From NCBI GenBank assembly GCA_028819845.1, contig JAPPKS010000016.1, positions 1 through 64,000 on the forward strand: a stretch of DNA of 64,000 nucleotides, given 5' to 3'. The position numbers and the translations under genes were made by a program. Position 1 is the first letter of the stretch, and the number at the start of each line of letters is the position of its first letter. Positions 1 through 64,000 of this stretch are shown here, piece by piece. Origin of the DNA: Candidatus Poribacteria bacterium (GTDB lineage Bacteria; Poribacteria; WGA-4E; PCPOR2b). The notes beneath the pieces were generated by a model. The model saw nothing but the letters and a program-made list of their open reading frames with translations. It had not been told where the DNA came from and did no database searches.

Positions 1-45
1 TTTGGATTTCTGAGTTTTGTCTCCACGCTTATCTGGCTACGTTGA

Positions 46-64
46 AATGTCAACAGAACCTAGT
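46..64. repeat. Relic end of a MITE-like element
   Basis: These 19 bases are identical to the right terminus of the complete MITE-like element at 50307-50628. They begin AATGTCAACAG and end CCTAGT. No matching left end is visible because the window starts just upstream, so this is either the end of an element that begins outside the window or a solo end. Confidence 0.6.
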
Positions 65-171
65 ATATTGCTGTTGGTGACGAGGCGGGTAGGGTGAGGG
101 TTTTTCGATAAGTTAAAGTTCAACATTCAAACGGAGTCAGTTCTTGTAGGATCATCTTACCGAATAGAGAG

Positions 172-203
172 GGATCAACTGAGCGGATAGCGAAGGCGAT
201 AGT
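172..203. repeat. Left arm of a perfect 32-bp inverted repeat
   Basis: This arm is the exact reverse complement of 574-605. The two arms enclose 370 bases containing one small gene (237-467). Diverged copies of the same unit occur at 1087-1116, 31924-31955, 41304-41335, 44715-44746 and 50529-50560. Two of those lie inside MITE-like elements, so the arm is probably a mobile or dispersed repeat rather than a terminator. Confidence 0.8.
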
Positions 204-236
204 CTACCCTAGTAATATCCTCCCCCTTTCATTGGC

Positions 237-467
237 TCATTTATTCTCAGACTGTTGTTTACACGACTTGCAAACAAAACTACCGTCTTTGTCGGCTTTG
301 CCGAAGTCATATTTGCGGCAGACATCGCATTGTAACTTATCGTCTTTTGAAAGGACGTTTAGCGCAATCGATCCGCCTACAAAACCGCCAATCCCATACA
401 TTAGTATTTGCGGCGTGTTACAGGCAAGACATGAAACAGTCATAAGAATAGGCAGAATAATCTTCAT
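237..467 (-). CDS. Small zinc-ribbon lipoprotein-like protein
   Basis: A 76-residue protein. The N-terminal 16 residues form a hydrophobic stretch ending in a cysteine (VSCLAC), which resembles a lipoprotein signal. A second, glycine-rich hydrophobic segment follows at about residues 22-40. The C-terminal 30 residues carry two CxxC knuckles (CDVC and CKSC) spaced like a rubredoxin-type zinc ribbon. A good ribosome site (GAGGTGAAACG) precedes the ATG. The gene is alone between two arms of a perfect 32-bp inverted repeat, so it may be a passenger of a small element. The function is unknown. A zinc ribbon on an exported or membrane-attached protein is unusual, and the alternative is a plain membrane protein with a cytoplasmic ribbon. 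Confidence 0.65.
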   Translation of the reverse strand: MKIILPILMTVSCLACNTPQILMYGIGGFVGGSIALNVLSKDDKLQCDVCRKYDFGKADKDGSFVCKSCKQQSENK

Positions 468-573
468 CGTTTCACCTCTTATTTACAATAGTTTCTGCCA
501 TTTCGTTTGGAATCGTTTACTGGTGGCGGTCACGGAGAAGACTATTCATGAAAACTATCGCGGCAGCCGGCAA

Positions 574-605
574 ACTATCGCCTTCGCTATCCGCTCAGTT
601 GATCC
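574..605. repeat. Right arm of a perfect 32-bp inverted repeat
   Basis: Exact reverse complement of 172-203. It begins ACTATCGCC and ends GTTGATCC. A related TTGATTGC segment follows at once, at about 615-625. No obvious target-site duplication flanks the pair. Confidence 0.8.
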
Positions 606-988
606 TATTTGGTCAGTTGATTGCACAATGAAACCTACAACGGCGGCTTCCGTTGTTGCACGATGGGGCGTTGTCATTCGACGCTTCATTACAAAGTGCG
701 GGGTAGGACGCTCCGCCCTTTTAGCGTCTCGATTGCCTTGACATACCCTTCAATCCGCTGCCTGTGAAAGCCTTAAATTGCTCCTATATACTATGCTAAT
801 AATTTCGCATGTTAATCGTCTCAAAAGACGTAAAGATCTTTTTTCTTGGTTACCTTTTGGTTACCTCACGATTTCAATGAACCCGCACCACAAGCGGGCC
901 GGTGCATTTCGAAAAAAGGTAACCACCAACCTCGCCTCGCCCGTAAATCGCCAATTTTTCATTGCGTTTCTTTTCTAATTTTTCCCTG
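606..988. other. Gene-free stretch
   Basis: No coding region with a ribosome site and plausible composition was found on either strand. Open frames here read through repeat-like sequence and have no start signal. Apart from the inverted repeat to the left and the terminator to the right, I see nothing identifiable. Confidence 0.5.
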
Positions 989-1028
989 AAAAAAAAAGGG
1001 GGAGACACCTGGCGGTGTCGCTCCCTTT
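989..1028 (-). terminator. Rho-independent terminator downstream of the DUF2851 gene
   Basis: Read on the minus strand, a stem of about 15 pairs (AAAGGGAGCGACACC opposite GGTGTCTCCCCCTTT, two mismatches) with a 4-base loop is followed by nine T residues. It lies 113 bases past the stop of the DUF2851 gene and would end the transcript covering the DUF2851 gene, and perhaps trpG as well. Confidence 0.8.
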
Positions 1029-1086
1029 AAACACTGAATTGTCGGCAGCGCTATCATTCCAATTCCCCTTGGACTGCGCAATTATG

Positions 1087-1116
1087 TCTATCGCCTTCCC
1101 CATCCGCTCAACTGAT
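1087..1116. repeat. Diverged copy of the 32-bp dispersed repeat
   Basis: The segment TCTATCGCCTTCCCCATCCG followed by CTCAACTGAT matches the 574-605 arm with several substitutions. The phrase ACCCAACCTAC that ends many repeat-bearing intergenic regions in this window follows it directly. Confidence 0.55.
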
Positions 1117-1140
1117 AGCTGAACCCAACCTACTAGCACT

Positions 1141-2547
1141 TTAAGGATTGGGGGCGACGTTGTCGTCTACCGCGCCGCTGTTGAAGATTGGACAGAGTTC
1201 ACAGAGTTGGCTTTTGCAGAAGTTTTCGTGGAGGTAGATTGCTCCCTGTTGCTTTTTGGCGGTGGGTGAGATGCTCTGGATAGGTTGTTGTTCGGTGAAG
1301 ATTTGGGCGGTAAGGTCTTTGGTTATACGGTTGTCCTGAAGTTTTGGATGGCGGTCGTAGAGTTTTTGAACCGCGTCAGACAATCTGGAACTCTGCGACT
1401 CTTCCGCCCATACAAGCGCCAGCGGCAGCAACGTGTTGATGATAATGTCAGAAGCCCGTGGTTTCCCAATCATTGCCGTTCCCGCCGGTGAAATTCCTTT
1501 CCCAAAATGGGAATGGCTCGACCAGTAACCGGCGGCGGGAATCATTAATAACGCTGACAGTTCACGCCGTATTCGTAGCAAGCCACTCTTGTCAGTCGTG
1601 GCTGCGGCTTCGATGTGGGGAACGAATTCCGCCATCAAGCTATCCGTCCGGGAATTAATCAGCATACCCATCGCGGCGATGCGGCGAGTGGGGTAGTTCG
1701 GCGGCCGCGTGTTTCCGAACCGCCACACATCCCCCGACATTTGATTGGAATTCTCGTATTGCGCAGAAGCAGCCCATAGTGTTTCTAACTGAGATATGAA
1801 CGGTGTATCGGCTTCGCCGGGATGGGGAAACCTAGATTGCGAGGGGAGTAAGCCCGCAACCCCGAGCAGTATCGCTTGAATTTCCTCATTCGACTTGCCC
1901 ATCAGTTGCGAGATGGGAACGCGTTGCGCAAGTTCCCGAAAGGATTCGCGGTTTAATTTGTACCCCAGCGCATCCATGATTCCCGCGTAGAGCAACTGCT
2001 CAAAATCGACCGAAACGCGCAGCGCTTGCATCGCCTCTTTATGCGCGATGAGCCGCTCTTGTCCGAGTTGATCGAAAACCGATTTGAGCGGTTCAATCTT
2101 CAGCCTTCTGCCTGTAATTCGACATTCTAGCCGATCCGCTTTCGGATTTTTGTATTCGTCGATTAGTTCCACCAACGGTGCGTTTAGCCGGCGAGACAGT
2201 TCTAACGTCGGAATCCGATTGCCGTTTTGAGTCCGGGTTCGCAGATTGATATCGTCATCCCAAAAAACAACATGCAGAACGGCGCGGTTATACTTTGAGT
2301 CGAGATGATGCTTGTGATCGTACCAATTGGACGAAGAAACGTGAATCTCAATATCACCCGTTAACAACTTCCCATTGACTAGAATTTCAGCTCCAGCGAA
2401 GTCGGGCCCCTCGTTATGATTCCACTGCCCGGTTTTCAGCACTTGCAAAGTACGTCCGTCCGTCGCCTTCAACTCAAAGTCAAAAAAGCGTCGATCATTC
2501 CATAATTTCTGAACGAGGTTTTCATCAATGTTGCTAAGGTCCGGCAT
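1141..2547 (-). CDS. DUF2851 family protein
   Basis: A 468-residue protein that I recognise as DUF2851, a family of unknown function found in Bacteroidetes and related groups. The N-terminal block around residues 35-75 has the family pattern GxWNxxEGPDF, then a GDIEIHVxxxxW segment, followed by HVVFWDD. The length matches full members. A cysteine group near the C-terminus (FCKSQLCELCPIF) could bind metal or a cluster. There is no signal peptide, so it is probably cytoplasmic. It lies 98 bases downstream of trpG on the same strand and ends at a strong terminator, so it may share the trp transcript, though nothing links it biochemically. No strong ribosome site precedes the ATG. Confidence 0.8.
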   Translation of the reverse strand: MPDLSNIDENLVQKLWNDRRFFDFELKATDGRTLQVLKTGQWNHNEGPDFAGAEILVNGKLLTGDIEIHVSSSNWYDHKHHLDSKYNRAVLHVVFWDDDINLRTRTQNGNRIPTLELSRRLNAPLVELIDEYKNPKADRLECRITGRRLKIEPLKSVFDQLGQERLIAHKEAMQALRVSVDFEQLLYAGIMDALGYKLNRESFRELAQRVPISQLMGKSNEEIQAILLGVAGLLPSQSRFPHPGEADTPFISQLETLWAASAQYENSNQMSGDVWRFGNTRPPNYPTRRIAAMGMLINSRTDSLMAEFVPHIEAAATTDKSGLLRIRRELSALLMIPAAGYWSSHSHFGKGISPAGTAMIGKPRASDIIINTLLPLALVWAEESQSSRLSDAVQKLYDRHPKLQDNRITKDLTAQIFTEQQPIQSISPTAKKQQGAIYLHENFCKSQLCELCPIFNSGAVDDNVAPNP

Positions 2548-2645
2548 CTGTATAATCCGTCACTGAATGGAAGATTAGGTAACAAAGGTATATGATACTA
2601 TACCAAAGAAACGGTGATAAATCCAGAAACATTCGGAGCTTCATG

Positions 2646-3209
2646 TTAAATTTGCAAGAAATTTTGCAATAGCGGTTTGCCGGCGTCTGTTAGAATTGAT
2701 TCCGGATGAAATTGCACACCCCAGATTGGATGTTCCAGGTGCCGGATTCCCATAATTTCGTCTTGGTCGGTCCATGCCGTGAGTTTAAAACAGTCTGGCA
2801 GCGTCTCCTTTTTCACGATGAGCGAATGGTAGCGCGTCGCCTCAAACGGGTTTTCCAGATCGTTGAATATTTCCTCGCCGTCGTGGTGAATCATAGATGT
2901 CTTACCGTGCATCAGCCGCTCCGCCCGGACAACGTCGCCGCCGAAGGCTTCGCCGATGCACTGATGCCCCAAGCAGACGCCGAGCAACGGCAAACGGCCG
3001 GCAAAATAACGAATCAACTCGCAGGAGATGCCTGCCTCGCGCGGCGTGCAGGGGCCCGGCGAAATTACAATCTTCTCAGGTGCAATGTCTTCAACCTGTT
3101 CAATAGTAATTTTGTCGTTGCGGTGGACAACAAGATTCGCACCAAGTTCACCGAGATATTGGACGAGATTGTAAGTAAATGAGTCGTAGTTGTCAATCAT
3201 GAGTACCAT
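2646..3209 (-). CDS. trpG: Anthranilate synthase glutamine amidotransferase subunit
   Basis: A 187-residue class I glutamine amidotransferase. It releases ammonia from glutamine and passes it to TrpE to make anthranilate, the first committed step of tryptophan synthesis. The nucleophile is Cys79 in GVCLGHQ, and the rest of the triad is His168 and Glu170 in HPES. The N-terminus ([11 protein letters not shown]) is typical of TrpG/PabA. PabA, the folate enzyme, looks alike, but the position 62 bases behind trpE makes TrpG the better call. AAGGA lies 7 bases before the ATG. It is the last recognised gene of the hisI-trpE-trpG operon under the attenuator at 5246-5410. Confidence 0.93.
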
Positions 3210-3271
3210 GGTTTTTTCCTTAATTAAGTATGCCTGTAGTTTCTCACATCTTTTTTCTGATTTGAAAACGC

Positions 3272-4756
3272 TTATTCCAATCCCGCCTCCGCAAATTCAA
3301 TGGCTCTCAATCCCGCCTGCGCCTTGTTCAGCGTTTCCTCGAATTCGAATTCGGGTACAGAGTCCGCAACGATCCCGGCGCCAGCCTGGATGTAGGCAAC
3401 ACCGTCCACGACGACGAGGGTACGAATCGTAATCGCCGTGTCTGCGCTGCCGGAGAAACTGAAGTAACCGACCGCGCCCCCGTAGGGTCCCCGCCGGGTC
3501 GGCTCGAGTTCCTCAATAATCTCCATAGCGCGAATTTTCGGTGCGCCGGACAGCGTTCCAGCGGGGAGACAGGCGCGAATGACGTCAAAAGCGGTCTGTC
3601 CCTCGCGCAGTCGCCCTTCGACGTGCGAAGCGATGTGCATTACATGCGAATAGCGTTCGATTACCATCATCTCGCTCACGCGAACCGTGTGGTATTCGCA
3701 GACTCGGCCGAGGTCGTTTCGCCCCAGATCGACGAGCATCACATGTTCGGCGCGTTCTTTCGGATCGGCGAGCAACTCTTCAGCGAGTGCAGCGTCTTCG
3801 GCGGTGGTACGCCCGCGGGGTCTCGTTCCGGCGATTGGTCGGGTCTCTGCGCGCCCGTTCTCTACACGCACCATCATCTCCGGGGAAGCCCCGACGATTT
3901 GGAGGCCGGCGAATTTGAGATAGTACATATAGGGCGAGGGATTGACCGTGCGCAGCGCCCGGTAAATTTCAAAGGCATCGACAGAAATCGGTCGGCTGAA
4001 CCGTTGTGACGGAACGACTTGAATGATGTCCCCCGCGGCGACGTACTCCTTCGCGCGAAGGACGACAGATTCGTAACCTGCTTTCGTGAAATTCGATGTA
4101 ATCTGTTTTTGGGTGTTATCCTCTGGCGCTTTCTTGCCGGGATTCGTGCGAAGCGGACGCTTGAGTTTCGCAATCAACACGTCAATTCGATTGATTGCGT
4201 CTGCATACGCTGCGTCAACATCACCGTCAATATGCGCGTTGGCGATGACCTTAATCCGGTGATTCACATGATCGAAGACCAAGAGCGTATCGGCGGTCAT
4301 GAAATAGCAATCGGGTAAATCCCGGTCATCCTCGGTGCAATCGGGTAATTCTTCGACCAGCCGCACGACATCATAACTGAGGTAGCCCACAACCCCGCCG
4401 TGGAAATGAGGCAGTCCTTCGACGTGCACCGGCTGGTAGCGATTCATCAGCGCTTCAAGCTGCGTGAGCGCGTCCCTTGATTCACACTCGACGATTTTGC
4501 CGGTTCGCACTTCCGTGATTTTAACCTGTTTCCCCTTGCTCTGAAACAGGATGGACGGATTCGCGCCGAGGAAGGAGTAACGAGCGAGATTTTCGCCGCC
4601 TTCGACGCTTTCCAAAAGGAATGCGTACTCATCGCCGCCAATCTTGTAAAATGCGGATACCGGGGTCTCCATGTCCGCCAAGATGGATTTGTAAACGGGA
4701 ATCAAATTACCGTATTGCGCTTTTTCCCGAAAATCTTTCAAAGTCGGGTAATACAT
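3272..4756 (-). CDS. trpE: Anthranilate synthase component I
   Basis: A 494-residue chorismate-binding enzyme that converts chorismate and ammonia, supplied by TrpG, to anthranilate and pyruvate. The N-terminal LLES motif at residues 47-50 is the tryptophan-binding element of feedback-inhibited TrpE, so allosteric control is expected. The catalytic C-terminal half has SPYMYYL, GTRPRG and [17 protein letters not shown] blocks and is full length. AAGGAG lies 8 bases before the ATG. The gene is 78 bases behind hisI and 62 bases ahead of trpG. Two small hairpins sit in the hisI-trpE gap. PabB and isochorismate synthase are less likely because of LLES and the neighbours. Confidence 0.95.
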
Positions 4757-4786
4757 TGAGAAGTCTCCTTGCTAACTGTGGGCGCC

Positions 4787-4828
4787 CCGTCAAATGACGG
4801 CATTGGTTGCGGCCATCAGACCGCAACC
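4787..4828. other. Two intercistronic hairpins between hisI and trpE
   Basis: CCGTCA and TGACGG form a 6-bp stem with a 2-base loop at 4787-4800. GGTTGCGG (4805-4812) and CCGCAACC (4821-4828) form a perfect 8-bp stem with an 8-base loop. Neither is followed by a T run on the minus strand, so they are unlikely to terminate. They could set mRNA stability or processing between hisI and trpE. Confidence 0.5.
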
Positions 4829-4834
4829 ACACGG

Positions 4835-5218
4835 TTACGAATAAACTGCGCCCGGGTCAAAAACTTTCGTACCAACGATGCGTGCCGAATTGCCGTTGGG
4901 GGAGACTTCCCGGAAAAAACAGGAGCGGTACCCTACGTGGCATGCCCCGCCTTTCTGCACGACCTTGATGAGAAGCGTGTCCGCATCGCAATCGAAAGCT
5001 AGCGAGCGTACATCTTGGGTGTGCCCCGAAGTCTCCCCCTTTACCCAGTATTTCTGGCGGGAGCGGCTCCAGAACGTGACGCGCCCTGATTCAAGCGTTC
5101 GCCGCACCGCTTCTCGGTTCATGTAACCCATCATCAGTACGTCGTTGTTCTCGTAATCTTGTATGATTGCCGGGATGAGTCCGTTTGAATCGAATTTGAG
5201 TTCGTCAAGCATTTGCAT
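4835..5218 (-). CDS. hisI: Phosphoribosyl-AMP cyclohydrolase
   Basis: A 127-residue stand-alone HisI that opens the adenine ring of phosphoribosyl-AMP in histidine synthesis. DCDAD at residues 76-80 gives the magnesium-binding aspartates. Cys77, Cys93 and Cys100 (in CHVGYRSC) are the expected zinc ligands. There is no fused HisE domain. A longer frame is open upstream, but the ATG at 5218 is chosen because AGGAGG lies 9 bases before it, and the extra residues would be encoded by the terminator region. It is the first structural gene after the leader attenuator and is followed by trpE and trpG. This unusual his-trp mixture matches the leader peptide, which contains both Trp and His codons. Confidence 0.93.
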
Positions 5219-5245
5219 CGAGATTTTCCTCCTAACAGTTGGCAT

Positions 5246-5284
5246 AAAAAAAGCCGTAGACAACGGGACGTATGCCTACGGCTT
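5246..5284 (-). terminator. Attenuator terminator of the hisI-trpEG operon
   Basis: On the minus strand a 9-bp perfect stem (AAGCCGTAG with CTACGGCTT, 16-base loop) runs into seven T residues (AAGCC side 5284-5276, CTACGG side 5259-5251). It lies between the leader peptide stop and the hisI ribosome site, with no gene before it except the leader peptide. This is the position of an amino-acid attenuator. Confidence 0.88.
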
Positions 5285-5334
5285 AAAACTATCAAATGAA
5301 TGCGAATTCTATTTCAGCAAAGGCATACTCCTCC
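5270..5334 (-). promoter_or_regulatory. Antiterminator pairing of the leader
   Basis: On the minus strand GTATGCCT (5328-5321), at the end of the leader peptide, is an exact 8-base complement of AGGCATAC (5277-5270). The latter covers the end of the ascending stem and part of the loop of the terminator. Pairing would prevent the terminator. Upstream, CTCCTCC in the leader codons complements GGAGGAG (5334-5328), and GGCAT within the Trp-His codons complements ATGCC. Together these give the classical 1:2, 2:3 and 3:4 alternatives. The complements are read directly; the switching is inferred. Confidence 0.75.
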
Positions 5335-5410
5335 CACTCCAGATTGAATGCCACCAATGCCAGTTATGTGTTGCCGTATTGGAATGGAGGAGGAGATTCG
5401 AAAATTTCAT
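5309..5410 (-). CDS. trpL: Leader peptide rich in Trp and His
   Basis: A 33-codon open frame, ATG at 5410 and TAG ending at 5309, whose centre reads HNWHWWHSIW. It has four Trp codons (residues 17, 19, 20, 24) and four His codons (residues 9, 15, 18, 21). Weak AAGG elements precede the ATG. The Trp/His cluster lies just before the segment that can form the antiterminator, so a ribosome stalled for charged tRNA-Trp or tRNA-His would free that segment and let RNA polymerase continue into hisI-trpE-trpG. Ordinary trp leaders contain only Trp runs. The mixture fits an operon that carries both a his and trp genes. The family logic is established for enteric attenuators; its operation here is inferred. 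Confidence 0.88.
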   Translation of the reverse strand: MKFSNLLLHSNTATHNWHWWHSIWSGRSMPLLK

Positions 5411-5441
5411 CAGCCTTGCCTTTCGCTGCTATTTGCTAAAG

Positions 5442-5469
5442 GGTATCATAACCGGGATTTGTGTGTCAA
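5442..5469 (-). promoter_or_regulatory. Candidate promoter of the leader and hisI-trpE-trpG
   Basis: On the minus strand a perfect TTGACA (5469-5464) is followed by an AT-rich segment TTATGATACC. The -10 placement is ambiguous: GATACC gives a 16-base spacer and TGATAC 15. The position, about 30 bases before the leader ATG, is right for an attenuated operon. Confidence 0.55.
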
Positions 5470-5702
5470 GGAAAAACCGGCGGCGCGCAAATCTCAACGT
5501 AATATTACTTGAATCACTATGAAAAAGAGCGATTGACGGGGCGATTCATGTGTAGATGTGATTGCCGTATTTTATGTTAGATTAACCGAATGATGACTCA
5601 ACGGCATCGCTCTGCTAGCCGAAAACTCCTTACACACATTTCGGTAGGTGCGGTTTTCAACCACGGGGCAAATACATTCATAAATGAAAAAACAAGAGAG
5701 AA

Positions 5703-6545
5703 TCAATTCTTATCTACACTCCGAAGTTTCCCGCGAAGGAAATCTACACTCTCCTTAACCTCTGCTTCCTTGAGGCCGTGAAGAATCAAGGGGCCGTCGA
5801 ATCCAGTTTTGTGTAGCAGGGACAGATAAAAATCGTAATCCAAAACCCCTCGACCGGCGGCTACATCCCCCGCTTCGCCATCACGGCTCAAGTCTTTGGC
5901 ATGTGCAATAACGATATACTCGCCTAAGAGAGCGAACGCCTCGTCAAGAATTTCGCGCATGCGCGGCAATTCGCCAGTGTGAAAGATGTTGGCGGCATCC
6001 ATCACCACTTTCAAATACGGCGACTGCATCTCATCAAGCAGAAGGCGGCCTTTCCTCGCTGAATCCACTACATTCGACACTTCGGGCTCAAAGCCGAGTG
6101 TGACGCCGTGTTCTTCCGCAATTTGCAACGCTTCCCACATTGATGTGATCAGGTCTTTCCACGCCCGCGGCGAATCGTTTTCAGGGTGGCGGCGCCACAT
6201 GTTTTCGGGATCCCGCGTGCCTGTGCACAACGTAATCACCGATGTGCCAAGCCGATTGCACACAGACGCGAGTTCACGCAGCCGCCGCAGCCCGGTGCGG
6301 CGGTTCTGAACATCGGGGTGAATCATGTTAAACGTACCGGACACTGCTGCCATCGTAATGTCCCGCGATGACATCTCCCGGCGGATGGCGTCGCAGTGTT
6401 CAACTTCAATGCGGTCAGGCATAGACGGCAACCCGGCGCAGACCATGTTGAATTGCACGCAGCCCAAACCGTATGCCTTCACAGCATCCAAGGTTTCTTC
6501 AAGCGTCGGGCGAATGAACGTCTTCGCGAAAATTCCTATCTGCAT
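5703..6545 (-). CDS. Sugar phosphate isomerase/epimerase-like TIM barrel
   Basis: A 280-residue xylose-isomerase-like TIM barrel (AP endonuclease 2 superfamily). The sequence shows the family alternation of strands with acidic and histidine metal-ligand candidates: LGFEPEVSNV near the middle, MDAANIFHTGE, and IAHAKDLS towards the end. It has no signal peptide. Such proteins usually isomerise or epimerise sugars or act on inositol-type compounds, but the substrate cannot be read here. AAGGAAG lies 7 bases before the ATG. The gene stands between the trp leader promoter region and the divergent mobA and is probably transcribed alone. Confidence 0.8.
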   Translation of the reverse strand: MQIGIFAKTFIRPTLEETLDAVKAYGLGCVQFNMVCAGLPSMPDRIEVEHCDAIRREMSSRDITMAAVSGTFNMIHPDVQNRRTGLRRLRELASVCNRLGTSVITLCTGTRDPENMWRRHPENDSPRAWKDLITSMWEALQIAEEHGVTLGFEPEVSNVVDSARKGRLLLDEMQSPYLKVVMDAANIFHTGELPRMREILDEAFALLGEYIVIAHAKDLSRDGEAGDVAAGRGVLDYDFYLSLLHKTGFDGPLILHGLKEAEVKESVDFLRGKLRSVDKN

Positions 6546-6693
6546 TAGTCTTCCTTTACAAAGAGGGATTGAACTCAGAAATCAAGGCAGTTGCAGCCTA
6601 TCAGAATAGCTGTAATCCGTCAATGATGATTTCTGAAATTTTAGATTTTCTGTTGACGCGGCTAGGCCAGAATGATATGATGGATAAAATATC

Positions 6694-7335
6694 ATGCAAA
6701 CCGTCAAGGACTCCACAACAGGAATCATCCTCGCTGGCGGAAGCAGCCGTCGAATGGGGCAGAACAAGGCGCTAATGCGGCTTGGCTGTGCCACGCTCAT
6801 TGAACACACGCTTTATCAAATGAGATTGGTCACGACTAATCTCCTACTGATTACGAACACCCCATCGCAGTTTGGGCATCTAGGCGTGCGGATGTATACA
6901 GATCTTGTTCCAAACATGGGTGCATTGGGCGGCATATTTACCGGGCTCACCCATGCAGACAATCCCGCCGTAATCTGTGTTGCATGTGATATGCCGCTGC
7001 TGCAGCCGAGACTATTGTCTTATTTGACCACAATCTTGGGCGAAGACGATGCCGTTGTTCCGTATGTTGAGAATCCGGATTCCACTGGCCCAAAATTTCA
7101 AACGCTGTCAGCCGTCTATTCCAAGAAGTGTTTGTCTGCCATCAAGCAGATGTTCGCCGAGGGTGAACTGCGCGTCCATGAATTATACAATCGTATCTCC
7201 GTTCGTGTTGTCCCGCCCTCTGAATGGCGGCAATTTGATCCGCACGGGCATTCGTTTTTTAACATCAATACTCCCGAAGATTTTAACATCGTGAGACGGA
7301 TAAATCATTCTACTCAGGAAGGGGTTGAAATTTGA
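6694..7335 (+). CDS. mobA: Molybdenum cofactor guanylyltransferase
   Basis: A 213-residue nucleotidyltransferase of the MobA family, which adds GMP from GTP to molybdopterin. The N-terminal signature LAGGSSRRMGQNKAL (residues 13-27) binds the nucleotide, and ACDMPLL near residue 98 supplies the metal-binding aspartate. The length is normal. A related family member (MocA, cytidylyl) is possible but less similar by the signature. The stop codon overlaps the TTG start of the next gene by three bases, indicating translational coupling to an amidohydrolase. No molybdoenzyme gene is visible in the window. Confidence 0.82.
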   Translation: MQTVKDSTTGIILAGGSSRRMGQNKALMRLGCATLIEHTLYQMRLVTTNLLLITNTPSQFGHLGVRMYTDLVPNMGALGGIFTGLTHADNPAVICVACDMPLLQPRLLSYLTTILGEDDAVVPYVENPDSTGPKFQTLSAVYSKKCLSAIKQMFAEGELRVHELYNRISVRVVPPSEWRQFDPHGHSFFNINTPEDFNIVRRINHSTQEGVEI

Positions 7336-8180
7336 AAAATATACCAATTGTTGATACCCATGTTCACTTATGGGATCAAGGTGCGTTGAGATATCCGTGG
7401 CTTGAAGATGCTCCGCCATCATTTGCTAGTCCACATGCGTTAGCGGAATATCGAGCCGCTCATGGAGAAATTAATATTGAAGCGCTGGTCTTTGTGCAAT
7501 GCGGCGGGTATGATGGAGTCGTGGAAGCGGAATGGGTGGCTTCTCTGGCAAGAGACGATGCTAGGCTTAAAGGAATTGTAGCGGAAGCACCTGTCTATAA
7601 TGGGGAGGAAGTCAGACCAGTACTCGAAAAGCTGGCTGATATTCAATTAGTCAAAGGCGTCCGACACGTTATTGAAGGCGAAAGCATTGAATTTTGCGTA
7701 CAGCCGAATTTCGTAAAAGGGGTGCAGATACTTGAAGAATTTGGTTTCAGCTTTGACATCTGTATCCGTCACCCGCAGTTGGCAAATACCATTCAAATGG
7801 TGAAGCAGTGTCCGAACATCCAGTTCATACTGGATCACATTGCAAAACCCGATATTAAAGGGCAAATCTTCGATCCGTGGCGGCGCGAATTAAAAACACT
7901 GTCCGAATTTCCGAATATCGTCTGCAAAATTTCTGGCTTAGCAACGGAAGCCGATCACGAGAATTGGACTCGTGACGATATGAAGCCGTACATAGAGCAT
8001 GTGATAGAATGTTTCAGTTTTGAGCGCGTGATGTACGGCAGTGATTGGCCTGTTTCGACGGCCGCAACGGAGTATCCGCGGTGGGTTGATACGCTGAAGT
8101 GGGCGGTGCAAGACTATTCTGAGGATGAAATCAATAAGTTATTCCACGACAACGCTATCCAGTTTTACAGGTTAAGCTGA
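7332..8180 (+). CDS. Amidohydrolase 2 / aldonolactonase-like protein
   Basis: A 282-residue metal-dependent hydrolase of the amidohydrolase-2 group (COG3618 type), relatives of which hydrolyse sugar lactones such as fuconolactone. His10 and His12 in DTHVHLWD and the aspartate in YGSDWPV (about residue 237) are the expected metal and catalytic residues, and ILDHIAKP holds another histidine. The start is TTG at 7332, overlapping the mobA stop, and AGGAAGGGG lies about 8 bases upstream. The next gene, an Ldh-family dehydrogenase, is 26 bases downstream, so the two may act in one catabolic pathway for a sugar acid or hydroxy acid. The substrate is unknown. Confidence 0.82.
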   Translation: MKNIPIVDTHVHLWDQGALRYPWLEDAPPSFASPHALAEYRAAHGEINIEALVFVQCGGYDGVVEAEWVASLARDDARLKGIVAEAPVYNGEEVRPVLEKLADIQLVKGVRHVIEGESIEFCVQPNFVKGVQILEEFGFSFDICIRHPQLANTIQMVKQCPNIQFILDHIAKPDIKGQIFDPWRRELKTLSEFPNIVCKISGLATEADHENWTRDDMKPYIEHVIECFSFERVMYGSDWPVSTAATEYPRWVDTLKWAVQDYSEDEINKLFHDNAIQFYRLS

Positions 8181-8206
8181 AATCATGGTAAGGGGCGCTA
8201 AAAGAT

Positions 8207-9286
8207 ATGGAAACGACTCATCACTTTCAAGCGAGCCATCTTCACGCGATCACGCGGCAGCTATTCATGGCGGCAGGCACGCCGCGTCATATTGCCGATA
8301 CCGTTGCCGAAATTTTGGTTAATTCCAACCTTGTCGGTCATGATTCACACGGCGTGCTTCACGTCCCCCGCTATTTGTTGGACATCGCAGAAGGGCGGCT
8401 TGACCCGGATGCCGAACCGAAAGTGGTCAAAGAGACAGCGAGCACGCTTCACATTGACGGGAACAAGGCTTTTGGGCACTACATTGCACGGAAGGCGATG
8501 GATTTGGCTATTGAGAAAGCCAAACAAGCTGATGTCTGCTGTGTGAGTTTCCTGCGTACCGGGCATATCGGCCGGCTGGGAGAGTATGCAGAGGTTGCTG
8601 CGCGAGCGGGGTGCATTGGCATCATCACGGTCGGTTACAGCGGGATAGACAAGGGGTTTGTCGCGCCTTTCGGGGGTGCAAGGGGTGCGCTTGAGACCAA
8701 CCCGATTGCCGTAGGTGTTCCGACCGGTGATGATACGCCGTTCATCATTGATTTTGCTACAAGCGTGATTGCCGGCGCAAAAATTGAATTTGCGGACAGT
8801 AAAGGCGAAGATCTTCCCGAAGGGTGCATTGTTGATAAACACGGGAATCCAACCGTCAAATCGGCGGATTATTGGGATGGCGGAGCGCTGCTTCCGTTTG
8901 GCGGGCACAAGGGTTATGCACTTTCACTGCTGACTTGTCTGCTTGGCTTCCAGCATGGAGACTTCGATGCCGAGGAGGACTACGTCGGCGGTATATTCAT
9001 GCAGGTGATTAACATAAATGCTTTTGCGCCTGTGGAAGCGTACCAGCGGAATGTTCGTGAATTCCTGGACAATATCAAGGCATCGCCGCCGGCACCCGGT
9101 TTTGACGAGGTCCTGGTACCCGGTGATTTTGAGCGCCGTTCGCGTCAGCACCGCTTGGCTAACGGCATTGATGTACCGGACGCCATCTACTACAAACGTA
9201 CTCGAGAATGGGCGGATAAGTTGGGTGTTACTCTGGGTGAGGAAGTGGTCGAAGCCGCCGATGTAGATCGATATCTTGTATCGTGA
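8207..9286 (+). CDS. Ldh family malate/lactate-type dehydrogenase, copy 1
   Basis: A 359-residue NAD(P)-dependent 2-hydroxyacid dehydrogenase of the Ldh_2 (YlbC/ComC-like) family, structurally distinct from classical lactate dehydrogenases. The conserved GHDSHGV block at residues 44-50 holds the catalytic histidine. The GxHKGYxLSL block near residue 230 and TNPIAVGVP are also family signatures. Members oxidise malate, sulfolactate, ureidoglycolate or other hydroxy acids. A G-rich site (AAGGGG) precedes the ATG. It follows the lactonase-like gene closely and is itself followed by a paralogue with about the same length and the same N-terminal arrangement, so this is a tandem duplication. Confidence 0.86.
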   Translation: METTHHFQASHLHAITRQLFMAAGTPRHIADTVAEILVNSNLVGHDSHGVLHVPRYLLDIAEGRLDPDAEPKVVKETASTLHIDGNKAFGHYIARKAMDLAIEKAKQADVCCVSFLRTGHIGRLGEYAEVAARAGCIGIITVGYSGIDKGFVAPFGGARGALETNPIAVGVPTGDDTPFIIDFATSVIAGAKIEFADSKGEDLPEGCIVDKHGNPTVKSADYWDGGALLPFGGHKGYALSLLTCLLGFQHGDFDAEEDYVGGIFMQVININAFAPVEAYQRNVREFLDNIKASPPAPGFDEVLVPGDFERRSRQHRLANGIDVPDAIYYKRTREWADKLGVTLGEEVVEAADVDRYLVS

Positions 9287-9563
9287 ACGTGATAGGCAAC
9301 TTGTAACGCGCATAGTGTAAATTTCACTACAGATTGGGCATTATTCCTTGTTTCTAGTGTAAATCCAGCATGATGTTCGTAAAGTCCGTTCCTACTCCGC
9401 TGTGCGAGTCGATTTGCTGCGCGAAACTCAAATCATCCTAGGCTAATGGGTACTTAATTATCAAGCGGATTTCATACTACCTACCACTGTTAATGCCTCT
9501 ATAATTGCGCGTTAGCTACCCGTTTTGCGGCAGAAATGCTCGGTCAGAGTAGGAGCGGAAGCT
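9287..9563 (+). other. Intergenic region with a consensus -10 element
   Basis: No gene is seen. TATAAT occurs at 9500-9505, about 60 bases before the start of the second Ldh gene, without a convincing -35 hexamer at normal spacing. It may give the second copy its own promoter. Confidence 0.4.
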
Positions 9564-10643
9564 GTGGAAAAAAATCATTGCTTTCAAGCCAGCTATCTTC
9601 ACGCGATTACCCGGCGATTGTTGACGGCAGCAGGCACGCTGCGTCACGTTGCTGAGGTCGTGGCAGAGGTTCTGGTCAACGCCAACCTTTCAGGACATGA
9701 CTCACACGGTGTGCTCCGTGTGCCCCACTATTTGTCCGATATTTCAAAAGGCATAATCCATCCCGCTTCGGAACCAAAGGTAGTCAAAGAGACTACCAAC
9801 ACCCTTTTTATTGATGGGCAGTGGGGTTTTGGACACTACACTGCCAGAAAAGCAACGAAGCTGGCAATTGAGAAATCAAGGGAAACCGGTGTCTGTTGTG
9901 TAGGATTTGTTGGCACCGGACATATCGGGCGGTTGGGGGAATATGTAGAAATTGCGGCACATTCGGGATGCATCGGTATCATTACCTATGGCAGAGGCGA
10001 ACTGGTAGGCAAAAAGATTGTGCCTTTTGGCGGCGCAAGGGGCATGTTGGGAACCAACCCGATTGCGGTAGGGGTCCCAACCGGTGATGACGTGCCCTTC
10101 ATCATTGATTTCGCCACAGCGAAGATTGCCGGGGGCAAAATCATGGTCGCCGAAAGCAAAAACTCCGATCTACCGGAGGGTTGCATAATTGATAAACATG
10201 GCAACCCAAGCGTCAAAACGGAGGACTATTATGACGGCGGATTCCTACTGCCGTTCGGCGGACATAAGGGCTACGCGCTCTCGCTCCTAATTTGCCTGCT
10301 TGGAGGATTGTCTGAAGGCTTCAACGCTGAGCGGGGAGCAATGGGCGGTACGTTTATGCAAGTAATTGACCCGACCGCTTTTGCACCGTTGAAGGTCTAC
10401 CAGCAGCGTGTTCGCGGGTTTCTAAACGACATCAAGAAAACGCCGCCGGCACGCGGCTTTGATGAAGTATTGGTGCCTGGAGATTTTGAATACAATTCGC
10501 GGGTTGAACGGCTAGTTCAGGGAGTTGAAGTGCCGCACACCATCTTTCGGCAGATTCAGGGATGGGCAGAGAAGTTGGATGTCTCTCTAAGCGGCGATGT
10601 AGTCGAAGCCGCAGACGCCCGGCGGTATCAGATTCAACAATGA
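9564..10643 (+). CDS. Ldh family malate/lactate-type dehydrogenase, copy 2
   Basis: A 359-residue paralogue of the preceding dehydrogenase, with the same GHDSHGV block at residues 44-50 and the same PFGGHKGYALSL block. The start is taken as GTG at 9564: AGGAG lies 8 bases before it, and from there the protein (MEKNHCFQASYLH) aligns residue for residue with copy 1 (METTHHFQASHLH). A longer frame opens from TTG at 9525 but lacks support. Divergence between copies is moderate (for example AKIAGGKI against SVIAGAKI), so substrates could differ. The 277-base gap and a TATAAT suggest separate transcription. Confidence 0.86.
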   Translation: MEKNHCFQASYLHAITRRLLTAAGTLRHVAEVVAEVLVNANLSGHDSHGVLRVPHYLSDISKGIIHPASEPKVVKETTNTLFIDGQWGFGHYTARKATKLAIEKSRETGVCCVGFVGTGHIGRLGEYVEIAAHSGCIGIITYGRGELVGKKIVPFGGARGMLGTNPIAVGVPTGDDVPFIIDFATAKIAGGKIMVAESKNSDLPEGCIIDKHGNPSVKTEDYYDGGFLLPFGGHKGYALSLLICLLGGLSEGFNAERGAMGGTFMQVIDPTAFAPLKVYQQRVRGFLNDIKKTPPARGFDEVLVPGDFEYNSRVERLVQGVEVPHTIFRQIQGWAEKLDVSLSGDVVEAADARRYQIQQ

Positions 10644-10748
10644 GAACGGTTTATTTGCGAGAATCGGAAGATGAATGGATCAATTCATAAACAATCGAAA
10701 ATGAAGAGATTTGAATTTGTTTGTATTCACAATCATGCTTCGCGATGC

Positions 10749-11531
10749 TTATACATCAAATACCATCATTCGGTGGCAGACATCCTCCTGCGACCGGCCT
10801 GACTTTAAAGCTCTTTCCTTAGCCTGGCGAATGGGGGCATGGTCGTCCACTATAAGTTGCAGGAGTTTGTTGCGGAAGCCGAGTCGCGCATAGGTAGTCC
10901 AAGGCAGCGCCCCTTCATGATTAGCGGCTACCGGGATACCGCTGGGAACTCCCGAGCCGACAACAACCGCACAGCCGTGGTTTGTTGCCCATCTGATAGA
11001 TTCTTGGCACATCGCCGTGCCAATTCCACGACCGCGATACTCTGGCGCTTCCGTGTCGAAACCATCGCGTTTTGAAATGAACAATTCGTGGACCGCGTTT
11101 TCCACCTCCTTCCGGCTCAGATAGACGGCGTCGAACAAGTTGAGTTTTTCATGGATCCGATCGACATCCCATTCGGACTGTTGAGCAAACCGATGGACCA
11201 ATTCCAAAACCTCTTCTTGGGCGGTCTGCAGTGTTCGTCCCACATGGAAACATGCATGGCACCAAGCGGGGAGCTGTAGATGGACTTCACTTTTCTGAAC
11301 ACTCTCCGTCCACCACGGCCGATTCCATCTGGGCCAGTTGGAGACGAGATCGTCGGGGCAATCAATCCGGTAGCAGTGAAGCTGTGCGATACACCGATTC
11401 CCGTCCCATGCAGCCATGCCGATAGTTTCTTGCGATATGAAGAGTTTTGCTAACGCATCGCGATCCGGCCAACAACGCAGTGGGACACGGTCAATCTCAT
11501 CTGGCGTTATGGGACGTACGGTGAAATCCAT
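10749..11531 (-). CDS. GNAT family N-acetyltransferase
   Basis: A 260-residue protein with a C-terminal GCN5-type acetyltransferase fold. The acetyl-CoA pyrophosphate loop is visible as YRGRGIGTAMCQ around residue 173, followed by the typical helix and strand and a YARLGFRNK block. The N-terminal half (residues 1-120) is less conserved and may be a degenerate second GNAT domain that binds substrate. AGGAAAAA precedes the ATG closely. It is convergent with the Ldh genes and codirectional with the desulfhydrase-like gene upstream. The acetylated substrate is unknown. Confidence 0.8.
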   Translation of the reverse strand: MDFTVRPITPDEIDRVPLRCWPDRDALAKLFISQETIGMAAWDGNRCIAQLHCYRIDCPDDLVSNWPRWNRPWWTESVQKSEVHLQLPAWCHACFHVGRTLQTAQEEVLELVHRFAQQSEWDVDRIHEKLNLFDAVYLSRKEVENAVHELFISKRDGFDTEAPEYRGRGIGTAMCQESIRWATNHGCAVVVGSGVPSGIPVAANHEGALPWTTYARLGFRNKLLQLIVDDHAPIRQAKERALKSGRSQEDVCHRMMVFDV

Positions 11532-11621
11532 TTTTTCCTATTCCAGTGTCAAACGAGAACTCCGTGCGCAGCATAGCGCCATCCTCTAACTGGATTTTCC
11601 GAGTATGTGTTTCCCCAATTT

Positions 11622-12674
11622 TCAATCCCATAGCTCGATTAGGCTGCCTCGTTTATCTGTAGCAAATAGCTCTTCATTATACGCAAATAGTGCCGGAGTT
11701 CCCCCGGTGTGCAAGAAAATCACCGTTTCATCGGAAGTAATCTTGCCCTTTCTAACATGGTCAATTAAGCCGGCAAAGGCTTTGCTGGTGTACACCGGAT
11801 CCAGAAAGATGCCCTCGGTCCGCGCGGCCAATTTCAAGGCGTCAATGCATTCGGAGGAGACTACGCCGTATGCCTCCCCGACGTAATCGTCTGAGTTTTC
11901 TACCTCATCATCGGCGATTTGAAGGTTTAAATTTAGAATCTTCGCGGCATCATTTGCGGCATTTCGGATTCGCTCGACCCGATCATCCCAACGAATCGGC
12001 GTGATTCCCACGGGTTTCAATTTCGTTCCTAACGCTTTTGATCCGAGGATTAACCCCGCTTGGGTTCCGCCGGTTGATCCTGCATAAATCCAGTCTGCCT
12101 CAATTCCTAATTCCTGCTGTTGCGCATGAATTTCAGTGACACACCACGCAAATGCCACAGCCGCCAGGGCAGTCGATCGGGGGTGTGCAATGACGTATGG
12201 CTTGAGACCCGCTGCTTCCAGTTGCTCCGCCGTGGCGTATTTGATCGCATCCAATTCCGGACCGAGAGGGGGATCGACGAGTTCAACGTCCGCGCCGGCG
12301 AGGTAATCCAAGAGTAGATTTCCTTGCAGCGTGCTTTTCTGCCCTCGTGACAACCGCAGGTAACACTTCAATCCCAATCGAGCGGCGGCAGCGGCAGTTT
12401 GGCGGCAGTGGTTCGATTGTGACGCTGCACCGTGAACGATGGTATCTGCACCGCGATGGACTGCTTCGCCAATTGTGAAAGTCAACTGTCGGACCTTGTT
12501 TCCTCCAAACGCAAGCCCTGAACAATCTTCCCGTTTCATAAAAATGCGAGGCCCGCCCAATGCCTCGGATAAGCGGGGGCATTCTTCTAGGGGTGTTGGG
12601 AAGTGACCAATGTCCACTTGAGGAACCAGTTCAATACTTCGACAAAGTTCCTCCCGGGTCACAATGTCATTCAT
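11622..12674 (-). CDS. D-cysteine desulfhydrase / ACC deaminase-like PLP enzyme
   Basis: A 350-residue fold-type II PLP enzyme. Lys60 in FGGNKVRQL is the PLP lysine. The following HGAASQSNHCRQTAAAAA block binds the substrate carboxylate, and STGGTQAG holds the phosphate. The pattern agrees with D-cysteine desulfhydrase (DcyD) and 1-aminocyclopropane-1-carboxylate deaminase, which cannot be told apart by motif alone. D-cysteine or another D-amino acid is the more common substrate in free-living bacteria. AAGGAG lies 5 to 6 bases before the ATG. The GNAT gene follows 90 bases downstream on the same strand. Confidence 0.85.
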   Translation of the reverse strand: MNDIVTREELCRSIELVPQVDIGHFPTPLEECPRLSEALGGPRIFMKREDCSGLAFGGNKVRQLTFTIGEAVHRGADTIVHGAASQSNHCRQTAAAAARLGLKCYLRLSRGQKSTLQGNLLLDYLAGADVELVDPPLGPELDAIKYATAEQLEAAGLKPYVIAHPRSTALAAVAFAWCVTEIHAQQQELGIEADWIYAGSTGGTQAGLILGSKALGTKLKPVGITPIRWDDRVERIRNAANDAAKILNLNLQIADDEVENSDDYVGEAYGVVSSECIDALKLAARTEGIFLDPVYTSKAFAGLIDHVRKGKITSDETVIFLHTGGTPALFAYNEELFATDKRGSLIELWD

Positions 12675-12885
12675 ATGTACTCCTTGCGAAATCGTAAAAT
12701 GGATTGATGCCGTTGAATTGAAACGTTGACATCCGGAACTCCGTGAAGATTGAAATTTCCGCCATCTGCCGCGCTAGGGGGGTGCGGTAGAAATTTACTG
12801 ATGTTTCCGGATCCGTTAATACAAAAGTTGTTGAACGTGTAACTCGCTGGTGTCAAATTGCATCCACTCTCCGATTACCGGATTG

Positions 12886-13386
12886 TCATTGCGCGGCGAG
12901 CAATTCCTTTAGTAAGTTTTCCAACTCCTCATTCCCGGCCGCGAGCTCAAGAGCACGTTTTACTTTTGTTTCGCGGTCTACATCTGAGGTACTGGCCGGT
13001 TCCCAGAGAACTTCTACGTTTCTAGGGTTTAACCTGTCATAATTGACCTTAACCAGGGACATCGGATAATCGTCCGGAATGAGTATAATCCAATCAACCG
13101 TTTCGCCCCGATCCGAGTATCGACGATCGGTTTTCAAACGTCGATCCTGATACGGCACGTTTCGTTTTACCCACTGTTTGCGGTTGAATTGATCGGTCTC
13201 AAAATTACCGACCTCCAACCAACTGCGCCCAGCGCCGTTCGGTTTAGTGGTAACAACTACCTGTTGCACGGTTTCGTTTCTCCCTAAGATTGTCTTCCCC
13301 TTTGGGGTTGGTATTAAACGACTACCTTCGCCGCGATTGAATTTAAACTCTTGCACCCAGTAGTTGGCGGTTTCCAAGGGAAACAT
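12886..13386 (-). CDS. Hypothetical protein
   Basis: A 166-residue protein I do not recognise. It has no signal peptide or membrane segment. Composition is charged and hydrophilic, with many Arg, Asn and Asp residues. The last 35 residues (KVKRALELAAGNEELENLLKELL) form a predicted amphipathic helix. A block WIILIPDDYPMSLVKVNYD could be a beta hairpin. GGAG sits 10 bases before the ATG. The nearest genes are the desulfhydrase-like gene downstream and a long AT-rich gap upstream, so context gives no hint. Codon use looks like that of its neighbours. Confidence 0.6.
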   Translation of the reverse strand: MFPLETANYWVQEFKFNRGEGSRLIPTPKGKTILGRNETVQQVVVTTKPNGAGRSWLEVGNFETDQFNRKQWVKRNVPYQDRRLKTDRRYSDRGETVDWIILIPDDYPMSLVKVNYDRLNPRNVEVLWEPASTSDVDRETKVKRALELAAGNEELENLLKELLAAQ

Positions 13387-14089
13387 GTTTTGCCAACTCC
13401 GTCCAAGCGATTCTTAAACCGGTATTCGTGTTAACGGTTTTCAACATTGGCGCAGATGAAATTGTATCATACTGCATTTTTGCCGATTCTACCTTGTTTT
13501 GTCAAGGCATTTTTAAATTCATCATTAAGCTTCGTCTTTGGAAAGTCGAGGATTGATGGAATTGAAAAGCGTTGAGTCATTTGGGTCATCATCCATAAAC
13601 GAAATTGCGCGGACAGTTTGAACACGCGGTTGGCAGAGCCGCCGATTACGGTTCTAAACAGGGTTCAATCTAGGTACTCACGCCTGTAACTTGCAAATAT
13701 ATTGAGGATGTGTTAAGCTATCTTTCTGAAATGTGAAAATGCAACTGTTGCGGCGAACGCTCTAAAATAAAAATTGTTAGGACTAACGCAGTTGTACAAT
13801 GAGAGTGATGAGGTGCAAAATACCCCACCTGCGGCGAGAGTTGCTGAAAAATCGAATTGTGCTCACCCGAAAATCGAAAATATGCCAAAGGACTTACTAA
13901 CAATAGCTCAATTCGGAATTAATTTGTGTTTTTCTAATTAAATTCCAGTTTTTTTTGAATCCAATTGAAAACTCTAAGCGTTATGTTACGTTATAGTGAA
14001 AATATATATTTCTCAAAATGACTAGCGCGATACGCCAATCCGGTTTGTAACGGCATTATGTTTTTCAAGCAGAATTGAGGATTTTACCA
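13387..14089. other. AT-rich intergenic region
   Basis: About 700 bases, clearly AT-rich after 13700, with no gene I can support. An imperfect inverted repeat around GAATTAATT and AATTAAATTC lies near 13915-13946. The region just before larA contains several TTATAGT-like and TATATATT segments that may be promoter material for the larA-minCDE direction, but I cannot place a clean -35/-10 pair. Confidence 0.45.
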
Positions 14090-15370
14090 GTGCGAGTCGG
14101 CATGAGATATGGTCGAGGAACTTTGCAAGTTGAAATTCCTGACCAAAATTTGGCAGGGGTTTTAACTGTCCAACAGTCCGCACCGCTTGCCGATGCAGAA
14201 CAATCAATTTGGGAAGCGCTTGAGTCGCCGATTGATTCAGCGCCATTGAGCGAATTAGCGGCGAATCGCACCTCCGCTTGTGTGGTTATTTCGGATGTAA
14301 CACGCCCGGTTCCCAATCAATTGATTCTTCCGCCTATCCTGCAAACTCTGGAACTACAACGCATCCCGCGTGAAAAAATTACAATTTTAATTGCGACAGG
14401 CATCCATCGCCCCAATGAAGGGAAAGAGCTGGAGGAGATGGTTGGGTGCGATATCTTAAATACCTACCGGATTGTTAATCATCTTGCTCTAGAACCCCAA
14501 ACACACAAATACCTCGGTTTAACACGGAATGGCACACCCGTTCATATTGATAAAACCTATTTGGAATCCGATCTCAAGATTACAACCTCTCTGATTGAAC
14601 CGCATTTGATGGCAGGATATTCTGGTGGACGCAAGGCGGTCTGTCCAGGTTTAGTTTCGGTCGAAACGATCAAAACTATGCACGGTCCGAAAATCCTTGA
14701 GCATCCAAAAGCATCTGTTGGCGTGATGGCGGACAATCCATTTCATATCGAAGCCACAGAAATTGCCCTGATGGCGGGTGTCGATTTCAGTGTCAATGTA
14801 GCGATTGATAGTCGGCGAAGTTTAACCGGCGTATTTGCCGGCGATTTGGTTAAAGCACACCTAGCCGGTGCCAAATTCGTTGAGAAACAAGTGAAAGCTA
14901 CGCTGCCGCGTCCAGTAGACGCGGTAGTCGTGTCGGGTGCCGGTTATCCACTAGACGCGACATTTTATCAAGGGATTAAGGGCGTGTTGGCTGCCGCGGA
15001 GATTGTCAAGCCCGATGGAAGCATAATTCTTGTGGCTGAATGCAGTCAGGGTATCGGTAGTGAATCCTTTACGGACCTCATCCTGAAAACCCAGGACCTT
15101 GAACAGTTTGTTCAAGGTATTTTCAACTCGGCGAACTTTATCATCGATCAGTGGCAGCTTGAAGAACTGGCAAAGGCCGTAAGAAAAGCTGCAATTTATT
15201 GTTATGCCGGCGGGATTCCACACAATCAAATGGAAAACCTCTTTGTGCGTCCGGTAGCAACCCTTGAAGAAGGAATTGAGCTCATACTTTCAAAACACGG
15301 GTCGGACGCTAAAATTGCGGCGATACCAGACGGTCCCTACGTTTTGGCAACAGTTGAAAAGATGTCTTAA
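14090..15370 (+). CDS. larA: LarA-like nickel-dependent lactate racemase family protein
   Basis: A 426-residue DUF2088/LarA protein. LarA uses a nickel-pincer cofactor to racemise lactate; many relatives racemise or epimerise other 2-hydroxy acids. Visible signatures are SDVTRPVPN, the histidine of ATGIHRPNEG, and EPHLMAGYSGGRKAVCPG, which contains the histidine and lysine equivalents of the cofactor and active site. GTG at 14090 is chosen because GAGG lies 9 bases upstream; ATG at 14102 is also possible. No larB, larC or larE cofactor genes are in the window. It is 60 bases ahead of minC. The two nearby Ldh enzymes also act on hydroxy acids, which may be a functional theme. Confidence 0.83.
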   Translation: MRVGMRYGRGTLQVEIPDQNLAGVLTVQQSAPLADAEQSIWEALESPIDSAPLSELAANRTSACVVISDVTRPVPNQLILPPILQTLELQRIPREKITILIATGIHRPNEGKELEEMVGCDILNTYRIVNHLALEPQTHKYLGLTRNGTPVHIDKTYLESDLKITTSLIEPHLMAGYSGGRKAVCPGLVSVETIKTMHGPKILEHPKASVGVMADNPFHIEATEIALMAGVDFSVNVAIDSRRSLTGVFAGDLVKAHLAGAKFVEKQVKATLPRPVDAVVVSGAGYPLDATFYQGIKGVLAAAEIVKPDGSIILVAECSQGIGSESFTDLILKTQDLEQFVQGIFNSANFIIDQWQLEELAKAVRKAAIYCYAGGIPHNQMENLFVRPVATLEEGIELILSKHGSDAKIAAIPDGPYVLATVEKMS

Positions 15371-15430
15371 ATAGGGCGTAAGTATACCTTACCCCGTTAA
15401 TTGGCGATTTTTTGCACAGGGAGACTACCA

Positions 15431-16174
15431 GTGAAGAACGTGTCACACCCAATTGTCGAACTAAAAGGATTCCGTGACAGCTTACGGTTAATCATTGCAC
15501 CAGATGCATCTATAGAGCAGGTAGAACTCGCGATAAAGAAGCGGATGGCAAACTTGGGGTATTCCCTTGCTGGAACAACGATGAACATTGATATTCGAAA
15601 CGAAACCCTGAGTGATGAAGAGATGAATCGCGTCAAAATGCTGCTGCATGAGACCTACGGTTTAGAAGTTGAACGGCTTTTGGATGGAATGGGCCGTGAA
15701 AATGAACCGGCGGACAATGAGATACATGAGACAGTCGCAGATTGGGCAAATGAACCGACGCCGAATCGAAAGATTAGGGGCGCCCCTGCGCTCCATCGCG
15801 AAGAAAATGTCATCAAGAATAACTTTTTGCCGAAAATAGAGGAAGTTCGGTATATCCGGCACACCTTGCGATCCGGGCAGGTTGAACGCTTCTTAGAGGG
15901 GAACATGATTGTTTTAGGCGATGTAAACCCCGGAGCGGAAGTGATAGCGACTGGCGACATCATCGTGCTTGGAGTATTGCGCGGTGTTGCTCATGCGGGA
16001 GCGCTCGGTGATACCTCATCGGTAATAATCGCTTTAAATCTGGTACCGACCCAATTAAGAATTGGGCAATTCATTACACGCCCGCCGAGTGGACGGCAAG
16101 CGTCGCGTCAGAAAGTGGAAATTGCCCGGATTCGCGAAAAGGCCATCATCGTTGAGGATTACAGTGGACTGTAA
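15431..16174 (+). CDS. minC: Septum site-determining protein MinC
   Basis: A 247-residue inhibitor of FtsZ ring assembly. The N-terminal domain (about residues 1-100, beginning VELKGFRDSLRLII) is the FtsZ-antagonising part. The C-terminal beta-helix (about residues 135-240) carries the family blocks LRSGQ, GNMIVLGDVNPGAEVIATGDIIVLG and LRIG, which bind MinD and FtsZ tails. GTG at 15431 follows an AGGGAG at the right distance; an earlier TTG at 15401 lacks a site. It is followed at 87 bases by minD and then minE, the normal order of this division-site selection operon. Confidence 0.9.
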   Translation: MKNVSHPIVELKGFRDSLRLIIAPDASIEQVELAIKKRMANLGYSLAGTTMNIDIRNETLSDEEMNRVKMLLHETYGLEVERLLDGMGRENEPADNEIHETVADWANEPTPNRKIRGAPALHREENVIKNNFLPKIEEVRYIRHTLRSGQVERFLEGNMIVLGDVNPGAEVIATGDIIVLGVLRGVAHAGALGDTSSVIIALNLVPTQLRIGQFITRPPSGRQASRQKVEIARIREKAIIVEDYSGL

Positions 16175-16261
16175 TCTGCATGAATACATCCAATTTTTAG
16201 GTGGAATTTAATTTCCTCGAGCAACTAATGAGAATAATTGAATGAAAGGATGGTAAAACCC

Positions 16262-17053
16262 ATGGGGAAAGTAATTGTGGTTACCTCCGGCAAAGGTGGG
16301 GTTGGCAAAAGTACTTCCACGGCAAATCTAGGAACTGCTTTGGCCTTACTGAACCAAAGGGTCGTTGTTGTTGATGCGGACATTGGGTTAAGAAACCTCG
16401 ATGTCATTATGGGATTGGAAAGCCGTGTGGTTTACACCTCAATGGATGTGATTGAGGGTACTTGCGATCTCGACAAAGCGCTTGTCAAGGATCGGCGCAC
16501 GAAGGATTTACACCTCCTAGCTGCTTCTCAGAAGAATAATAAAAATGATATTCAACCCGAACAGATGAAAAAGATTTGTCTTGAGTTGAAAGAAGAGTAC
16601 GATTATGTTCTTGTTGATTCGCCTGCCGGGATTGAACAGGGGTTTCGTAACGCGGCAGCAGGTGCTGATGTAGCAATAATCGTAACAACACCGGAAGTTG
16701 CGTCAGTCAGAGATGCCGATCGAATCATCGGATTGTTGATGAACATGGAAATAGATGACATGGGGTTGATTATCAACCGCCTTGCGCCTAAAATGGTCGA
16801 ATCGGGTGATATGATGAATCCGGATGACATAATTGATATTTTATCAATTAATTTCATTGGCGTCGTTCCGGAGGATAAAGAAATTGTCATCTCGACCAAC
16901 CGAGGATTACCCACGACCTACAACCACCAATCGTCAGCCGGACAAGCCTACAGGCGCATAGCACGGCGGATCGATGGAGAAGACATACCGATTCCAGAGT
17001 TTAAACCCGGTAGTTGGTTGGGAAACTTGTTCAAATTCAATTCGTTCAAGTGA
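16262..17053 (+). CDS. minD: Septum site-determining ATPase MinD
   Basis: A 263-residue membrane-cycling ATPase that recruits MinC to the membrane and is stimulated by MinE. The deviant Walker A motif GKGGVGKST lies at residues 10-18 with the signature lysine at 11. The following VVVDADIGLRNLDVIMG block is the switch region. The C-terminus ends in a short amphipathic helix (GNLFKFNSFK) suited to membrane binding, a little different from the usual KGLFxRLFG form. ATG at 16262 is chosen because the family starts MGKVIVVTSGKGG; a GAAAGGA lies upstream. minE follows 20 bases later. Confidence 0.95.
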   Translation: MGKVIVVTSGKGGVGKSTSTANLGTALALLNQRVVVVDADIGLRNLDVIMGLESRVVYTSMDVIEGTCDLDKALVKDRRTKDLHLLAASQKNNKNDIQPEQMKKICLELKEEYDYVLVDSPAGIEQGFRNAAAGADVAIIVTTPEVASVRDADRIIGLLMNMEIDDMGLIINRLAPKMVESGDMMNPDDIIDILSINFIGVVPEDKEIVISTNRGLPTTYNHQSSAGQAYRRIARRIDGEDIPIPEFKPGSWLGNLFKFNSFK

Positions 17054-17073
17054 GTTCAAAAGGGGTATAAGGT

Positions 17074-17349
17074 ATGCTTAAGCAATTGGTGAGACTATTG
17101 CGTCGAAACCAGAAAAGCAAAGATGTTGCCAAGAGCCGCCTACAATTAATCTTGGTTCAAGATCGGATTGGCATTGATGAACAACTTATGCAAGCCTTGC
17201 AGACGGACATGACAGCGCTATTGTCAAGATATTTTGAACTTGAACAAGACGGAATTGAGATGGAGATGCAACGGGAGGGGCAGTCGATGGCGCTCGTTGC
17301 AAATATTCCGGTCTCCAGTCTAAAAATTCGCCGCCCTCTACAGGCTTGA
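17074..17349 (+). CDS. minE: Cell division topological specificity factor MinE
   Basis: A 91-residue MinE. The N-terminal segment (about residues 1-32, with basic RLLRRNQKSKDVAKSRLQLIL) is the anti-MinCD, membrane-interacting part. The rest is the dimerising topological specificity domain, with SRYFELEQDGIEMEMQREGQ matching the family. The length is normal. It completes minCDE. It ends 16 bases before the stop of the convergent HAD phosphatase gene, and no clear terminator was seen between them. Confidence 0.92.
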   Translation: MLKQLVRLLRRNQKSKDVAKSRLQLILVQDRIGIDEQLMQALQTDMTALLSRYFELEQDGIEMEMQREGQSMALVANIPVSSLKIRRPLQA

Positions 17350-17365
17350 GTATGGACAAGTTGTA

Positions 17366-18187
17366 TTATGTTCCAACTGCCTCGGGTAGTACGAGTTGTT
17401 CAACCGCCTTCGCGACGCCGTCGTTTTGATTAGTTTCTGTAATGTAGTCCGCGCACGCTTTTATCTCGTCCACAGAATTGCCCATCGCAATACGAAATCC
17501 CGCGGCCTTCATCATGCTTTCATCGTTGTAGCCATCGCCGATAGCAACAACGAGTTTCATGGGGACATTGATTTGAGCCGCAAGTGTTTTTAATGCCCGT
17601 CCCTTTGACACATGAGGATTCATAAACTCAATATATTCAACCTGTGTTCGTGTAACGTACAGACGTTCTCCAAAGCGTTCTTCAAATTCAATCCGAAGGT
17701 GTTTAATTCTTTCCGGTGTATCTATTACCTGCATCTTGGTGGGGGTTTCCCCGTACAATTGATGGATATTGCCAAGAACCGTAGCCGCCACCCCCGTTCT
17801 TTCCTCGTAGAGTTGACTCCACTGATTGCGCGTTTTAACATACAACCTATCGTTTAAGCAAAAATTGAAATGCAACCGCCGAGTATCGCAATATTCAACA
17901 AGTTCAGTTGCAATTTTCGCAGGAATAGGGCTGTGATGAAGAACCTTTTCAGTTGTGGCATGTTTAACCATCCCGCCGTTGTATGAAATAATCGGATTCT
18001 CTAACCCAATCTGATTACTGATTGGCAAGATTGATTGGTGCATCCTACCTGAGACAAGCACCACGATAACTCCTTGCGCCGTTAAAGCCCGAAGTGCTCT
18101 ACAGTTCCGCTCGGAAATAATGTAATCGTCGTTTAGTAGCGTTCCGTCCAAATCCACAGCAACTAAACTACATGGAATTCTTTCCAT
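17366..18187 (-). CDS. Cof-type HAD-IIB hydrolase
   Basis: A 273-residue phosphatase of the Cof/HAD-IIB subfamily. Motif I is VAVDLDGTLL, with the nucleophilic and acid-base aspartates. Motif II is VVLVSGR, and motif IV is VVAIGDGYNDESMM. The cap segment lies between, around residues 85-190. Family members dephosphorylate sugar phosphates, FMN or PLP; the substrate is not readable here. The start at 18187 (MERIPC) is preferred over upstream ATG codons because AAAGGGA lies 8 bases before it and the nucleophile motif follows at the usual distance. It is convergent with minE. Confidence 0.87.
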   Translation of the reverse strand: MERIPCSLVAVDLDGTLLNDDYIISERNCRALRALTAQGVIVVLVSGRMHQSILPISNQIGLENPIISYNGGMVKHATTEKVLHHSPIPAKIATELVEYCDTRRLHFNFCLNDRLYVKTRNQWSQLYEERTGVAATVLGNIHQLYGETPTKMQVIDTPERIKHLRIEFEERFGERLYVTRTQVEYIEFMNPHVSKGRALKTLAAQINVPMKLVVAIGDGYNDESMMKAAGFRIAMGNSVDEIKACADYITETNQNDGVAKAVEQLVLPEAVGT

Positions 18188-18323
18188 TTTTTGTATCCCT
18201 TTTGTTTCCCCCATATCTGTCCGCAATCCTCTAACACGCCCCGCTCCCACTAAATAATTTAGCGTTAAATTTCAATCGTAACGGGCGTTTTTCATGCACA
18301 CCAATCGAATACCCTAGTGGCAA

Positions 18324-19442
18324 TCAGCGGATTGCTTTGCCCGTATACCGGTCGAAAAGGTGGGTGTGTTGCTCGTCAAAATCCAGCCAAACAGATTGTC
18401 CGGTTTCTACTTGAAATGCGGGATGAGTGCGTGCTCTAAATATTATCAAATTGCCCGTTTCTGAATTCTCACCGAGGAAAGTATCAACAATATTGGCTGA
18501 CCCTAGGGATTCTACAAGATGTACCGATGCCTGAATTCTTCCATTGATTGGCTCTTTGGATACAACAATGTGTTCAGGACGGACACCGAAAACCAGTTTG
18601 TTGTTTGCGGCTTCGCGCTGAACTCGTGCCATCTGTTTGCCGGATATCGGTAATCCGATATCGGTGTGGGTTAATTGCAAGATAAATTCTCCGCCTTGCG
18701 ATTGAATCTCTCCATCAATCAAATTCATTGATGGGCTTCCCATGAATTCAGCGACAAACAAGCTTTTCGGCTGGTTGTAAACTTCCTGTGGAGCGCCAAG
18801 CTGTTGTAACACGCCCTCGTGCATGACGGCGATTCGATCTGCCATTGACATGGCTTCGACCTGATCGTGAGTGACGAAGACCGTCGTTGTTCCGATTTCA
18901 CGCTGTAGGTGCTTGAGTTCTGAACGCGTGTCGACCCGAAGCTTCGCATCGAGGTTTGCCATGGGTTCATCCATCAAAAACGCTCTCGGACGACGTACCA
19001 TCGCTCTGCCAAGTGCGACTCGCTGCATTTCGCCGCCGCTCAAATTTCCCGGCTTCCGGTTTAGAAGGTGCTCAATTTGCAAGGTCAATGCGACCTCTCC
19101 TACCCTGCTCTGAATTTCGGGTTTGGGCACTTTTACCGCTTTGAGCGGGAATGCGATGTTATCATAGGCGGTCAGGTGTGGATAAAGCGCGTAAAATTGA
19201 AATACAAAAGCGATGTCTCGATCCGCTGGCTGCAGATGATTTACCTGTCTCCCATCAATGAAAATAGCGCCTTCATCCGAACGATCCAGTCCGGCAATTA
19301 CTCTAAGTGTTGTTGTCTTGCCGCACCCGGAAGGTCCCAGTAAAAAGAAAAATTCCCCATCATGGATTTCGACGGTTAAATCATTGACGGCAACGACGTT
19401 GCCAAAGCGTTTTGTGATATGTTCAAGATCGATTTTTGCCAT
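18324..19442 (-). CDS. ABC transporter ATP-binding protein, MalK/UgpC type
   Basis: A 372-residue ATPase of the sugar-importer (MalK, UgpC, MsmX) type. Walker A is GPSGCGKTT (from residue 36), the signature is LSGGEMQRVALGRAM, Walker B ends LMDEP, and the switch histidine lies in VTHDQVEAM. The C-terminal 140 residues form the TOBE/regulatory region with the VRPEHI block typical of this subfamily. No permease or binding protein genes flank it, so it may energise several importers encoded elsewhere, as MsmX does. It is a single gene with about 75 bases to the HAD gene downstream on the same strand. Confidence 0.9.
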   Translation of the reverse strand: MAKIDLEHITKRFGNVVAVNDLTVEIHDGEFFFLLGPSGCGKTTTLRVIAGLDRSDEGAIFIDGRQVNHLQPADRDIAFVFQFYALYPHLTAYDNIAFPLKAVKVPKPEIQSRVGEVALTLQIEHLLNRKPGNLSGGEMQRVALGRAMVRRPRAFLMDEPMANLDAKLRVDTRSELKHLQREIGTTTVFVTHDQVEAMSMADRIAVMHEGVLQQLGAPQEVYNQPKSLFVAEFMGSPSMNLIDGEIQSQGGEFILQLTHTDIGLPISGKQMARVQREAANNKLVFGVRPEHIVVSKEPINGRIQASVHLVESLGSANIVDTFLGENSETGNLIIFRARTHPAFQVETGQSVWLDFDEQHTHLFDRYTGKAIR

Positions 19443-19742
19443 GAAGAACAGTGCGGCGTCACGAAAATGCGGGTATACAGCTTGGGTTGGGATTTCCCTG
19501 CGGGAGATGAACAGCTACATTTTAACATAGCATAGCCGTAATTGAAAACAGAATTTCGAAATGGTAGGACGGATTATCCCAACCGGTCCGAATCGGCGGC
19601 TTCATTTGTTGTTTGGGGAATTCATTCGCTAGTATTCTGCCAAGCCGGTGAATGCGCGAGTCCGGTCAACGGTTGAGGAAAACGGAGGAAACGCAACAGG
19701 GGAGGAAGCGAAGCGTGGAGTAAGGGCAAGTGTGCGCAGAAT
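19443..19742. other. Intergenic region without recognisable features
   Basis: A 300-base stretch between the divergent-looking ends of two minus-strand genes. I see G/A-rich runs near 19670-19715 but no coding potential, hairpin terminator or repeat family shared with the rest of the window. Confidence 0.4.
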
Positions 19743-20321
19743 TTAAAACTGCCAATTGTTAATCATCAGGTGCATCACGACGCCCGAGATTAATGGCATT
19801 GCCACGTTATCATCCAATCCAAGCGGGAAGAGTTCAATCAGTGTCGCCACGGCAGCTCCAGTGAGCGCGATAATCGGATGGATTTTCATCAATAGTGCAA
19901 TCAATGCGCACACCGCGAAACACGCGAGACTACCCTCTAAGCTTTTTTGCGAAATAAGCTTCGTTCGTCCCCATTGTTTGCCGATTATGGCTGCAAACAA
20001 ATCCCCTAAAATGAGAAAACAGATGCAAACGATAGCAAGCGTTTTATCGAAAACAAATACGCAAACAAACGAGCCAATAAGGTAGTATGTCGCGCCGGTA
20101 ATCCCTCCTTTTCGTTCTTGAGGGCGTAACATTGGGGAAAATATCCGGACGAATAAATCGAGAAACGACGGCGACAGCCATTTCAACAGCTCAATCAGCA
20201 GCGCAATGAGAGTAAGAATGCCGACAATGCCGATTATTGTACGTTGTTCGGTGAAGGAATAGACAATAGGGACGATTAGTCCAATCAGGTGAATGCCCTT
20301 GCGTTGTAGTTCCTGCGCCAT
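19743..20321 (-). CDS. Dolichol/phytol kinase-like membrane protein
   Basis: A 192-residue polytopic membrane protein of the SEC59/VTE5/DGK1-type CTP-dependent lipid kinase family. The N-terminal ELQRKGIHLIGL block, the central GDLFAAIIGKQWGRTK block with the following KSLEGSLACF, and the late ELFPLGLDDNVAMPL block are the characteristic conserved sites. About five to six hydrophobic helices are visible. It probably phosphorylates an isoprenoid alcohol or diacylglycerol at the membrane. Cytidylyltransferase (CdsA-like) proteins share the fold but are usually longer. The gene stands alone, with large gaps on both sides. Confidence 0.8.
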   Translation of the reverse strand: MAQELQRKGIHLIGLIVPIVYSFTEQRTIIGIVGILTLIALLIELLKWLSPSFLDLFVRIFSPMLRPQERKGGITGATYYLIGSFVCVFVFDKTLAIVCICFLILGDLFAAIIGKQWGRTKLISQKSLEGSLACFAVCALIALLMKIHPIIALTGAAVATLIELFPLGLDDNVAMPLISGVVMHLMINNWQF

Positions 20322-20771
20322 TTATGGTCACCTTTTCCGCTAAAGATCGCTGACTTTAAAATCATGAATGCGCAAGAATTATGCCAATAACCATAATTCG
20401 GGGATTGTCAATTTCATTCCATGTTCAAAGGGGATGGTTTTGCGCTTTAGGAATGGCGTTATTTTTCGTACCGTTACCAATGGCAAACACTATGCGTGAT
20501 GGATACGGGCGCCCTTCACGGTATCAATTGGGTAGGCTCCTGTTTATACTCCTAACGTATGAAGTTGGTTTTTCATGCATGACCTCCGATTGCCGATGAG
20601 AGTTGAATTCATGGTGCAAAATTTTCATAATTGTGCAATTTTTGCATGCCTCTGGGGAGTAGTAGTCATTCGTTAATCACGTAAGCGTGGCTAAAATAAC
20701 GCGGTATTCGCAACCCTCGCATTTTTACGGTAAGGTGTCAAATTAAATGGATTTGTTAAGATTGTGAAGGC
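20322..20771. other. Intergenic region without recognisable features
   Basis: A 450-base stretch between two minus-strand genes. A 72-codon plus-strand frame at 20381-20599 has no ribosome site and unlikely composition. No repeat family or clear terminator is seen. Confidence 0.4.
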
Positions 20772-22685
20772 TTATTGGTAGGGATATGGTTTCGAGAAGC
20801 CATTGGGCATTGGAAAGGCGAGGCCATGCGTTTTTTGGGCTAGCATTGATTGAAAATCGCTGCCCTCATCGGTGATGCCGATGACGAAAGCCCGAACGCC
20901 CAAGGATTGGCAGATTTCAATCGCTTGTTGTGGGGAATGGTTACCTGTGCTGGGTTCATCTGTAAAAGCCAAAAGAGCACGCCTCGCATCGGAACGAAAG
21001 CGAATCTGGGGTAACCCCTCTACGATGGCGTCGATAAAATGTTCATCGCCTCCAAAGGGAAGATTCGTAAGTCTTTTTATCAACCCTTCGCTAATCGGCA
21101 TATGCGTGACAACCGTTCCATCAATTGATTTGATAGCGTCCTTTGCTTCCGCAAAACGAATCAACCCGATCCGATAGTCAATCGGCCAGAGTTCCAGTTT
21201 GCCGAGAAATTCACTAATGCTGAGCATAACTGCTTCCGATTTTCCACCCATACTGCGACTGTAATCAAGCATAATAACGATATCTACCTTTGCGCGATTT
21301 GCTTTCGGCGCCGCCCTTTTTGCAGGAACATTTGTCGGCGGCGTTCCCTTTGCATTCGCTTGGAACTTCAGCGCATCCGGCAACACCGGGAACCCATCCT
21401 CACTTTGGGGAGAGGGTTGTGCACGTGCCTCAGGGTTGGAACCAACAACGCCTCGAGCAATCTCTTTTGCAATTTTTCGCACACTGCTGAGTAGCTTTTC
21501 ATTGGAATGGTGTGACGCCGGCAAACCGCCGGGTTGAGTAACTCCGCCCGGAATCTCTTGCCAGAGCCCGTCCGTTGCTTTCGCAAGGCGTTGTTGAAAT
21601 GAGTCGGTGTGCCCCAGAACGTTAATGTGAATGTCTTGTGATGTGTAATTGTATAACACCTTCTCACGCATCTCTTTGATTGCACCGGCTTTTCGCAAAC
21701 TCGTGGTGGCAGGTTCATCTGTCACCAACACCAAATGTTTGTCAGCGTCTTCATGAAATTGAATAAAACTCAAGGTTGACATCAATGCGTCGAGCGCGCG
21801 TTCGTCGCCGCTAAGCGGAAGGTTCTTCATTCGGCGGCGCAGCATCGCTACATCCGGCAAAAGCGGATTTGTTTTTACGACCTGTGCTCCCTGTTTCACA
21901 CTGAATTCTAGCATACCAAGATGATATTCGAGATTTATGTCGGTGTATGCGTCCGTCATAGCAAAGAGATGATCTGCAACCTGCTGAATGTTATCCCGCA
22001 TACTTGCGCTGGTGTCAAGCACAAACACGACATTGACCTTATCTTTTTGCCGTGTATTGATGACATGCTCTGCGATTTCGCGCAGCGCTTCTGCGAAAGG
22101 ATTTTCGTCTGGTACTATGCCGCCTCCGCCGGAGCGGCTTCCGATCGGACCTACATCTGCCGTGCCTGTCGATTCAAACATATCAAGGCCGCCGGAGCCA
22201 TTTCCTTGAACGCGCTGGCGGAAACTTTTTACGCCGTCCCCATCATCAGGTAGGGCGAGGGTTGAAACCGAAGGGATACTGACTTCGCGGCTATTGAGTT
22301 GCTGCGTTGCTGTCATGACATCGGGCAATCTGTCTTGAGGGTTGCTCTGATTGACTGATGCGCTGTGCTGTAAAACGCGATCTGATAGATTTAAGGTTTC
22401 GTTAATAGGATGTTGGGTAGCCTGCAACTTGACGGTTTGCGGTTGGTCTGGCACCGGTGCATGGTCTTGACGCGGGACAAAAAGGCGTGGTAAGGGTTTA
22501 AGCACCTTTCGACGCGGCTTTGGCAAGTTTTCTTCATCGACGAATTCTACGGCAACTGCGTCCTTCAAATCTTCTTCCTGCTGGCGATAAATTACAATTG
22601 TCCATGCGATGAGTAGACAAAGATGAATTGCCAAAGAGATGAGAAGTGCACGAGAGGATCGCGCTTTGTTTAATCGTTCTATCAT
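20772..22685 (-). CDS. Membrane-anchored protein with two VWA domains
   Basis: A 637-residue protein. A single N-terminal membrane segment (about residues 13-33) is followed by a proline- and lysine-rich linker resembling TonB-family proteins (KPRRKVLKPLPRL). Two von Willebrand A domains follow, beginning near residues 218 and 470, each with a MIDAS motif DxSxS: VLDTSASM and MLDYSRSMGG. Both also have a later SGDER or GGDEH block and a TDEP motif, so they are clear duplicates. VWA pairs usually bind a partner through a divalent metal. The C-terminal region faces the periplasm by topology. It is alone in its transcript, and the partner is unknown. Confidence 0.8.
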   Translation of the reverse strand: MIERLNKARSSRALLISLAIHLCLLIAWTIVIYRQQEEDLKDAVAVEFVDEENLPKPRRKVLKPLPRLFVPRQDHAPVPDQPQTVKLQATQHPINETLNLSDRVLQHSASVNQSNPQDRLPDVMTATQQLNSREVSIPSVSTLALPDDGDGVKSFRQRVQGNGSGGLDMFESTGTADVGPIGSRSGGGGIVPDENPFAEALREIAEHVINTRQKDKVNVVFVLDTSASMRDNIQQVADHLFAMTDAYTDINLEYHLGMLEFSVKQGAQVVKTNPLLPDVAMLRRRMKNLPLSGDERALDALMSTLSFIQFHEDADKHLVLVTDEPATTSLRKAGAIKEMREKVLYNYTSQDIHINVLGHTDSFQQRLAKATDGLWQEIPGGVTQPGGLPASHHSNEKLLSSVRKIAKEIARGVVGSNPEARAQPSPQSEDGFPVLPDALKFQANAKGTPPTNVPAKRAAPKANRAKVDIVIMLDYSRSMGGKSEAVMLSISEFLGKLELWPIDYRIGLIRFAEAKDAIKSIDGTVVTHMPISEGLIKRLTNLPFGGDEHFIDAIVEGLPQIRFRSDARRALLAFTDEPSTGNHSPQQAIEICQSLGVRAFVIGITDEGSDFQSMLAQKTHGLAFPMPNGFSKPYPYQ

Positions 22686-22931
22686 CGTTCGATTCCTTCG
22701 TCGACGTAAATGGATCTTGGTGCACTTGCTTTTGTAAGACGATGAGAAAGACAGATTGTTTATTGAATAGCGTCTCGCTTAAATCATTAAATCTGTTGAA
22801 ATTTTCCGGATCTGATGGTATCCTCTTGGCGCACGAAATCGGGTTTAATGCCGATTCGCAACTCATTACCCAAACCCTAGCCTGCCAGATTTAGCACACA
22901 ATCATATCCAATTCGGATAAGGGAATCTCAA

Positions 22932-23747
22932 ATGCGCGCAATTTCAGAGCCTGAAACATACTTAGCCAACCAAATTGCCAGTGAGGAAAAGATTCAGGAA
23001 TGGGTTGAAAAGTTCCACCGAAACGGATTTTTGTTTATTGAGAATGTATTGCCGCCAGAGTGGTGCGCCGAGTTGCGCAAAGATTTAGACTGGGCGCTGC
23101 AAGAAAACCCGGACGGCCTTAACATCACTAGCGAGACAATCCAACTGTGCCACCGGATGTTCGAACACAGTCAAGCCAATCTCAGGTTGTTCGATCTTGA
23201 GCCCATTGTTAGTTTTGCCGAGGCGCTTGTTGCTGCCAACTGTCACGTCATCCACAATAATTCTTTTCGATGCCTTCCGGGGGGCGGTATTACGAACTGG
23301 CATCAGGACGACGCTCCCCACTATGTTGTCAATGACGGTGAGCCGCCAACGAACGTGCACCTGCCAGTCCTTTTTTTTACGGCAAATTACTATTTGACTG
23401 ATGTTACCGCAAAAGAATACGGCGGCACAGAGGTAATTCCAGGTTCCCATCTGCTTGGCGCCCAGCTGCCTGCCGCGTTGGAAGGCACGGAATGGGAAAG
23501 TCGGATTCACTACAATCTAGGAGCAGCTGGCAGCGTAGTGATGTTCAACAACCAAGTTTGCCATCGCGGGGGGCCAAATCAAAGTGAACGGACACGCTAC
23601 ATCACACAGGTTACTTATGCCCGGCGAATGATTGGACACAAATATTACCCGTTTATGAATTACACCATGCCTGAGCATATCTACTCAGATGCAAATCCAC
23701 GGCTGCGCCGTCTCCTCGGTTTCCTTGAGCGCGGGGCATATGGTTGA
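22932..23747 (+). CDS. Phytanoyl-CoA dioxygenase (PhyH) family protein
   Basis: A 271-residue Fe(II)/2-oxoglutarate-dependent oxygenase. The iron ligands appear as HxD in NWHQDDAPHY (about residues 124 and 126) and a distal histidine in CHRGGPNQSERTRY (about residue 210), followed by the arginine that holds 2-oxoglutarate. GGTEVIPGSH is a further family block. PhyH-like proteins hydroxylate varied small molecules and are often numerous in marine and sponge-associated bacteria. It starts a two-gene unit with the MDR dehydrogenase, 3 bases downstream. The substrate is unknown. Confidence 0.86.
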   Translation: MRAISEPETYLANQIASEEKIQEWVEKFHRNGFLFIENVLPPEWCAELRKDLDWALQENPDGLNITSETIQLCHRMFEHSQANLRLFDLEPIVSFAEALVAANCHVIHNNSFRCLPGGGITNWHQDDAPHYVVNDGEPPTNVHLPVLFFTANYYLTDVTAKEYGGTEVIPGSHLLGAQLPAALEGTEWESRIHYNLGAAGSVVMFNNQVCHRGGPNQSERTRYITQVTYARRMIGHKYYPFMNYTMPEHIYSDANPRLRRLLGFLERGAYG

Positions 23748-23750
23748 TGA

Positions 23751-24800
23751 ATGATCGATATGAAAGCAGTCGTTTTTCACGAACAGGGCGGCATAGACAA
23801 ACTTCTTTATGAAGATGTTCCTGTTCCGGTCATCGCCCCATCAGAAGTATTGGTTGAAGTCAAAGCATGCGCGGTGAATTACCTCGACATATCCGTGCGC
23901 CGCGATCGTCCGGAGGTTCAGCCGTTCCCGCACATTCTTGGATCGGACATTGCCGGCGACGTGGTCGAGGTAGGTGCGAACGTCCGCAATGTTGCTGTCG
24001 GCGATCGTGTTGTTTTGTCTCCATGCATCTCTTGCGGCGAGTGCAGCGATTGTCTCAACGGCGACGAGAATATGTGTGACTTCCAAGAAATTTTGGGTTT
24101 TCAATCCAATGGCGGCTATGCAGAATATGTCAAATCCCCCGCCAAAAATGTGATTCCAATCTCATCAGAGCTCTCCTACTCGCACGCTTCCGCAATTCCA
24201 ACGGCTTACCTTACCGCATGGCACATGCTAATCAGTCGGGCGAAGATTCGACCCGGTGAAAGCGTACTTATTCTGTCCGCCGGAAGCGGCGTTGGCAGCG
24301 CAGCGCTGCAAATTTCCAAGTTGTGCGGCGCTGCCGTTATTGCTACAGCCAGCACGGATGAAAAGCTCGAGCGCGCGCGGCAGATGGGAGCAGATTTTAC
24401 GATTAACTATACACAAACCGATTTCAGTAAAGCCGTCCGGGAAATGACAGATAATCGAGGTGTTGACATTGTATTTGAGCATGTTGGATCGGCGACATGG
24501 GAGGAGAGTATGGCGAGCCTTGCGAAAAATGGGCGGCTTGTTACGTGCGGCGTTACGACGGGAAATATCGCACGCATTAATATTCGCAAGATTTATCAGC
24601 GGCAATTGACCATTCTTGGATCGGCGTTAGGTTCAACATCTGAACTGCGCACAATCATTCGTCTTGCGGAGGGCGGAAAGTTATCTCCTATTGTCGACCG
24701 CGTGTTGCCGTTACAAGCGGCAGCAGAGGCGCATCGTCTCCTTGAAAATAGAGAAAATTTCGGAAAAATCTGTCTGTGTCCTAATCTTGAAAGCACCTGA
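23751..24800 (+). CDS. MDR-family alcohol/quinone dehydrogenase
   Basis: A 349-residue medium-chain dehydrogenase/reductase. The structural zinc loop is complete (CISCGECSDCLNGDENMC, about residues 87-104), and the NAD(P) site is SAGSGVGSAALQI. The usual catalytic-zinc GHE motif reads GSD instead, and the expected CGVCxTD reads CAVNYLD, so the catalytic zinc may be missing. This combination lies between zinc alcohol dehydrogenases and quinone oxidoreductases. The start may be 23751 or the ATG at 23760. It follows PhyH directly and is probably cotranscribed, possibly oxidising or reducing the same substrate. Confidence 0.84.
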   Translation: MIDMKAVVFHEQGGIDKLLYEDVPVPVIAPSEVLVEVKACAVNYLDISVRRDRPEVQPFPHILGSDIAGDVVEVGANVRNVAVGDRVVLSPCISCGECSDCLNGDENMCDFQEILGFQSNGGYAEYVKSPAKNVIPISSELSYSHASAIPTAYLTAWHMLISRAKIRPGESVLILSAGSGVGSAALQISKLCGAAVIATASTDEKLERARQMGADFTINYTQTDFSKAVREMTDNRGVDIVFEHVGSATWEESMASLAKNGRLVTCGVTTGNIARINIRKIYQRQLTILGSALGSTSELRTIIRLAEGGKLSPIVDRVLPLQAAAEAHRLLENRENFGKICLCPNLEST

Positions 24801-24850
24801 ATTTGCGTGACTTAATTTGCGAGATTGTTTTGGGTGAGGCGGACAATGGG

Positions 24851-24899
24851 CATCGGCTATGGAGCGCGGAGCGTATAACTACACACTCCATAGCCGATG
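24851..24899. repeat. Perfect 14-bp inverted repeat hairpin
   Basis: CATCGGCTATGGAG (24851-24864) is exactly complementary to CTCCATAGCCGATG (24886-24899), with a 21-base loop. There is no T run after it on either strand. It lies 50 bases after the MDR dehydrogenase stop and just before the more complex structured segment. Confidence 0.75.
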
Positions 24900-24931
24900 T
24901 AGCACTAGACCCACCGCCCGCTATATTGAAG

Positions 24932-25080
24932 GTGACGGGCAACGGAATAGGCTATTGCCTTGAACAACACAGGGCTTGAACGTGCAAACGCATCCAAGTC
25001 AATCCTGTGTGTCTTTGCTAGTTCACCGCCTATTGTTTGCACCGTTGCCCATCACTGATATACAACGCCACTGCCCGTCA
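24932..25080. ncRNA. Candidate structured RNA with pseudoknot pairing
   Basis: Several exact complements are packed here. GGGCAACGG (24937-24945) pairs with CCGTTGCCC (25042-25050), extended by AATAGGC (24946-24952) with GCCTATT (25028-25034). ACACAGG (24967-24973) pairs with CCTGTGT (25004-25010), with an inner CTTG/CAAG. The apical segment GTGCAAAC (24982-24989) pairs with GTTTGCAC (25035-25042), which crosses the outer helices and would form a pseudoknot. TGACGGGCA (24933-24941) can instead pair with TGCCCGTCA (25072-25080). No coding frame fits. Whether it is transcribed, and from which strand, is unknown. It could also be a decayed palindromic element. Confidence 0.45.
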
Positions 25081-25090
25081 TAAGAGGGTA

Positions 25091-25279
25091 TTATCGATTG
25101 GCGAGTTGCTGGGCAGCAGTTCTATGCGGGATTTTCCCGGCAAGGTAATCTTCAAGTTTGTCGAAACGTTTGTCAATGGCATCAAAACGGTGATTCATTT
25201 CAGAACGCAAATCTGATATTTGATTCGCTAAAGTGTTTTCTGTAGTTTCGAGTTGCTTTGCAAGGTCATCAATTGTCAT
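25091..25279 (-). CDS. Small coiled-coil protein
   Basis: A 62-residue hydrophilic protein. Residues 5-46 have heptad-like spacing and many Glu, Asp, Arg and Lys (HRFDAIDKRFDKLEDYL) and are predicted to form a coiled coil. A very good ribosome site (AAAGGAGG) lies 9 to 10 bases before the ATG. It resembles the plus-strand protein starting at 25857 (TLDSLATTLETSV and QRFDKLE), so the two belong to one small family. There is no signal peptide. The function is unknown; such proteins often pair with a membrane protein or a toxin-like partner, but nothing here proves that. Confidence 0.65.
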   Translation of the reverse strand: MTIDDLAKQLETTENTLANQISDLRSEMNHRFDAIDKRFDKLEDYLAGKIPHRTAAQQLANR

Positions 25280-25346
25280 TGAACAAACCCTCCTTTATTT
25301 ATTGTTGTGCGTAACTGAACGGGAGTCAAGAAATAAAGGTTTCAGA

Positions 25347-25649
25347 CTATTGTAACCATTCAACGGAGATCTTGAACGAACAACCCTTCAACACGCGCCT
25401 TGTCTGTTCATCGCCGTTGTCCCAAACAATTTTCAGTTGTACGTACTTGGCTCTTTGTATAGCTTTATCGTACCGTGAAACTCGAAGGTAATTCCAGCCG
25501 GCGTGTACGACTCCGGCCATCAGCATGAAGAAAAACGGTTTTATAAGATCATGGGCGACAAAAAGGCTATCGAGTAAACACGGGAGTAGGATGTAGAGAA
25601 GGAGACTAACGACGCCTACTGCTCTGTCGTAACATTTGTCTCGTTCGCG
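25347..25649 (-). pseudogene. Small membrane protein reading frame without a proper start
   Basis: A 100-codon open frame. It encodes two hydrophobic segments (AVGVVSLLLYILLPCLL and FFFMLMAGVVHAG), then a basic and charged tail ending VEWLQ. It has the look of real coding sequence, but its only ATG codons lie within the second membrane segment (25526, giving 59 residues). The upstream 49-residue frame ending at 25616 overlaps it by 34 bases in another frame and supplies a start and ribosome site. A -1 shift would join them into one protein of about 140 residues with a cytoplasmic N-terminus. It is therefore either a frameshifted gene, a sequencing error or a coupled pair. Confidence 0.45.
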
Positions 25650-25765
25650 TTATTGAATTTACGAAGAGGATCGCCAATCTCCATTAGTCTTTGGTATTCG
25701 GCTACAAAACTCTCATTGAGTTCTCGTTGTGCTTCAATCATTGCGCAAATCTCTGAGTCAGCCAT
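25616..25765 (-). CDS. Small hydrophilic protein, possibly the N-terminal part of a split gene
   Basis: A 49-residue acidic frame from ATG at 25765, beginning MADSEICAMIEAQRELNESF and predicted to be helical. GGAG lies 9 bases before the ATG. It overlaps the membrane-protein frame downstream by 34 bases. It may be an independent small gene or the start of a protein interrupted by a frameshift. No known family was recognised. Confidence 0.5.
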   Translation of the reverse strand: MADSEICAMIEAQRELNESFVAEYQRLMEIGDPLRKFNNANETNVTTEQ

Positions 25766-25815
25766 CTCAAATGCTCCAATGTGCATAATTTGTGCATTAA
25801 TTGTGGAACTGTTTA

Positions 25816-25848
25816 ACCTCCTTTAACGTTAGGGTATAAAAAGGAGGT
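25816..25848 (+). promoter_or_regulatory. Hairpin that sequesters a Shine-Dalgarno sequence
   Basis: ACCTCCTTT (25816-25824) is the exact complement of AAAGGAGGT (25840-25848), with a 15-base loop. The second arm is the core of an 11-base perfect match to the 16S anti-Shine-Dalgarno (AAGGAGGTGAT, 25841-25851), which ends 5 bases before the ATG at 25857. Folding would hide the ribosome site, as in RNA thermometers and other translational switches. The complementarity is read directly; regulation is inferred. Confidence 0.6.
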
Positions 25849-25856
25849 GATAAACG

Positions 25857-26132
25857 ATGGTTACGTTGGATAGTTTAGCAACTACACTAGAGACATCAGT
25901 AAAGCGAATCGAGAGACGGTTAGATCAGTCGGAGCAGCGGTTTGATAAACTCGAAGCCAAGATTGATACTGTTGATGAAAAGGTTGGTTGGCGTCAGAAT
26001 CATGAGTTCGAGCAGGTACGAATGCAACACAAAAACGCAGCAGAATTGTACCATTGCGTTTCATTTTGCTCCGATAGTATGAATATCAGAACTTCCCCCG
26101 CCCAACAGACGTGTTTCCCTCTGCATCAGTAG
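25857..26132 (+). CDS. Small coiled-coil protein with a consensus ribosome site
   Basis: A frame of 91 codons starting MVTLDSLATTLETSVKRIER. Residues 1-45 are a predicted coiled coil similar to the protein encoded at 25091-25279. The start is firm because AAGGAGGTGAT, a full anti-Shine-Dalgarno match, lies 5 bases upstream. The last 35 residues are of unlike composition (Cys, His, Pro) and overlap the 3' end of the convergent propeller gene by 47 bases, so the C-terminus may be the product of an upstream frameshift or deletion. The hairpin at 25816-25848 may hold translation off. The function is unknown. Confidence 0.5.
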   Translation: MVTLDSLATTLETSVKRIERRLDQSEQRFDKLEAKIDTVDEKVGWRQNHEFEQVRMQHKNAAELYHCVSFCSDSMNIRTSPAQQTCFPLHQ

Positions 26133-28164
26133 CCTGAATTGTTATGGTGTGTTCACCGGCCGGCAGTGTCTCCGTTTGAATCATAAGTTCTTCCCGTTTG
26201 GAATCAAAGATTCCATCCGCCGGAAACATGACCTTCCAATGTTCATCGTTGTCGATTTTATAAACCGCCTTTTGAATATAACTCATCGCGTCCTCAACCG
26301 AACAAACGATTTGAAATGTATCATCTCCATTGGCGGTCGCAGCGATATTGCCTACTGCTGGCTGTGTATTATCAATGTCAAAGGGATCGCTGATTTTCTC
26401 AGAAATTTTTGCTAAGTTAGGCGGGTTGCTTAGCTTGTCCGTCGCTTGAATTTTCAGGGTGTAGCGTCCATCGGGCATTGATGTCGTATCCCAAGTGTAG
26501 TTGGGCTGATCCAGTTTCTTTTTGAGAAGTTTCCAATTAGTCTCATCAATGCTTTTGTAGTAAATGGTGAACTGCAGGGTATCATTGTTCGCGTCTTCTA
26601 CTTTCCATGACGCCCGCCGTTTGCCATTGTTGCTTTCAGCTTGGCTTTGGGCTCTGTTTTCTCCCGGTGGACTTACATCAGGGGGTCTGCCGGAGCCTTT
26701 GGGTTTATCACCGCGATTAATTTCAACTGAAGTAAATCGAGGTTCGACATTTGATTGGACAGATGCAACAGCTACTCTTTTTAGGATTGGAGTCGTTGAC
26801 GGAGCGCTCGTCGTAAGTGTTGCACGCCATTGGATGTATCGTGCTGTTGGACTTGTAATCTGAGAACCTTCCGGTATTGTCAGTTCGCTTGACCAATTGC
26901 TCCAAGTGTTATCCGGCTTTCCGGTATTGCCAGTACGCGTAGCGAACGATATTGAAGTACCTTCCGCCGAAAGTCCTTCCCACGATAATTTCCCCCACCG
27001 CGAAATGAGTCGCGTATCATGAGCTACAGATTCAAGCGTTCCCGATGAATTGCGATCGACTTTCAGTTCAAAGAATTTACCGGGGTTGCCTGTTCCTAAG
27101 GTAAGTTTGCTATCTTTTCCTTGGTGCATCGCAAGAATCTGACTTGCATCGCATTTTCCCAATAACGTAAAGTCCCCTTCCGTATTGACTCGAAAAATCT
27201 TTCCTTCGTCCCCGGTTCCAACCAAGAGTTGATTATCCGCTTCGACAACCATTGACAGAATCAATGGGGCTGGTGCCGCCCAAATCACGGAGACCACGCC
27301 GTCAGAATTAATCTGATAAAGCTGTGACTTCTTTTCTTCGGGCGGCGCGCCTGGCGGAGGAGGGCTGCTTGGCGGTGCGCCCGGCTTCGGTGGAGAAGTT
27401 GTGACGGTACCGGCGTAAATGGTGCCTTGGGTATTTACAACCAGCGTGCGGACCTCTTTTTGTCCCGTCTGAAATACAACTGAAACCGCTCCATCGGGCG
27501 TTATTCGGTAAATGACACCTTTACCCTCACTTCCAGCGTACAGAGCGCCTTGGTGGTACAGCAGGCACATAATGGAACTCTCTTCAGAATCAAACAGGAC
27601 GCTGTTTTCACCCTCAGGCGTGATTTTGTAAATCTTGCCGTTTGTTCCCGTCGCTGCATAAAGATTTCCGGCATCATCAAACGTCAGCGCAAAAACGAAT
27701 TTTTCCTCGGAACTAAGAAGCGTATTTGGTGGAACACCTTCTTGCGAAATTTTATATATTAAGCCATCAGGGGCGGTTCCAGCATAAATGTTATCATTTG
27801 TGTCTACTGCAAGACTCAAGATTGCGACCTCTGGCGAGTCGTAAAAGAGCGATGATTGACCTTCGGGATTAATCTTATAAATTTTCCCCTGATTGCCAGT
27901 ACCCGCGTAGATGTTTCCTTTAGAATCCTCGGCTAGACACCAAATGTATATTTGCTCTATATCTGTGAAAACAGCGTCCAGTTTAGGGGACAAAACGACT
28001 TCGTTTTTGCTTGAAATCGATACATCTTTACCGGTACCGGCTTCAAAATCACGATGGCGGTATTGTTCCCAAACGGACGTTTTCACTGCAAACGCCGATC
28101 CGATTGCGGCAACCAATAGTATGGCTATGAAACCCAACAGACAAAGAACACGATAATGCCTCAT
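26086..28164 (-). CDS. Secreted beta-propeller and Ig/Fn3-like protein
   Basis: A 692-residue protein with a signal peptide (about residues 1-27, MRHYRVLCLLGFIAILLVAA). Residues 55-370 contain roughly eight propeller blades with the recurring pattern NIYAGTGxxGKIYKIxPEG, as in NHL or two-component-sensor-type propellers. A proline-rich insertion (PPKPGAPPSSPPPPGAPP) lies inside. After about residue 380 come beta-sandwich regions and a charged segment with WKVEDANNDTLQFTIYYK, then a late Ig-like domain with AGEHTITIQATDAEGN. It probably acts in the periplasm or outside the cell in binding. AGGAGG lies 10 bases before the ATG. The S55 peptidase gene is 46 bases upstream on the same strand. Confidence 0.8.
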   Translation of the reverse strand: MRHYRVLCLLGFIAILLVAAIGSAFAVKTSVWEQYRHRDFEAGTGKDVSISSKNEVVLSPKLDAVFTDIEQIYIWCLAEDSKGNIYAGTGNQGKIYKINPEGQSSLFYDSPEVAILSLAVDTNDNIYAGTAPDGLIYKISQEGVPPNTLLSSEEKFVFALTFDDAGNLYAATGTNGKIYKITPEGENSVLFDSEESSIMCLLYHQGALYAGSEGKGVIYRITPDGAVSVVFQTGQKEVRTLVVNTQGTIYAGTVTTSPPKPGAPPSSPPPPGAPPEEKKSQLYQINSDGVVSVIWAAPAPLILSMVVEADNQLLVGTGDEGKIFRVNTEGDFTLLGKCDASQILAMHQGKDSKLTLGTGNPGKFFELKVDRNSSGTLESVAHDTRLISRWGKLSWEGLSAEGTSISFATRTGNTGKPDNTWSNWSSELTIPEGSQITSPTARYIQWRATLTTSAPSTTPILKRVAVASVQSNVEPRFTSVEINRGDKPKGSGRPPDVSPPGENRAQSQAESNNGKRRASWKVEDANNDTLQFTIYYKSIDETNWKLLKKKLDQPNYTWDTTSMPDGRYTLKIQATDKLSNPPNLAKISEKISDPFDIDNTQPAVGNIAATANGDDTFQIVCSVEDAMSYIQKAVYKIDNDEHWKVMFPADGIFDSKREELMIQTETLPAGEHTITIQATDAEGNTSVGRGKF

Positions 28165-28210
28165 GAAGAAACTTCCTCCTCTTAATGGCTAATTGAAGAT
28201 TGGCAATGTA

Positions 28211-30064
28211 TTATGGGGCGTTTCGGTCTACGGTGAATCGTACAAATTGTCCACCAGAGATAACGTACTTCGTCGGGACATCTTCAATATGCAAAGTAGT
28301 CCCGCGCGTATAGCCTCCTTCACCAGACTGGCTGGGCGAACTCATGACCGAGAGCATAGACAAAGGGAGTTCCGGGAATTCCCGCCCTTGAACAGTCATG
28401 CCAATTTTCGGGATAAAAATCTCAAGTATAATATTATTATTGCTAGGGTTGTGTTGCAATAGTTGGATGAGTTGATTGATATTTTTTGGGTAGTAGTTCA
28501 GCGGCGCGCGGGTTCGCTGCCAGGCTTCATGGGACACCGCGCTTGCAATAAGGAGTGTAGATAATCCTTCAGGGGCGTCATCCGGAATTGTGATGTGCCC
28601 CACTTGCATAATTGGCGCTTCAAGATAAGGGCGAAGGGTCACCATCACCTCAATTTGCTCACCCGGGCGATACCGGTTTTTATTAATCCGAACTGCTTCA
28701 ATAACCGCCGTTTTGCGCTTATCCTCAATTTTGATGTCAACGGTAACGCCTTTAACCACAATCTTTTCATATTGATTACCAATTAGACTTGCTAACGGGG
28801 AAAAAGCCTGAAACGCCCAAAACCCTGGTGAAAAACTGGATGAATAAACATTGCTGCGCACAATCTCTTGAGATGAGAGATTGGGCTGATCTTGGAGCGC
28901 AATTGTCGTATTTATGTTGATGGTATGATCGCCGCTGTCAATCTCAAGCGCACTGATGCTATTCCAAACTCCAGTCATGGCGAGTGCCGCTGATAAGTCG
29001 CGATGGCGCAGCACCTCATACCGGACTGGATGGGTTTGCCCGTCTGTCGTTTCAATGCTGGCGCTTACCGGCAAAAAACTGGGATGTGCTCCGGTTAAAC
29101 CCGCGATGGCTGTTTGGCGATCCTGCACCAATGTGCCTATCGGTTTAGTTGGGGAAGCGACCTTGAAGGATCGAGTAATACTCGGTAGAATAAAATGGAC
29201 ATACCCTCCAGAAAGCGGGAGATTTACATGACCTTCTCCAAACATTGAATGACCGAAACCGATTACCTGATTTCCTTCGATGTAGGTCATTGTACCGTAA
29301 CCAAAAGCTGTGAAATCTCCCCGTGAAAATTCCATACCGACTATCTGGCCGGGCTCAATGGGTGCGCTATCAACTGGCGCTCCTCCAGCCGTTCCACGCA
29401 TTGGCATCAGTCCATGTTTGTCAAACATCGGTTTAAGGAATCCTAATACTTGAGGATTCATCGTAGACAACGCCATCGGAATCTGAAGCAGAGGTGAACC
29501 GCTTTCTACCGTCGGAATGGGGCGAGTCTCCACAAACTCCTTAGTATTAAAGAACTCATTGGAAACTGAAGGCAATGGCTCGAACGGCTTCCAGGCGGTA
29601 TGTATGCCAACGTCAAAACGTGCGCCTCCGGAATAGCTCATATTCGGTTGCATACCGCGCCGCGTTACCTCTATCATAGATTCAATGGGCGTAAAGCCGA
29701 CGAGGTTTGAATCTTCCCGCTGGTAAAAGTAACCGAGGGAAAGGGCGCCGATTAGTCGTCCGTTGATATAACCCGGGCTGCCGCTCATGCCGCCGGCCGC
29801 ACCGGTCTTCTCGTAATTATTTCCACTCGCTTCAACCCATATCACGTGCCACTGCGGCAAAAAATTGTATTCTATGGTCACAACTTCAAAGGGAAAACTT
29901 TCGACAGTTGTTCCCGAAAAAACGGTGTATGCTTCTCCTTTCATGCCCGGTTTAATTTCTGACAAGGGCATAAATTTCGCCGCGTCCCACTTAATTTCCG
30001 CTGCCGCGTGCATTACAATCGAGCAGAATGCACCTATTATCAGCCAACAAAAAAACTTCCTCAA
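28211..30064 (-). CDS. SpoIVB (S55) peptidase domain protein
   Basis: A 617-residue exported protein with an N-terminal signal peptide. Residues 35-290 carry the S55 peptidase fold known from the sporulation protease SpoIVB. The serine lies in AAGGMSGSPGYING (about residue 92), and IGFGHSMFGEGHVNLPLSGG is a second block. The organism is not a sporeformer by context, so this is the general form of the family, whose targets are mostly unknown. The long C-terminal part has beta-rich segments. The start is TTG at 30064, preceded by GAGGTGAT. It lies just upstream of the propeller protein on the same strand and is probably cotranscribed. Confidence 0.82.
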   Translation of the reverse strand: MRKFFCWLIIGAFCSIVMHAAAEIKWDAAKFMPLSEIKPGMKGEAYTVFSGTTVESFPFEVVTIEYNFLPQWHVIWVEASGNNYEKTGAAGGMSGSPGYINGRLIGALSLGYFYQREDSNLVGFTPIESMIEVTRRGMQPNMSYSGGARFDVGIHTAWKPFEPLPSVSNEFFNTKEFVETRPIPTVESGSPLLQIPMALSTMNPQVLGFLKPMFDKHGLMPMRGTAGGAPVDSAPIEPGQIVGMEFSRGDFTAFGYGTMTYIEGNQVIGFGHSMFGEGHVNLPLSGGYVHFILPSITRSFKVASPTKPIGTLVQDRQTAIAGLTGAHPSFLPVSASIETTDGQTHPVRYEVLRHRDLSAALAMTGVWNSISALEIDSGDHTININTTIALQDQPNLSSQEIVRSNVYSSSFSPGFWAFQAFSPLASLIGNQYEKIVVKGVTVDIKIEDKRKTAVIEAVRINKNRYRPGEQIEVMVTLRPYLEAPIMQVGHITIPDDAPEGLSTLLIASAVSHEAWQRTRAPLNYYPKNINQLIQLLQHNPSNNNIILEIFIPKIGMTVQGREFPELPLSMLSVMSSPSQSGEGGYTRGTTLHIEDVPTKYVISGGQFVRFTVDRNAP

Positions 30065-30462
30065 ACTATCACCTCAATATTCAATCTGCAATTCGTAGAA
30101 TCGAATAAGGCCGTTCTAAATCATTCATTTGATGGAAAATTCAAATCCCATTTGAATCGTAGTTGCCAAGACACAACTTGCGAATAATAACAATATTTTT
30201 GGGCAATGTCAATAAAAATCCGTCCGCCCGGAATACCTGCAAACGGTTGATTGTGATTGATGTCCACTGTTATCTCTGGTAAACTACAGACCATCATTGC
30301 TAACCGTAGAGAGAACTACCTAAGGACAAAAATAAGGCAACCAAATGAGAGAGATACGAAGAATCACCGGTAACACATGTTCCGCGAAGGAACATGCCAA
30401 TTAACTATCCAACCGCACGTCATCTATATTGGTTTCACGGTTTGTTATGAGAGGATAGCCAT
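30065..30462. other. Divergent intergenic region
   Basis: About 400 bases between the S55 peptidase gene and the EF-Tu-like gene. AT-rich runs near 30180-30215 could hold promoters in both directions, but I cannot place a convincing hexamer pair. No tRNA, repeat or coding frame is evident. Confidence 0.4.
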
Positions 30463-31686
30463 ATGGAGACAAAAAAGCACCACCGGCATCAAGTATCGAC
30501 AATTTGTACACTTGGGGGCGCGGGTCACGGCAAAACAACCCTGACCGCTGCTGCCATAAACGTGGTATCAAAGGTTGGCTCGACACAATCTCTGGCGCCT
30601 GATCTGGATGCACAACAACCGATTCACCACTCAATCGGGGGGCGGTTAGGCGTTAGTTATAAAGCAGTTGACTATGAGACAAGCGGCAGGCATTACACGC
30701 ACATCGACGCAACCAGCCACGCGGATAACGTCAAGATGCTGATAAGCGGTTCACCGAAAGTTGGAGGAGCGATTCTAGTTGTGAGTGCGATTGACGGCGT
30801 GACGACTGAAACACAATCGCAGATTCGCCTTGCAAGCCAAACCCGAATACCGGCGGTGATTGCGTTTCTAAACAAAGCTGAGCTTCTCAAAGACCCGGAG
30901 CTAATCGAAATCTGTCAAATGGAGATTCGCGAAACGCTAACCGCTTATGGCTATGTAGAAGCCAGATCCCCGATAATCATTGGAGATGCCGAGAGAGCTT
31001 TAAGATATAACGGGAATAATCTGAGTTCCGGTGACTGGAAACCAATTGTGGACCTTATCTTTGCACTGAACCGTTGCATTCCGCAACCGATAAACACCTC
31101 AGATCTGCCGCTGATTTTTCCGATTCGAGAAGTGACCGATGATCCGAAAACCGGTATGTCAACACTTCATGGAGAGATTTTTCAAGGCAGACTTGCAGTG
31201 GGCCATTCAGTACATATCGTCGGCAAGGGAAATCTCATCAAAACGCGTTGTGTAGCCATGCGTTCCCATGCAGAACTTTCCCTTTCGCCGCGCAATGGAC
31301 AGACCGATCAATCGGTTGAAAACCAAGAGGTCATTCAGGTTGATTCGGAACCGGGCTGGCTTTCGCCCGGGCAGGTTGTATCCGATCCGAAGAGCATGAA
31401 GTCGCATACTGTTTTTGAAGCTGCGGTTTATGTCATGACTCAAGAGGAATGCGGCGTTCACATCCCGCTTGTAGAAAATGATAAACCGGACATCCATCTC
31501 TGGACTATCGACATTACCGGACATCTACGCTTGCCGCCGGACGTTGCTGTTATTAACCCCGGTGAATACGCGACAGTAAAAATCACGCTTGACACCCCTA
31601 TGGCATTATCCGTAGGTGCGAGGTTTGACCTCAAGAAGATGGGAGTGAAGCTTGGCATTGGGGTCGTGACGGCAATCGTGGAATAG
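30463..31686 (+). CDS. Divergent EF-Tu paralogue with altered G motifs
   Basis: A 407-residue three-domain protein that aligns with EF-Tu over its full length, including domains II and III. The P-loop is GGAGHGKT at residues 18-25, in place of GHVDHGKT. The switch I RGIT threonine is lost (RLGV). The G3 motif DCPGH is DATSH, which keeps the histidine used in hydrolysis but lacks the glycine. The G4 motif NKCD is NKAE, and the SAL loop is GDA. The lysine and threonine of the P-loop remain. GAGAGGA lies 7 bases before the ATG. Such changes suggest weak or altered nucleotide binding, so it may be a regulatory or resistance paralogue rather than the translation factor. Confidence 0.82.
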   Translation: METKKHHRHQVSTICTLGGAGHGKTTLTAAAINVVSKVGSTQSLAPDLDAQQPIHHSIGGRLGVSYKAVDYETSGRHYTHIDATSHADNVKMLISGSPKVGGAILVVSAIDGVTTETQSQIRLASQTRIPAVIAFLNKAELLKDPELIEICQMEIRETLTAYGYVEARSPIIIGDAERALRYNGNNLSSGDWKPIVDLIFALNRCIPQPINTSDLPLIFPIREVTDDPKTGMSTLHGEIFQGRLAVGHSVHIVGKGNLIKTRCVAMRSHAELSLSPRNGQTDQSVENQEVIQVDSEPGWLSPGQVVSDPKSMKSHTVFEAAVYVMTQEECGVHIPLVENDKPDIHLWTIDITGHLRLPPDVAVINPGEYATVKITLDTPMALSVGARFDLKKMGVKLGIGVVTAIVE

Positions 31687-31756
31687 CAAAAACGGCGCTG
31701 TGCAAACCGCGTCCGCGAAAATGCAGAGGCAACACCATCAGTGACGCTTGTAAGGT

Positions 31757-32000
31757 TTAAGTTCTGTTGACAATTCATCACAACTGAACAATCATGGGGG
31801 CAGTGCACAGCCCCAAGACTATTCGTATGGGTTGGGTTACCCAACCCTCTATTCCCAATCATATCTGTATGGGTGGGAGTTTCCTGCGAGCGGTTGATCT
31901 GTGGGCGGGGTGACCTGATAAACACTATCGTCCTCGCTATTCACTCGGTTGATCCCCTACGGTTACGGTGGGATTCATACAAATGTCAACACGCCCTAGT
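31757..32000. mobile_element. MITE-like element next to hisD
   Basis: A 244-base non-coding element. Its left end TTAAGTTCTGTTGACA (31757-31772) and right end TGTCAACACGCCCTAGT (31984-32000) are imperfect inverted repeats with the shared core GTTGACA. The interior matches 50307-50628: a GGGTTGGGTTACCCAACCC palindrome, then GAGCGGTTGATCTGTGGGCG and the dispersed unit at 31924-31955. No transposase is encoded. The right end adjoins the hisD stop codon. No clear target duplication is seen. Confidence 0.65.
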
Positions 32001-33304
32001 TAGTCTTGATTTCTATCAAACCGTGTTGTCATCGCGGCTGCATGTCCGTCCAAGCCTTCCACCTGCGCCAGTTTGACCACGGCGGGGGTCACCTTTTTTA
32101 GAGCCGACTCGGTATAAGAGATGACGCTGGTCTTCTTAAGAAAATCGTCGACGTTCAACGGAGAAGCGTATCGCGCTGCACCCCCTGTAGGAAGAATGTG
32201 ATTGGGTCCTGCGATATAATCGCCAACGGATTCCGGTGTGTAAGGTCCCACCAATATTGCGCCTGCATTGCGAATTTCGCCAATCCACTCAAATGGGCGC
32301 TCCACTTCCAACTCAATGTGTTCAGGAGCGATTGCATTTGCCAGATTGATTGCTGCTGCCAAATCGGGGACGACCAGCGCGGCGCTGTGGTTCTCAAACG
32401 CGCCTGTAAGTTCAGACTGGCGCGGCAGTACTTTCGTCTGTAATTCTACCTCTTTTCGAACCTGTTCTGCGAGCGTTCTTGACGGCGTCACAAGAATGGC
32501 GGAGCTATCTTCACTGTGTTCTGCCTGAGAGATTAAATCTGCTGCGATGAAAGCCGGTTCCGCGCTCTGGTCGGCGATAACGAGGACTTCACTCGGACCC
32601 GCCAATTTGTCAATGTCGACCATACCGTAGACCTCTTTCTTGGCGAGTTGGACAAATGAGTTTCCCGGCCCGACAATCTTGTCTACTTTTGGCAAAGTTT
32701 CCGTTCCATAAGCCATTGCCGCGACAGCTTGGGCGCCGCCGCACTTGTAAACCTCCTGAACGCCGCATTCCGCCGCCGCAACAAGCATATGCGGATTAAT
32801 CTTGCGATTCCGCATGGGCCCCATGAATACGGCAATCTCTTCAACGCCGGCAACCTTTGCAGGCACCACGTTCATGATGAGCGACGAAACCAACAGCTGA
32901 CTTACAGAAGGAACGCATACGCCGACACGCTTCAATGGGCGAATCATATGCCCTAAAAGGACACCGTTTTCTTCGGCGGTGAACCATGAATTTCGTAACT
33001 GCTTCCGATGAAATCTTTCGATATTTTGCCGGGCAAGCCTGACCGCATCAATGAATTCCCGATCGACATGCGACTGTGCGTCGTCGAATTCTTTTGCTTT
33101 TACCCGTAGGTCTTTTACGGCTATTCTCGGCGCATCAAACTTGCGTGTATACTTGATTACGGCGGCGTCCCCATTTTTACGAACATCTTGTAATATGCGG
33201 CGTACCGTTTTCAAAATTACTTCATCGTCGAGTCGTCCGCGCAGGTTTAACCGATTTATGAACTCTTGCGCTTCTTCGGTATGGGCTTCAAAAATTTTTA
33301 ACAT
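32000..33304 (-). CDS. hisD: Histidinol dehydrogenase
   Basis: A 434-residue enzyme that carries out the last two oxidations of histidine synthesis, from L-histidinol to histidine, using NAD. GPGNSFVQLAKKEVYGMVDIDKLAGPSE and ADLISQAEHSEDS are conserved family blocks with the zinc-binding and catalytic residues. AAGGAG lies 7 bases before the ATG. It is alone here, far from hisI and from any his cluster, so his genes are dispersed in this genome. The TAA stop is formed at the junction with the MITE-like element at 31757-32000, which might have replaced the original end. No leader peptide with His codons is visible in its 5' region. Confidence 0.95.
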   Translation of the reverse strand: MLKIFEAHTEEAQEFINRLNLRGRLDDEVILKTVRRILQDVRKNGDAAVIKYTRKFDAPRIAVKDLRVKAKEFDDAQSHVDREFIDAVRLARQNIERFHRKQLRNSWFTAEENGVLLGHMIRPLKRVGVCVPSVSQLLVSSLIMNVVPAKVAGVEEIAVFMGPMRNRKINPHMLVAAAECGVQEVYKCGGAQAVAAMAYGTETLPKVDKIVGPGNSFVQLAKKEVYGMVDIDKLAGPSEVLVIADQSAEPAFIAADLISQAEHSEDSSAILVTPSRTLAEQVRKEVELQTKVLPRQSELTGAFENHSAALVVPDLAAAINLANAIAPEHIELEVERPFEWIGEIRNAGAILVGPYTPESVGDYIAGPNHILPTGGAARYASPLNVDDFLKKTSVISYTESALKKVTPAVVKLAQVEGLDGHAAAMTTRFDRNQD

Positions 33305-33449
33305 GCAATACTCCTTAACGGCAGCACCGGGATGCTAATACGACTCGAATGAAACTACTGTAATAATCGCTATTTATTGAGGAATACAGATTGTTATAAA
33401 GTCATCGGGTTGACGAAAACAGAGTGGCGAGCACCATTGACTCATCTAC

Positions 33450-33458
33450 ATTATACCA
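33450..33458 (-). promoter_or_regulatory. Extended -10 promoter element for hisD
   Basis: On the minus strand TGGTATAAT is a perfect extended -10 element, with TATAAT at 33455-33450. No good -35 is needed for this class and none is seen. It predicts an untranslated leader of about 140 bases before hisD. Confidence 0.5.
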
Positions 33459-33563
33459 CATTCCCCGGTACGGTGACGGATTTCCACTCGTGTCGAAGAG
33501 ATTGCGATGTTGCCGCTCACGGGTGTTTTTTTGTCCGATCGTCAAAACGATTCGGTCGCCGAT

Positions 33564-35597
33564 TTACTCCGGTGCATTCCACAGCAGCACCGTTCCATCA
33601 TCTGATCCTGAAGCCAGTTTTGTGCCGTCGGGCGAAAACGCCACAGTCCAGACGTTGCCGGTATGCCCTTGAATTGCGGCGATATGTTTTTGCGTCAAAA
33701 CATCCCACAGCTTTACCGTGTCATCCCAGGATCCTGAAGCGAGTTTTGCGCCATCCGGAGAAAATGCAACGGAGAAACCCGGAGATGCTTCCCCGTCCGT
33801 AAGCGCCCCGAGAAGCTGCCCCGTCTCTACATGCCACAGTCTGACGCCATCCATCGACGCAGAGGCGAGTTTCGTCCCGTCCGGCGAAAATGCGACAGAT
33901 AGGACAGAACCCCTGATAATCTCGGGTTCAACATCACCGTCACTGTCCATCTGAACTTCGTTGATGTCCTCTCCTCGGCGCGGCGCGGGCAGCACTTTTG
34001 CCGGGGTTTGGGGGCTATTTACCCCGCCTAGTGTATGCAGTGTTTTGCCATTCGGAATCTGCCACAACCTAATTGACGTATCACCTGCGCCGGAAGCTAG
34101 TTTCGTTCCATCGGGCGAAAACGCGACAGTGTTGATTGAACTCTTATGCCCCCGCAATCTGGCGGCGCTCTGCCCTGTTTTGACATCCCACACGTTGATG
34201 GTTCTATCTTTTGACCCTGCGGCAAGCAGCGTTCCGTCTTGCGAGTACGCGACCGCGGTCACTAAGTCAGAGTGCCCTTGTAGGGTATAAATATTTTTCC
34301 CCGTATCTACGTCCCAGATTTTAACTGTATGCTCGGCATTCCTTGCATCTACTGAACCCGCGGCGAGTGTTGCGCCGTCTGGCGAATACGCAAAGGAGGC
34401 GGCAAAATTCGGAGGTCCTGCCAGCGTGGCGATATGCCGTCCGGCGGCAACCGCCCACACGTGGACGCCGCTTATCGAATTTGACGCGAGCGCCGACCCG
34501 TCAGGGGCGAACGCAACAGCATTAACCACCCGTGCATGGCCGGGTATGGCGGCGAGTTTTTGCCCGGTCGCCGCATCCCACAGCTTGACACCATCCCATG
34601 ACGCAGAGGCAAGTTTCGTCCCGTCAGGCGAAAACGCGACAGAGAAAACGTCCACTGAAATCTCTAGTTTGCCGGTATCGATGTGTTGCCGTGTATAGAG
34701 ATGCTGCTCCGTCGAAACTTCCAACAGCGTGATACCCTCCGCTGACGCCGCAGCGAGTATTGCGCCGTCGGGTGAGAACACAACACACATTGCGTTGTCG
34801 TCATTTGGTTTCACTGTAAATACGGCGGTATTTTGCCCAGAATCTACATCCCACAGTTTGACTGTGCCATCGGATGGCGAGCCTGAAGCTAACAGATGCC
34901 CATCAGGCGAAAAGGCGATGGATGAGACCCGTTCTGTACCTTGATTTAGCGTTTTAAGGTGTTTTCCGGTTTCGATATCGTATATCTTTACAACCGCCGC
35001 GCGTTTCCCATTAACGGCGCTCATGTCTGTTCCCGCTAACATCACACCATCGGGTGAAAACTCGACCTTGTACAACCCCTTATCTTGGATGATGTCGAGT
35101 TGTTGTCCTGTCCTCACATCCCACAATTTATCCGCCCACGCAAGTTTTACCCCGTCAGGCGAGAACGCCGGCGAATTGATTGAACTTCTCTCTACATGGA
35201 ATGCAGCAATATTCTGTCCGCTTTCGACATCCCAAAGTTTTAGCGTTCCGGGCAATCGGGAACCAGGCCCTGAAGCCAGTTTAGTGCCGTCGGGCGAGAA
35301 CGCCACGGTGGACACCTTTTCGCTGTGCCCGGCTAGCAGCGCAATTTCACTAAGCGTCTCGGCATCGTAAAGCCAAATGCCGATGCTGGTTGCTACTGCG
35401 AAGCGGCTTCCATCGGGCGAAAACGCGATACTTCTGTCGCTGAAACTCACCCCGCCTTTCCCCAAGCGGGCAACCGCTCCGTCGGGTAAATTCACCTGTG
35501 AATAATTTTGAATTTGCGCGTCAGCAACCGGGGCAAACGTAGACAAGGTCAGGATGCTCAATAGGATAAGTGTGAAATGAAATGCTTGGGTTTTCAT
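33564..35597 (-). CDS. Exported WD40 repeat protein
   Basis: A 677-residue protein with an N-terminal signal peptide (residues 1-27, ending APVADAQ). The rest is about 14 WD40 blades with the repeated core VAFSPDGTKLASGS followed by VKLWDVxTGQ. One longer linker rich in Asp and Pro interrupts the series at about residue 535. The blades probably form two propellers and act as an extracytoplasmic binding scaffold. Long WD40 proteins of this type are common in Poribacteria and Planctomycetes. High internal repetition makes antisense frames look open. Upstream of the gene is a 200-base stretch with a solo IS end. Confidence 0.87.
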   Translation of the reverse strand: MKTQAFHFTLILLSILTLSTFAPVADAQIQNYSQVNLPDGAVARLGKGGVSFSDRSIAFSPDGSRFAVATSIGIWLYDAETLSEIALLAGHSEKVSTVAFSPDGTKLASGPGSRLPGTLKLWDVESGQNIAAFHVERSSINSPAFSPDGVKLAWADKLWDVRTGQQLDIIQDKGLYKVEFSPDGVMLAGTDMSAVNGKRAAVVKIYDIETGKHLKTLNQGTERVSSIAFSPDGHLLASGSPSDGTVKLWDVDSGQNTAVFTVKPNDDNAMCVVFSPDGAILAAASAEGITLLEVSTEQHLYTRQHIDTGKLEISVDVFSVAFSPDGTKLASASWDGVKLWDAATGQKLAAIPGHARVVNAVAFAPDGSALASNSISGVHVWAVAAGRHIATLAGPPNFAASFAYSPDGATLAAGSVDARNAEHTVKIWDVDTGKNIYTLQGHSDLVTAVAYSQDGTLLAAGSKDRTINVWDVKTGQSAARLRGHKSSINTVAFSPDGTKLASGAGDTSIRLWQIPNGKTLHTLGGVNSPQTPAKVLPAPRRGEDINEVQMDSDGDVEPEIIRGSVLSVAFSPDGTKLASASMDGVRLWHVETGQLLGALTDGEASPGFSVAFSPDGAKLASGSWDDTVKLWDVLTQKHIAAIQGHTGNVWTVAFSPDGTKLASGSDDGTVLLWNAPE

Positions 35598-35682
35598 GGG
35601 AATCCCTTAAAATTGTGAGACGAACCGAGTTCGCTGCATTCTCTTTAACATACGCGCCTTTACGCTTAGTTGTCAACTGAAA

Positions 35683-35704
35683 TTATCCCCAAAAACTAGA
35701 CAGT
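35683..35704. repeat. Solo IS3-family terminus
   Basis: The 22 bases TTATCCCCAAAAACTAGACA plus GT match the reverse complement of the right terminus of the IS at 42261-43303 with one mismatch. No transposase is attached. It is probably the scar of a decayed copy. Confidence 0.6.
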
Positions 35705-35809
35705 TTTTGTAGGTTGGGTATGCTACATCTTAACATAATTTCTGACGTTTTTTGACCGCGAAACACATGTAGCAAAAATAATTTCCTCTTCATTACCACT
35801 TAACCCAAC

Positions 35810-36303
35810 CTACAAAAACCTTTTTGCCTCTCGCGCCTCGCGGGATGGCGTTGAAGAATTCGTCGTGTTGCTTGCGGTGGGATCCGCAATTGACTTCATG
35901 ACCGTGACGGTTTCCAAAAGTGTCCCCATGAATGCGATTACGTCCTTGGGGGCACTCACATCCACCGGTGAAATATTGATTGATTTCAGTATCTTGGATT
36001 GCTTCAGAAACACGTCAAACACTAGCTCGGCGGCGTGTCCGGCGCCGGCTTCAATGAGTTGGTCTCGGTGTGTCCTAAAGTGCCCTTTTGTGTCCTCAAA
36101 CCGGAGTTTCCATTTTTTGAACACTTTACATGGTACGGATTGCACGTCCGGATTGCGTCTTTTATTTGATACCTCGGCGCAACATTCCAGTGCGGATGGG
36201 TTGAAAGCGGATAGTCGATGACGCGGGTGGTGGAGTAGCCGATTGCGTATAAATCGACAACGTCCGTGCGTTCTTCGTCGGTCAGTTTAATTTTTGCTGC
36301 CAT
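35810..36303 (-). pseudogene. Frameshifted gene, HTH-like N-terminus
   Basis: Two overlapping frames make one protein. The N-terminal frame starts at 36303 (MAAKIKLTDEERTDVVDLYA, resembling a helix-turn-helix segment) and runs off into meaningless sequence after HVKCSK. The other frame continues with KWKLRFEDTKGHFRTHRDQL and ends at 35810. The switch falls in a run of six A residues (36118-36113 on the minus strand); one extra A would restore a single protein of about 164 residues. The cause may be a true deletion, sequencing error, or slippage used in expression. AAGG lies 5 bases before the ATG. The family is unknown; a terminase-small-subunit-like role is only a guess. Confidence 0.6.
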
Positions 36304-36330
36304 GTTGCCTTCCTTCAGATTCGGCGGCAC

Positions 36331-36365
36331 GATTGAGAATCGAGGCTAGGAAGCCACTCCCACAA
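36331..36365. repeat. Dispersed 35-bp repeat, copy 1
   Basis: GATTGAGAATCGAGGCTAGG followed by AAGCCACTCCCACAA recurs at 51640-51674 with two or three changes. The function is unknown. It lies just upstream of the frameshifted gene. Confidence 0.65.
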
Positions 36366-36392
36366 TCTAGTGTGTAAATTTTTAGTGGGATT

Positions 36393-36431
36393 AAAAAAAG
36401 GCGAGGGTGGACGCCATACAGCGCCCTCGCC
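36393..36431 (-). terminator. Rho-independent terminator
   Basis: On the minus strand GGCGAGGG (36431-36424) pairs with CCCTCGCC (36407-36400) and is followed by seven T residues. It would end transcripts coming from the repeat-protein gene at 37061-37864, although 630 bases separate them. Confidence 0.75.
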
Positions 36432-37060
36432 TCGCCGTAACATATTTTTTAATTTAAATTTCTGGTGAAATAATAATCAGTGGAAAGTAACAAGCGGAGA
36501 AAACAAGTTTTTAATTTACTATTGCTTCTCCGGGTAGTCGCAGACTTTACCCGCCACTGACCGCTAGTTTATGTCTTACATGAGTACCTTTCGTTAATTC
36601 GGAATTTTCAATTCCATTAGATTATACAAATGCAACGTGCAGGGTGTCAAGAGAAAAAGCAGTGGCTAGTGGTGATAGGCGAGTGGTCAGTGGCTAGTGG
36701 AGAGTGGAGAGTGCAGAGGGCTGAAGTGTGATTTGTGTGGTTGAGGGTTGGGCTGCGATTGTGGGAGAAAATAAGGCAATTCGGGGAGGGCTCTTTTAGG
36801 GCGCTTTTAGGGAGATGTCGGTAGGAGGGAATTCCGATTCGCGACGATGCGTGTATGACCCCCTCTAGCTCCCCCTTGGTAAAGGAGGAGAATTTTTGTT
36901 GTTATCCCCTTGGTAAGGGGGAGGATAAACCTAACAAACAATGTCGCGATTCGGAGATTGCTGCTACAGGGGTTTGCCGTTAGGCGGGAATTCCGATTCC
37001 ATGCGATGCGTTCCTCCGCTAGACTCAACCTACAAAAACTGGCCGCTGTCTAAAGCCGTT
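36432..37060. other. Repeat-rich intergenic region
   Basis: No gene is supported. Two hairpin-prone units of the form CTCCCCCTTGGTAAAGGAGG lie near 36864-36923. A copy of the GCGATTCGGAGATNGCTCCTAC family lies at 36944-36970, followed by CGGGAATTCCGATTC, which also occurs near 36827. Related copies stand at 38161, 44352, 46950 and 50024. Confidence 0.5.
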
Positions 37061-37864
37061 TTATTTCCACGTCCCCACCGCGCCCTTGCCTTGTCCATCA
37101 ATATAGAGTCGCGCTGCTCCCTCTGAAAAATGCCCTAATTTCCACAGCCCCACTATCTCTATTCCCGGGATGTTCTCTAGCCAGGATTGAAGTTTGTTTC
37201 TGTCACGCGGCGCGAGTGGCAGGTGTTCTGGGTGTGTTGCTTTGCCAAGCGCAACTACAACTCCGCCATTGTGATCGGTACAAAGTGACGCTAATTTCCC
37301 GTCCTCGCCCATGACAATGACAGCCCCGCCGTATGGATCGTGCGATAACTCCACCTCACCAATAAGCCCATTATCGTCGTAGGAATAGACTTGTAAAACA
37401 CCACTGCTTGAGGCGTTCGAGAGTTGTATACCTATTTTCTCGTCACTAAAAGTACGGAGATACGCGGCGCTGCCGAGTAAGCCGAGCGTCAACATTCTTC
37501 CAAGAAACCCGGGGTTTCCTTGGGGCTCGCCGAATTGCATTTTCCCACCAACGCCAGTGAAATGGAGCGACGCGTAATAGCCTTTCGAGTCCTGGAGGTA
37601 GAGGCCCCCACTGTTATGGTTGCTATTGATTGACACATACTCATCACCGTCCTCGCCATAGACGCCGATATCCCCGCTGTTTTCATTGGTTTTGAGAACC
37701 ACCCGCGCCACCCCGTTCGCATCAACCACTTCTAACTTAGAACACTGAAGCGTGTCAAACTTGTCTCTTTGCGCAGTTACGGGTGAAACCAATAACGCTG
37801 TCAGTAAACTCCCTATGACTCCGCCAACAATACCGCTTATAACCAGATAGTGTTTCGTGTACAT
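37061..37864 (-). CDS. Exported Gly-Gly repeat protein, member A
   Basis: A 267-residue protein with an N-terminal signal anchor (KHYLVISGIVGGVIGSLLTA, from residue 4) ending SPVTAQ. The mature part starts with CSKLEVVDANGVARVVL and continues as irregular units of 20 to 25 residues of the type GGLYLxDSKGxxxA, probably beta-solenoid turns. It shares the leader almost letter for letter with the plus-strand protein at 39562 and a broken copy at 43923-44072, and the repeat style with 40400-41254. AAGGAGG lies 8 bases before the ATG, and a consensus promoter stands at 38007-38035. The function is unknown. Confidence 0.75.
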   Translation of the reverse strand: MYTKHYLVISGIVGGVIGSLLTALLVSPVTAQRDKFDTLQCSKLEVVDANGVARVVLKTNENSGDIGVYGEDGDEYVSINSNHNSGGLYLQDSKGYYASLHFTGVGGKMQFGEPQGNPGFLGRMLTLGLLGSAAYLRTFSDEKIGIQLSNASSSGVLQVYSYDDNGLIGEVELSHDPYGGAVIVMGEDGKLASLCTDHNGGVVVALGKATHPEHLPLAPRDRNKLQSWLENIPGIEIVGLWKLGHFSEGAARLYIDGQGKGAVGTWK

Positions 37865-38326
37865 TTTAAATTCCTCCTTAGTTTTGAAGCAGCGACCAGA
37901 AGCTAGTCGCCAGTGGTCAGTAATTGCCGCTCACAACCCTTGTAGGTAGGGTTTCACATTGTAAAACTCAACGCAAACATAAATGCTATACATATATTGA
38001 CTTAATATATTAGAGGATAAATCGATTCATGTCAACCTCAAATTTAAAAATTGGGGAAGTGAAACAGTGACCGTGGGGAAAAAGATGTAGAGGGTGATGC
38101 ATGACGAGGAGAGAGATGAACTTTTGAAGGATGGGTTTTACTTTCGGCCGAATATCTGTGGCGATTCGGAGATCGCTCCTACTGGAGGTGGGATTCTAGA
38201 TTAACGGAGGTTCGTTCCACTACAGGCACTGTCTGCACTGTGATTTGTGTGATTTAATGATGGGCTATGATTATGAGAGCACATAATCATTCGGTATTTG
38301 CAGGGGAGGGGATTGGCAGTTTTTAC
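37865..38326. other. Upstream region of member A with dispersed repeats
   Basis: Positions 37890-38045 are homologous to 44100-44245 (CTAGTCGCCAGTGGTCAG and GTAGGTAGGGTTTCAC), showing that gene and promoter were copied together. The GCGATTCGGAGATCGCTCCTAC unit lies at 38161-38182. No gene is seen. Confidence 0.55.
38007..38035 (-). promoter_or_regulatory. Consensus promoter of member A
   Basis: On the minus strand TTGACA (38035-38030) is followed after exactly 17 bases by TAATAT (38012-38007). The same layout is kept in the paralogous region at 44207-44235, which supports function. Confidence 0.75.
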
Positions 38327-38858
38327 TTACCCCCAATGTTTAGACAGTTATGCCAGTCTATTAAGGTGTAATTGTAGACAATCCGGCTATGCTTCAACAC
38401 CTAGGATTTTTGAAAATACACCTCGTGAGGTGTTTTCGTATTGAGCGACGTATGAAGCCGCTCAATGAAAATGTTGTCAAACACGCTGCCTGCATCAGTC
38501 CAACTGATGCGAATGTTAACCGATTCGTAAAGGCATCTGACGTGAACTGCGCGCCCTGGTCGCTATTGAATATCAGAGGCCGAGAACAACTCAATGCCCG
38601 TTCCAGTGCCGATAGACAAAAGTAAACGTCTAGTGTATTTGACAATTCCCATGATAACACATATCGAGAGTACCAATCCATAATCGCCACTAGATACACA
38701 AAGCCGGTGGTCAAGCGGATATAGGTGATATTAGTTGCCCACACCTGGTCCGGTCGAGTGATAATTGAATCCTTCAGTAAATAAGCATACTTTTTCGACG
38801 GTCTACCGTGCTTGGAGAGATTCTGGCCGTTTCCACAATACTTGGTCAAATCACTCAT
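38327..38858 (-). mobile_element. Decayed IS3-family copy A with transposase fragment
   Basis: One end is intact (TTACCCCCAATGTTTAGACA, 38327-38346). Inside is an IS3/IS150-type integrase fragment on the minus strand: QVWATNITYIRLTTGFVYLV, DWYSRYVLSW and FNSDQGAQFTS contain the first two catalytic aspartates. After that a frameshift occurs, and the other frame gives SVFDNIFIERL, the segment with the third catalytic residue, fused directly to HTSLNTKTPHEVYF, so about 40 codons are missing. The N-terminal half and the other end are lost. Not functional. Confidence 0.8.
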
Positions 38859-38908
38859 GAAATTGCAATGCAGAACAAATTACTTAACAAGTAACCATTA
38901 ACCAACAC

Positions 38909-38937
38909 GCCTCGGCTTGGACATCGAGGCGCTTTTT
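38909..38937 (+). terminator. Rho-independent terminator
   Basis: CGCCTCG (38909-38915) and CGAGGCG (38925-38931) form a 7-bp stem with a 9-base loop, followed by C and five T residues. The stem points in the plus direction and would shield the lipoprotein gene at 39005 from upstream transcription. Confidence 0.7.
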
Positions 38938-39004
38938 ATATGCTCAAGATGCGCGGCTAGAAGCCGCGCCTACACTGGCAACTCTTACATTATAGGAGTT
39001 TCAC

Positions 39005-39331
39005 ATGTTCCAATCAAAGGCGAATCAACGCGTAGCATTGATAATTGTATGCCTGCTAATATCCAGCTGTTCCTACAACAAAACCATTAACCTTAACATA
39101 GAACCAACAACCAATATTGCAAATCCAATAAAATTCATAGCTGATCTCTTTATAACACATGAAATTAAGTCCTTATCCCTTACAGATAGGGCAGCTCCAC
39201 TTGCCAAATACACATACCACGTGGGGCCAGCCCTAGAATCAATTATAACCAAAGCCGTAAATCGGGTATTTGAACATGTCGAAGTAATAGAAACATATCC
39301 GGCTTCCCAAATGATTAATGATAGGAAATGA
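39005..39331 (+). CDS. Small lipoprotein-like protein
   Basis: A 108-residue protein with a lipoprotein signal (VALIIVCLLISSC, Cys at about residue 22). The mature part starts SYNKTINLNIEPTTNI, resembling outer-membrane lipoproteins that contain YajG-like domains, but I cannot assign a family. It ends soon after a basic NDRK, and the following DNA reads on for only a few codons in other frames, so the gene may be truncated. AGGAG lies 7 bases before the ATG. It stands between the IS3 remnant and the repeat-protein pair. Confidence 0.6.
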   Translation: MFQSKANQRVALIIVCLLISSCSYNKTINLNIEPTTNIANPIKFIADLFITHEIKSLSLTDRAAPLAKYTYHVGPALESIITKAVNRVFEHVEVIETYPASQMINDRK

Positions 39332-39394
39332 GATTGGCGCAACTTACGAAAGCGACACCGCATACAGTGATGCCGAAAGAAAATGAAAATCAGG

Positions 39395-39424
39395 TGGACA
39401 GACTAAACATTTGTATAGTATAAT
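39395..39424 (+). promoter_or_regulatory. Candidate promoter of the repeat-protein pair
   Basis: TGGACA (39395-39400) and TATAAT (39419-39424) with an 18-base spacer. It lies 138 bases before the GTG start of the gene at 39562. Confidence 0.6.
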
Positions 39425-39561
39425 TTTCCGTGGACGGATAAAACTAACTTTCTAATTTCGCAGGGAGATTTCAAACAGCGCCAACGGCGGCGGCGAGACA
39501 ATGTCAAAACAAGCGGGTCGCCGGGCTTTAGCGGATGTTTTTCCACAAAGGAGGATTTGCA

Positions 39562-40365
39562 GTGAATTCAAAACACTATTTGGTTATGAGCGGGATTGTT
39601 GGCGGGGTCATCGGGAGTTTGTTGACGGCGTTGTTGGTTTCGCCAGTAACGGCGCAGCGGGATAAGTTTGGGGAGATTGAGTGTACGGGGTTGCGTGTTG
39701 TGGATGATGCGGGTAATGCAAGAATTATACTTACTACCGATTACCGGGACGCCGCTCGGAGACCTTATTATGATTATGATGAGGTAAATGTACTAATCAC
39801 AGCCACCGGGAGGGGATCTTTGCATGTGTCTGGCGAAGAAGGCAAAAACGGTTCAGTGTCCATCTTTTCGGGCAGCAGAAGCGGTTCGATTCATGTGTAT
39901 GACGACAGTGGCGAATCTATGGTGTCGCTAGGCGGACGGTCGATGGCTTTAGCACGGTTGCTAGCAAAACAACTAGAAAAACAAGGGGAAGCAGTGCCCC
40001 CTGACTATAGAGAACTAAAGGGCTACGTTGAGGTTTATTCAAAAGGCAATGCCAATGGGACATTCCAAGCCTTTCCACACGGTGCTTCGGTGTATCTGCG
40101 GTACAATGGCAAGGATGCTTACGAGGTAGGTGGCGGCGGTGCTAATTTGTTTGGGGGACAAGATACCGGTGGCATTCTTGAGCTTGATTACGACATTCCT
40201 TTCGAGAAAAACGTACAACTCAGCCAGCTGGATCTCGGCGTCAATGAAAAAGGGGGGTATGTAGGGATAAAAAGCAAAAAAGGCAAGGGACGGGTTGCCA
40301 TCGGCATCAACGAATACGGCAACGGTGAGGTGATTACACGGGATAAACACGGTAATCGGCAGTAG
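39562..40365 (+). CDS. Exported Gly-Gly repeat protein, member B
   Basis: A 267-residue protein of the same length as member A. The leader KHYLVMSGIVGGVIGSLLTA is shared, then SPVTAQRDKFGEIEC and LRVVDDAGNARIIL. Later units such as GRVAIGINEYGNGEVITRDK show the Gly-Asn/Gly-Gly turns. GTG at 39562 is chosen because AGGAGG lies 7 bases upstream and the leader then matches member A; the earlier ATG at 39535 would add nine odd residues. It is followed after 34 bases by the repeat lipoprotein, so the two form an operon. The function is unknown; a surface or envelope scaffold is likely. Confidence 0.75.
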   Translation: MNSKHYLVMSGIVGGVIGSLLTALLVSPVTAQRDKFGEIECTGLRVVDDAGNARIILTTDYRDAARRPYYDYDEVNVLITATGRGSLHVSGEEGKNGSVSIFSGSRSGSIHVYDDSGESMVSLGGRSMALARLLAKQLEKQGEAVPPDYRELKGYVEVYSKGNANGTFQAFPHGASVYLRYNGKDAYEVGGGGANLFGGQDTGGILELDYDIPFEKNVQLSQLDLGVNEKGGYVGIKSKKGKGRVAIGINEYGNGEVITRDKHGNRQ

Positions 40366-40399
40366 ACAGTGCAAATCGCAAACTCAAGGAGGACATTCG

Positions 40400-41254
40400 A
40401 TGAAGTCAACGAGTGAGAAATTGGTAATATTGGTGATTGGATGCATGATTGTAGTCGCTGGGGTGTTGAGCGGGTGTAGCCGGACGATGAACAGTGCAAA
40501 GACATTTAGTTGTGAACGGCTCAATATTGTTGACGGCGAGGGCAACACGGTTGTCACCGTGGGATCCGCAGTCGATGGTGGCGAGGTCATCGTCTTTGAT
40601 AAAGCGGGCACACCCGTCGTTAACCTCGTCGTACTTGAACACGGCGGGAGTGTTTCTGCCTTTAACAAAGAGTTAAGTAGTAGTGCAGAACTTTTTATAC
40701 ACGAAGAAGGCGGGGGACGTGTCATTGCCGTCGGCGGAGATATCCCTTCAATGTCGCTTCTGGGTGTCAATGAAAATGGCGGAGTGGTTGAAGTCGTGGG
40801 TAAGGACGGTAAATCAACAGCGGTACTCAGTACCAACGAACATGGCGGGCGTGTCGATGCCTTTGACAAGGACGGGAAATCGCGGGCAGTTCTCGGTGTC
40901 GGTGAGCATGGCGGGGGTGTAAGCGCCTTTGGCACGGACGGGAAATCACGAGCGGATCTCGGTATCGGCAAACACGGCGGGCTTTTCAGCGCATATGGTG
41001 AAAATGGCCATTCGGTGGCGGTTGGCGCCAACGAACTCACAGGGTATGTCGGAATCTTAGGTGAAGATAGGAAAATAAGGGCCGGGCTTGATGCCGATGA
41101 GAACGGGGGACTAGTCAGTGTGTTTAGCACTGACGGCGCGGAACAGATGCAGCTTGGATTCAGCCTAAAACAATTTGGCTACAAAGGTGAATTGTCTTCG
41201 TGGCGGTGGGATCGAAGTAAGTCTGATTGGCTGAAACTTGGCAATTTGCGATGA
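40400..41254 (+). CDS. Gly-Gly repeat lipoprotein, member C
   Basis: A 284-residue lipoprotein (VVAGVLSGC, lipidated Cys near residue 25). The rest is about nine units of 24 to 25 residues with the core NEHGGxVxAFxKDGKSxAVL, for example GRVDAFDKDGKSRAVLGVGE and GVSAFGTDGKSRADLGIGK. These probably stack as a beta-solenoid. The mature part begins with CERLNIVDGEGNTVVTV, matching the CSKLEVVD start of members A and B, which shows common ancestry. AAGGAGG precedes the ATG. It is cotranscribed with member B. The role is unknown; lipidation and repeats suggest an envelope-surface structure. Confidence 0.75.
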   Translation: MKSTSEKLVILVIGCMIVVAGVLSGCSRTMNSAKTFSCERLNIVDGEGNTVVTVGSAVDGGEVIVFDKAGTPVVNLVVLEHGGSVSAFNKELSSSAELFIHEEGGGRVIAVGGDIPSMSLLGVNENGGVVEVVGKDGKSTAVLSTNEHGGRVDAFDKDGKSRAVLGVGEHGGGVSAFGTDGKSRADLGIGKHGGLFSAYGENGHSVAVGANELTGYVGILGEDRKIRAGLDADENGGLVSVFSTDGAEQMQLGFSLKQFGYKGELSSWRWDRSKSDWLKLGNLR

Positions 41255-41878
41255 GTTGGCAGCGATTCGGCAACGATAGGAAAAGCGTTGGGTTACGCAG
41301 AAGGCTATCGCCTGCCCTATTCGGTCAGTTAATCGCTCAACCCACCTACAAATACATGTGGACAATCTGCTTTCGGAAACTCATGGCGTTACGTCGGGTT
41401 CAGTGTTTATTCGGCAGGCGGAAGGTTATAAGAACGGTGAATCCCATCGCCCGCGATCCTGCGCGCATCGGCGCGTGACTTCTTGGGGATCGAAGGGGCG
41501 TGCCTCTCGCCAGCCCTCTGCGCCGGTGCATGCGAGGTCCGTGACTCAACGATCCGGACCGGCCTCGTCGGCTTGCGGCCAAGCCACCGGGATTGGGGGC
41601 CGAGCGCTCCCCGCGCGCTGCTTTGGGTGGCGCTCGGACAGCGTGTCGGAAGCGTCCGTGGAGTTGCCTCGGAGCAGTGCCCAAGCGAGCGAACTCGGGT
41701 TACGCGCCGCCAACCCCAAGTCAGACCCGGGTTGCCTACCCACACCTTCCAGAGCGAACGGCTTCTCCTAAGCTCGGTAAGCTTCAGCCGTGCCAGCGGG
41801 CACTGGCCCTCAGCGATGTTGACTCGAAAGTTCGACAACCGCCCAATCCAGTCGCGTCCAACAACAGAAGTTCGAATC
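41255..41878. other. Gene-free region with GC-rich insert
   Basis: A diverged copy of the dispersed 32-bp unit lies at 41304-41335. From about 41430 to 41830 the sequence is much richer in G and C than its surroundings and is open in several frames on both strands at once, as expected for GC-rich non-coding DNA. It runs into the VOC gene. I see no homologue of a known RNA. It may be imported DNA. Confidence 0.5.
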
Positions 41879-42241
41879 TCATGACGCGGGTTCCCAAAGC
41901 TCGATCGCGTTTCCTTCGGGGTCGTGGATGCGGGCGAAGCGGCCGATGCCCTCCATCTCGATTTCCTGGCTGACCTCGATATCTGCGGACTTCAGTTGTG
42001 TAATCATCGCGTCCAAATCGGCCACGCGGAAATTCAGCATGAAAGTCTTGTCTGCTGCGAAATAGTCCGTGTCAGCATCGAAAGGCGAGAAGACGGTGAC
42101 CCCGGACTCGGTCACCCACGGCGCCATCTCCATGTTCGTCGGAGCAGGATTGATCCCAAGGTGATCCTGATACCATTTCGCAAGTCCTTGCGGGTCCTTT
42201 GCCCGAAAGAAGAACCCACCGAATCCCTGAACGCTCTGCAT
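41879..42241 (-). CDS. VOC family (glyoxalase-like) protein
   Basis: A 120-residue vicinal-oxygen-chelate protein with paired beta-alpha-beta-beta-beta modules. FFFRAKDPQGLAKWYQDHLG opens the first, and FARIHDPEGNAIELWEP closes the second with the typical glutamate metal ligand. Enzymes of this fold include glyoxalases, dioxygenases and antibiotic-resistance proteins; the exact role is unknown. The ATG at 42241 has AGGAGG 4 bases before it, and an upstream frame start is discarded. It sits next to a GC-rich insert and only 19 bases from the end of an IS3 copy, so it may have arrived by transfer. Confidence 0.8.
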   Translation of the reverse strand: MQSVQGFGGFFFRAKDPQGLAKWYQDHLGINPAPTNMEMAPWVTESGVTVFSPFDADTDYFAADKTFMLNFRVADLDAMITQLKSADIEVSQEIEMEGIGRFARIHDPEGNAIELWEPAS

Positions 42242-42564
42242 GCTACCTCCTCTCGTGAACTTACCCCCAATGTTTGGACAGTCATGCTTGTCAATTAAGG
42301 GGAAAGGGCTACGCAATCCGGCTCCGCTTCAACACCAAATATTGTGGGAAATACCCGTCGTGAGGTGTTTTAGTATTGAGCGACGCATCAATCCGCGACT
42401 CGTTGGTAACCATGATTTAGTTGTTGAAACCACACCAAGCGGCGGAACTTGGCGGCTAACATTCAGTCGCATAATAATCAATTGCGTATTTCCGAACTCT
42501 CTTGCCGTCAGCGCGTGCAATATTTTACCTCTTTAAGGTATCGCAATTAGAAGTAAATCGCTAT

Positions 42565-42813
42565 TTACGGAGTGAGATTGATTAGGCAGTTGGCCTTTCT
42601 CAAATCAGATTCGATTTTTTTGAAGTTTCTGGTAGCGGCATCTTCGTTATCGAAATTGGCAATTTTTATGCTTACTAGTTTTCCTTCTGCGGCGGTCCCT
42701 CCAGCTCCTTTCTTTTGGATGAATATGCACCAATTTGAGCCGTCTTTTTTGAGTTTAAGATAGTGGATTAAATCGGCGTTGATGATTTCGTCGTCTGCAA
42801 TTTTTGCGAGCAT
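42565..42813 (-). CDS. Small hypothetical protein inside an IS remnant
   Basis: An 82-residue soluble protein beginning MLAKIADDEIINADLIHYLK. It is hydrophilic, with alternating strand-like and helix-like segments, and I do not recognise it. GGAGG lies 8 bases before the ATG at 42813, so it is likely expressed. It lies where the orfB gene of the surrounding IS3 copy should be, so it is either cargo or part of the host sequence into which the IS inserted. Confidence 0.55.
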   Translation of the reverse strand: MLAKIADDEIINADLIHYLKLKKDGSNWCIFIQKKGAGGTAAEGKLVSIKIANFDNEDAATRNFKKIESDLRKANCLINLTP

Positions 42814-42974
42814 CAAAATGACCTCCGAGGGTTGGGTTAAAGTTGTATGAGGATTATAGCAGTGTTTGAATGATTGGACAATAAAAACGCCGAGAGTGTG
42901 CGTTCTCGGCGGGCGCGGTAATTCGATGGTTCAGTTTTTGTAGGTTGGGTTGCGCGGTGTAGACAACCAAAATT

Positions 42975-43187
42975 TCAATCATCCGCGTGAGTTACGGAGT
43001 GTGATTGAGTGTGTCCGTTCGCAAAAAGCTGGGGTGATTCCTCCAGAATCTGTCTTTTCCACTGCCTGACCTGATTCGGGTGGACTTCGTAGTCACTGGC
43101 AATCTGCGCCATGGTGCGTTCATTTTTAATGGCTTCAATCGCCACCTGCGCTTTGAATCGGTTATCGTACTGCTTTCTACGAGCCAT
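42975..43187 (-). CDS. IS3-family transposase OrfA
   Basis: A 70-residue DNA-binding protein, MARRKQYDNRFKAQVAIEAI, with the helix-turn-helix of the Tnp_1 family (TMAQIASDYEVHPNQVRQWK). It normally guides the OrfB integrase to the IS ends, but orfB is mostly missing here. It is shorter than the usual 90 to 110 residues, lacking the C-terminal leucine zipper. AAAGGAG lies upstream of the ATG at 43187. Confidence 0.8.
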   Translation of the reverse strand: MARRKQYDNRFKAQVAIEAIKNERTMAQIASDYEVHPNQVRQWKRQILEESPQLFANGHTQSHSVTHADD

Positions 43188-43335
43188 GATAAACAAACTC
43201 CTTTCGCAGTTATTGGCATTGCTGAGCCTTATTATGGCTCATAACATGACCGTTTTGCCAGCAACAAATCCACCTTAAGACACTGTCTAGTTTTTGGGGG
43301 TAATTATAGTTGCCATTCGACGGGATTGGTTCGGT

Positions 43336-43851
43336 TCATGTTATTGTCCTCCCTCCCGTTTCCGGCAGTGTCCACGTTCTTAAATGTTCGTCGTAGATTG
43401 TGAGCCCGTGTTCGTTCAGCCTTACGCGTTCAATCTCATTTTCATCGTAGATTGTCAACCCGTCTTTGCCGAACTTGGCACGGACGCATTCGCTGTCATC
43501 GCGGAACTCAAGCCCGTCTACGTTCATTCTTACGCCGTCCCAAGGTCCTTTCTCGTAAAGATCAAATCCGTACGGATGAAGTTTCAAATATGGATAAGGC
43601 TTTTCTATACCGACGTCAATGTGGAAAACAGCAAGGTGGCTTTGGCGCATCAAATCGCTCCTAAGACCCCATACGAACCATGCGCACATACAAAACGAAG
43701 GGAACCCGGCAATAACGGTAAGCCAGCCCTCCTTAAAAAATTCAGTGGTGTAAATGATAAATCTAGCGCAAAAGTAATACGTAAGAAAAGCCATTAGCAG
43801 CAAAATCGGCCATTCCCACCATCTTCTTTTAGGTCGTCTGCCTACGATCAT
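43336..43851 (-). CDS. Membrane protein with short C-terminal repeats, member D
   Basis: A 171-residue protein with two or three N-terminal membrane segments (residues 12-32 and 39-61). These are followed by about four short repeats containing a DGL/HGL-type turn: RMNVDGLEFRDDSECVRAKF, GKDGLTIYDENEIERVRL and NEHGLTIYDEHLRTW. The repeats resemble those of members A to C, with GL replacing GG. ATG at 43851 is chosen because AGGAGGG lies 5 bases upstream. It stands between the IS3 copy and a broken member-A-like gene. The function is unknown. Confidence 0.65.
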   Translation of the reverse strand: MIVGRRPKRRWWEWPILLLMAFLTYYFCARFIIYTTEFFKEGWLTVIAGFPSFCMCAWFVWGLRSDLMRQSHLAVFHIDVGIEKPYPYLKLHPYGFDLYEKGPWDGVRMNVDGLEFRDDSECVRAKFGKDGLTIYDENEIERVRLNEHGLTIYDEHLRTWTLPETGGRTIT

Positions 43852-43922
43852 TTTACCCTCCTTTTTTTGTAGAATGTCATTTTCTTTCCCCAACCTACAA
43901 AAACTAATTTTGCGCGGCTCGA

Positions 43923-44072
43923 TTATTGGGGGTAAGTAAACGTGTCAAACTTATCCCTGCTTAAATAAAATCCTTTGTGCGCCGTGACTGGAGAATCTAA
44001 CAACGCCGTCAACAAACTCACGATGACCCCACCAATAATTGCGCTTATAACCAGATAGTGTTTCGTGATCAT
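43923..44072 (-). pseudogene. Truncated copy of a Gly-Gly repeat protein
   Basis: Only 49 codons remain: MITKHYLVISAIIGGVIVSL and the DSPVTA cleavage region, then RDKFDTFTYPQ and a stop. The leader is a clear copy of members A and B. It ends exactly where an IS3-type terminus (TTACCCCCAAT, read at 43935-43925) begins, so an insertion or recombination removed the body. A promoter (44207-44235) and AAGGAG site survive. Confidence 0.75.
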
Positions 44073-44206
44073 TGCAATTTCTCCTTTATTGGGAAGCAGT
44101 GTCCAGTGTCTAGTCGCCAGTGGTCAGCAAACGCTGGTAAAGCGTTTGTAGATAGGGTTTCACTTTGCAAAACCCAACATACAATCTATACATATATTCA
44201 CTTAAT

Positions 44207-44235
44207 ATAATACGAAATAGTTCGTTTTATGTCAA
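44207..44235 (-). promoter_or_regulatory. Consensus promoter of the truncated copy
   Basis: On the minus strand TTGACA (44235-44230) is followed after 17 bases by TATTAT (44212-44207), aligned with the promoter of member A at 38007-38035. Confidence 0.7.
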
Positions 44236-44879
44236 CCGTAAATTCAAAATATGTTTGGACAAAACAGCGCGAGAGGAAAAGCGGTGGTGGAGAGTGAGGG
44301 TGACGAGGGGTGCGCTTTTTTGGTTGGGTTGAGTTATAGGTCGAATATGTGTCGCGATTCGGAGATCGCTCCTACAGGGGAGGGGTGATTTCTAGATTTC
44401 CGACGATGGGTTTTTCCGCTAGATCCAACCTGTTATACCGATTTTGAATTGACATCCCCAAGTAGCGAAGCCTTAAGAGGAGTTTTCGTCTTTCCTGTCG
44501 GCACTGTCTTCCGCCACTGCAACCAACACTAAATTTTCATAGTTAACTCATCAGTCACTTCGACGCTAACGTCCCGAAGATCAGTGGTAGACTGAATTCA
44601 CGCCCTTATTTGGCTTAATCAAATTCTCACGACACATCGGAAAACTATGAAAACTATGAAATTTTTGCAGCTTGATCGTTGGGTTTCGAAATAGAGTAGT
44701 GAAGACGCTCAAGAACTATCGCAGTCGCTGTTCACTCCTTTGATCCCTCCTTGGTAAGGAGGGGAATTAAGATTGCAATATCGCTGTCGCAATCTCTCAT
44801 ACAGTCAGTTGATCGCTTAACCCAACCTGCAAGAACTTTGAGGGTCCAACTGCGTGGCCCTCGTATAGTTAGTTGGCGG
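44236..44879. other. Repeat-rich intergenic region
   Basis: It contains the GCGATTCGGAGATCGCTCCTAC unit (44352-44378), the 32-bp dispersed unit (44715-44746), a CTCCTTGGTAAGGAGG hairpin (about 44748-44763), and an AATTAAGATTGCAATATCG segment repeated near 47140. No gene is supported. Confidence 0.5.
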
Positions 44880-46676
44880 CTAATCTGCACGATTCTGAGT
44901 TTTGGACATAGTATCCGCAAGCCGGAATTGCGCCGCGGGGCGTCCGCCCTCCGGTAGTCCTAGCGGCAAGCGAATGTTCAAAAGAAATGGGCGGTTTTCG
45001 CTTTCAACCACGTTCAATCCATGTTCAATTGCCGCCGCCAGGCGAGGCTCCGCTTGCACGTGCAACCCCTCCACACCCACACCTTCGGCGAGTTTTACGG
45101 GGTCAATGCCGTCCAGAACGACGCCAGCATATTCCCCGGTCTCCTTCATCACCCCATCCACGCTTGCGAAGGAGGACGCAACCGCGCCGTAGGATTGGTT
45201 GTTGGGAATAATGTAGAGGACCGGTATGCTATGATGTGCGGCGGTCCACAAACCTGACTCCGCGTACAGCAGCGAACCGTCACCGACCAGCCCGACAACC
45301 GGCTTTTCAGGTGCCGCGAGCTTCAATCCGATGGCGCCCCCAACGCCGTAGCCCTCAGACCCGCCGGCAGCCCGGATGTATCTGTTCCTACCGGTGTCTG
45401 TTGCGTCTACGGTGTCTGATGAAAGCGTATATCCGCCGACGGTGTCCCACGGGACCGCGTATTGTTCGAGCATCACCAACCCGCCGCCGCGACGTTCTAG
45501 GGCAGTGTCGAGCGTCTCTGCCACTATCCACGGCCGGATCTCATTTGGCCGTGTCTCGGTCTTCCACACTTCATTTATTCGCTGGACGTGGAGCGCGGCG
45601 GCTTGTTCCATTACCCAAGCCCGCCGCTCGTCAAAACGGTTCGGGGTTGAATGGCTCGACGCCAATTCAATAAGCCGCTCAAAGGTCCGGCGCTCATCCG
45701 CCAGAATCGCCGTAGACAGATGCGGGATATTTTTGATATGTTCAATATCGGATCCAATGGCTATAACCTGCCGCGCTTTAGAAAATACATCGAAATCCCC
45801 GGACCTTCCGACGCCGCGATGATGAATACCGATACATACGATCAGGTCGGGTTGAAGGACATCTACCACCTGATCCAACCGGCCGCAATTGAGTGGATGT
45901 TTCGTTGCGATGCTTCTTTCCCAAGTGCCGACAGGGACGTAGCTGCTGACACAGGGAACACCGAAGTGTTCAGCGACAGCGATAATATGGTCTTCCGCAC
46001 CACTTTTCCAGACACCATCTCCAATATAAAACAGGGGGGACTTCGCATCGTGCAAAGCAGATTCAATCTTCTCGACATCGCTATCCGATGGATAACCCGC
46101 GTGGAGGTCTGGGATACTACTTTCAATAATGTTCGCGGTTATCTGCTCGTGCCCAAGCGCCCGATCATAAACAGCGAGATGGACGGGCCCGACCGGCGGC
46201 GTTTTGGCGACCAGTAACGCACGGTGAATGGCTTGGGGCAGCCCTTCGGGGTCGATCACGGTCCAGTTTTGTTTTGTAAAAGGCGCAGCGATGGATGTCG
46301 GCCCGAAACTGTGACTGAGGTCGAGTTCAATCCGATCCGCGAAACTGCCGGTGTCACCTGCGAAGCTGATGACCACGACAGGTAAACCGCCAGACCAAAT
46401 GTTGATTAGCTGCCCTAAACATTGGGCAAGCCCCGCGGCGAGATGGACCACCATGACCGCGGGTTCGAGGTTTGCCTGCGTATAACCGCCAGCTTGTGCC
46501 GCGACGGAGCCCTCATGGAGCGCCAAAATGCCGTGTATATCCGGGTGATCATGCAGTGCGTCGAAAAAGCGCGCCTCGCGCGAGCCTGTATTATAAAACA
46601 GATATTTCACATCCAGCGCCGCAAGTTGCTCGACCATGACCTGAGACGGATTCGCCGTGATAGACCGCATTTGCAT
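44880..46676 (-). CDS. Thiamine pyrophosphate enzyme (acetolactate synthase/decarboxylase type)
   Basis: A 598-residue three-domain TPP enzyme of the acetolactate synthase, benzoylformate decarboxylase and oxalyl-CoA decarboxylase group. The N-terminal PYR domain has the activating glutamate in ILALHEGSVAA, the middle domain is a Rossmann-like fold, and the C-terminal PP domain has the TPP motif GDGSLLYAESGLWTAAHHSI ending in NN. The GxHR-type details differ from true acetolactate synthase, and no ilvN subunit is nearby, so a decarboxylase or carboligase of an unknown 2-oxo acid is more likely. AAAGGG lies about 12 bases before the ATG. It is a lone gene amid repeats. Confidence 0.82.
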   Translation of the reverse strand: MQMRSITANPSQVMVEQLAALDVKYLFYNTGSREARFFDALHDHPDIHGILALHEGSVAAQAGGYTQANLEPAVMVVHLAAGLAQCLGQLINIWSGGLPVVVISFAGDTGSFADRIELDLSHSFGPTSIAAPFTKQNWTVIDPEGLPQAIHRALLVAKTPPVGPVHLAVYDRALGHEQITANIIESSIPDLHAGYPSDSDVEKIESALHDAKSPLFYIGDGVWKSGAEDHIIAVAEHFGVPCVSSYVPVGTWERSIATKHPLNCGRLDQVVDVLQPDLIVCIGIHHRGVGRSGDFDVFSKARQVIAIGSDIEHIKNIPHLSTAILADERRTFERLIELASSHSTPNRFDERRAWVMEQAAALHVQRINEVWKTETRPNEIRPWIVAETLDTALERRGGGLVMLEQYAVPWDTVGGYTLSSDTVDATDTGRNRYIRAAGGSEGYGVGGAIGLKLAAPEKPVVGLVGDGSLLYAESGLWTAAHHSIPVLYIIPNNQSYGAVASSFASVDGVMKETGEYAGVVLDGIDPVKLAEGVGVEGLHVQAEPRLAAAIEHGLNVVESENRPFLLNIRLPLGLPEGGRPAAQFRLADTMSKTQNRAD

Positions 46677-47222
46677 ACAGTTGTGTTTCCCTTTCTACCT
46701 GAAACGGTTAGGAGACACGCAGTTAAGGCGCAAATAACGCAAGACGCTAGTTGATAAAGCAAGCGCTACGAACGGAGCATTTTTGGCAAAACTCGGTTAT
46801 TCTCCTATTCTAACATCTTGGGTTATGTTATAGCATGGTAATTTTACTTCTTGCGGCGCAGATTGCCTAATCGGTAATCCGTTCCCCGCGGCGAAATCGA
46901 AGAAACTCGCATTGGTGGGGTGGGTAGAGCGATTAACGGCATGTGAGTGGCGATACGGAGATCGCTCCTACGGTAAAGATAAAGAGTAACGAGTAATGCG
47001 TAAAGCGTAAAGCGGAAACGGTTAAGATATTGTAGGTTGGGTTGGGAATGTGGATCTCTATCGCGTGCGTTGTCCACGCCCTTGATCTTTTAGTTCAGTT
47101 GATCTTATTCGGTCGGTTGATCCCTCCATGTTAAGGAGGGGAATTAAGATTGCAACATCGGCTATCGCAATCCTCATACAGTCACTTGATTCATTCGCTC
47201 AGTTGATCCTACAGAAACTGTA
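46677..47222. other. Repeat-rich intergenic region
   Basis: It holds a CGATACGGAGATCGCTCCTAC unit (46950-46973), four heptamer repeats (46984-47011), and a 100-base block GTAAAGCGGAAACGGTTAAG onward that recurs at 50109-50215. It also has a CCCTCCATGTTAAGGAGGG hairpin unit near 47123. No gene is supported. Confidence 0.5.
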
Positions 47223-48464
47223 TCACTCCTCCTTGGCCTGCGTTTTGGCGGGTGGGTTGGCCCGTTCAATGATAGCCAGTTTGGTGGGTTGCCATTCCTG
47301 ATTTTCAGGGTCAACATCGAACCAGTCTGATACGTTGTCCATGCGGACATAGTCCTCGTCGCCGGCGTCTGCATCCATCGGTTCAAACGGCGCCCAGTTG
47401 GTGTATGTGACCGGCTCGCCGCTCGTCCATTTCCATTCGCCCTCGTTCTCATGATCGGTCAGCCCGATCCAATAGGAACTCATGGCAAAGGTCAACGCCA
47501 GCCACTTCTGTTCCTCCGCGTCGTTTATAGCGACCAAGTATGCACCTTCGGCGACCGCTTGGGCGTTCGCATCGTCCCAGCTTTCGCACTGGATGCTCTT
47601 GTAGGCGTGCCCATTTGCCGGATTCACGACCCATACTCCTGCGCCGAGCGGTAACGGAGATGTGGACGCAGACGCCGTAGGCGGGCGCGCTACCCCCTCT
47701 TCCGGGGCGACATCCGGCATTATCGGATCGCTCGCTAAGGTGAAGACCAAATCTTCTTTTGTTTCACCCGCTTGCAGTTGGAACGGCGCTGCCGTTACGG
47801 AAAACCCCTTGAAGTTAACCGTTACCCTGTAGATTCCAGGCGTCGCTGCCTTTTCCGCGAAATAACCTAAGTTGTCCGTCATGGGCGTTGTACCGGTGCT
47901 GCCGGTATTCATCCCATCCGGGGAGCGGTATTGTGTTGAAACTTGAATCCTTGTGTTGGCAAGGGGCGACCCGTTGGTGAAGACGACTTGCCCCCGAATT
48001 CGCGCATGGGGCTTCACCTTGATTTCAGTGTCCGAGACGTGTGTCCTTGGCTCAATGGATAACCTGATTCCACCGTCAAACGGATGGCGATGGATAGTCG
48101 CCGCCCCGATTTTGACGGCTTGGATTTCATTGCCGCGCTCAAAGTATTCACCCATGTTAGACTCGGCTTGTGAGGTACCCCCAATTCGAATCGGAATCGG
48201 AACGATACCGGTGATAGAAAAGCGCCCCGCGTCGTCGGTCCGCGCCTCCAAGGCAGGCCCAAACATGTGTTGTACACCGTCAATCTCTTCATAGGGTTGA
48301 ACACCTACCGTAAACCCGGCAACCGGATTTCCCTGCACATCAAGAACGATGCCCGATAGTGTACACGCAGCCTTTTGAGCGGCGGCGAGAGTCGCTGCAA
48401 TTTGCATGAATAAAACAATGATAGCTAAAATCGTGAAAGTCTGTCTGCGGCAGGAAAGCGTCAT
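47223..48464 (-). CDS. Exported protein with carboxypeptidase-regulatory and C-type lectin domains, copy 1
   Basis: A 413-residue protein with a signal peptide (about residues 1-28). Residues 35-65 (GIVLDVQGNPVAGFTV) and later blocks belong to carboxypeptidase-regulatory-like beta-sandwiches. The C-terminal 130 residues form a C-type lectin-like domain: NPANGHAYKSIQCESWDDAN, YWIGLTDHENEGEWKWTSGE and TNWAPFEP carry the WIG and loop signatures. The ligand is unknown; it probably binds carbohydrate or protein at the cell surface. AAGGAGG lies 7 bases before the ATG. The upstream neighbour 48532-49803 is a paralogue of the same architecture. Confidence 0.83.
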   Translation of the reverse strand: MTLSCRRQTFTILAIIVLFMQIAATLAAAQKAACTLSGIVLDVQGNPVAGFTVGVQPYEEIDGVQHMFGPALEARTDDAGRFSITGIVPIPIRIGGTSQAESNMGEYFERGNEIQAVKIGAATIHRHPFDGGIRLSIEPRTHVSDTEIKVKPHARIRGQVVFTNGSPLANTRIQVSTQYRSPDGMNTGSTGTTPMTDNLGYFAEKAATPGIYRVTVNFKGFSVTAAPFQLQAGETKEDLVFTLASDPIMPDVAPEEGVARPPTASASTSPLPLGAGVWVVNPANGHAYKSIQCESWDDANAQAVAEGAYLVAINDAEEQKWLALTFAMSSYWIGLTDHENEGEWKWTSGEPVTYTNWAPFEPMDADAGDEDYVRMDNVSDWFDVDPENQEWQPTKLAIIERANPPAKTQAKEE

Positions 48465-48531
48465 GGTTAATCCTCCTTCTGAGTAGCTTTGTGATAATTG
48501 GATAGCGTCAATGAAGCGGTCAGAACTCGGG

Positions 48532-49803
48532 TTATTTCTCTTCTACGGGCGGCTTGCCGGGCAAACGTCCCTTTTCGAGAATCGCCATGCCGGAACTCTC
48601 CCAATCCGATCCCTCGGGGCCAACGTTATACCAGTTTCCGCCTTGAAGGCGCGACATGAAAGCGTAATCGGCTTCGTTATTGCCGGTTGTCTTCGGTTCG
48701 CCGGGCGCCCAGTTGGTGTATGCGACCGGTTCGCCGCTAGTCCATCGCCACACACCTTCCGATTCCGCGTCAGTCAGCCCAATCCAATAGGGGCCAGCGC
48801 CAAAGGTTCCCACGAGCCACTGTTGCTCCGCAGCGTCGTTTATGGAGACCAGGTGGGCGTCTTCGGCGGCGGCTTTCGCTTGGGCGTCCTTCCAATTCCT
48901 GCAGCGGATACTCTTGTAACTGTGACCGGTTTCCGGGTTTGCCACCCAGTCCGTTATGTCGTCCCACTTCACCGAATCGGGCGTTGAATTGATGGGAATC
49001 GGTTCGACCCCCAAAATCAAAACCAGATCATCGCGCCGTTGCTTAGCTTCAAGGCGAAACTTTTCCGAGATTACCGAAAGTCCTTGAAATTCGACGGCAA
49101 CCGTATAGTACCCCGGCTCATTCACATATTCCGTAAAGTAGCCCGCATTGTCTGTCTCGGCATTGCTTCGTGAGCTGCCCGTGCCTGAGCCGTCGAAATC
49201 TTTTCGCCGCACCTCAAGCCGAACCTGCGCGTTTGCAAGGGACGTCCCGTCTAAAAAGACGATTTGTCCTCGAATTCGCATTCGGGATCGTATCATGATT
49301 TCTACATTTTCGAGGTGCACCCCGGGATCGATGGAGAACGTCAGTTCACCGAATGGCAAGCCGCCCAACCGATAAGGATAGAGGGTTACCGCGCCGATAC
49401 GGATAGATAGAACCTCGGCATCCGACTGAAGTTCGTTGAAATCAGGCGGCAGTGCGCCGTCGTCAGGAAGATGCCCAGCCGGTGCAACGAATTCAATGGG
49501 GCCTGGCCTGATACCAGTGACGGAGAACTGTCCCGCCGCATCGGTTGTCGATTTAATCAGAGGGATATACGACTCTGGCATGAAATCCTTTAAAAGGAAC
49601 GCAGGCCCCAAATCGCCATAGACGCTCGTAAACGGTACAACAGCTATGGAGAGTTCGGGGACTGGATTGCCATTGATGTCAACCACGTGACCGGATAGCG
49701 TACATGAGGTGTCCTCGGCGATGCCAAACGACACGGAGATTAGCAACAACACCACAATCCAGGTGACTGATGTCATGCCGGATTTGAAATATGAACGATT
49801 CAT
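48532..49803 (-). CDS. Exported protein with carboxypeptidase-regulatory and C-type lectin domains, copy 2
   Basis: A 423-residue paralogue of copy 1, with a signal peptide, two carboxypeptidase-regulatory-like regions (GHVVDINGNPVPELSI near residue 40) and a C-terminal C-type lectin-like domain (NPETGHSYKSIRCRNWKDAQ, YWIGLTDAESEGVWRWTSGE and TNWAPGEP). Both copies keep the domain order and spacing. Copy 2 has a longer N-terminal sandwich. AAGGGG lies 9 bases before the ATG. The 67-base gap between the genes suggests one operon formed by tandem duplication. Confidence 0.83.
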   Translation of the reverse strand: MNRSYFKSGMTSVTWIVVLLLISVSFGIAEDTSCTLSGHVVDINGNPVPELSIAVVPFTSVYGDLGPAFLLKDFMPESYIPLIKSTTDAAGQFSVTGIRPGPIEFVAPAGHLPDDGALPPDFNELQSDAEVLSIRIGAVTLYPYRLGGLPFGELTFSIDPGVHLENVEIMIRSRMRIRGQIVFLDGTSLANAQVRLEVRRKDFDGSGTGSSRSNAETDNAGYFTEYVNEPGYYTVAVEFQGLSVISEKFRLEAKQRRDDLVLILGVEPIPINSTPDSVKWDDITDWVANPETGHSYKSIRCRNWKDAQAKAAAEDAHLVSINDAAEQQWLVGTFGAGPYWIGLTDAESEGVWRWTSGEPVAYTNWAPGEPKTTGNNEADYAFMSRLQGGNWYNVGPEGSDWESSGMAILEKGRLPGKPPVEEK

Positions 49804-50306
49804 AGTGGATATCCCCTTTCGATTGGTGCGTGGTGAAGGATTGCATAATAGAATCTACACAAGAATCATCAAATTTCATTTATCATACCATTTTTCTCGG
49901 TGCATTATCAAACTTCTATCCACGAAACCGGATCTGTGCCATCGTGTAAAATCCTCGCAGCCGCCGGCGCATTTTCATGACCGGCTATTGTAGGTTGGGT
50001 AGAGCTACCAAGGGCATGTGTGCCGCGATACGGAGATTGATCCTACGGCAAAGCGTAAAGCGTAAAGCGTAAAGCGTAACGAGTAACGAGTAACGAGTAA
50101 TGCGTAATGCGTAAAGCGGAAACGGTTAAGATATTGTAGGTTGGGTTGGGAACGGGGATCTCTATCGCGCGCGTTGTCCACTCGCCTGATCTTTTCGCGC
50201 AGTTGATCCTTCGCCACTTACTTAGTCGATTCCAACCTAAAAAACATGCTTTTATTCGAATAGGCACAGATTGCAGCGGTTTGATTCTTGTCCTGTCATG
50301 TGGTAC
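49804..50306. other. Repeat-rich intergenic region
   Basis: A CGATACGGAGATTGATCCTAC unit (50024-50049), nine heptamer units (50053-50115), and a block shared with 46998-47100 lie here. No gene is supported. It runs into the MITE-like element. Confidence 0.5.
50053..50115. repeat. Heptamer tandem repeat
   Basis: Nine perfect or near-perfect 7-base units of GCGTAAA, GCGTAAC, GAGTAAC, GAGTAAT and GCGTAAT, then a diverged GCGGAAA. A four-unit version lies at 46984-47011 in the same flanking context, so the copy number varies between sites. Confidence 0.85.
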
Positions 50307-50628
50307 ACTAGGGCGTGTTGACATTCTATCGCAACCGGAAAACCAAGAACGGTGCACAGACACATGACGCTTCGTAGGGGTTGGGTTCCCCAACCCTTTT
50401 TTCACAATCAGATACGATTTCGGACTGCTGTAGGTTGTTTGACCAAACTCGACTCAATCTGTATGGTTGGAAGTTCCCTGCCCGCGTTGGTCAATGGGCG
50501 AGGTAACCAGATAAACACTATAAGTAAAACTATCGCACTCCCTATTCAGTCGCTTGATCCCTCGCTATTCACTAGGTTGATCCCCTACGATTACAGGCAG
50601 CATCACATAAATGTCAACAGAACCTAGT
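50307..50628. mobile_element. MITE-like element, complete copy
   Basis: A 322-base element. Terminal inverted repeats: ACTAGGGCGTGTTGACATT (50307-50325) and AATGTCAACAGAACCTAGT (50610-50628), complementary at 16 of 19 positions. The interior has a GGGTTGGGTTCCCCAACCC palindrome and the dispersed 32-bp unit at 50529-50560, and it matches 31757-32000 along its length. It has no coding frame. It ends about 60 bases before the lipoprotein gene at 50686. Confidence 0.7.
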
Positions 50629-50685
50629 ACATTAGACTAGAAACAGATTCGCTTGTAAAACCGATTTGATATAGTGGAGGTAATC

Positions 50686-51225
50686 GTGTCAACCGTAACT
50701 GTACAATCCCACCTAACGCCGATTATTCTCATACTCGCGCTGCTTAGCGCATCGTCGTGCGGGTTTGAAGGCAGATTTCTGCCGGTTGGCGAATCGGAAG
50801 AAGACGAGATAAAGGCGGCGTTGAAGGATAGGTCGTTCCGCCAATTTGATCCTGACGACATAGATGCGAGTCCGAGAAAAGCAGTAATTCTGGATTTCTT
50901 CGACGGGATTAGTCTCTGGGCGCAATATTCGGAGGGCGAACACGCAATCAACGAGTGGGAGATTCGCGCAGAAAATTATCGCATTGAGCAGAAGGAGAGC
51001 GGTTCCGAGATTAAAATCTATTTCAACGAACCGCGTTCGGAGAGAATACTGCCAACTCGATGCGACGATTGTATTGAAACATCGGGAATTTCTATTTCGG
51101 TAAGGAACGTTTTCGACAGCGAAAAGATTTCGTTCAAACTGAATGACCCTGATGAGAGTTTACCCTCACCGTTTCCCGTGTTTAACTCGTGGACGACGTT
51201 TAGGGAGGATGAATATTTCGATTAG
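50686..51225 (+). CDS. Lipoprotein of unknown function
   Basis: A 179-residue protein with a lipoprotein signal (LILALLSASSC, Cys near residue 25). The mature part is acidic and appears beta-rich, without motifs that I recognise. GTG at 50686 is chosen because GGAGG lies 6 bases before it; an upstream GTG at 50674 would include the ribosome site. It lies right after the MITE-like element, whose 3' end might supply its promoter. The function is unknown. Confidence 0.65.
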   Translation: MSTVTVQSHLTPIILILALLSASSCGFEGRFLPVGESEEDEIKAALKDRSFRQFDPDDIDASPRKAVILDFFDGISLWAQYSEGEHAINEWEIRAENYRIEQKESGSEIKIYFNEPRSERILPTRCDDCIETSGISISVRNVFDSEKISFKLNDPDESLPSPFPVFNSWTTFREDEYFD

Positions 51226-51841
51226 GGCGTGTAGCCGTCACCTGACGCGCGGCAGGCGATTGCTTGTAATGTTGTAGGGCGGAAATCAAGAACGTGTATC
51301 TGAATGGCTGGATTAACGTTTGTATTTTACTAGACATCTTTCCTAATTGACTCAATGTGGTTGACAATACCGAAGCGTTGAGGGCAACCACAAGGGTTGC
51401 CCTACAACGTATTAGACCAGTGTGAGGGTAGTCGTTTTACACCTGCCGCCCCGCTGGGGCTAGATGTTGATGTGTAACAGTGATTTCTATTTTACTGAAA
51501 AAACTATCTTCGATTTGACGATCGAAGATCCCGTCTGGGGCTATCGGGCGGTGGAATGATTTTGGAAAGATGTCTACTGAGTTGATGCGGTCCGCATTAT
51601 TGTCATTTCGGTTCATGTTTACACAAGGAGGAATCGACCGATTGACAATCGAGGCTAGGAAGCCTCTCCCACAAACTAATGAGTTAATGTATTATTTTTA
51701 GTCGCAATAGCTAAAAGAGCCAAATGTAAGCATCTGTTGACGCTCCTACAGAAACACATCCACCAGCATGAGATTGTGGAATGCCTTTCCCAGCTTTGAA
51801 ATTATCAATCCAGAAAGTGCGGACATAATTCATCACACGTA
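51226..51841. other. Repeat-rich intergenic region
   Basis: It contains an inverted pair GTTGTAGGGC (51271-51280) and GCCCTACAAC (51399-51408), with an inner AGGGCAACCACAAGGGTTGC hairpin. Copy 2 of the 35-bp repeat lies at 51640-51674. A TTAGGGCGTGT phrase near 51223 resembles the MITE left end. No gene is supported. Confidence 0.5.
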
Positions 51842-52198
51842 CTAGTGTACATTGAACGGTCCGCCGTACGGTTCTTCCTCAAGATCGGGACGGGCGGAAT
51901 CGAGAAAAACCTCGTGAAGTTCTAACTTGTTCGATTGCGTGAACGCCTCTTTGGGCAACGTACCGGATTGCGCATGACCCTTCCGGAATTCATCCGATTC
52001 CACCCAGTTTTCAAAGTCATTGCGCGATGCCCAAAGTGTAAACACGACGTAAGGGTCATCGTCATTTACCGGACGCAACACCTGGTTTGAGATGAAGCCG
52101 GGCATGCCGTCAACCAGGCGGGCGCGGTTGCGGAAACGCGCCTCAAAGGCTTCTCGGTATTCGGGATCAACGAAAATTCGATTCGCTACGGTTATCAC
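51842..52198 (-). CDS. ABM-domain (HmoA-like) monooxygenase
   Basis: A 118-residue protein of the antibiotic biosynthesis monooxygenase/dimeric alpha-beta barrel family. It begins ITVANRIFVDPEYREAFEARFRNRARLVDGMPGF, typical of HmoA-like heme-degrading or quinol monooxygenases, with YVVFTLWASRNDFENWVESDEF later. The start overlaps the stop of the Rieske gene upstream by 4 bases, so the pair is translationally coupled. This suggests the ferredoxin-like partner may supply electrons. The catalytic residue (Asn or His of HmoA) is not certain. Confidence 0.82.
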   Translation of the reverse strand: MITVANRIFVDPEYREAFEARFRNRARLVDGMPGFISNQVLRPVNDDDPYVVFTLWASRNDFENWVESDEFRKGHAQSGTLPKEAFTQSNKLELHEVFLDSARPDLEEEPYGGPFNVH

Positions 52199-52614
52199 CG
52201 TTTTGTCCTCCGTTTTGCTTTCGAATGATAGACTCGAGTGGGGTTATGTTGGATTGGGCGGCTCGGTGAATTGATATCAACGAAAATGTGATCGCCGTCA
52301 ACCTTCACGGGATAGGTCGCAATCTCGCATTTCCCGGGCCAGATGCACTCACCCGTCTTGACATCAAACTTCCATTGATGAATTGGACAGACGATAACCC
52401 CATCCATTAACTGGCCTGAGTGTAAAATCCCGCCAACATGAGGACAGATGTTATCGACCGCGTAATACTGTCCATCGACATTGTGGATACCAATGCAATG
52501 CCCTTCTAGCTTCGCGTCAATACAGCCGCCCGGACTAATATCGTTTGTCTTGGCTGCCATGATGAATCGAGCGGTTCGCGAATTATTTGGTACCTCTTGA
52601 ACTTGCAACGTCAT
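52195..52614 (-). CDS. Rieske 2Fe-2S ferredoxin-like protein
   Basis: A 139-residue single-domain Rieske protein. The cluster ligands are in CPHVGG (Cys, His) and CPIHQWKFD (Cys, His), about 17 residues apart, and the GECIWPG loop follows. It is soluble, like the ferredoxin components of ring-hydroxylating dioxygenases. ATG at 52614 is chosen because AGAGGA lies 5 to 6 bases upstream; an ATG at 52650 would add 12 residues without a site. The coupled ABM-type gene downstream is the probable partner. Confidence 0.87.
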   Translation of the reverse strand: MTLQVQEVPNNSRTARFIMAAKTNDISPGGCIDAKLEGHCIGIHNVDGQYYAVDNICPHVGGILHSGQLMDGVIVCPIHQWKFDVKTGECIWPGKCEIATYPVKVDGDHIFVDINSPSRPIQHNPTRVYHSKAKRRTKR

Positions 52615-52701
52615 ATTTTCCTCTAGTTTTGTTGACATAATCAACGCCATAAAGATTAAAACTAATTGTCGAAAGCCTAAAAGGATGAGAGACCCTCATT
52701 C

Positions 52702-54159
52702 TTACAACGATTCCAGAAATGCGATGAGCGCGTCTCTGTCGCTTGCCGGCATCTGCTGAACTCGATCACGCGATTGTTCTGCTTCCCCGCCGTGCCACAA
52801 GATTGCCTCCAGCAACCCTCTTGCGCGTCCGTCGTGGAGAAAGTTGGTGTGTCCGTTGACCACTTTGACCAACCCGATACCCCACAGCGGCGGTGTACGC
52901 CACTCCGATCCGCTAGCTAGGAAATCGGGGCGATTGTCCGCTAACCCGGGCCCCATGTCGTGCAACAACAGATCGGTATACGGGTAAATTGTCTGGTTGG
53001 AAACTGCTGGTAAATCCGCCAATGTTCCCGTCTGCAACTTCGGGATATGGCATCCGGTGCAGCCCGCGCTATCAAAGAGTTCCTCGCCGCGCTGTACAAC
53101 TGGGTCGTCAACGTTACGCCGGGCAGGCACAGCAAGGGTTTGAATGTAAAACGTCACCACGTCCATAATTTCATCGCTGAGTTCCGGGTCGTCCCCCCGT
53201 CCGTCGTATTGCGGTTGCCCGGCCGAACTCTCGGTCGGCAAAAGCGAGGTTGTAATACCGATATCGTCGTGGTAGGCGGAAGCGACCTGTTGAAGCAACG
53301 TCGGTTGATTTGCCTTCCATCCGAATCGACCGAGGCTTAACCCGTTCTTCCGGACATCCCAGACGTAATTCGCTTTCCCTGAAATTCCATCACCATCCTG
53401 ATCGTCTTCATCTGCCAAGGCGAGGATGGCCGCTTCAGGTATCGCTTCAAGCAACCCTAAACCAAACACCACAGGGGCAACGCGGGGCGAGATTTCAACA
53501 TCGTCCGGTAACGGTTGATATGTGTTTTCAATGCTGTAGCTCGGCGTGCGGAGATACACCTTCGCTCCGTCGCTGGTCGTGAGTTCGCCTTCAGTATAGT
53601 TGATTGTCACCGTTCCTTCCGGCGGCACACCGTAGATTGCGCGGTTGTTTAGCTGAGTACCGAAACCGGGAACTGGCGCTGGACCGTGTGTAACGTCATC
53701 CACCTGATTTGCAAGACTCACACGGAAAAGCATTGACGTCAGCTTTTCACCGGATGTCGGCGCACGTCCCCGTCCATCCCGCGCGTGGCAGTTGATACAC
53801 GAGATATTGTTGTAAACCGGACCGAGCCCCGGGTTGACCTCCGCCGGTACGGTGACAAACACGGCTTCAAATTCAAGGTCACCGTCGAGGTGTTTTGCTA
53901 GCCCGTCTTCCGAAAGATTTGGGGCGGGCGTCGAAAACGCATGGCTGGTTGCGTCAAAAACCGTGGTTTCCCCACCGGAAAGCCTTTTATCCAAAACGTC
54001 CATATTTTCTGGTTTAGTCAAATTGTCCGAATCACAAGCGACAATCAACATACAGAACAGCATCATACCAAATTGAGTGTGTGAAAGATGATTTGATTTC
54101 ATGATTCCAAACTCATAATTTTTTGTCCGGTAAAAAAAAGGGAACAAACACCTCTTCAT
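52702..54159 (-). CDS. Di-haem oxidoreductase family (DUF1111) lipoprotein
   Basis: A 485-residue c-type cytochrome of the DHOR/DUF1111 family, often called putative thiol oxidoreductase. Two haem sites are visible: CINCHARDGRG (near residue 128) and CTGCHIPKLQTGT (near residue 370). An exported lipoprotein signal is visible (MLFCMLIVACDSD). The start at 54159 overlaps the NUDIX stop and has AAAGGG upstream; an internal ATG at 54102 would give a more normal signal peptide. In many genomes this family accompanies imelysin-type iron-uptake proteins, as here (imelysin at 54840 and a porin at 55983), so a role in periplasmic iron acquisition is likely. Confidence 0.85.
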   Translation of the reverse strand: MKRCLFPFFYRTKNYEFGIMKSNHLSHTQFGMMLFCMLIVACDSDNLTKPENMDVLDKRLSGGETTVFDATSHAFSTPAPNLSEDGLAKHLDGDLEFEAVFVTVPAEVNPGLGPVYNNISCINCHARDGRGRAPTSGEKLTSMLFRVSLANQVDDVTHGPAPVPGFGTQLNNRAIYGVPPEGTVTINYTEGELTTSDGAKVYLRTPSYSIENTYQPLPDDVEISPRVAPVVFGLGLLEAIPEAAILALADEDDQDGDGISGKANYVWDVRKNGLSLGRFGWKANQPTLLQQVASAYHDDIGITTSLLPTESSAGQPQYDGRGDDPELSDEIMDVVTFYIQTLAVPARRNVDDPVVQRGEELFDSAGCTGCHIPKLQTGTLADLPAVSNQTIYPYTDLLLHDMGPGLADNRPDFLASGSEWRTPPLWGIGLVKVVNGHTNFLHDGRARGLLEAILWHGGEAEQSRDRVQQMPASDRDALIAFLESL

Positions 54160-54737
54160 TGATTTGCCCTTTCTCGCCGGTTTTCTGGTTTAGACTCACG
54201 AACTCTTGCTGCCAACTGGTATAACTCCGCTAACTCGAACCGATTGATGTCCTGAAATCGACGAACAGCTTCCTCAATTGGGACTAATTCTACGCTTGCA
54301 ACTTGTTCGCTCCCCACAGGGTTTTCGGGATTGCCAGTGATTTCTACCGCTCCATATCCTACAATCCGATAGAATTCGGGATGCGGCAGATGCGAACGAT
54401 AGGGTTTTGGAGCGGTCGAAAAACAGTGCCAAGCACCGAGAGGTTCGTAGGTTATCAGACGCGCGCCGGCCTCTTCGATCAATTCACGGCGAATTGCGTC
54501 CGAATAGGTTTCTTCCGGCTCCAATGTGCCGCCCGGAACTTCCCATTCCCCTGTTTGTATGCGAAGCATTAGCCACAAATCCTCTATGAACGGAACAAGG
54601 TTGACATTACTGATTAGGTTGAGCGGCGGTATCTCGTTGAGATATTTAAACTCACAGGTGACAGCACCCCAACTGGTGGGTCCAAACAGGTGTGGAAAGT
54701 CGCTTTTCGAAATCAAATTTTCCCCAGTGGATATCAT
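54156..54737 (-). CDS. NUDIX hydrolase
   Basis: A 193-residue NUDIX protein. The motif GGTLEPEETYSDAIRREL followed by IEEAGA is a complete Nudix box with the metal-binding REL and EE residues, at about residues 82-105. The surrounding strands IQTGEWEVPG fit the fold. It hydrolyses a nucleoside diphosphate linked to something, which cannot be read. Its stop overlaps the ATG of the di-haem gene by 4 bases, so the two are translated together, an unusual pairing. A strong palindrome stands between its start and the imelysin gene. Confidence 0.85.
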   Translation of the reverse strand: MISTGENLISKSDFPHLFGPTSWGAVTCEFKYLNEIPPLNLISNVNLVPFIEDLWLMLRIQTGEWEVPGGTLEPEETYSDAIRRELIEEAGARLITYEPLGAWHCFSTAPKPYRSHLPHPEFYRIVGYGAVEITGNPENPVGSEQVASVELVPIEEAVRRFQDINRFELAELYQLAARVRESKPENRRERANQ

Positions 54738-54802
54738 TGCAGTTCCCAGATCTGCACGTCGTGCCGTGGCAGATCGATTAGAATCCCTCTTGTTTTATGC
54801 TA

Positions 54803-54835
54803 AGAAACCGAGTTTTTTGAAAAAACTCGGTTTCT
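54803..54835. terminator. Long perfect palindrome, probable terminator
   Basis: AGAAACCGAGTTTTTT (54803-54818) is the exact complement of AAAAAACTCGGTTTCT (54820-54835), with a one-base centre. On the minus strand it lies directly behind the imelysin stop, and the T-rich arm could act as the U-tract, so it may end the imelysin transcript in either direction. A dispersed palindromic repeat is the alternative. Confidence 0.6.
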
Positions 54836-54839
54836 CTTA

Positions 54840-55952
54840 TCAATTGAAGTTACCGTCTAGCACCAACTTTAAGATATCGTTCTCAAGTGTCCGCTGAACC
54901 GTACTTACTGCGTCAATTGCCGCTTGGACTGAAGAACGATGGGAAGTGATAGAATCTCGGAATGGATCCGGAATCGCACCGATGGTATCAATGGCGGTTT
55001 GGACTTCCGTTAGGAATCTTGCGTCCAATCCGGCGTCCACGCCATTAACAAATTCGTTAAGCCCTTGGCCATCGCCAGTGAATTTCCCCATGTAGACATT
55101 CTGAATACCGCGGATATTGTCTTGGAAATCGCTAATTGAGTTGAAGCTGAATTGCGACTCGACGAGAGATGTGTCCTGCTCGGTGAACGGATCGGAAATT
55201 TTACCGTTAGCGACTTCATCGGCGATGACAATCATGCCGTTGACCATCTCCTGCATACCGTCTTTCTGTGATTTATAAATTGTGCTCGAAGTGCCGGCGT
55301 TAGCGACTTCACCGGCGTAGTTTTCACCCGACGCATCCCACGCGGTACGCAACTGGCCAGTTTTAGCTTTCAGATTCTCCGTCGTTGCAATTAGATATTC
55401 AAGCTCACGAGGCGTAATTTCCTCAGCTTTTCTCTGGTCTCCTTCGCGGAAGAGGAGATACTCGATAGTATGGAAGCCTTTCAGCGTGTCTTCTAGCGCG
55501 TCAATTGACGCCGAGGTCAAATCCTGGTCACTGTCGAGCACCGCGTCGAGGTCTACTCTATTGACGGGCCAGCTATCTAACGCGGGGTCGAGCCCCTGTG
55601 TATCAACAGGGCCGAACAAAAACGCTTCACTCTGTTCCCACGGTGCCCTGGCTGCCTTCCAAGCTGTTTGCGCCAATTCCAAATGGGATTGGTTGGCGGC
55701 TGCATTTAATGCGTTGACGGCGTTTAATAGGTCACTCGCTTTATTGTCCAAGTCGGTGTAGGTGGCAAGCACGACCTTGTTGGCGAAGTCGTTCAAAATA
55801 GTGGTTGCATCAAATGCGGCTCCCGTGACCGGATCGATTTCCTCGTCTTCACCGCAACCTGAGAGGCCGCAGCCGATGAGAAAGACTGATAAAACCAGAA
55901 GCGTCGATAGCGTACTGCAATAGAATTTTTCTAGGTGTTGATTGAATCTCAT
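54840..55952 (-). CDS. Imelysin family (M75-like) lipoprotein
   Basis: A 370-residue lipoprotein (VFLIGCGLSGC) with two repeated helical imelysin halves. The characteristic motif GFHTIEYLLF (GxHxxE) lies near residue 157, and WKAARAPWEQSEAFLFGPVD with NRVDLDAVL belongs to the conserved core. Imelysin-like proteins (IrpA, EfeO) take part in iron uptake at the cell surface or periplasm; peptidase activity is doubtful. AAGGAGG precedes the ATG. The porin-like gene lies 30 bases upstream on the same strand. Confidence 0.85.
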   Translation of the reverse strand: MRFNQHLEKFYCSTLSTLLVLSVFLIGCGLSGCGEDEEIDPVTGAAFDATTILNDFANKVVLATYTDLDNKASDLLNAVNALNAAANQSHLELAQTAWKAARAPWEQSEAFLFGPVDTQGLDPALDSWPVNRVDLDAVLDSDQDLTSASIDALEDTLKGFHTIEYLLFREGDQRKAEEITPRELEYLIATTENLKAKTGQLRTAWDASGENYAGEVANAGTSSTIYKSQKDGMQEMVNGMIVIADEVANGKISDPFTEQDTSLVESQFSFNSISDFQDNIRGIQNVYMGKFTGDGQGLNEFVNGVDAGLDARFLTEVQTAIDTIGAIPDPFRDSITSHRSSVQAAIDAVSTVQRTLENDILKLVLDGNFN

Positions 55953-55982
55953 TGGATTCCTCCTTTTTGATGTGATGTTGAA

Positions 55983-57185
55983 TTAGTATTGAAAGCCGAA
56001 GCCAAATGCGGCAGTGTTCTCCTGATTTTCGACTACGGTGCCCAACCTCCGTGCCGAGTAGTGCCCTTTAAAGACAATCTGCGGATGCGGGTGATAATTG
56101 GCGCCAAACGTCCACGCCTTCCGTTCCCAACGCGGATTATCGAAAATGTCTCCCTTAACCTCAGCCATTGTATCATAGTTGTCGTAACGGACGAACAGGT
56201 CAAGCGCCGCCTGCGTGTTCAACGATGATTTGAAGAACGTTAACACATTGTATCCCACTTCGACGTAACCGCCGTGTGCTCGGCTGCCGACAGGCGTCCG
56301 CTTTACGTTCAGGTTGTTTGAGAGATTTCGATTGGCTTTGGAGACAAGTTCGGAATTTTCGAGCGCTCCGTACAGGAACAGCCCGCGAATTTTCAATGCG
56401 CCGACCTCGTAAAAGCCGTGCAGGTCGACAATTGAAACATGGGCATCCGGTTGGAAGTCCGGCTTCGGACGGTTGTCCGCACTGTCGCCGTAGTACCCGG
56501 AGAATCCGAGAACGGCTCCGTCCGTGACTGTGTAATCTACACGGCCGACGAGCGCGAAATCCTCGGCATTTGCAGCCTCAAACCGCAGTTGATGGCCGCC
56601 GACAATCCATTGGCGTGAACTGAATCCGGTGGAGTCCAAGCCGTTGACGACCTGCGCCTGGTAGTTGAAACCTCCAAATTTGCCGAAAATCTCAATTCCG
56701 TTTTCATGCCAGATGGTTGGGATCAGGTTTGATTCGGATTCAGGGCGGGTGGTCGTGAAGTAGTGCTGCGGTCGATGCCGTTTGGCAGTTAAGCCGACCG
56801 GCACGATGATGTGACCGATTCGCAGGTTGAATGTTGGACGAAACTCAAAGACTGCCGCTAGTTTCTCAACGATGACCTCACCGCCTTTTTCAACCTCCAT
56901 CTCAAATTCGCCAAACTCCTCAAATTTGTCGAACTCCATTGTGATGCCGGTGCCGCCGTGTTCAAACTCAAGCTCCGCTTCAAGCCGGATGGTGTCATTG
57001 ACCTGGTACTTCGGCGCGACGACAAGCCGTTCGACGTCAATATGTGCGCGCCGCTCTGGATCTGTTTCCCAAAAAAAGTTCGCGTAGTTGATTACCCCGT
57101 AACCGGAGATTTGCAGCCGCCCGGAATCAGCCGGTGCGGCTTGGGCAATCAAGAATAGAAATACACCAAAACAAAAACCTCGCAA
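55983..57185 (-). CDS. Outer-membrane porin-like beta-barrel protein
   Basis: A 400-residue protein with a signal peptide (MRGFCFGVFLFLIAQAAPAD). Residues after 25 alternate short amphipathic strands and aromatic girdle residues (GYGVINYANFFWETD, FNLRIGHIIVPVG, LGFSGYYGDSAD, FVRYDNYD), and the C-terminus ends in GFGFQY with a terminal aromatic, the outer-membrane barrel signal. It resembles phosphate-selective-porin-like or uncharacterised porins. The start is TTG at 57185 with GAGGTAAAA 5 bases before it. It heads the transcript with imelysin. Its 361-base upstream region holds a repeated operator-like sequence. Confidence 0.82.
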   Translation of the reverse strand: MRGFCFGVFLFLIAQAAPADSGRLQISGYGVINYANFFWETDPERRAHIDVERLVVAPKYQVNDTIRLEAELEFEHGGTGITMEFDKFEEFGEFEMEVEKGGEVIVEKLAAVFEFRPTFNLRIGHIIVPVGLTAKRHRPQHYFTTTRPESESNLIPTIWHENGIEIFGKFGGFNYQAQVVNGLDSTGFSSRQWIVGGHQLRFEAANAEDFALVGRVDYTVTDGAVLGFSGYYGDSADNRPKPDFQPDAHVSIVDLHGFYEVGALKIRGLFLYGALENSELVSKANRNLSNNLNVKRTPVGSRAHGGYVEVGYNVLTFFKSSLNTQAALDLFVRYDNYDTMAEVKGDIFDNPRWERKAWTFGANYHPHPQIVFKGHYSARRLGTVVENQENTAAFGFGFQY

Positions 57186-57207
57186 TTTTACCTCACTGTT
57201 GATTTAT

Positions 57208-57228
57208 TGATATTGAGACTCGATTTCA
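57208..57228. promoter_or_regulatory. Operator-like sequence, copy 1
   Basis: TGATATTGAGACTCGATTTCA shares its TGATATTGAG core with the inverse of 57309-57326 and is itself an imperfect palindrome (ATTGA to TCAAT). It lies 23 bases before the porin start. The identity of the regulator is unknown; the sequence is only distantly Fur-box-like. Confidence 0.4.
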
Positions 57229-57308
57229 ATGAATTCTAAAATAAAAACGCACGAAATTATTCCGTCCAAAACTGCCAAAACTGGCTGAGACCATAAAATC
57301 CGAATTGT

Positions 57309-57326
57309 AACTGAGACTCAATATCA
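57309..57326. promoter_or_regulatory. Operator-like sequence, copy 2
   Basis: AACTGAGACTCAATATCA, inverted relative to copy 1, has the same ten-base core. The centre TGAGACTCA is nearly palindromic. Between the copies is an AT-rich segment that could hold the promoter of the porin-imelysin unit. The rest of 57186-57546 shows no gene. Confidence 0.4.
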
Positions 57327-57546
57327 TAATAAACTTACAAAACCACGAACAATTCGGAAAATCGCGATAGTATAATTCATCGTGAATATTCTTGTCAAGT
57401 TTTTTTTAATGAATTTTTCAGAAAAAATTTCCGAATTTCCTTAAATATCTACTGTAACGCAGATTAAACGCAGACGACGGACTATTTTAACATCTGGGAC
57501 ACATTCTCGAACATTTGCGGCATCTAATGAGGAGATTTTGTTATTG

Positions 57547-58320
57547 TTAGAATTTTGCGCCGTTATCATTTATGGGTTTCCATGTTAGCGATACGGTGAC
57601 GGTTAACTGGGTTACATCGTCAAACTGCATGGCTTTTGTCCCGGCAATGTCACGACCCGGAAAGGTTTCGGTCTTACCGACAAAGTCGTCCGAAAAAGGA
57701 AAGAAATCTCCCCCTGGAGTTGGGCATGGATAAGAATCATCCTCAATAACGACAAGATATATCACCTTATCCTGCAGATCGTCGTATGTTAAATAACCGC
57801 CGTCGGACTTATTGAAAAAGGCGCCCACGGAGTAGAGCCTGTCCGACCCGTCTACATGTTCTAATCCGTTAATTTGACCGGAGCACGCAATAAAGTTATC
57901 TGCGCGGTCATAAATGTGAACCTCAATTTCAAGCCGACCGAATTCATACTCGTTCGTAACCGCAATTTCCGTGATGGTGACACGATCGGGCACACGTGAA
58001 ACGAAAGGCCCGCCGGAACCTAACGATTCTTCTAAGGGCGTAAACCTATTGTCAACGTCATCTCTGAACGTAAAAATCTGATCTTCAATCGCCATACGCG
58101 ATTTGAAAATAGCGCCTTCAACGTCTCTCCGCAGGTCGGACTGTTCGCCACGCAACGTGGAAATTTCGTCTGCAAGATTGGGCCGCTCGTCTCTTAAAGA
58201 GTTAATTTCGGATTGGAAATCTTCGCGCAAAATATCAAGATCTTCTTCATCTACCTCGGCACATCCGACCACAATAAAAATTAAAACCATCAAAATCGAG
58301 ACTGTATTACGTAGCTTCAT
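57547..58320 (-). CDS. Lipoprotein with coiled coil
   Basis: A 257-residue lipoprotein (LMVLIFIVVGC, Cys near residue 20). Residues 25-90 are rich in Asp, Glu, Arg and Leu with heptad spacing (EEDLDILREDFQSEINSLRD) and are predicted to form a coiled coil. The C-terminal part (about residues 105-255, from RVPDRVTITEIAVTNEYEFG) is beta-rich and may be a small Ig-like domain. I do not recognise the family. The gene is transcribed towards the porin but separated by 361 bases, so it is probably independent. Confidence 0.7.
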   Translation of the reverse strand: MKLRNTVSILMVLIFIVVGCAEVDEEDLDILREDFQSEINSLRDERPNLADEISTLRGEQSDLRRDVEGAIFKSRMAIEDQIFTFRDDVDNRFTPLEESLGSGGPFVSRVPDRVTITEIAVTNEYEFGRLEIEVHIYDRADNFIACSGQINGLEHVDGSDRLYSVGAFFNKSDGGYLTYDDLQDKVIYLVVIEDDSYPCPTPGGDFFPFSDDFVGKTETFPGRDIAGTKAMQFDDVTQLTVTVSLTWKPINDNGAKF

Positions 58321-58499
58321 GCGTAACCTCCATAGCTAGGCCATGTTGACATTTGAGAGAAAGGGCGTGGCATTTTGCCCTAATTGTGCTAATTAATTTT
58401 ACGAATCACTTCACTAACACCGTGCAATTCATTGGTTACTTCCGTGATGTGTAGTTTGCATCAATTGCAATGGGTTAATGGAGAAAGCCGGGTTGGACT

Positions 58500-58994
58500 T
58501 TATTTCTTTTTAAAGACTATGGTAAAGCCATCTTCGCTGATTAGCGTGAGAGTATTCACACTTCTCGACCATGTACCGGCGTCCTCGTCCGTGGCACCGA
58601 CTGGTTCTACCTCTTCTTTAAATATACCGGTTCCTTCGACTTCTATAGGTGTAAGTGTATAATTAGAGCCAGATAGGGTGTAAGTTCCAGTCATTTTTAC
58701 TGAACCTTGCCCTGAAAGTTCCAAGCCCTCCTCTTTCGCTTCAAATTTCATAGCAATTTCCACTTCCATCGTTCCATTGCTATCAAACGTCCAGTTATTG
58801 GTAACAATTGAAACATCTACCCCTTCTTCTCCAAAGGCTTGTTCAACACTCTCACCGTCAACGGATTCCCATTCCCATGTACCGACCCACTCATTATCAT
58901 CTTCCTCACCGCCACCGCAACCGATGGTTACGACAATGAGGACTATACAAAAGCTAGATAACCACAACAAACTGCGGATTAATTGTGCGAACAA
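58500..58994 (-). CDS. Lipocalin-like lipoprotein
   Basis: A 164-residue lipoprotein. The signal (SSFCIVLIVVTIGC) is followed by a GGGEEDDNE linker and a domain beginning WVGTWEWESVDGESV. This domain is a series of beta strands with WTFDSNGTMEVEI, GTYTLSGSNYTLTP and LTLISEDGFTIVFKK, the pattern of lipocalin-like barrels. TTG at 58994 is chosen because CGGAG lies 8 bases upstream and it places the signal sequence at the N-terminus; a GTG at 59066 would add 24 residues. The ligand is unknown. The next gene upstream is the giant surface protein. Confidence 0.65.
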   Translation of the reverse strand: MFAQLIRSLLWLSSFCIVLIVVTIGCGGGEEDDNEWVGTWEWESVDGESVEQAFGEEGVDVSIVTNNWTFDSNGTMEVEIAMKFEAKEEGLELSGQGSVKMTGTYTLSGSNYTLTPIEVEGTGIFKEEVEPVGATDEDAGTWSRSVNTLTLISEDGFTIVFKKK

Positions 58995-59095
58995 TTTTTG
59001 TTCTCCGTATACGTTAGAATTAGTTTCAATTTTTAAGAAACGTACAAAATGAAATTTTGTAACCAACGCCGATTTTGCTCTATTCGAATTAGTCG

Positions 59096-62000
59096 TTACT
59101 TCAAAATAAGCATCTTTCGCACAGCGAAATAATCTCCGGCTGACAGGTGATAGAAATACACACCGCTTGCCGCTCGTTCGCCGAACTCGTTTGTGCCATC
59201 CCAGTAGATAGCCTTTGACCGCGTCTCATGATATCCGGCCGTCCGATGCCCAATATCAAGCGAACGGACAATCTGACCGCTCTGGTCATAGATGGTCAGC
59301 GTCACGAAAGCGCCCTTTGCTAACCGAAACGGTATCCACGTCTCAGGGTTGAACGGATTGGGGTAGTTTGGCAGCAGCGCTGTTTCTTTCGGAATCAAAA
59401 CCGTGAGGAGTTGTTCCAAGAAGAGAACACCCCTTCGCAACGTCGCGTCCGTTAGGTTTAACTGCCGCGCTTGTGACAACCAATCTTGAACATCTGCGGC
59501 GGTGAGTATCGTCAGTGTTTGTGGATGTGCGCCAGGCGCGGCTGGTGTGTTCTCCAGCACACCCGCAACTAGGAGCAGGTCTTTAACATCCACTACTCCA
59601 TCTCCGTTGACATCGGCACTGTTCGGTCCCGTCTGTTGAAAGTTTGAAGCGACCGCCACCAAATCCGCTAGGTCCACCACACCATCTTGGTTTGCGTCTC
59701 CTTCAGGGCCTGCGGTGACGTATATTTCGGCTGTGAGTTCTGACCCGACGTAGTTCGCAACGGCGTCCGCGCCCACGGTGAAGGTGAGCGCAGCATCCGT
59801 GGAAATGTTGCCGTTGAATTCAAGTTCAACGGTGATTACGGTGTCGCTCTCGCGATCAGGTTGGTGCCACGGAATTGTCACACCGTCAATACCGGCGACT
59901 GTCACCGCATCTCGAATGTCAAAGCTAGATCGCGCGTATTTAGCGCCGTTAAGCGTCAGTGTGACCACGCTCTCATCAAGGCTTACTTCTGTCAACGGGG
60001 AATCAGAAGAGGCAACCACCGATTCCAGGCTCGCTGTGACTGGAATTTGGGCAGTGAATGCGGGGCCGTCGTAACTTGCTATGGCTTCTGCTCCCACAGT
60101 GAAGGTTAGTGCCGTATCGGTATCAAAGTCACCGGTGAATTCAAGTTCCACGGTAATAACGGTGTCGCTATCACGATCGGGTTGGTGCCAAGGAATAGTT
60201 ACGCCGTCAATGCCGGAAACTGTCACCGCATCTCTAATGTCGAAGATAGAACGTGCGTAATTAGCGCCGTTAAGCGTCAGTGTGACCACGCTCTCATTTA
60301 GGGTTGGTTCTGTCAACGGCGTTTCTGTCGATGCGATTATCGACTCCTGCCCCGAAGTGACAGGTACTTGTGATACCAGTGCGGGGCCATTGTATCCCGC
60401 TATGGCATCGGCGCCGACTGAAAAGGTGAGTGTGGTATCGGTGTCAAAGTTGCCGATGAATTCAAGTTCAACAGTAATTACCGTATCGCTCTCACGGTCA
60501 GGTTGGTGCCACGGAATTGTTACGCCGTTGATGCCGGAAACGGTCACGGCATCTCTGATGTCGAAGATTGAACGTGCGTATTTAGCGCCGCTAAGCGTGA
60601 GTGTGACCACGCTTCCAGCCAATGTTGCTTCCGTCAAGGGTGCCTCCGTCGATGCGGTTACCGATTCATTCAACGCAGCGACGGGTACTTCCGCTGTGAA
60701 TGCCTCTCCGTTGTATCTTTGTATCGCATCGGCTCCGACCGAGAAGGTGAGGGTAGCATCTGTGTCAATGTTTCCGTTGAATTCAAGTTCGACGGTGATT
60801 ACGGTGTCGCTCTCGCGATCGGGTTGGTGCCAAGGTATAGTTACACCTTCAATGCCCAAGACAGTTACAGCATCTCGTATGTCGAAGACGGATCGGGCGT
60901 AAACCGCGCCGCTTAGCGTCAATGTAACGACACTCCCGTCTAAGGTTGCTTCCGTCAAGGGTGCCTCTATTGATGCAGTTACCGACTCCTGCCCGCTTGT
61001 GACGGGTAATTGTGTGTCCAGCGCGGGGCCATTGTATCCCGCTATGGCATCGGCACCGACGGAAAAGACGAGCACAACATCGGTGTCTATATTTCCAACA
61101 AATGTCAGTTCGACAGTAAGCACCGTATCGCTGACTCGGTCCAAATCGAACCCTTGAATCGTGACACCGTCAATGCCGGAGACGGTCACGGCATCTCTGA
61201 GGCCAAAGGTAGATTGTTCGTAAACACCGCCATTTAGTGTGAGTGTGACGACACTGCCATCAAGGGTTGCTTCTGTCAACGGCGCCGCTGTTGATGCGGT
61301 TATCGATTCCTGCCCGCCTGTGACAGGAACTTGTGCAACCAGCGTGTGTCCATCGTAGTTCGCTATGGCGTCTGCCTCCACCGAGAAGGTGAGGGTAGCA
61401 TCGGTGTCAATATCTCCGTTGAATGTTAGCTCGACGGTCACCTCCGTGTCATTCACGCGGTTTACGCCGAATGTCCCAATAGTAACACCGACAATACCGT
61501 CAACCGTTAAGGCATCTCTAATGTCGAAGCTGGATTGTGCGTAAGTCCGGTTTTTTAGCGTCAATGTAACCACGCTTTCATCTAGGGTGCTTTCTGTAAG
61601 CGGCTGCGGGGTTGTTGCAGTTATGGTTGGGTCTTCCTCCACAACCGCTGTGACAGGTATTACCGCAGTTAGTGCGTCGCCGTTATAGTTCTCAATTGCG
61701 CCCGCCCCGACTGTAAACGTGAGGGTGGCATCGGTGTCAAAGTCCGTACCGTCAAATGTCAGCTCAACCGTTGCCACCGTATCGCTGATCCGATCAATAT
61801 CGAACCTGCGAAATGTAACGCCAGCAATCCCTGACACCGTGACAGCACGGCTGATGTCGAAACTGGATTGTGCGTAAGCACCGGATGACAAAGTCAATGT
61901 AACCACACTCTCATCTAGCGTCCCTTCATTAAGCGGTTGTGAAGACGATGCGGTCAATGTTGGGATGGCTTCCACCACGGCGGTGACAGGTATTGTTGCG

Positions 62001-64000
62001 GTGAATGCGGGACCCCTATAGTCTACTATTGCACCCGCGCCGACTGTAAAGGTGAGAGTGGCATCGGTGTCAAAGTCCGTACCGTCGAACCGTAGTTCAA
62101 CCGTTACCACCGTATCGCTGTCTCGTTCCAGGTCAAACGTGCGAAATGTAACGCCGTCAATACCAGACACAGTAATGTTATTTGCAACCGTGAACCGCGA
62201 TTCGTAGACGCGCCCGCTCAACGTCAGCGTCACCGAGCTCTCATTAAGCGCCGTCTCCGTTAAGGAGGTAGGGGATGCGACCACCGATTCCTGATTTGCG
62301 GCGACGGGTAGGGAGTCGGTCAGTGAAGGACCGCTGTAACTATTTATTGCCCTAGCGTCAACAGTGAACATAAGGGTAGCGTCGGAATCAAAATCCGTGC
62401 CGTCAAACGTAAGTTTGGCGGTCAATTCAGTATCACTCACACGTTCCAAATCAAACGATCTAACACTTACACCGTCAATACCCGACACGGTCACAAGGCC
62501 GCTCAGCCATCGTTCAAAAACTCGGTTACTCAACTTCAGGGAAACTACACTCCCGTTTAGCGACGATTCTGTTAAAGATGGCGATTCTAACGTTATTGTC
62601 GGGCTCGCTTGATCGTCTAGGTCCGCCACATCAATGGTTACGGTGATGGAGTCCGAGAGCGTACCATCTGAGGCGGTAATAGTTACCATGTAGGCAGTTT
62701 TGGTTTCGTAGTCGAGTGCTGCCTTTGTCTTCAACTGACCGGATGACGGTTCAAGGTTAAACGAAGACGCGTCAATACCGCCGAGGGTATAGGTTAACGC
62801 GTCGTTATCGGGGTCTGTAGCCGTGACTGCACTACCGATGTTCGCGCCCTCCGCCGTATTCTCGGTTACTGTTCGCGTGGTACGGCTGCCTTCGGAGAAT
62901 ATTGGCGCTCTGTTCGTCGGAGTTTCAGGTACGTTGCTCACATTGATAGTGACCGTGATAGTGTCCGTTAGATTGCCGTCGGAGACGGTAATCGTTACGA
63001 TATAGGATGTTTTAGTTTCGTAATCAAGCGCTGCCTTCGTTCTCAACTGCCCCGATGTGCGGTCAATATCAAACGAAGCGGCGTCAGTGCCGCCGTGGGT
63101 GTAGGTTAGGACATCGTTGTCGGGGTCCGTAGCCGTTACCGCACGACCGATGTTCTCACCTGCCCCCGTATTCTCACCCACTGTACGGGTGGCGCTACCC
63201 TCGGCAAACACTGGTGCATCGTTTACGTTGCTGAGGGTGATTGTGACCGTGATAGCGTCAGTGAGGCTGCCATCGGAGACCGTGACCGTTATGGTATAAG
63301 CGCGTTTGGTTTCATAGTCGAGCGCCGCTCGCGTTTTCAACTGCCCGGACGAACGCTCAATGTCAAATGAAGACGCGTCGGTGCCGCCGAGGGTGTAGGT
63401 AAGGGTATCGTTGTCAGCATCGGTAGCCGCCACAGCATTACCGATATTTATGCCCGCTGCCGTATTCTCCGCCACTGAGCGGGCAGTGGTGACGCCGTCG
63501 GTGAACACCGGTGCACGGTTCGATGGTGAGGCAATGGAAATTTGGGTTGAAAGGGCAGAACCGCTATAGTCCACAATAGCGTCAGCCGCGACTGTGAAGG
63601 TCAGGGAGGCATTGGCGTCCAGTTCAGAACCGTCGAATGTCAGTTCGACCGTTGCGACAGTATCACTAACACGCCCAATACCGAAAGTTCCAACTGTTAC
63701 GCCAGAAATACCGGATACCATCACGTTATTTCTGACGGCGGTCTGCGTTTCGTAGGTACAGCCGTCCAATGTAAGTGTAACCACGCTCTCATCTAGCGTT
63801 GCTTCAGTCAACGGGGCGGTTGTCGAGGCGGCTACCGATTCCAACAATGCGGTGACGGGTATACCGGCGGTGAGCGCGGCACCTTCGTAGCCGGCTATTG
63901 CATCGGCTCCAACCGTAAAGGTAAAGGCCGCGTCGCTGTCGAAGTCAGTACCGTCAAACGACAGTTCGACTGTTACTACGGTATCGCTCACACGCTGCAC
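59096..64000 (-). CDS. Giant surface protein, C-terminal part (partial)
   Basis: At least 1634 residues; the N-terminus lies beyond the right edge. About eleven copies of a domain of roughly 105 residues are present (core LTEATLDESVVTLTL, then VTVSGIDGVTI and SDTVxTVELxF, then LTFxVGADAI). Three cadherin-like repeats sit near residues 170-470. Four neighbouring domains (59700-60900) share VTIPWHQPDRESDTVITVEL almost unchanged, showing recent tandem duplication. Near the end is a dockerin type I pair (DANQDGVVDLADLV and DVNGDGVVDVKDLL), then a FlgD/Ig-like sorting domain (YPNPFNPETWIPF to the terminal MLILK). It probably attaches to the cell surface as an adhesin or scaffold. Confidence 0.9.
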   Translation of the reverse strand: MQRVSDTVVTVELSFDGTDFDSDAAFTFTVGADAIAGYEGAALTAGIPVTALLESVAASTTAPLTEATLDESVVTLTLDGCTYETQTAVRNNVMVSGISGVTVGTFGIGRVSDTVATVELTFDGSELDANASLTFTVAADAIVDYSGSALSTQISIASPSNRAPVFTDGVTTARSVAENTAAGINIGNAVAATDADNDTLTYTLGGTDASSFDIERSSGQLKTRAALDYETKRAYTITVTVSDGSLTDAITVTITLSNVNDAPVFAEGSATRTVGENTGAGENIGRAVTATDPDNDVLTYTHGGTDAASFDIDRTSGQLRTKAALDYETKTSYIVTITVSDGNLTDTITVTINVSNVPETPTNRAPIFSEGSRTTRTVTENTAEGANIGSAVTATDPDNDALTYTLGGIDASSFNLEPSSGQLKTKAALDYETKTAYMVTITASDGTLSDSITVTIDVADLDDQASPTITLESPSLTESSLNGSVVSLKLSNRVFERWLSGLVTVSGIDGVSVRSFDLERVSDTELTAKLTFDGTDFDSDATLMFTVDARAINSYSGPSLTDSLPVAANQESVVASPTSLTETALNESSVTLTLSGRVYESRFTVANNITVSGIDGVTFRTFDLERDSDTVVTVELRFDGTDFDTDATLTFTVGAGAIVDYRGPAFTATIPVTAVVEAIPTLTASSSQPLNEGTLDESVVTLTLSSGAYAQSSFDISRAVTVSGIAGVTFRRFDIDRISDTVATVELTFDGTDFDTDATLTFTVGAGAIENYNGDALTAVIPVTAVVEEDPTITATTPQPLTESTLDESVVTLTLKNRTYAQSSFDIRDALTVDGIVGVTIGTFGVNRVNDTEVTVELTFNGDIDTDATLTFSVEADAIANYDGHTLVAQVPVTGGQESITASTAAPLTEATLDGSVVTLTLNGGVYEQSTFGLRDAVTVSGIDGVTIQGFDLDRVSDTVLTVELTFVGNIDTDVVLVFSVGADAIAGYNGPALDTQLPVTSGQESVTASIEAPLTEATLDGSVVTLTLSGAVYARSVFDIRDAVTVLGIEGVTIPWHQPDRESDTVITVELEFNGNIDTDATLTFSVGADAIQRYNGEAFTAEVPVAALNESVTASTEAPLTEATLAGSVVTLTLSGAKYARSIFDIRDAVTVSGINGVTIPWHQPDRESDTVITVELEFIGNFDTDTTLTFSVGADAIAGYNGPALVSQVPVTSGQESIIASTETPLTEPTLNESVVTLTLNGANYARSIFDIRDAVTVSGIDGVTIPWHQPDRDSDTVITVELEFTGDFDTDTALTFTVGAEAIASYDGPAFTAQIPVTASLESVVASSDSPLTEVSLDESVVTLTLNGAKYARSSFDIRDAVTVAGIDGVTIPWHQPDRESDTVITVELEFNGNISTDAALTFTVGADAVANYVGSELTAEIYVTAGPEGDANQDGVVDLADLVAVASNFQQTGPNSADVNGDGVVDVKDLLLVAGVLENTPAAPGAHPQTLTILTAADVQDWLSQARQLNLTDATLRRGVLFLEQLLTVLIPKETALLPNYPNPFNPETWIPFRLAKGAFVTLTIYDQSGQIVRSLDIGHRTAGYHETRSKAIYWDGTNEFGERAASGVYFYHLSAGDYFAVRKMLILK

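Follow-up and report, generated by a model that had tools for sequence, protein, structure and literature searches.

The window, that is, the whole stretch of 64,000 nucleotides analysed here, belongs to a 4.6-Mb genome. Among named organisms, Candidatus Poribacteria have the nearest relatives of its TrpE. On its minus strand it carries, in this order, a candidate promoter, a leader ORF, a terminator and the genes hisI, trpE and trpG, followed by a DUF2851 gene. The hisI gene (4835..5218, minus) encodes phosphoribosyl-AMP cyclohydrolase (Pfam PRA-CH, E 5.8e-36); its start codon, the ATG at 5216..5218, was chosen from homology, and a ribosome site, AGGAGG, is found at 5228..5233 (minus). Next come trpE (3272..4756, minus), for anthranilate synthase component I (Pfam PF00425, E 9.9e-95, and PF04715), and trpG (2646..3209, minus), for the glutamine amidotransferase component of the same enzyme (Pfam GATase, E 2e-63), the assignment to trpG resting on its position after trpE. 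The DUF2851 gene (1141..2547, minus) lies about 100 bases 3' of trpG on the same strand.

Upstream of hisI there is a leader peptide ORF of 33 codons (complement(5309..5410), minus), which reads directly as MKFSNLLLHSNTATHNWHWWHSIWSGRSMPLLK* and whose orthologues were recognised in 74 of the 85 Poribacteria genomes. The Trp codons are numbers 17, 19, 20 and 24 and the His codons numbers 9, 15, 18 and 21, in agreement with the original prediction of a 33-residue leader with four codons of each kind in front of hisI-trpE-trpG. The central run CAT AAC TGG CAT TGG TGG CAT TCA ATC TGG (HNWHWWHSIW; 5339..5368, minus), which had been credited with all of them, does hold the four Trp codons but only three of the His codons, the fourth being codon 9. 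A composition test on the window leader alone, with assumed frequencies, gives p of about 0.0009 for at least four Trp in 33 codons and 0.005 for at least four His. For a single leader this is only moderate evidence, and it is the comparison across genomes that decides against chance. The ORF is predicted to be translated, and as a short reading frame whose control codons are cognate to the operon products it has the form expected of an attenuator leader. Both amino acids that would be sensed are products of pathways served by the operon, one through hisI and the other through trpE and trpG.

A candidate promoter of the sigma-70 type precedes the leader (5440..5469, minus), with TTGACA at 5464..5469, an 18-nt spacer and TACCCT at 5440..5445, and with a TG one base 5' of the -10 hexamer. 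It is missing from the list of the consensus scanner, so that it rests on comparison with relatives and not on score: similar TTGACA-N17/18-TATNNT motifs are found at the equivalent place in relatives of families f1 and f3. From this promoter we infer a transcription start near 5433. The TTGACA-type motif recurs upstream of the leader and would place the start there; a start downstream of the leader had been named by the original prediction as counting against the whole idea.

The RNA made from this region can be divided into the four segments of a classical switch. Segment 1, the protector arm (CTCCTCCTCCATTCC; 5381..5395, minus), lies 5' of the control codons; when the leader is folded as a whole, its predicted partner is 5328..5341, with CTCCTCC/GGAGGAG pairing between segment 1 and the neighbourhood of segment 2. 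Segment 2 (5321..5341, minus) consists of TGGAGTGGGAGGAG, the partner of segment 1, overlapping GTATGCCT (5321..5328), the partner of segment 3. Segment 3 (AGGCATAC; 5270..5277, minus) is the exact 8-base complement of GTATGCCT that had been described as the antiterminator complement, and since it is located within the 5' arm of the terminator, antiterminator and terminator are mutually exclusive. The 3:4 intrinsic terminator (5246..5284, minus) comprises AAGCCGTAGGCATACGTCCCGTTGTCTACGGCTT together with seven consecutive T (5246..5252). Its hairpin (5251..5284) has the 9-bp stem AAGCCGTAG/CTACGGCTT anticipated ahead of the hisI ribosome site, and the predicted fold is longer, with 12+3 pairs around one bulge and -19.7 kcal/mol. 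In the window, an intrinsic terminator is in place between the leader ORF and the first structural gene. The predicted fold of the 185-nt window leader is more stable than those of its shuffled versions (z -3.06). All of the 1:2, 2:3 and 3:4 pairings that the original prediction had proposed for a folding check were found in predicted folds, and the mutual exclusion of 2:3 and 3:4 predicted by them is what a ribosome-mediated attenuator demands.

In order to see how a ribosome would act on this switch, an assumed ribosome footprint was masked at each codon, and the RNA between ribosome and polymerase was folded once segment 3 had been made. In this stall model, P(2:3) for the window is 0.99 with the ribosome at His15, Trp17, His18, Trp19, Trp20 or His21, it is 0.84 at Trp24, and it is 0 from codon 26 through the stop codon; for every codon of the control run the value falls within 0.84-0.99. 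By this model, then, His and Trp codons would be equivalent stall sites. The control codons are suitably placed in the sense that a stall on them is predicted to free segment 2, which would be covered by a ribosome that has reached the stop codon, and codons for two amino acids fall inside the modelled stall window, as is expected of a multivalent attenuator. For two relatives (G005 and G057) the favourable stretch begins at or just 5' of the core and ends a few codons past it. In other leaders it also reaches further upstream; the core is inside the stretch, and the left edge is not always defined by the core. G064 has a weaker P(2:3) of 0.56-0.57, its stretch opening at its His codon.

In the mechanism that we propose, transcription would begin just 5' of the leader, and a ribosome would start on the leader peptide. 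When Trp or His is scarce, this ribosome would stall on the interleaved TGG and CAT codons between segments 1 and 2 and block the 1:2 protector, segment 2 would pair with segment 3, and read-through into hisI-trpEG would result. When Trp and His are both plentiful, a ribosome at the stop codon would cover segment 2, the 3:4 terminator would form, and transcription would end before hisI. With no translation the 1:2 pairing could form, and termination would be the default. The sensor would in this way act as an OR gate across two pathways.

We now consider the hisI-trpE region in 85 Poribacteria genomes. The leader ORF with its Trp core stands before hisI in 70 of the 74 genomes that have it and directly before trpE in the other 4, and a hairpin with a T-run follows it in nearly all of the 74, the terminator of G069 having been missed by automatic calling. 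A leader conserved in 74 genomes is not a matter of chance. Close relatives have retained the open frame; its loss there, or that of the Trp/His run, which had been put forward as decisive against the attenuator, was not found. The word TGGCAYTGG is meaningless as a signal by itself, with 83 occurrences genome-wide and 85 for the reversed control. Among the 11 genomes with no recognised leader, the locus is truncated by contig ends in four (G012, G040, G078 and G063), and three (G065, G068 and G077) are without a usable hisI-trpE locus. In G016, G046, G071 and G062 upstream sequence is present and no recognisable leader was seen in it; hisI-trpE is there in G016 (L214), G046 (L206) and G071 (L203), and in G046 and G071 another coding region seems to end closely upstream of hisI, as if a rearrangement had removed the leader.

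A few individual loci deserve mention. In two leaders before hisI, L126 (G082) and L134 (G084), an in-frame insertion divides the control run between WH and WW. The insertion contains a near-perfect palindrome, AATTCTGCCC...GGGCAGAATT, and yields EHWQCEAKTNSARVGRIWWH, and it leaves the frame and the downstream switch segments intact. Short repeats or palindromes are found between the terminator and hisI in L019 (G051), L020 (G022), L003 (G003), L005 (G001) and L211 (G030); they are of the type that small mobile elements carry, and they widen the gap with the switch untouched. G037 has two hisI loci (L127 and L175) with distinct leaders, one of f1 type and one of f3 type, which most likely reflects contamination of the metagenome bin.

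The alternative pairings can be followed through the families as well. In f3, segments 1:2 are paired in 94% of cells, 2:3 in 97% and 3:4 in 99%, with every slid control lower, and the f3 counterpart of the window protector is CACACTCC/GGAGTGTG, paired in 94% of cells. Inside one family the paired segments are nearly invariant and there are few compensatory changes. Because the letters vary so little there, the weight for the pairing rests on the comparison between families, in which the 2:3 pairing is retained with different sequences across f1, f3, f4, f5, f7, f9 and f10. Examples are GTGTGCG/TGCACAC in f3, AGTGTGCCTGTG/CGTAGGCATACT in f4, GGAGCGTGCCCG/CGGGCATGCTCC in f5, CTCGGTG/CACCGAG and TGGGGTGT/GCACCCCA in f7, and AGTGTGTCCA/TGGATACACT in f9. 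These cross-family pairings were taken from the best-helix table; one fixed 6-mer register for the 2:3 helix across all families was also tried and was rejected, as it mis-registers several sequences. Where the protector helix is clear (the window, most of f3, f5 and f8), segment 1 ends about 19-25 nt 5' of the core, which means that a ribosome on the core sits between both arms. Together with the stall model, the 2:3 pairing across families lends strong support to the Trp attenuator that had been read from the window.

The order of Trp and His in the core differs between families, being HWHWW in f1-f3, HHHWCWWH in f8, HICWWPWW in f5, and WWWHW, WRHWHW, HWHWGW or HRHW in f7, from which it follows that the amino-acid mixture is conserved and not a single DNA word. 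This bears on another possible switch, in which a nascent HWHWW peptide would arrest the ribosome, perhaps on free Trp or another ligand as in TnaC, with no role for slow decoding. The single core WHWW is indeed highly conserved in f1-f3, which speaks for such a peptide. However, other families have the same RNA layout with different cores (HHHWCWWH, WWWHW, HICWWPWW, HRHWRR), which fits decoding, and what is common to the families is only the Trp and His codon classes, matching the downstream genes. We consider an arrest peptide very improbable.

The remaining question concerns the His codons. In all 70 leaders before hisI the 11-codon core contains one or more His, and in 62 of these leaders a His stands between two Trp; the codon share in the 70 is 11.5% for His and 8.9% for Trp. 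The four leaders directly before trpE (G011, G014, G059 and G060) belong to genomes in which hisI is elsewhere or was not found. No His codon is present in those of G014 (RWWYTSW), G059 (WRWWWR) and G060 (WCWWW), and that of G011 (RWRH) has one. They represent two separate lineages in the TrpE tree. Since G016, the sister of G011 and G014, retains hisI-trpE, hisI has probably left the operon in the G011/G014 family. The hisI found elsewhere in G011 and G014 shares about 45% identity with that of the window and is a separate copy, and no His leader was seen near the relocated hisI of G011, G014 and G060. When each genus is counted once and seven Trp-run ORFs from other phyla are added, 11 of the 14 genera that have hisI show a His flanked by Trp on both sides, as against 0 of the 10 that lack it (Fisher 0.00015); this value overstates the evidence, the genera being non-independent. 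The association of His codons with hisI supports a sensing of histidine, although it depends on two changes in the tree and a single His persists in G011. The idea that histidine acts at the same site as tryptophan, advanced from the window with some reserve, thus finds support in relatives that conserve both kinds of codon and in trpE-only leaders that keep Trp with no His in three of the four and one in G011.

A Trp-only attenuator has also to be considered, in which the His codons would be kept by RNA structure, the TGGCAT and CATTGG words pairing within the leader, with no sensing of histidine. Codon usage gives some ground for this. The core His codons of f3 are CAT in 118 of 119 cases (118:1 over CAC), compared with a CAT share of 69% for the hisI and trpE genes that these genomes carry and of 87-89% for two His columns conserved in hisI, and in f1 the ratio CAT:CAC is 27:4, with CAT beyond the usage of the neighbouring genes. 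In f3 a hairpin of five pairs, ATTGG/CCAAT, reaches across the core and is paired in 93% of cells, and in f1 GGCAT or GGCAC is able to pair with RTGCC of segment 2. To a degree, then, RNA structure appears to constrain the CAT letters of f3. However, the helices between core and segment 2 are mostly no better than with shuffled cores, and the f3 hairpin limits positions 2 and 3 of the codon, leaving unexplained the first C, which makes the codon His. Structure also leaves unexplained why f1 has both CAT and CAC for the His of its WHW, why His is placed elsewhere and in other sequence contexts in f7 and f8, and why it is absent or reduced where hisI is absent. On balance we regard this explanation as unlikely.

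If the His codons of a Trp-only attenuator were instead functionless relics of shared descent, one would point to the fact that f3, whose members are related, gives most of the leaders, and again to the only two changes of hisI adjacency on the tree. The third codon positions of hisI are, however, just 61% identical among f3 genomes, which implies enough time for drift. Drift is indeed seen in the codon that precedes the first Trp of the core (CAT, GAT, TAT, AAC, CGC), whereas of the 62 f1-f3 leaders that lack the G082/G084 insertion only one (G058) has a change in the His that separates the first Trp of the core from the second. There is little to recommend descent as the explanation, and sensing of both amino acids is the reading that we prefer.

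It should be pointed out that the genomic setting of this proposed dual sensing is odd. No convincing His-rich leader was seen at hisG, hisD or hisA/F in ten genomes, which implies that histidine control would act through a single step of a scattered pathway. In the window, hisD is at 32018..33238 (minus), about 27 kb from hisI, and hisG and hisA/F are on other contigs. Outside the phylum, hisI-trpE in Omnitrophota, Firestonebacteria and Goldbacteria showed no Trp/His leader before hisI. A dual HisA/TrpF enzyme (PriA) replacing a missing trpF was discarded as the cause of dual control, as TrpF-family genes (PF00697) are present in 82 of 85 genomes, with two in G000. In the f3 genus g8 most genomes have a single PRAI-type match (about 113 bits), as against two, of about 165 and 105 bits, in f1 and others. 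In a published attenuation model, non-cognate codons in the control region reduce sensitivity (PMC1183508), which makes it less likely that the interleaved His codons are idle.

It is instructive to compare the leader with known systems. The hisL leader of E. coli and Salmonella has seven consecutive His codons, and the multivalent attenuators of ilvGMEDA and thr respond to Ile/Val/Leu and to Thr/Ile, respectively. With hisL the present leader shares His control codons before a his gene and the 1:2 / 2:3 / 3:4 logic; however, hisL has a pure His run before a full his operon, whereas the Poribacteria leader mixes His with Trp before hisI only, the other his genes examined having no such leader. 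As in ilvGMEDA and thr, one leader has control codons for several amino acids, which would give an OR-type response. The amino acids of ilvGMEDA and thr are made by related pathways with shared or branched steps, whereas here two separate pathways, linked mainly by the use of PRPP, are joined via operon content. The trp leaders (trpL of E. coli and those of Corynebacterium and Streptomyces) are alike in the Trp-codon peptide, the alternative antiterminator and terminator, and the intrinsic terminator before trp genes. They are known to use runs of Trp codons, described as double or triple ones in actinobacteria (PMC1262725), whereas the Poribacteria leader interleaves His and has hisI as its first gene. 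A reference for the ilvGMEDA attenuator is cited in PMC3783181.

No Rfam leader family reached its gathering score in the window, and none was seen even at E<=10 over 5200..5520; an osmY match (E 0.0019, half the gathering score) was set aside because it resembles the terminator and ribosome site. The open-access literature, to which the search was confined, yielded no leader whose control codons are for Trp as well as His and no report of classical attenuation in Poribacteria. To our knowledge, the leaders that sense more than one amino acid all serve one branched or related pathway.

What the analysis shows is the anatomy of the locus, its conservation, the alternative pairings, the stall window by computation, and the link between His codons and a neighbouring hisI; where transcription starts, that ribosomes stall, and how the switch responds to either amino acid are inferred. 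That the element is an attenuator is nearly certain, and that the leader senses Trp is very likely. Comparison makes it likely that His is sensed too, and we would accordingly give good odds to hisI-trpE-trpG being controlled by a dual, ribosome-mediated attenuator that reads charged tRNA-Trp and tRNA-His. With slightly less assurance, we think it probable that this is a two-pathway OR gate throughout the phylum, in which codon content follows operon content and His codons erode when hisI leaves. If this is true, nature would here provide an example of a leader peptide that acquires or gives up its response to a second amino acid. Such a leader, which places two separate pathways under one control and whose codons change with the genes of the operon throughout a phylum, would show the evolutionary rewiring of attenuators, and about 70 natural variants are available for a study of how mixed control codons determine sensitivity. 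The finding also puts classical attenuation in Poribacteria.
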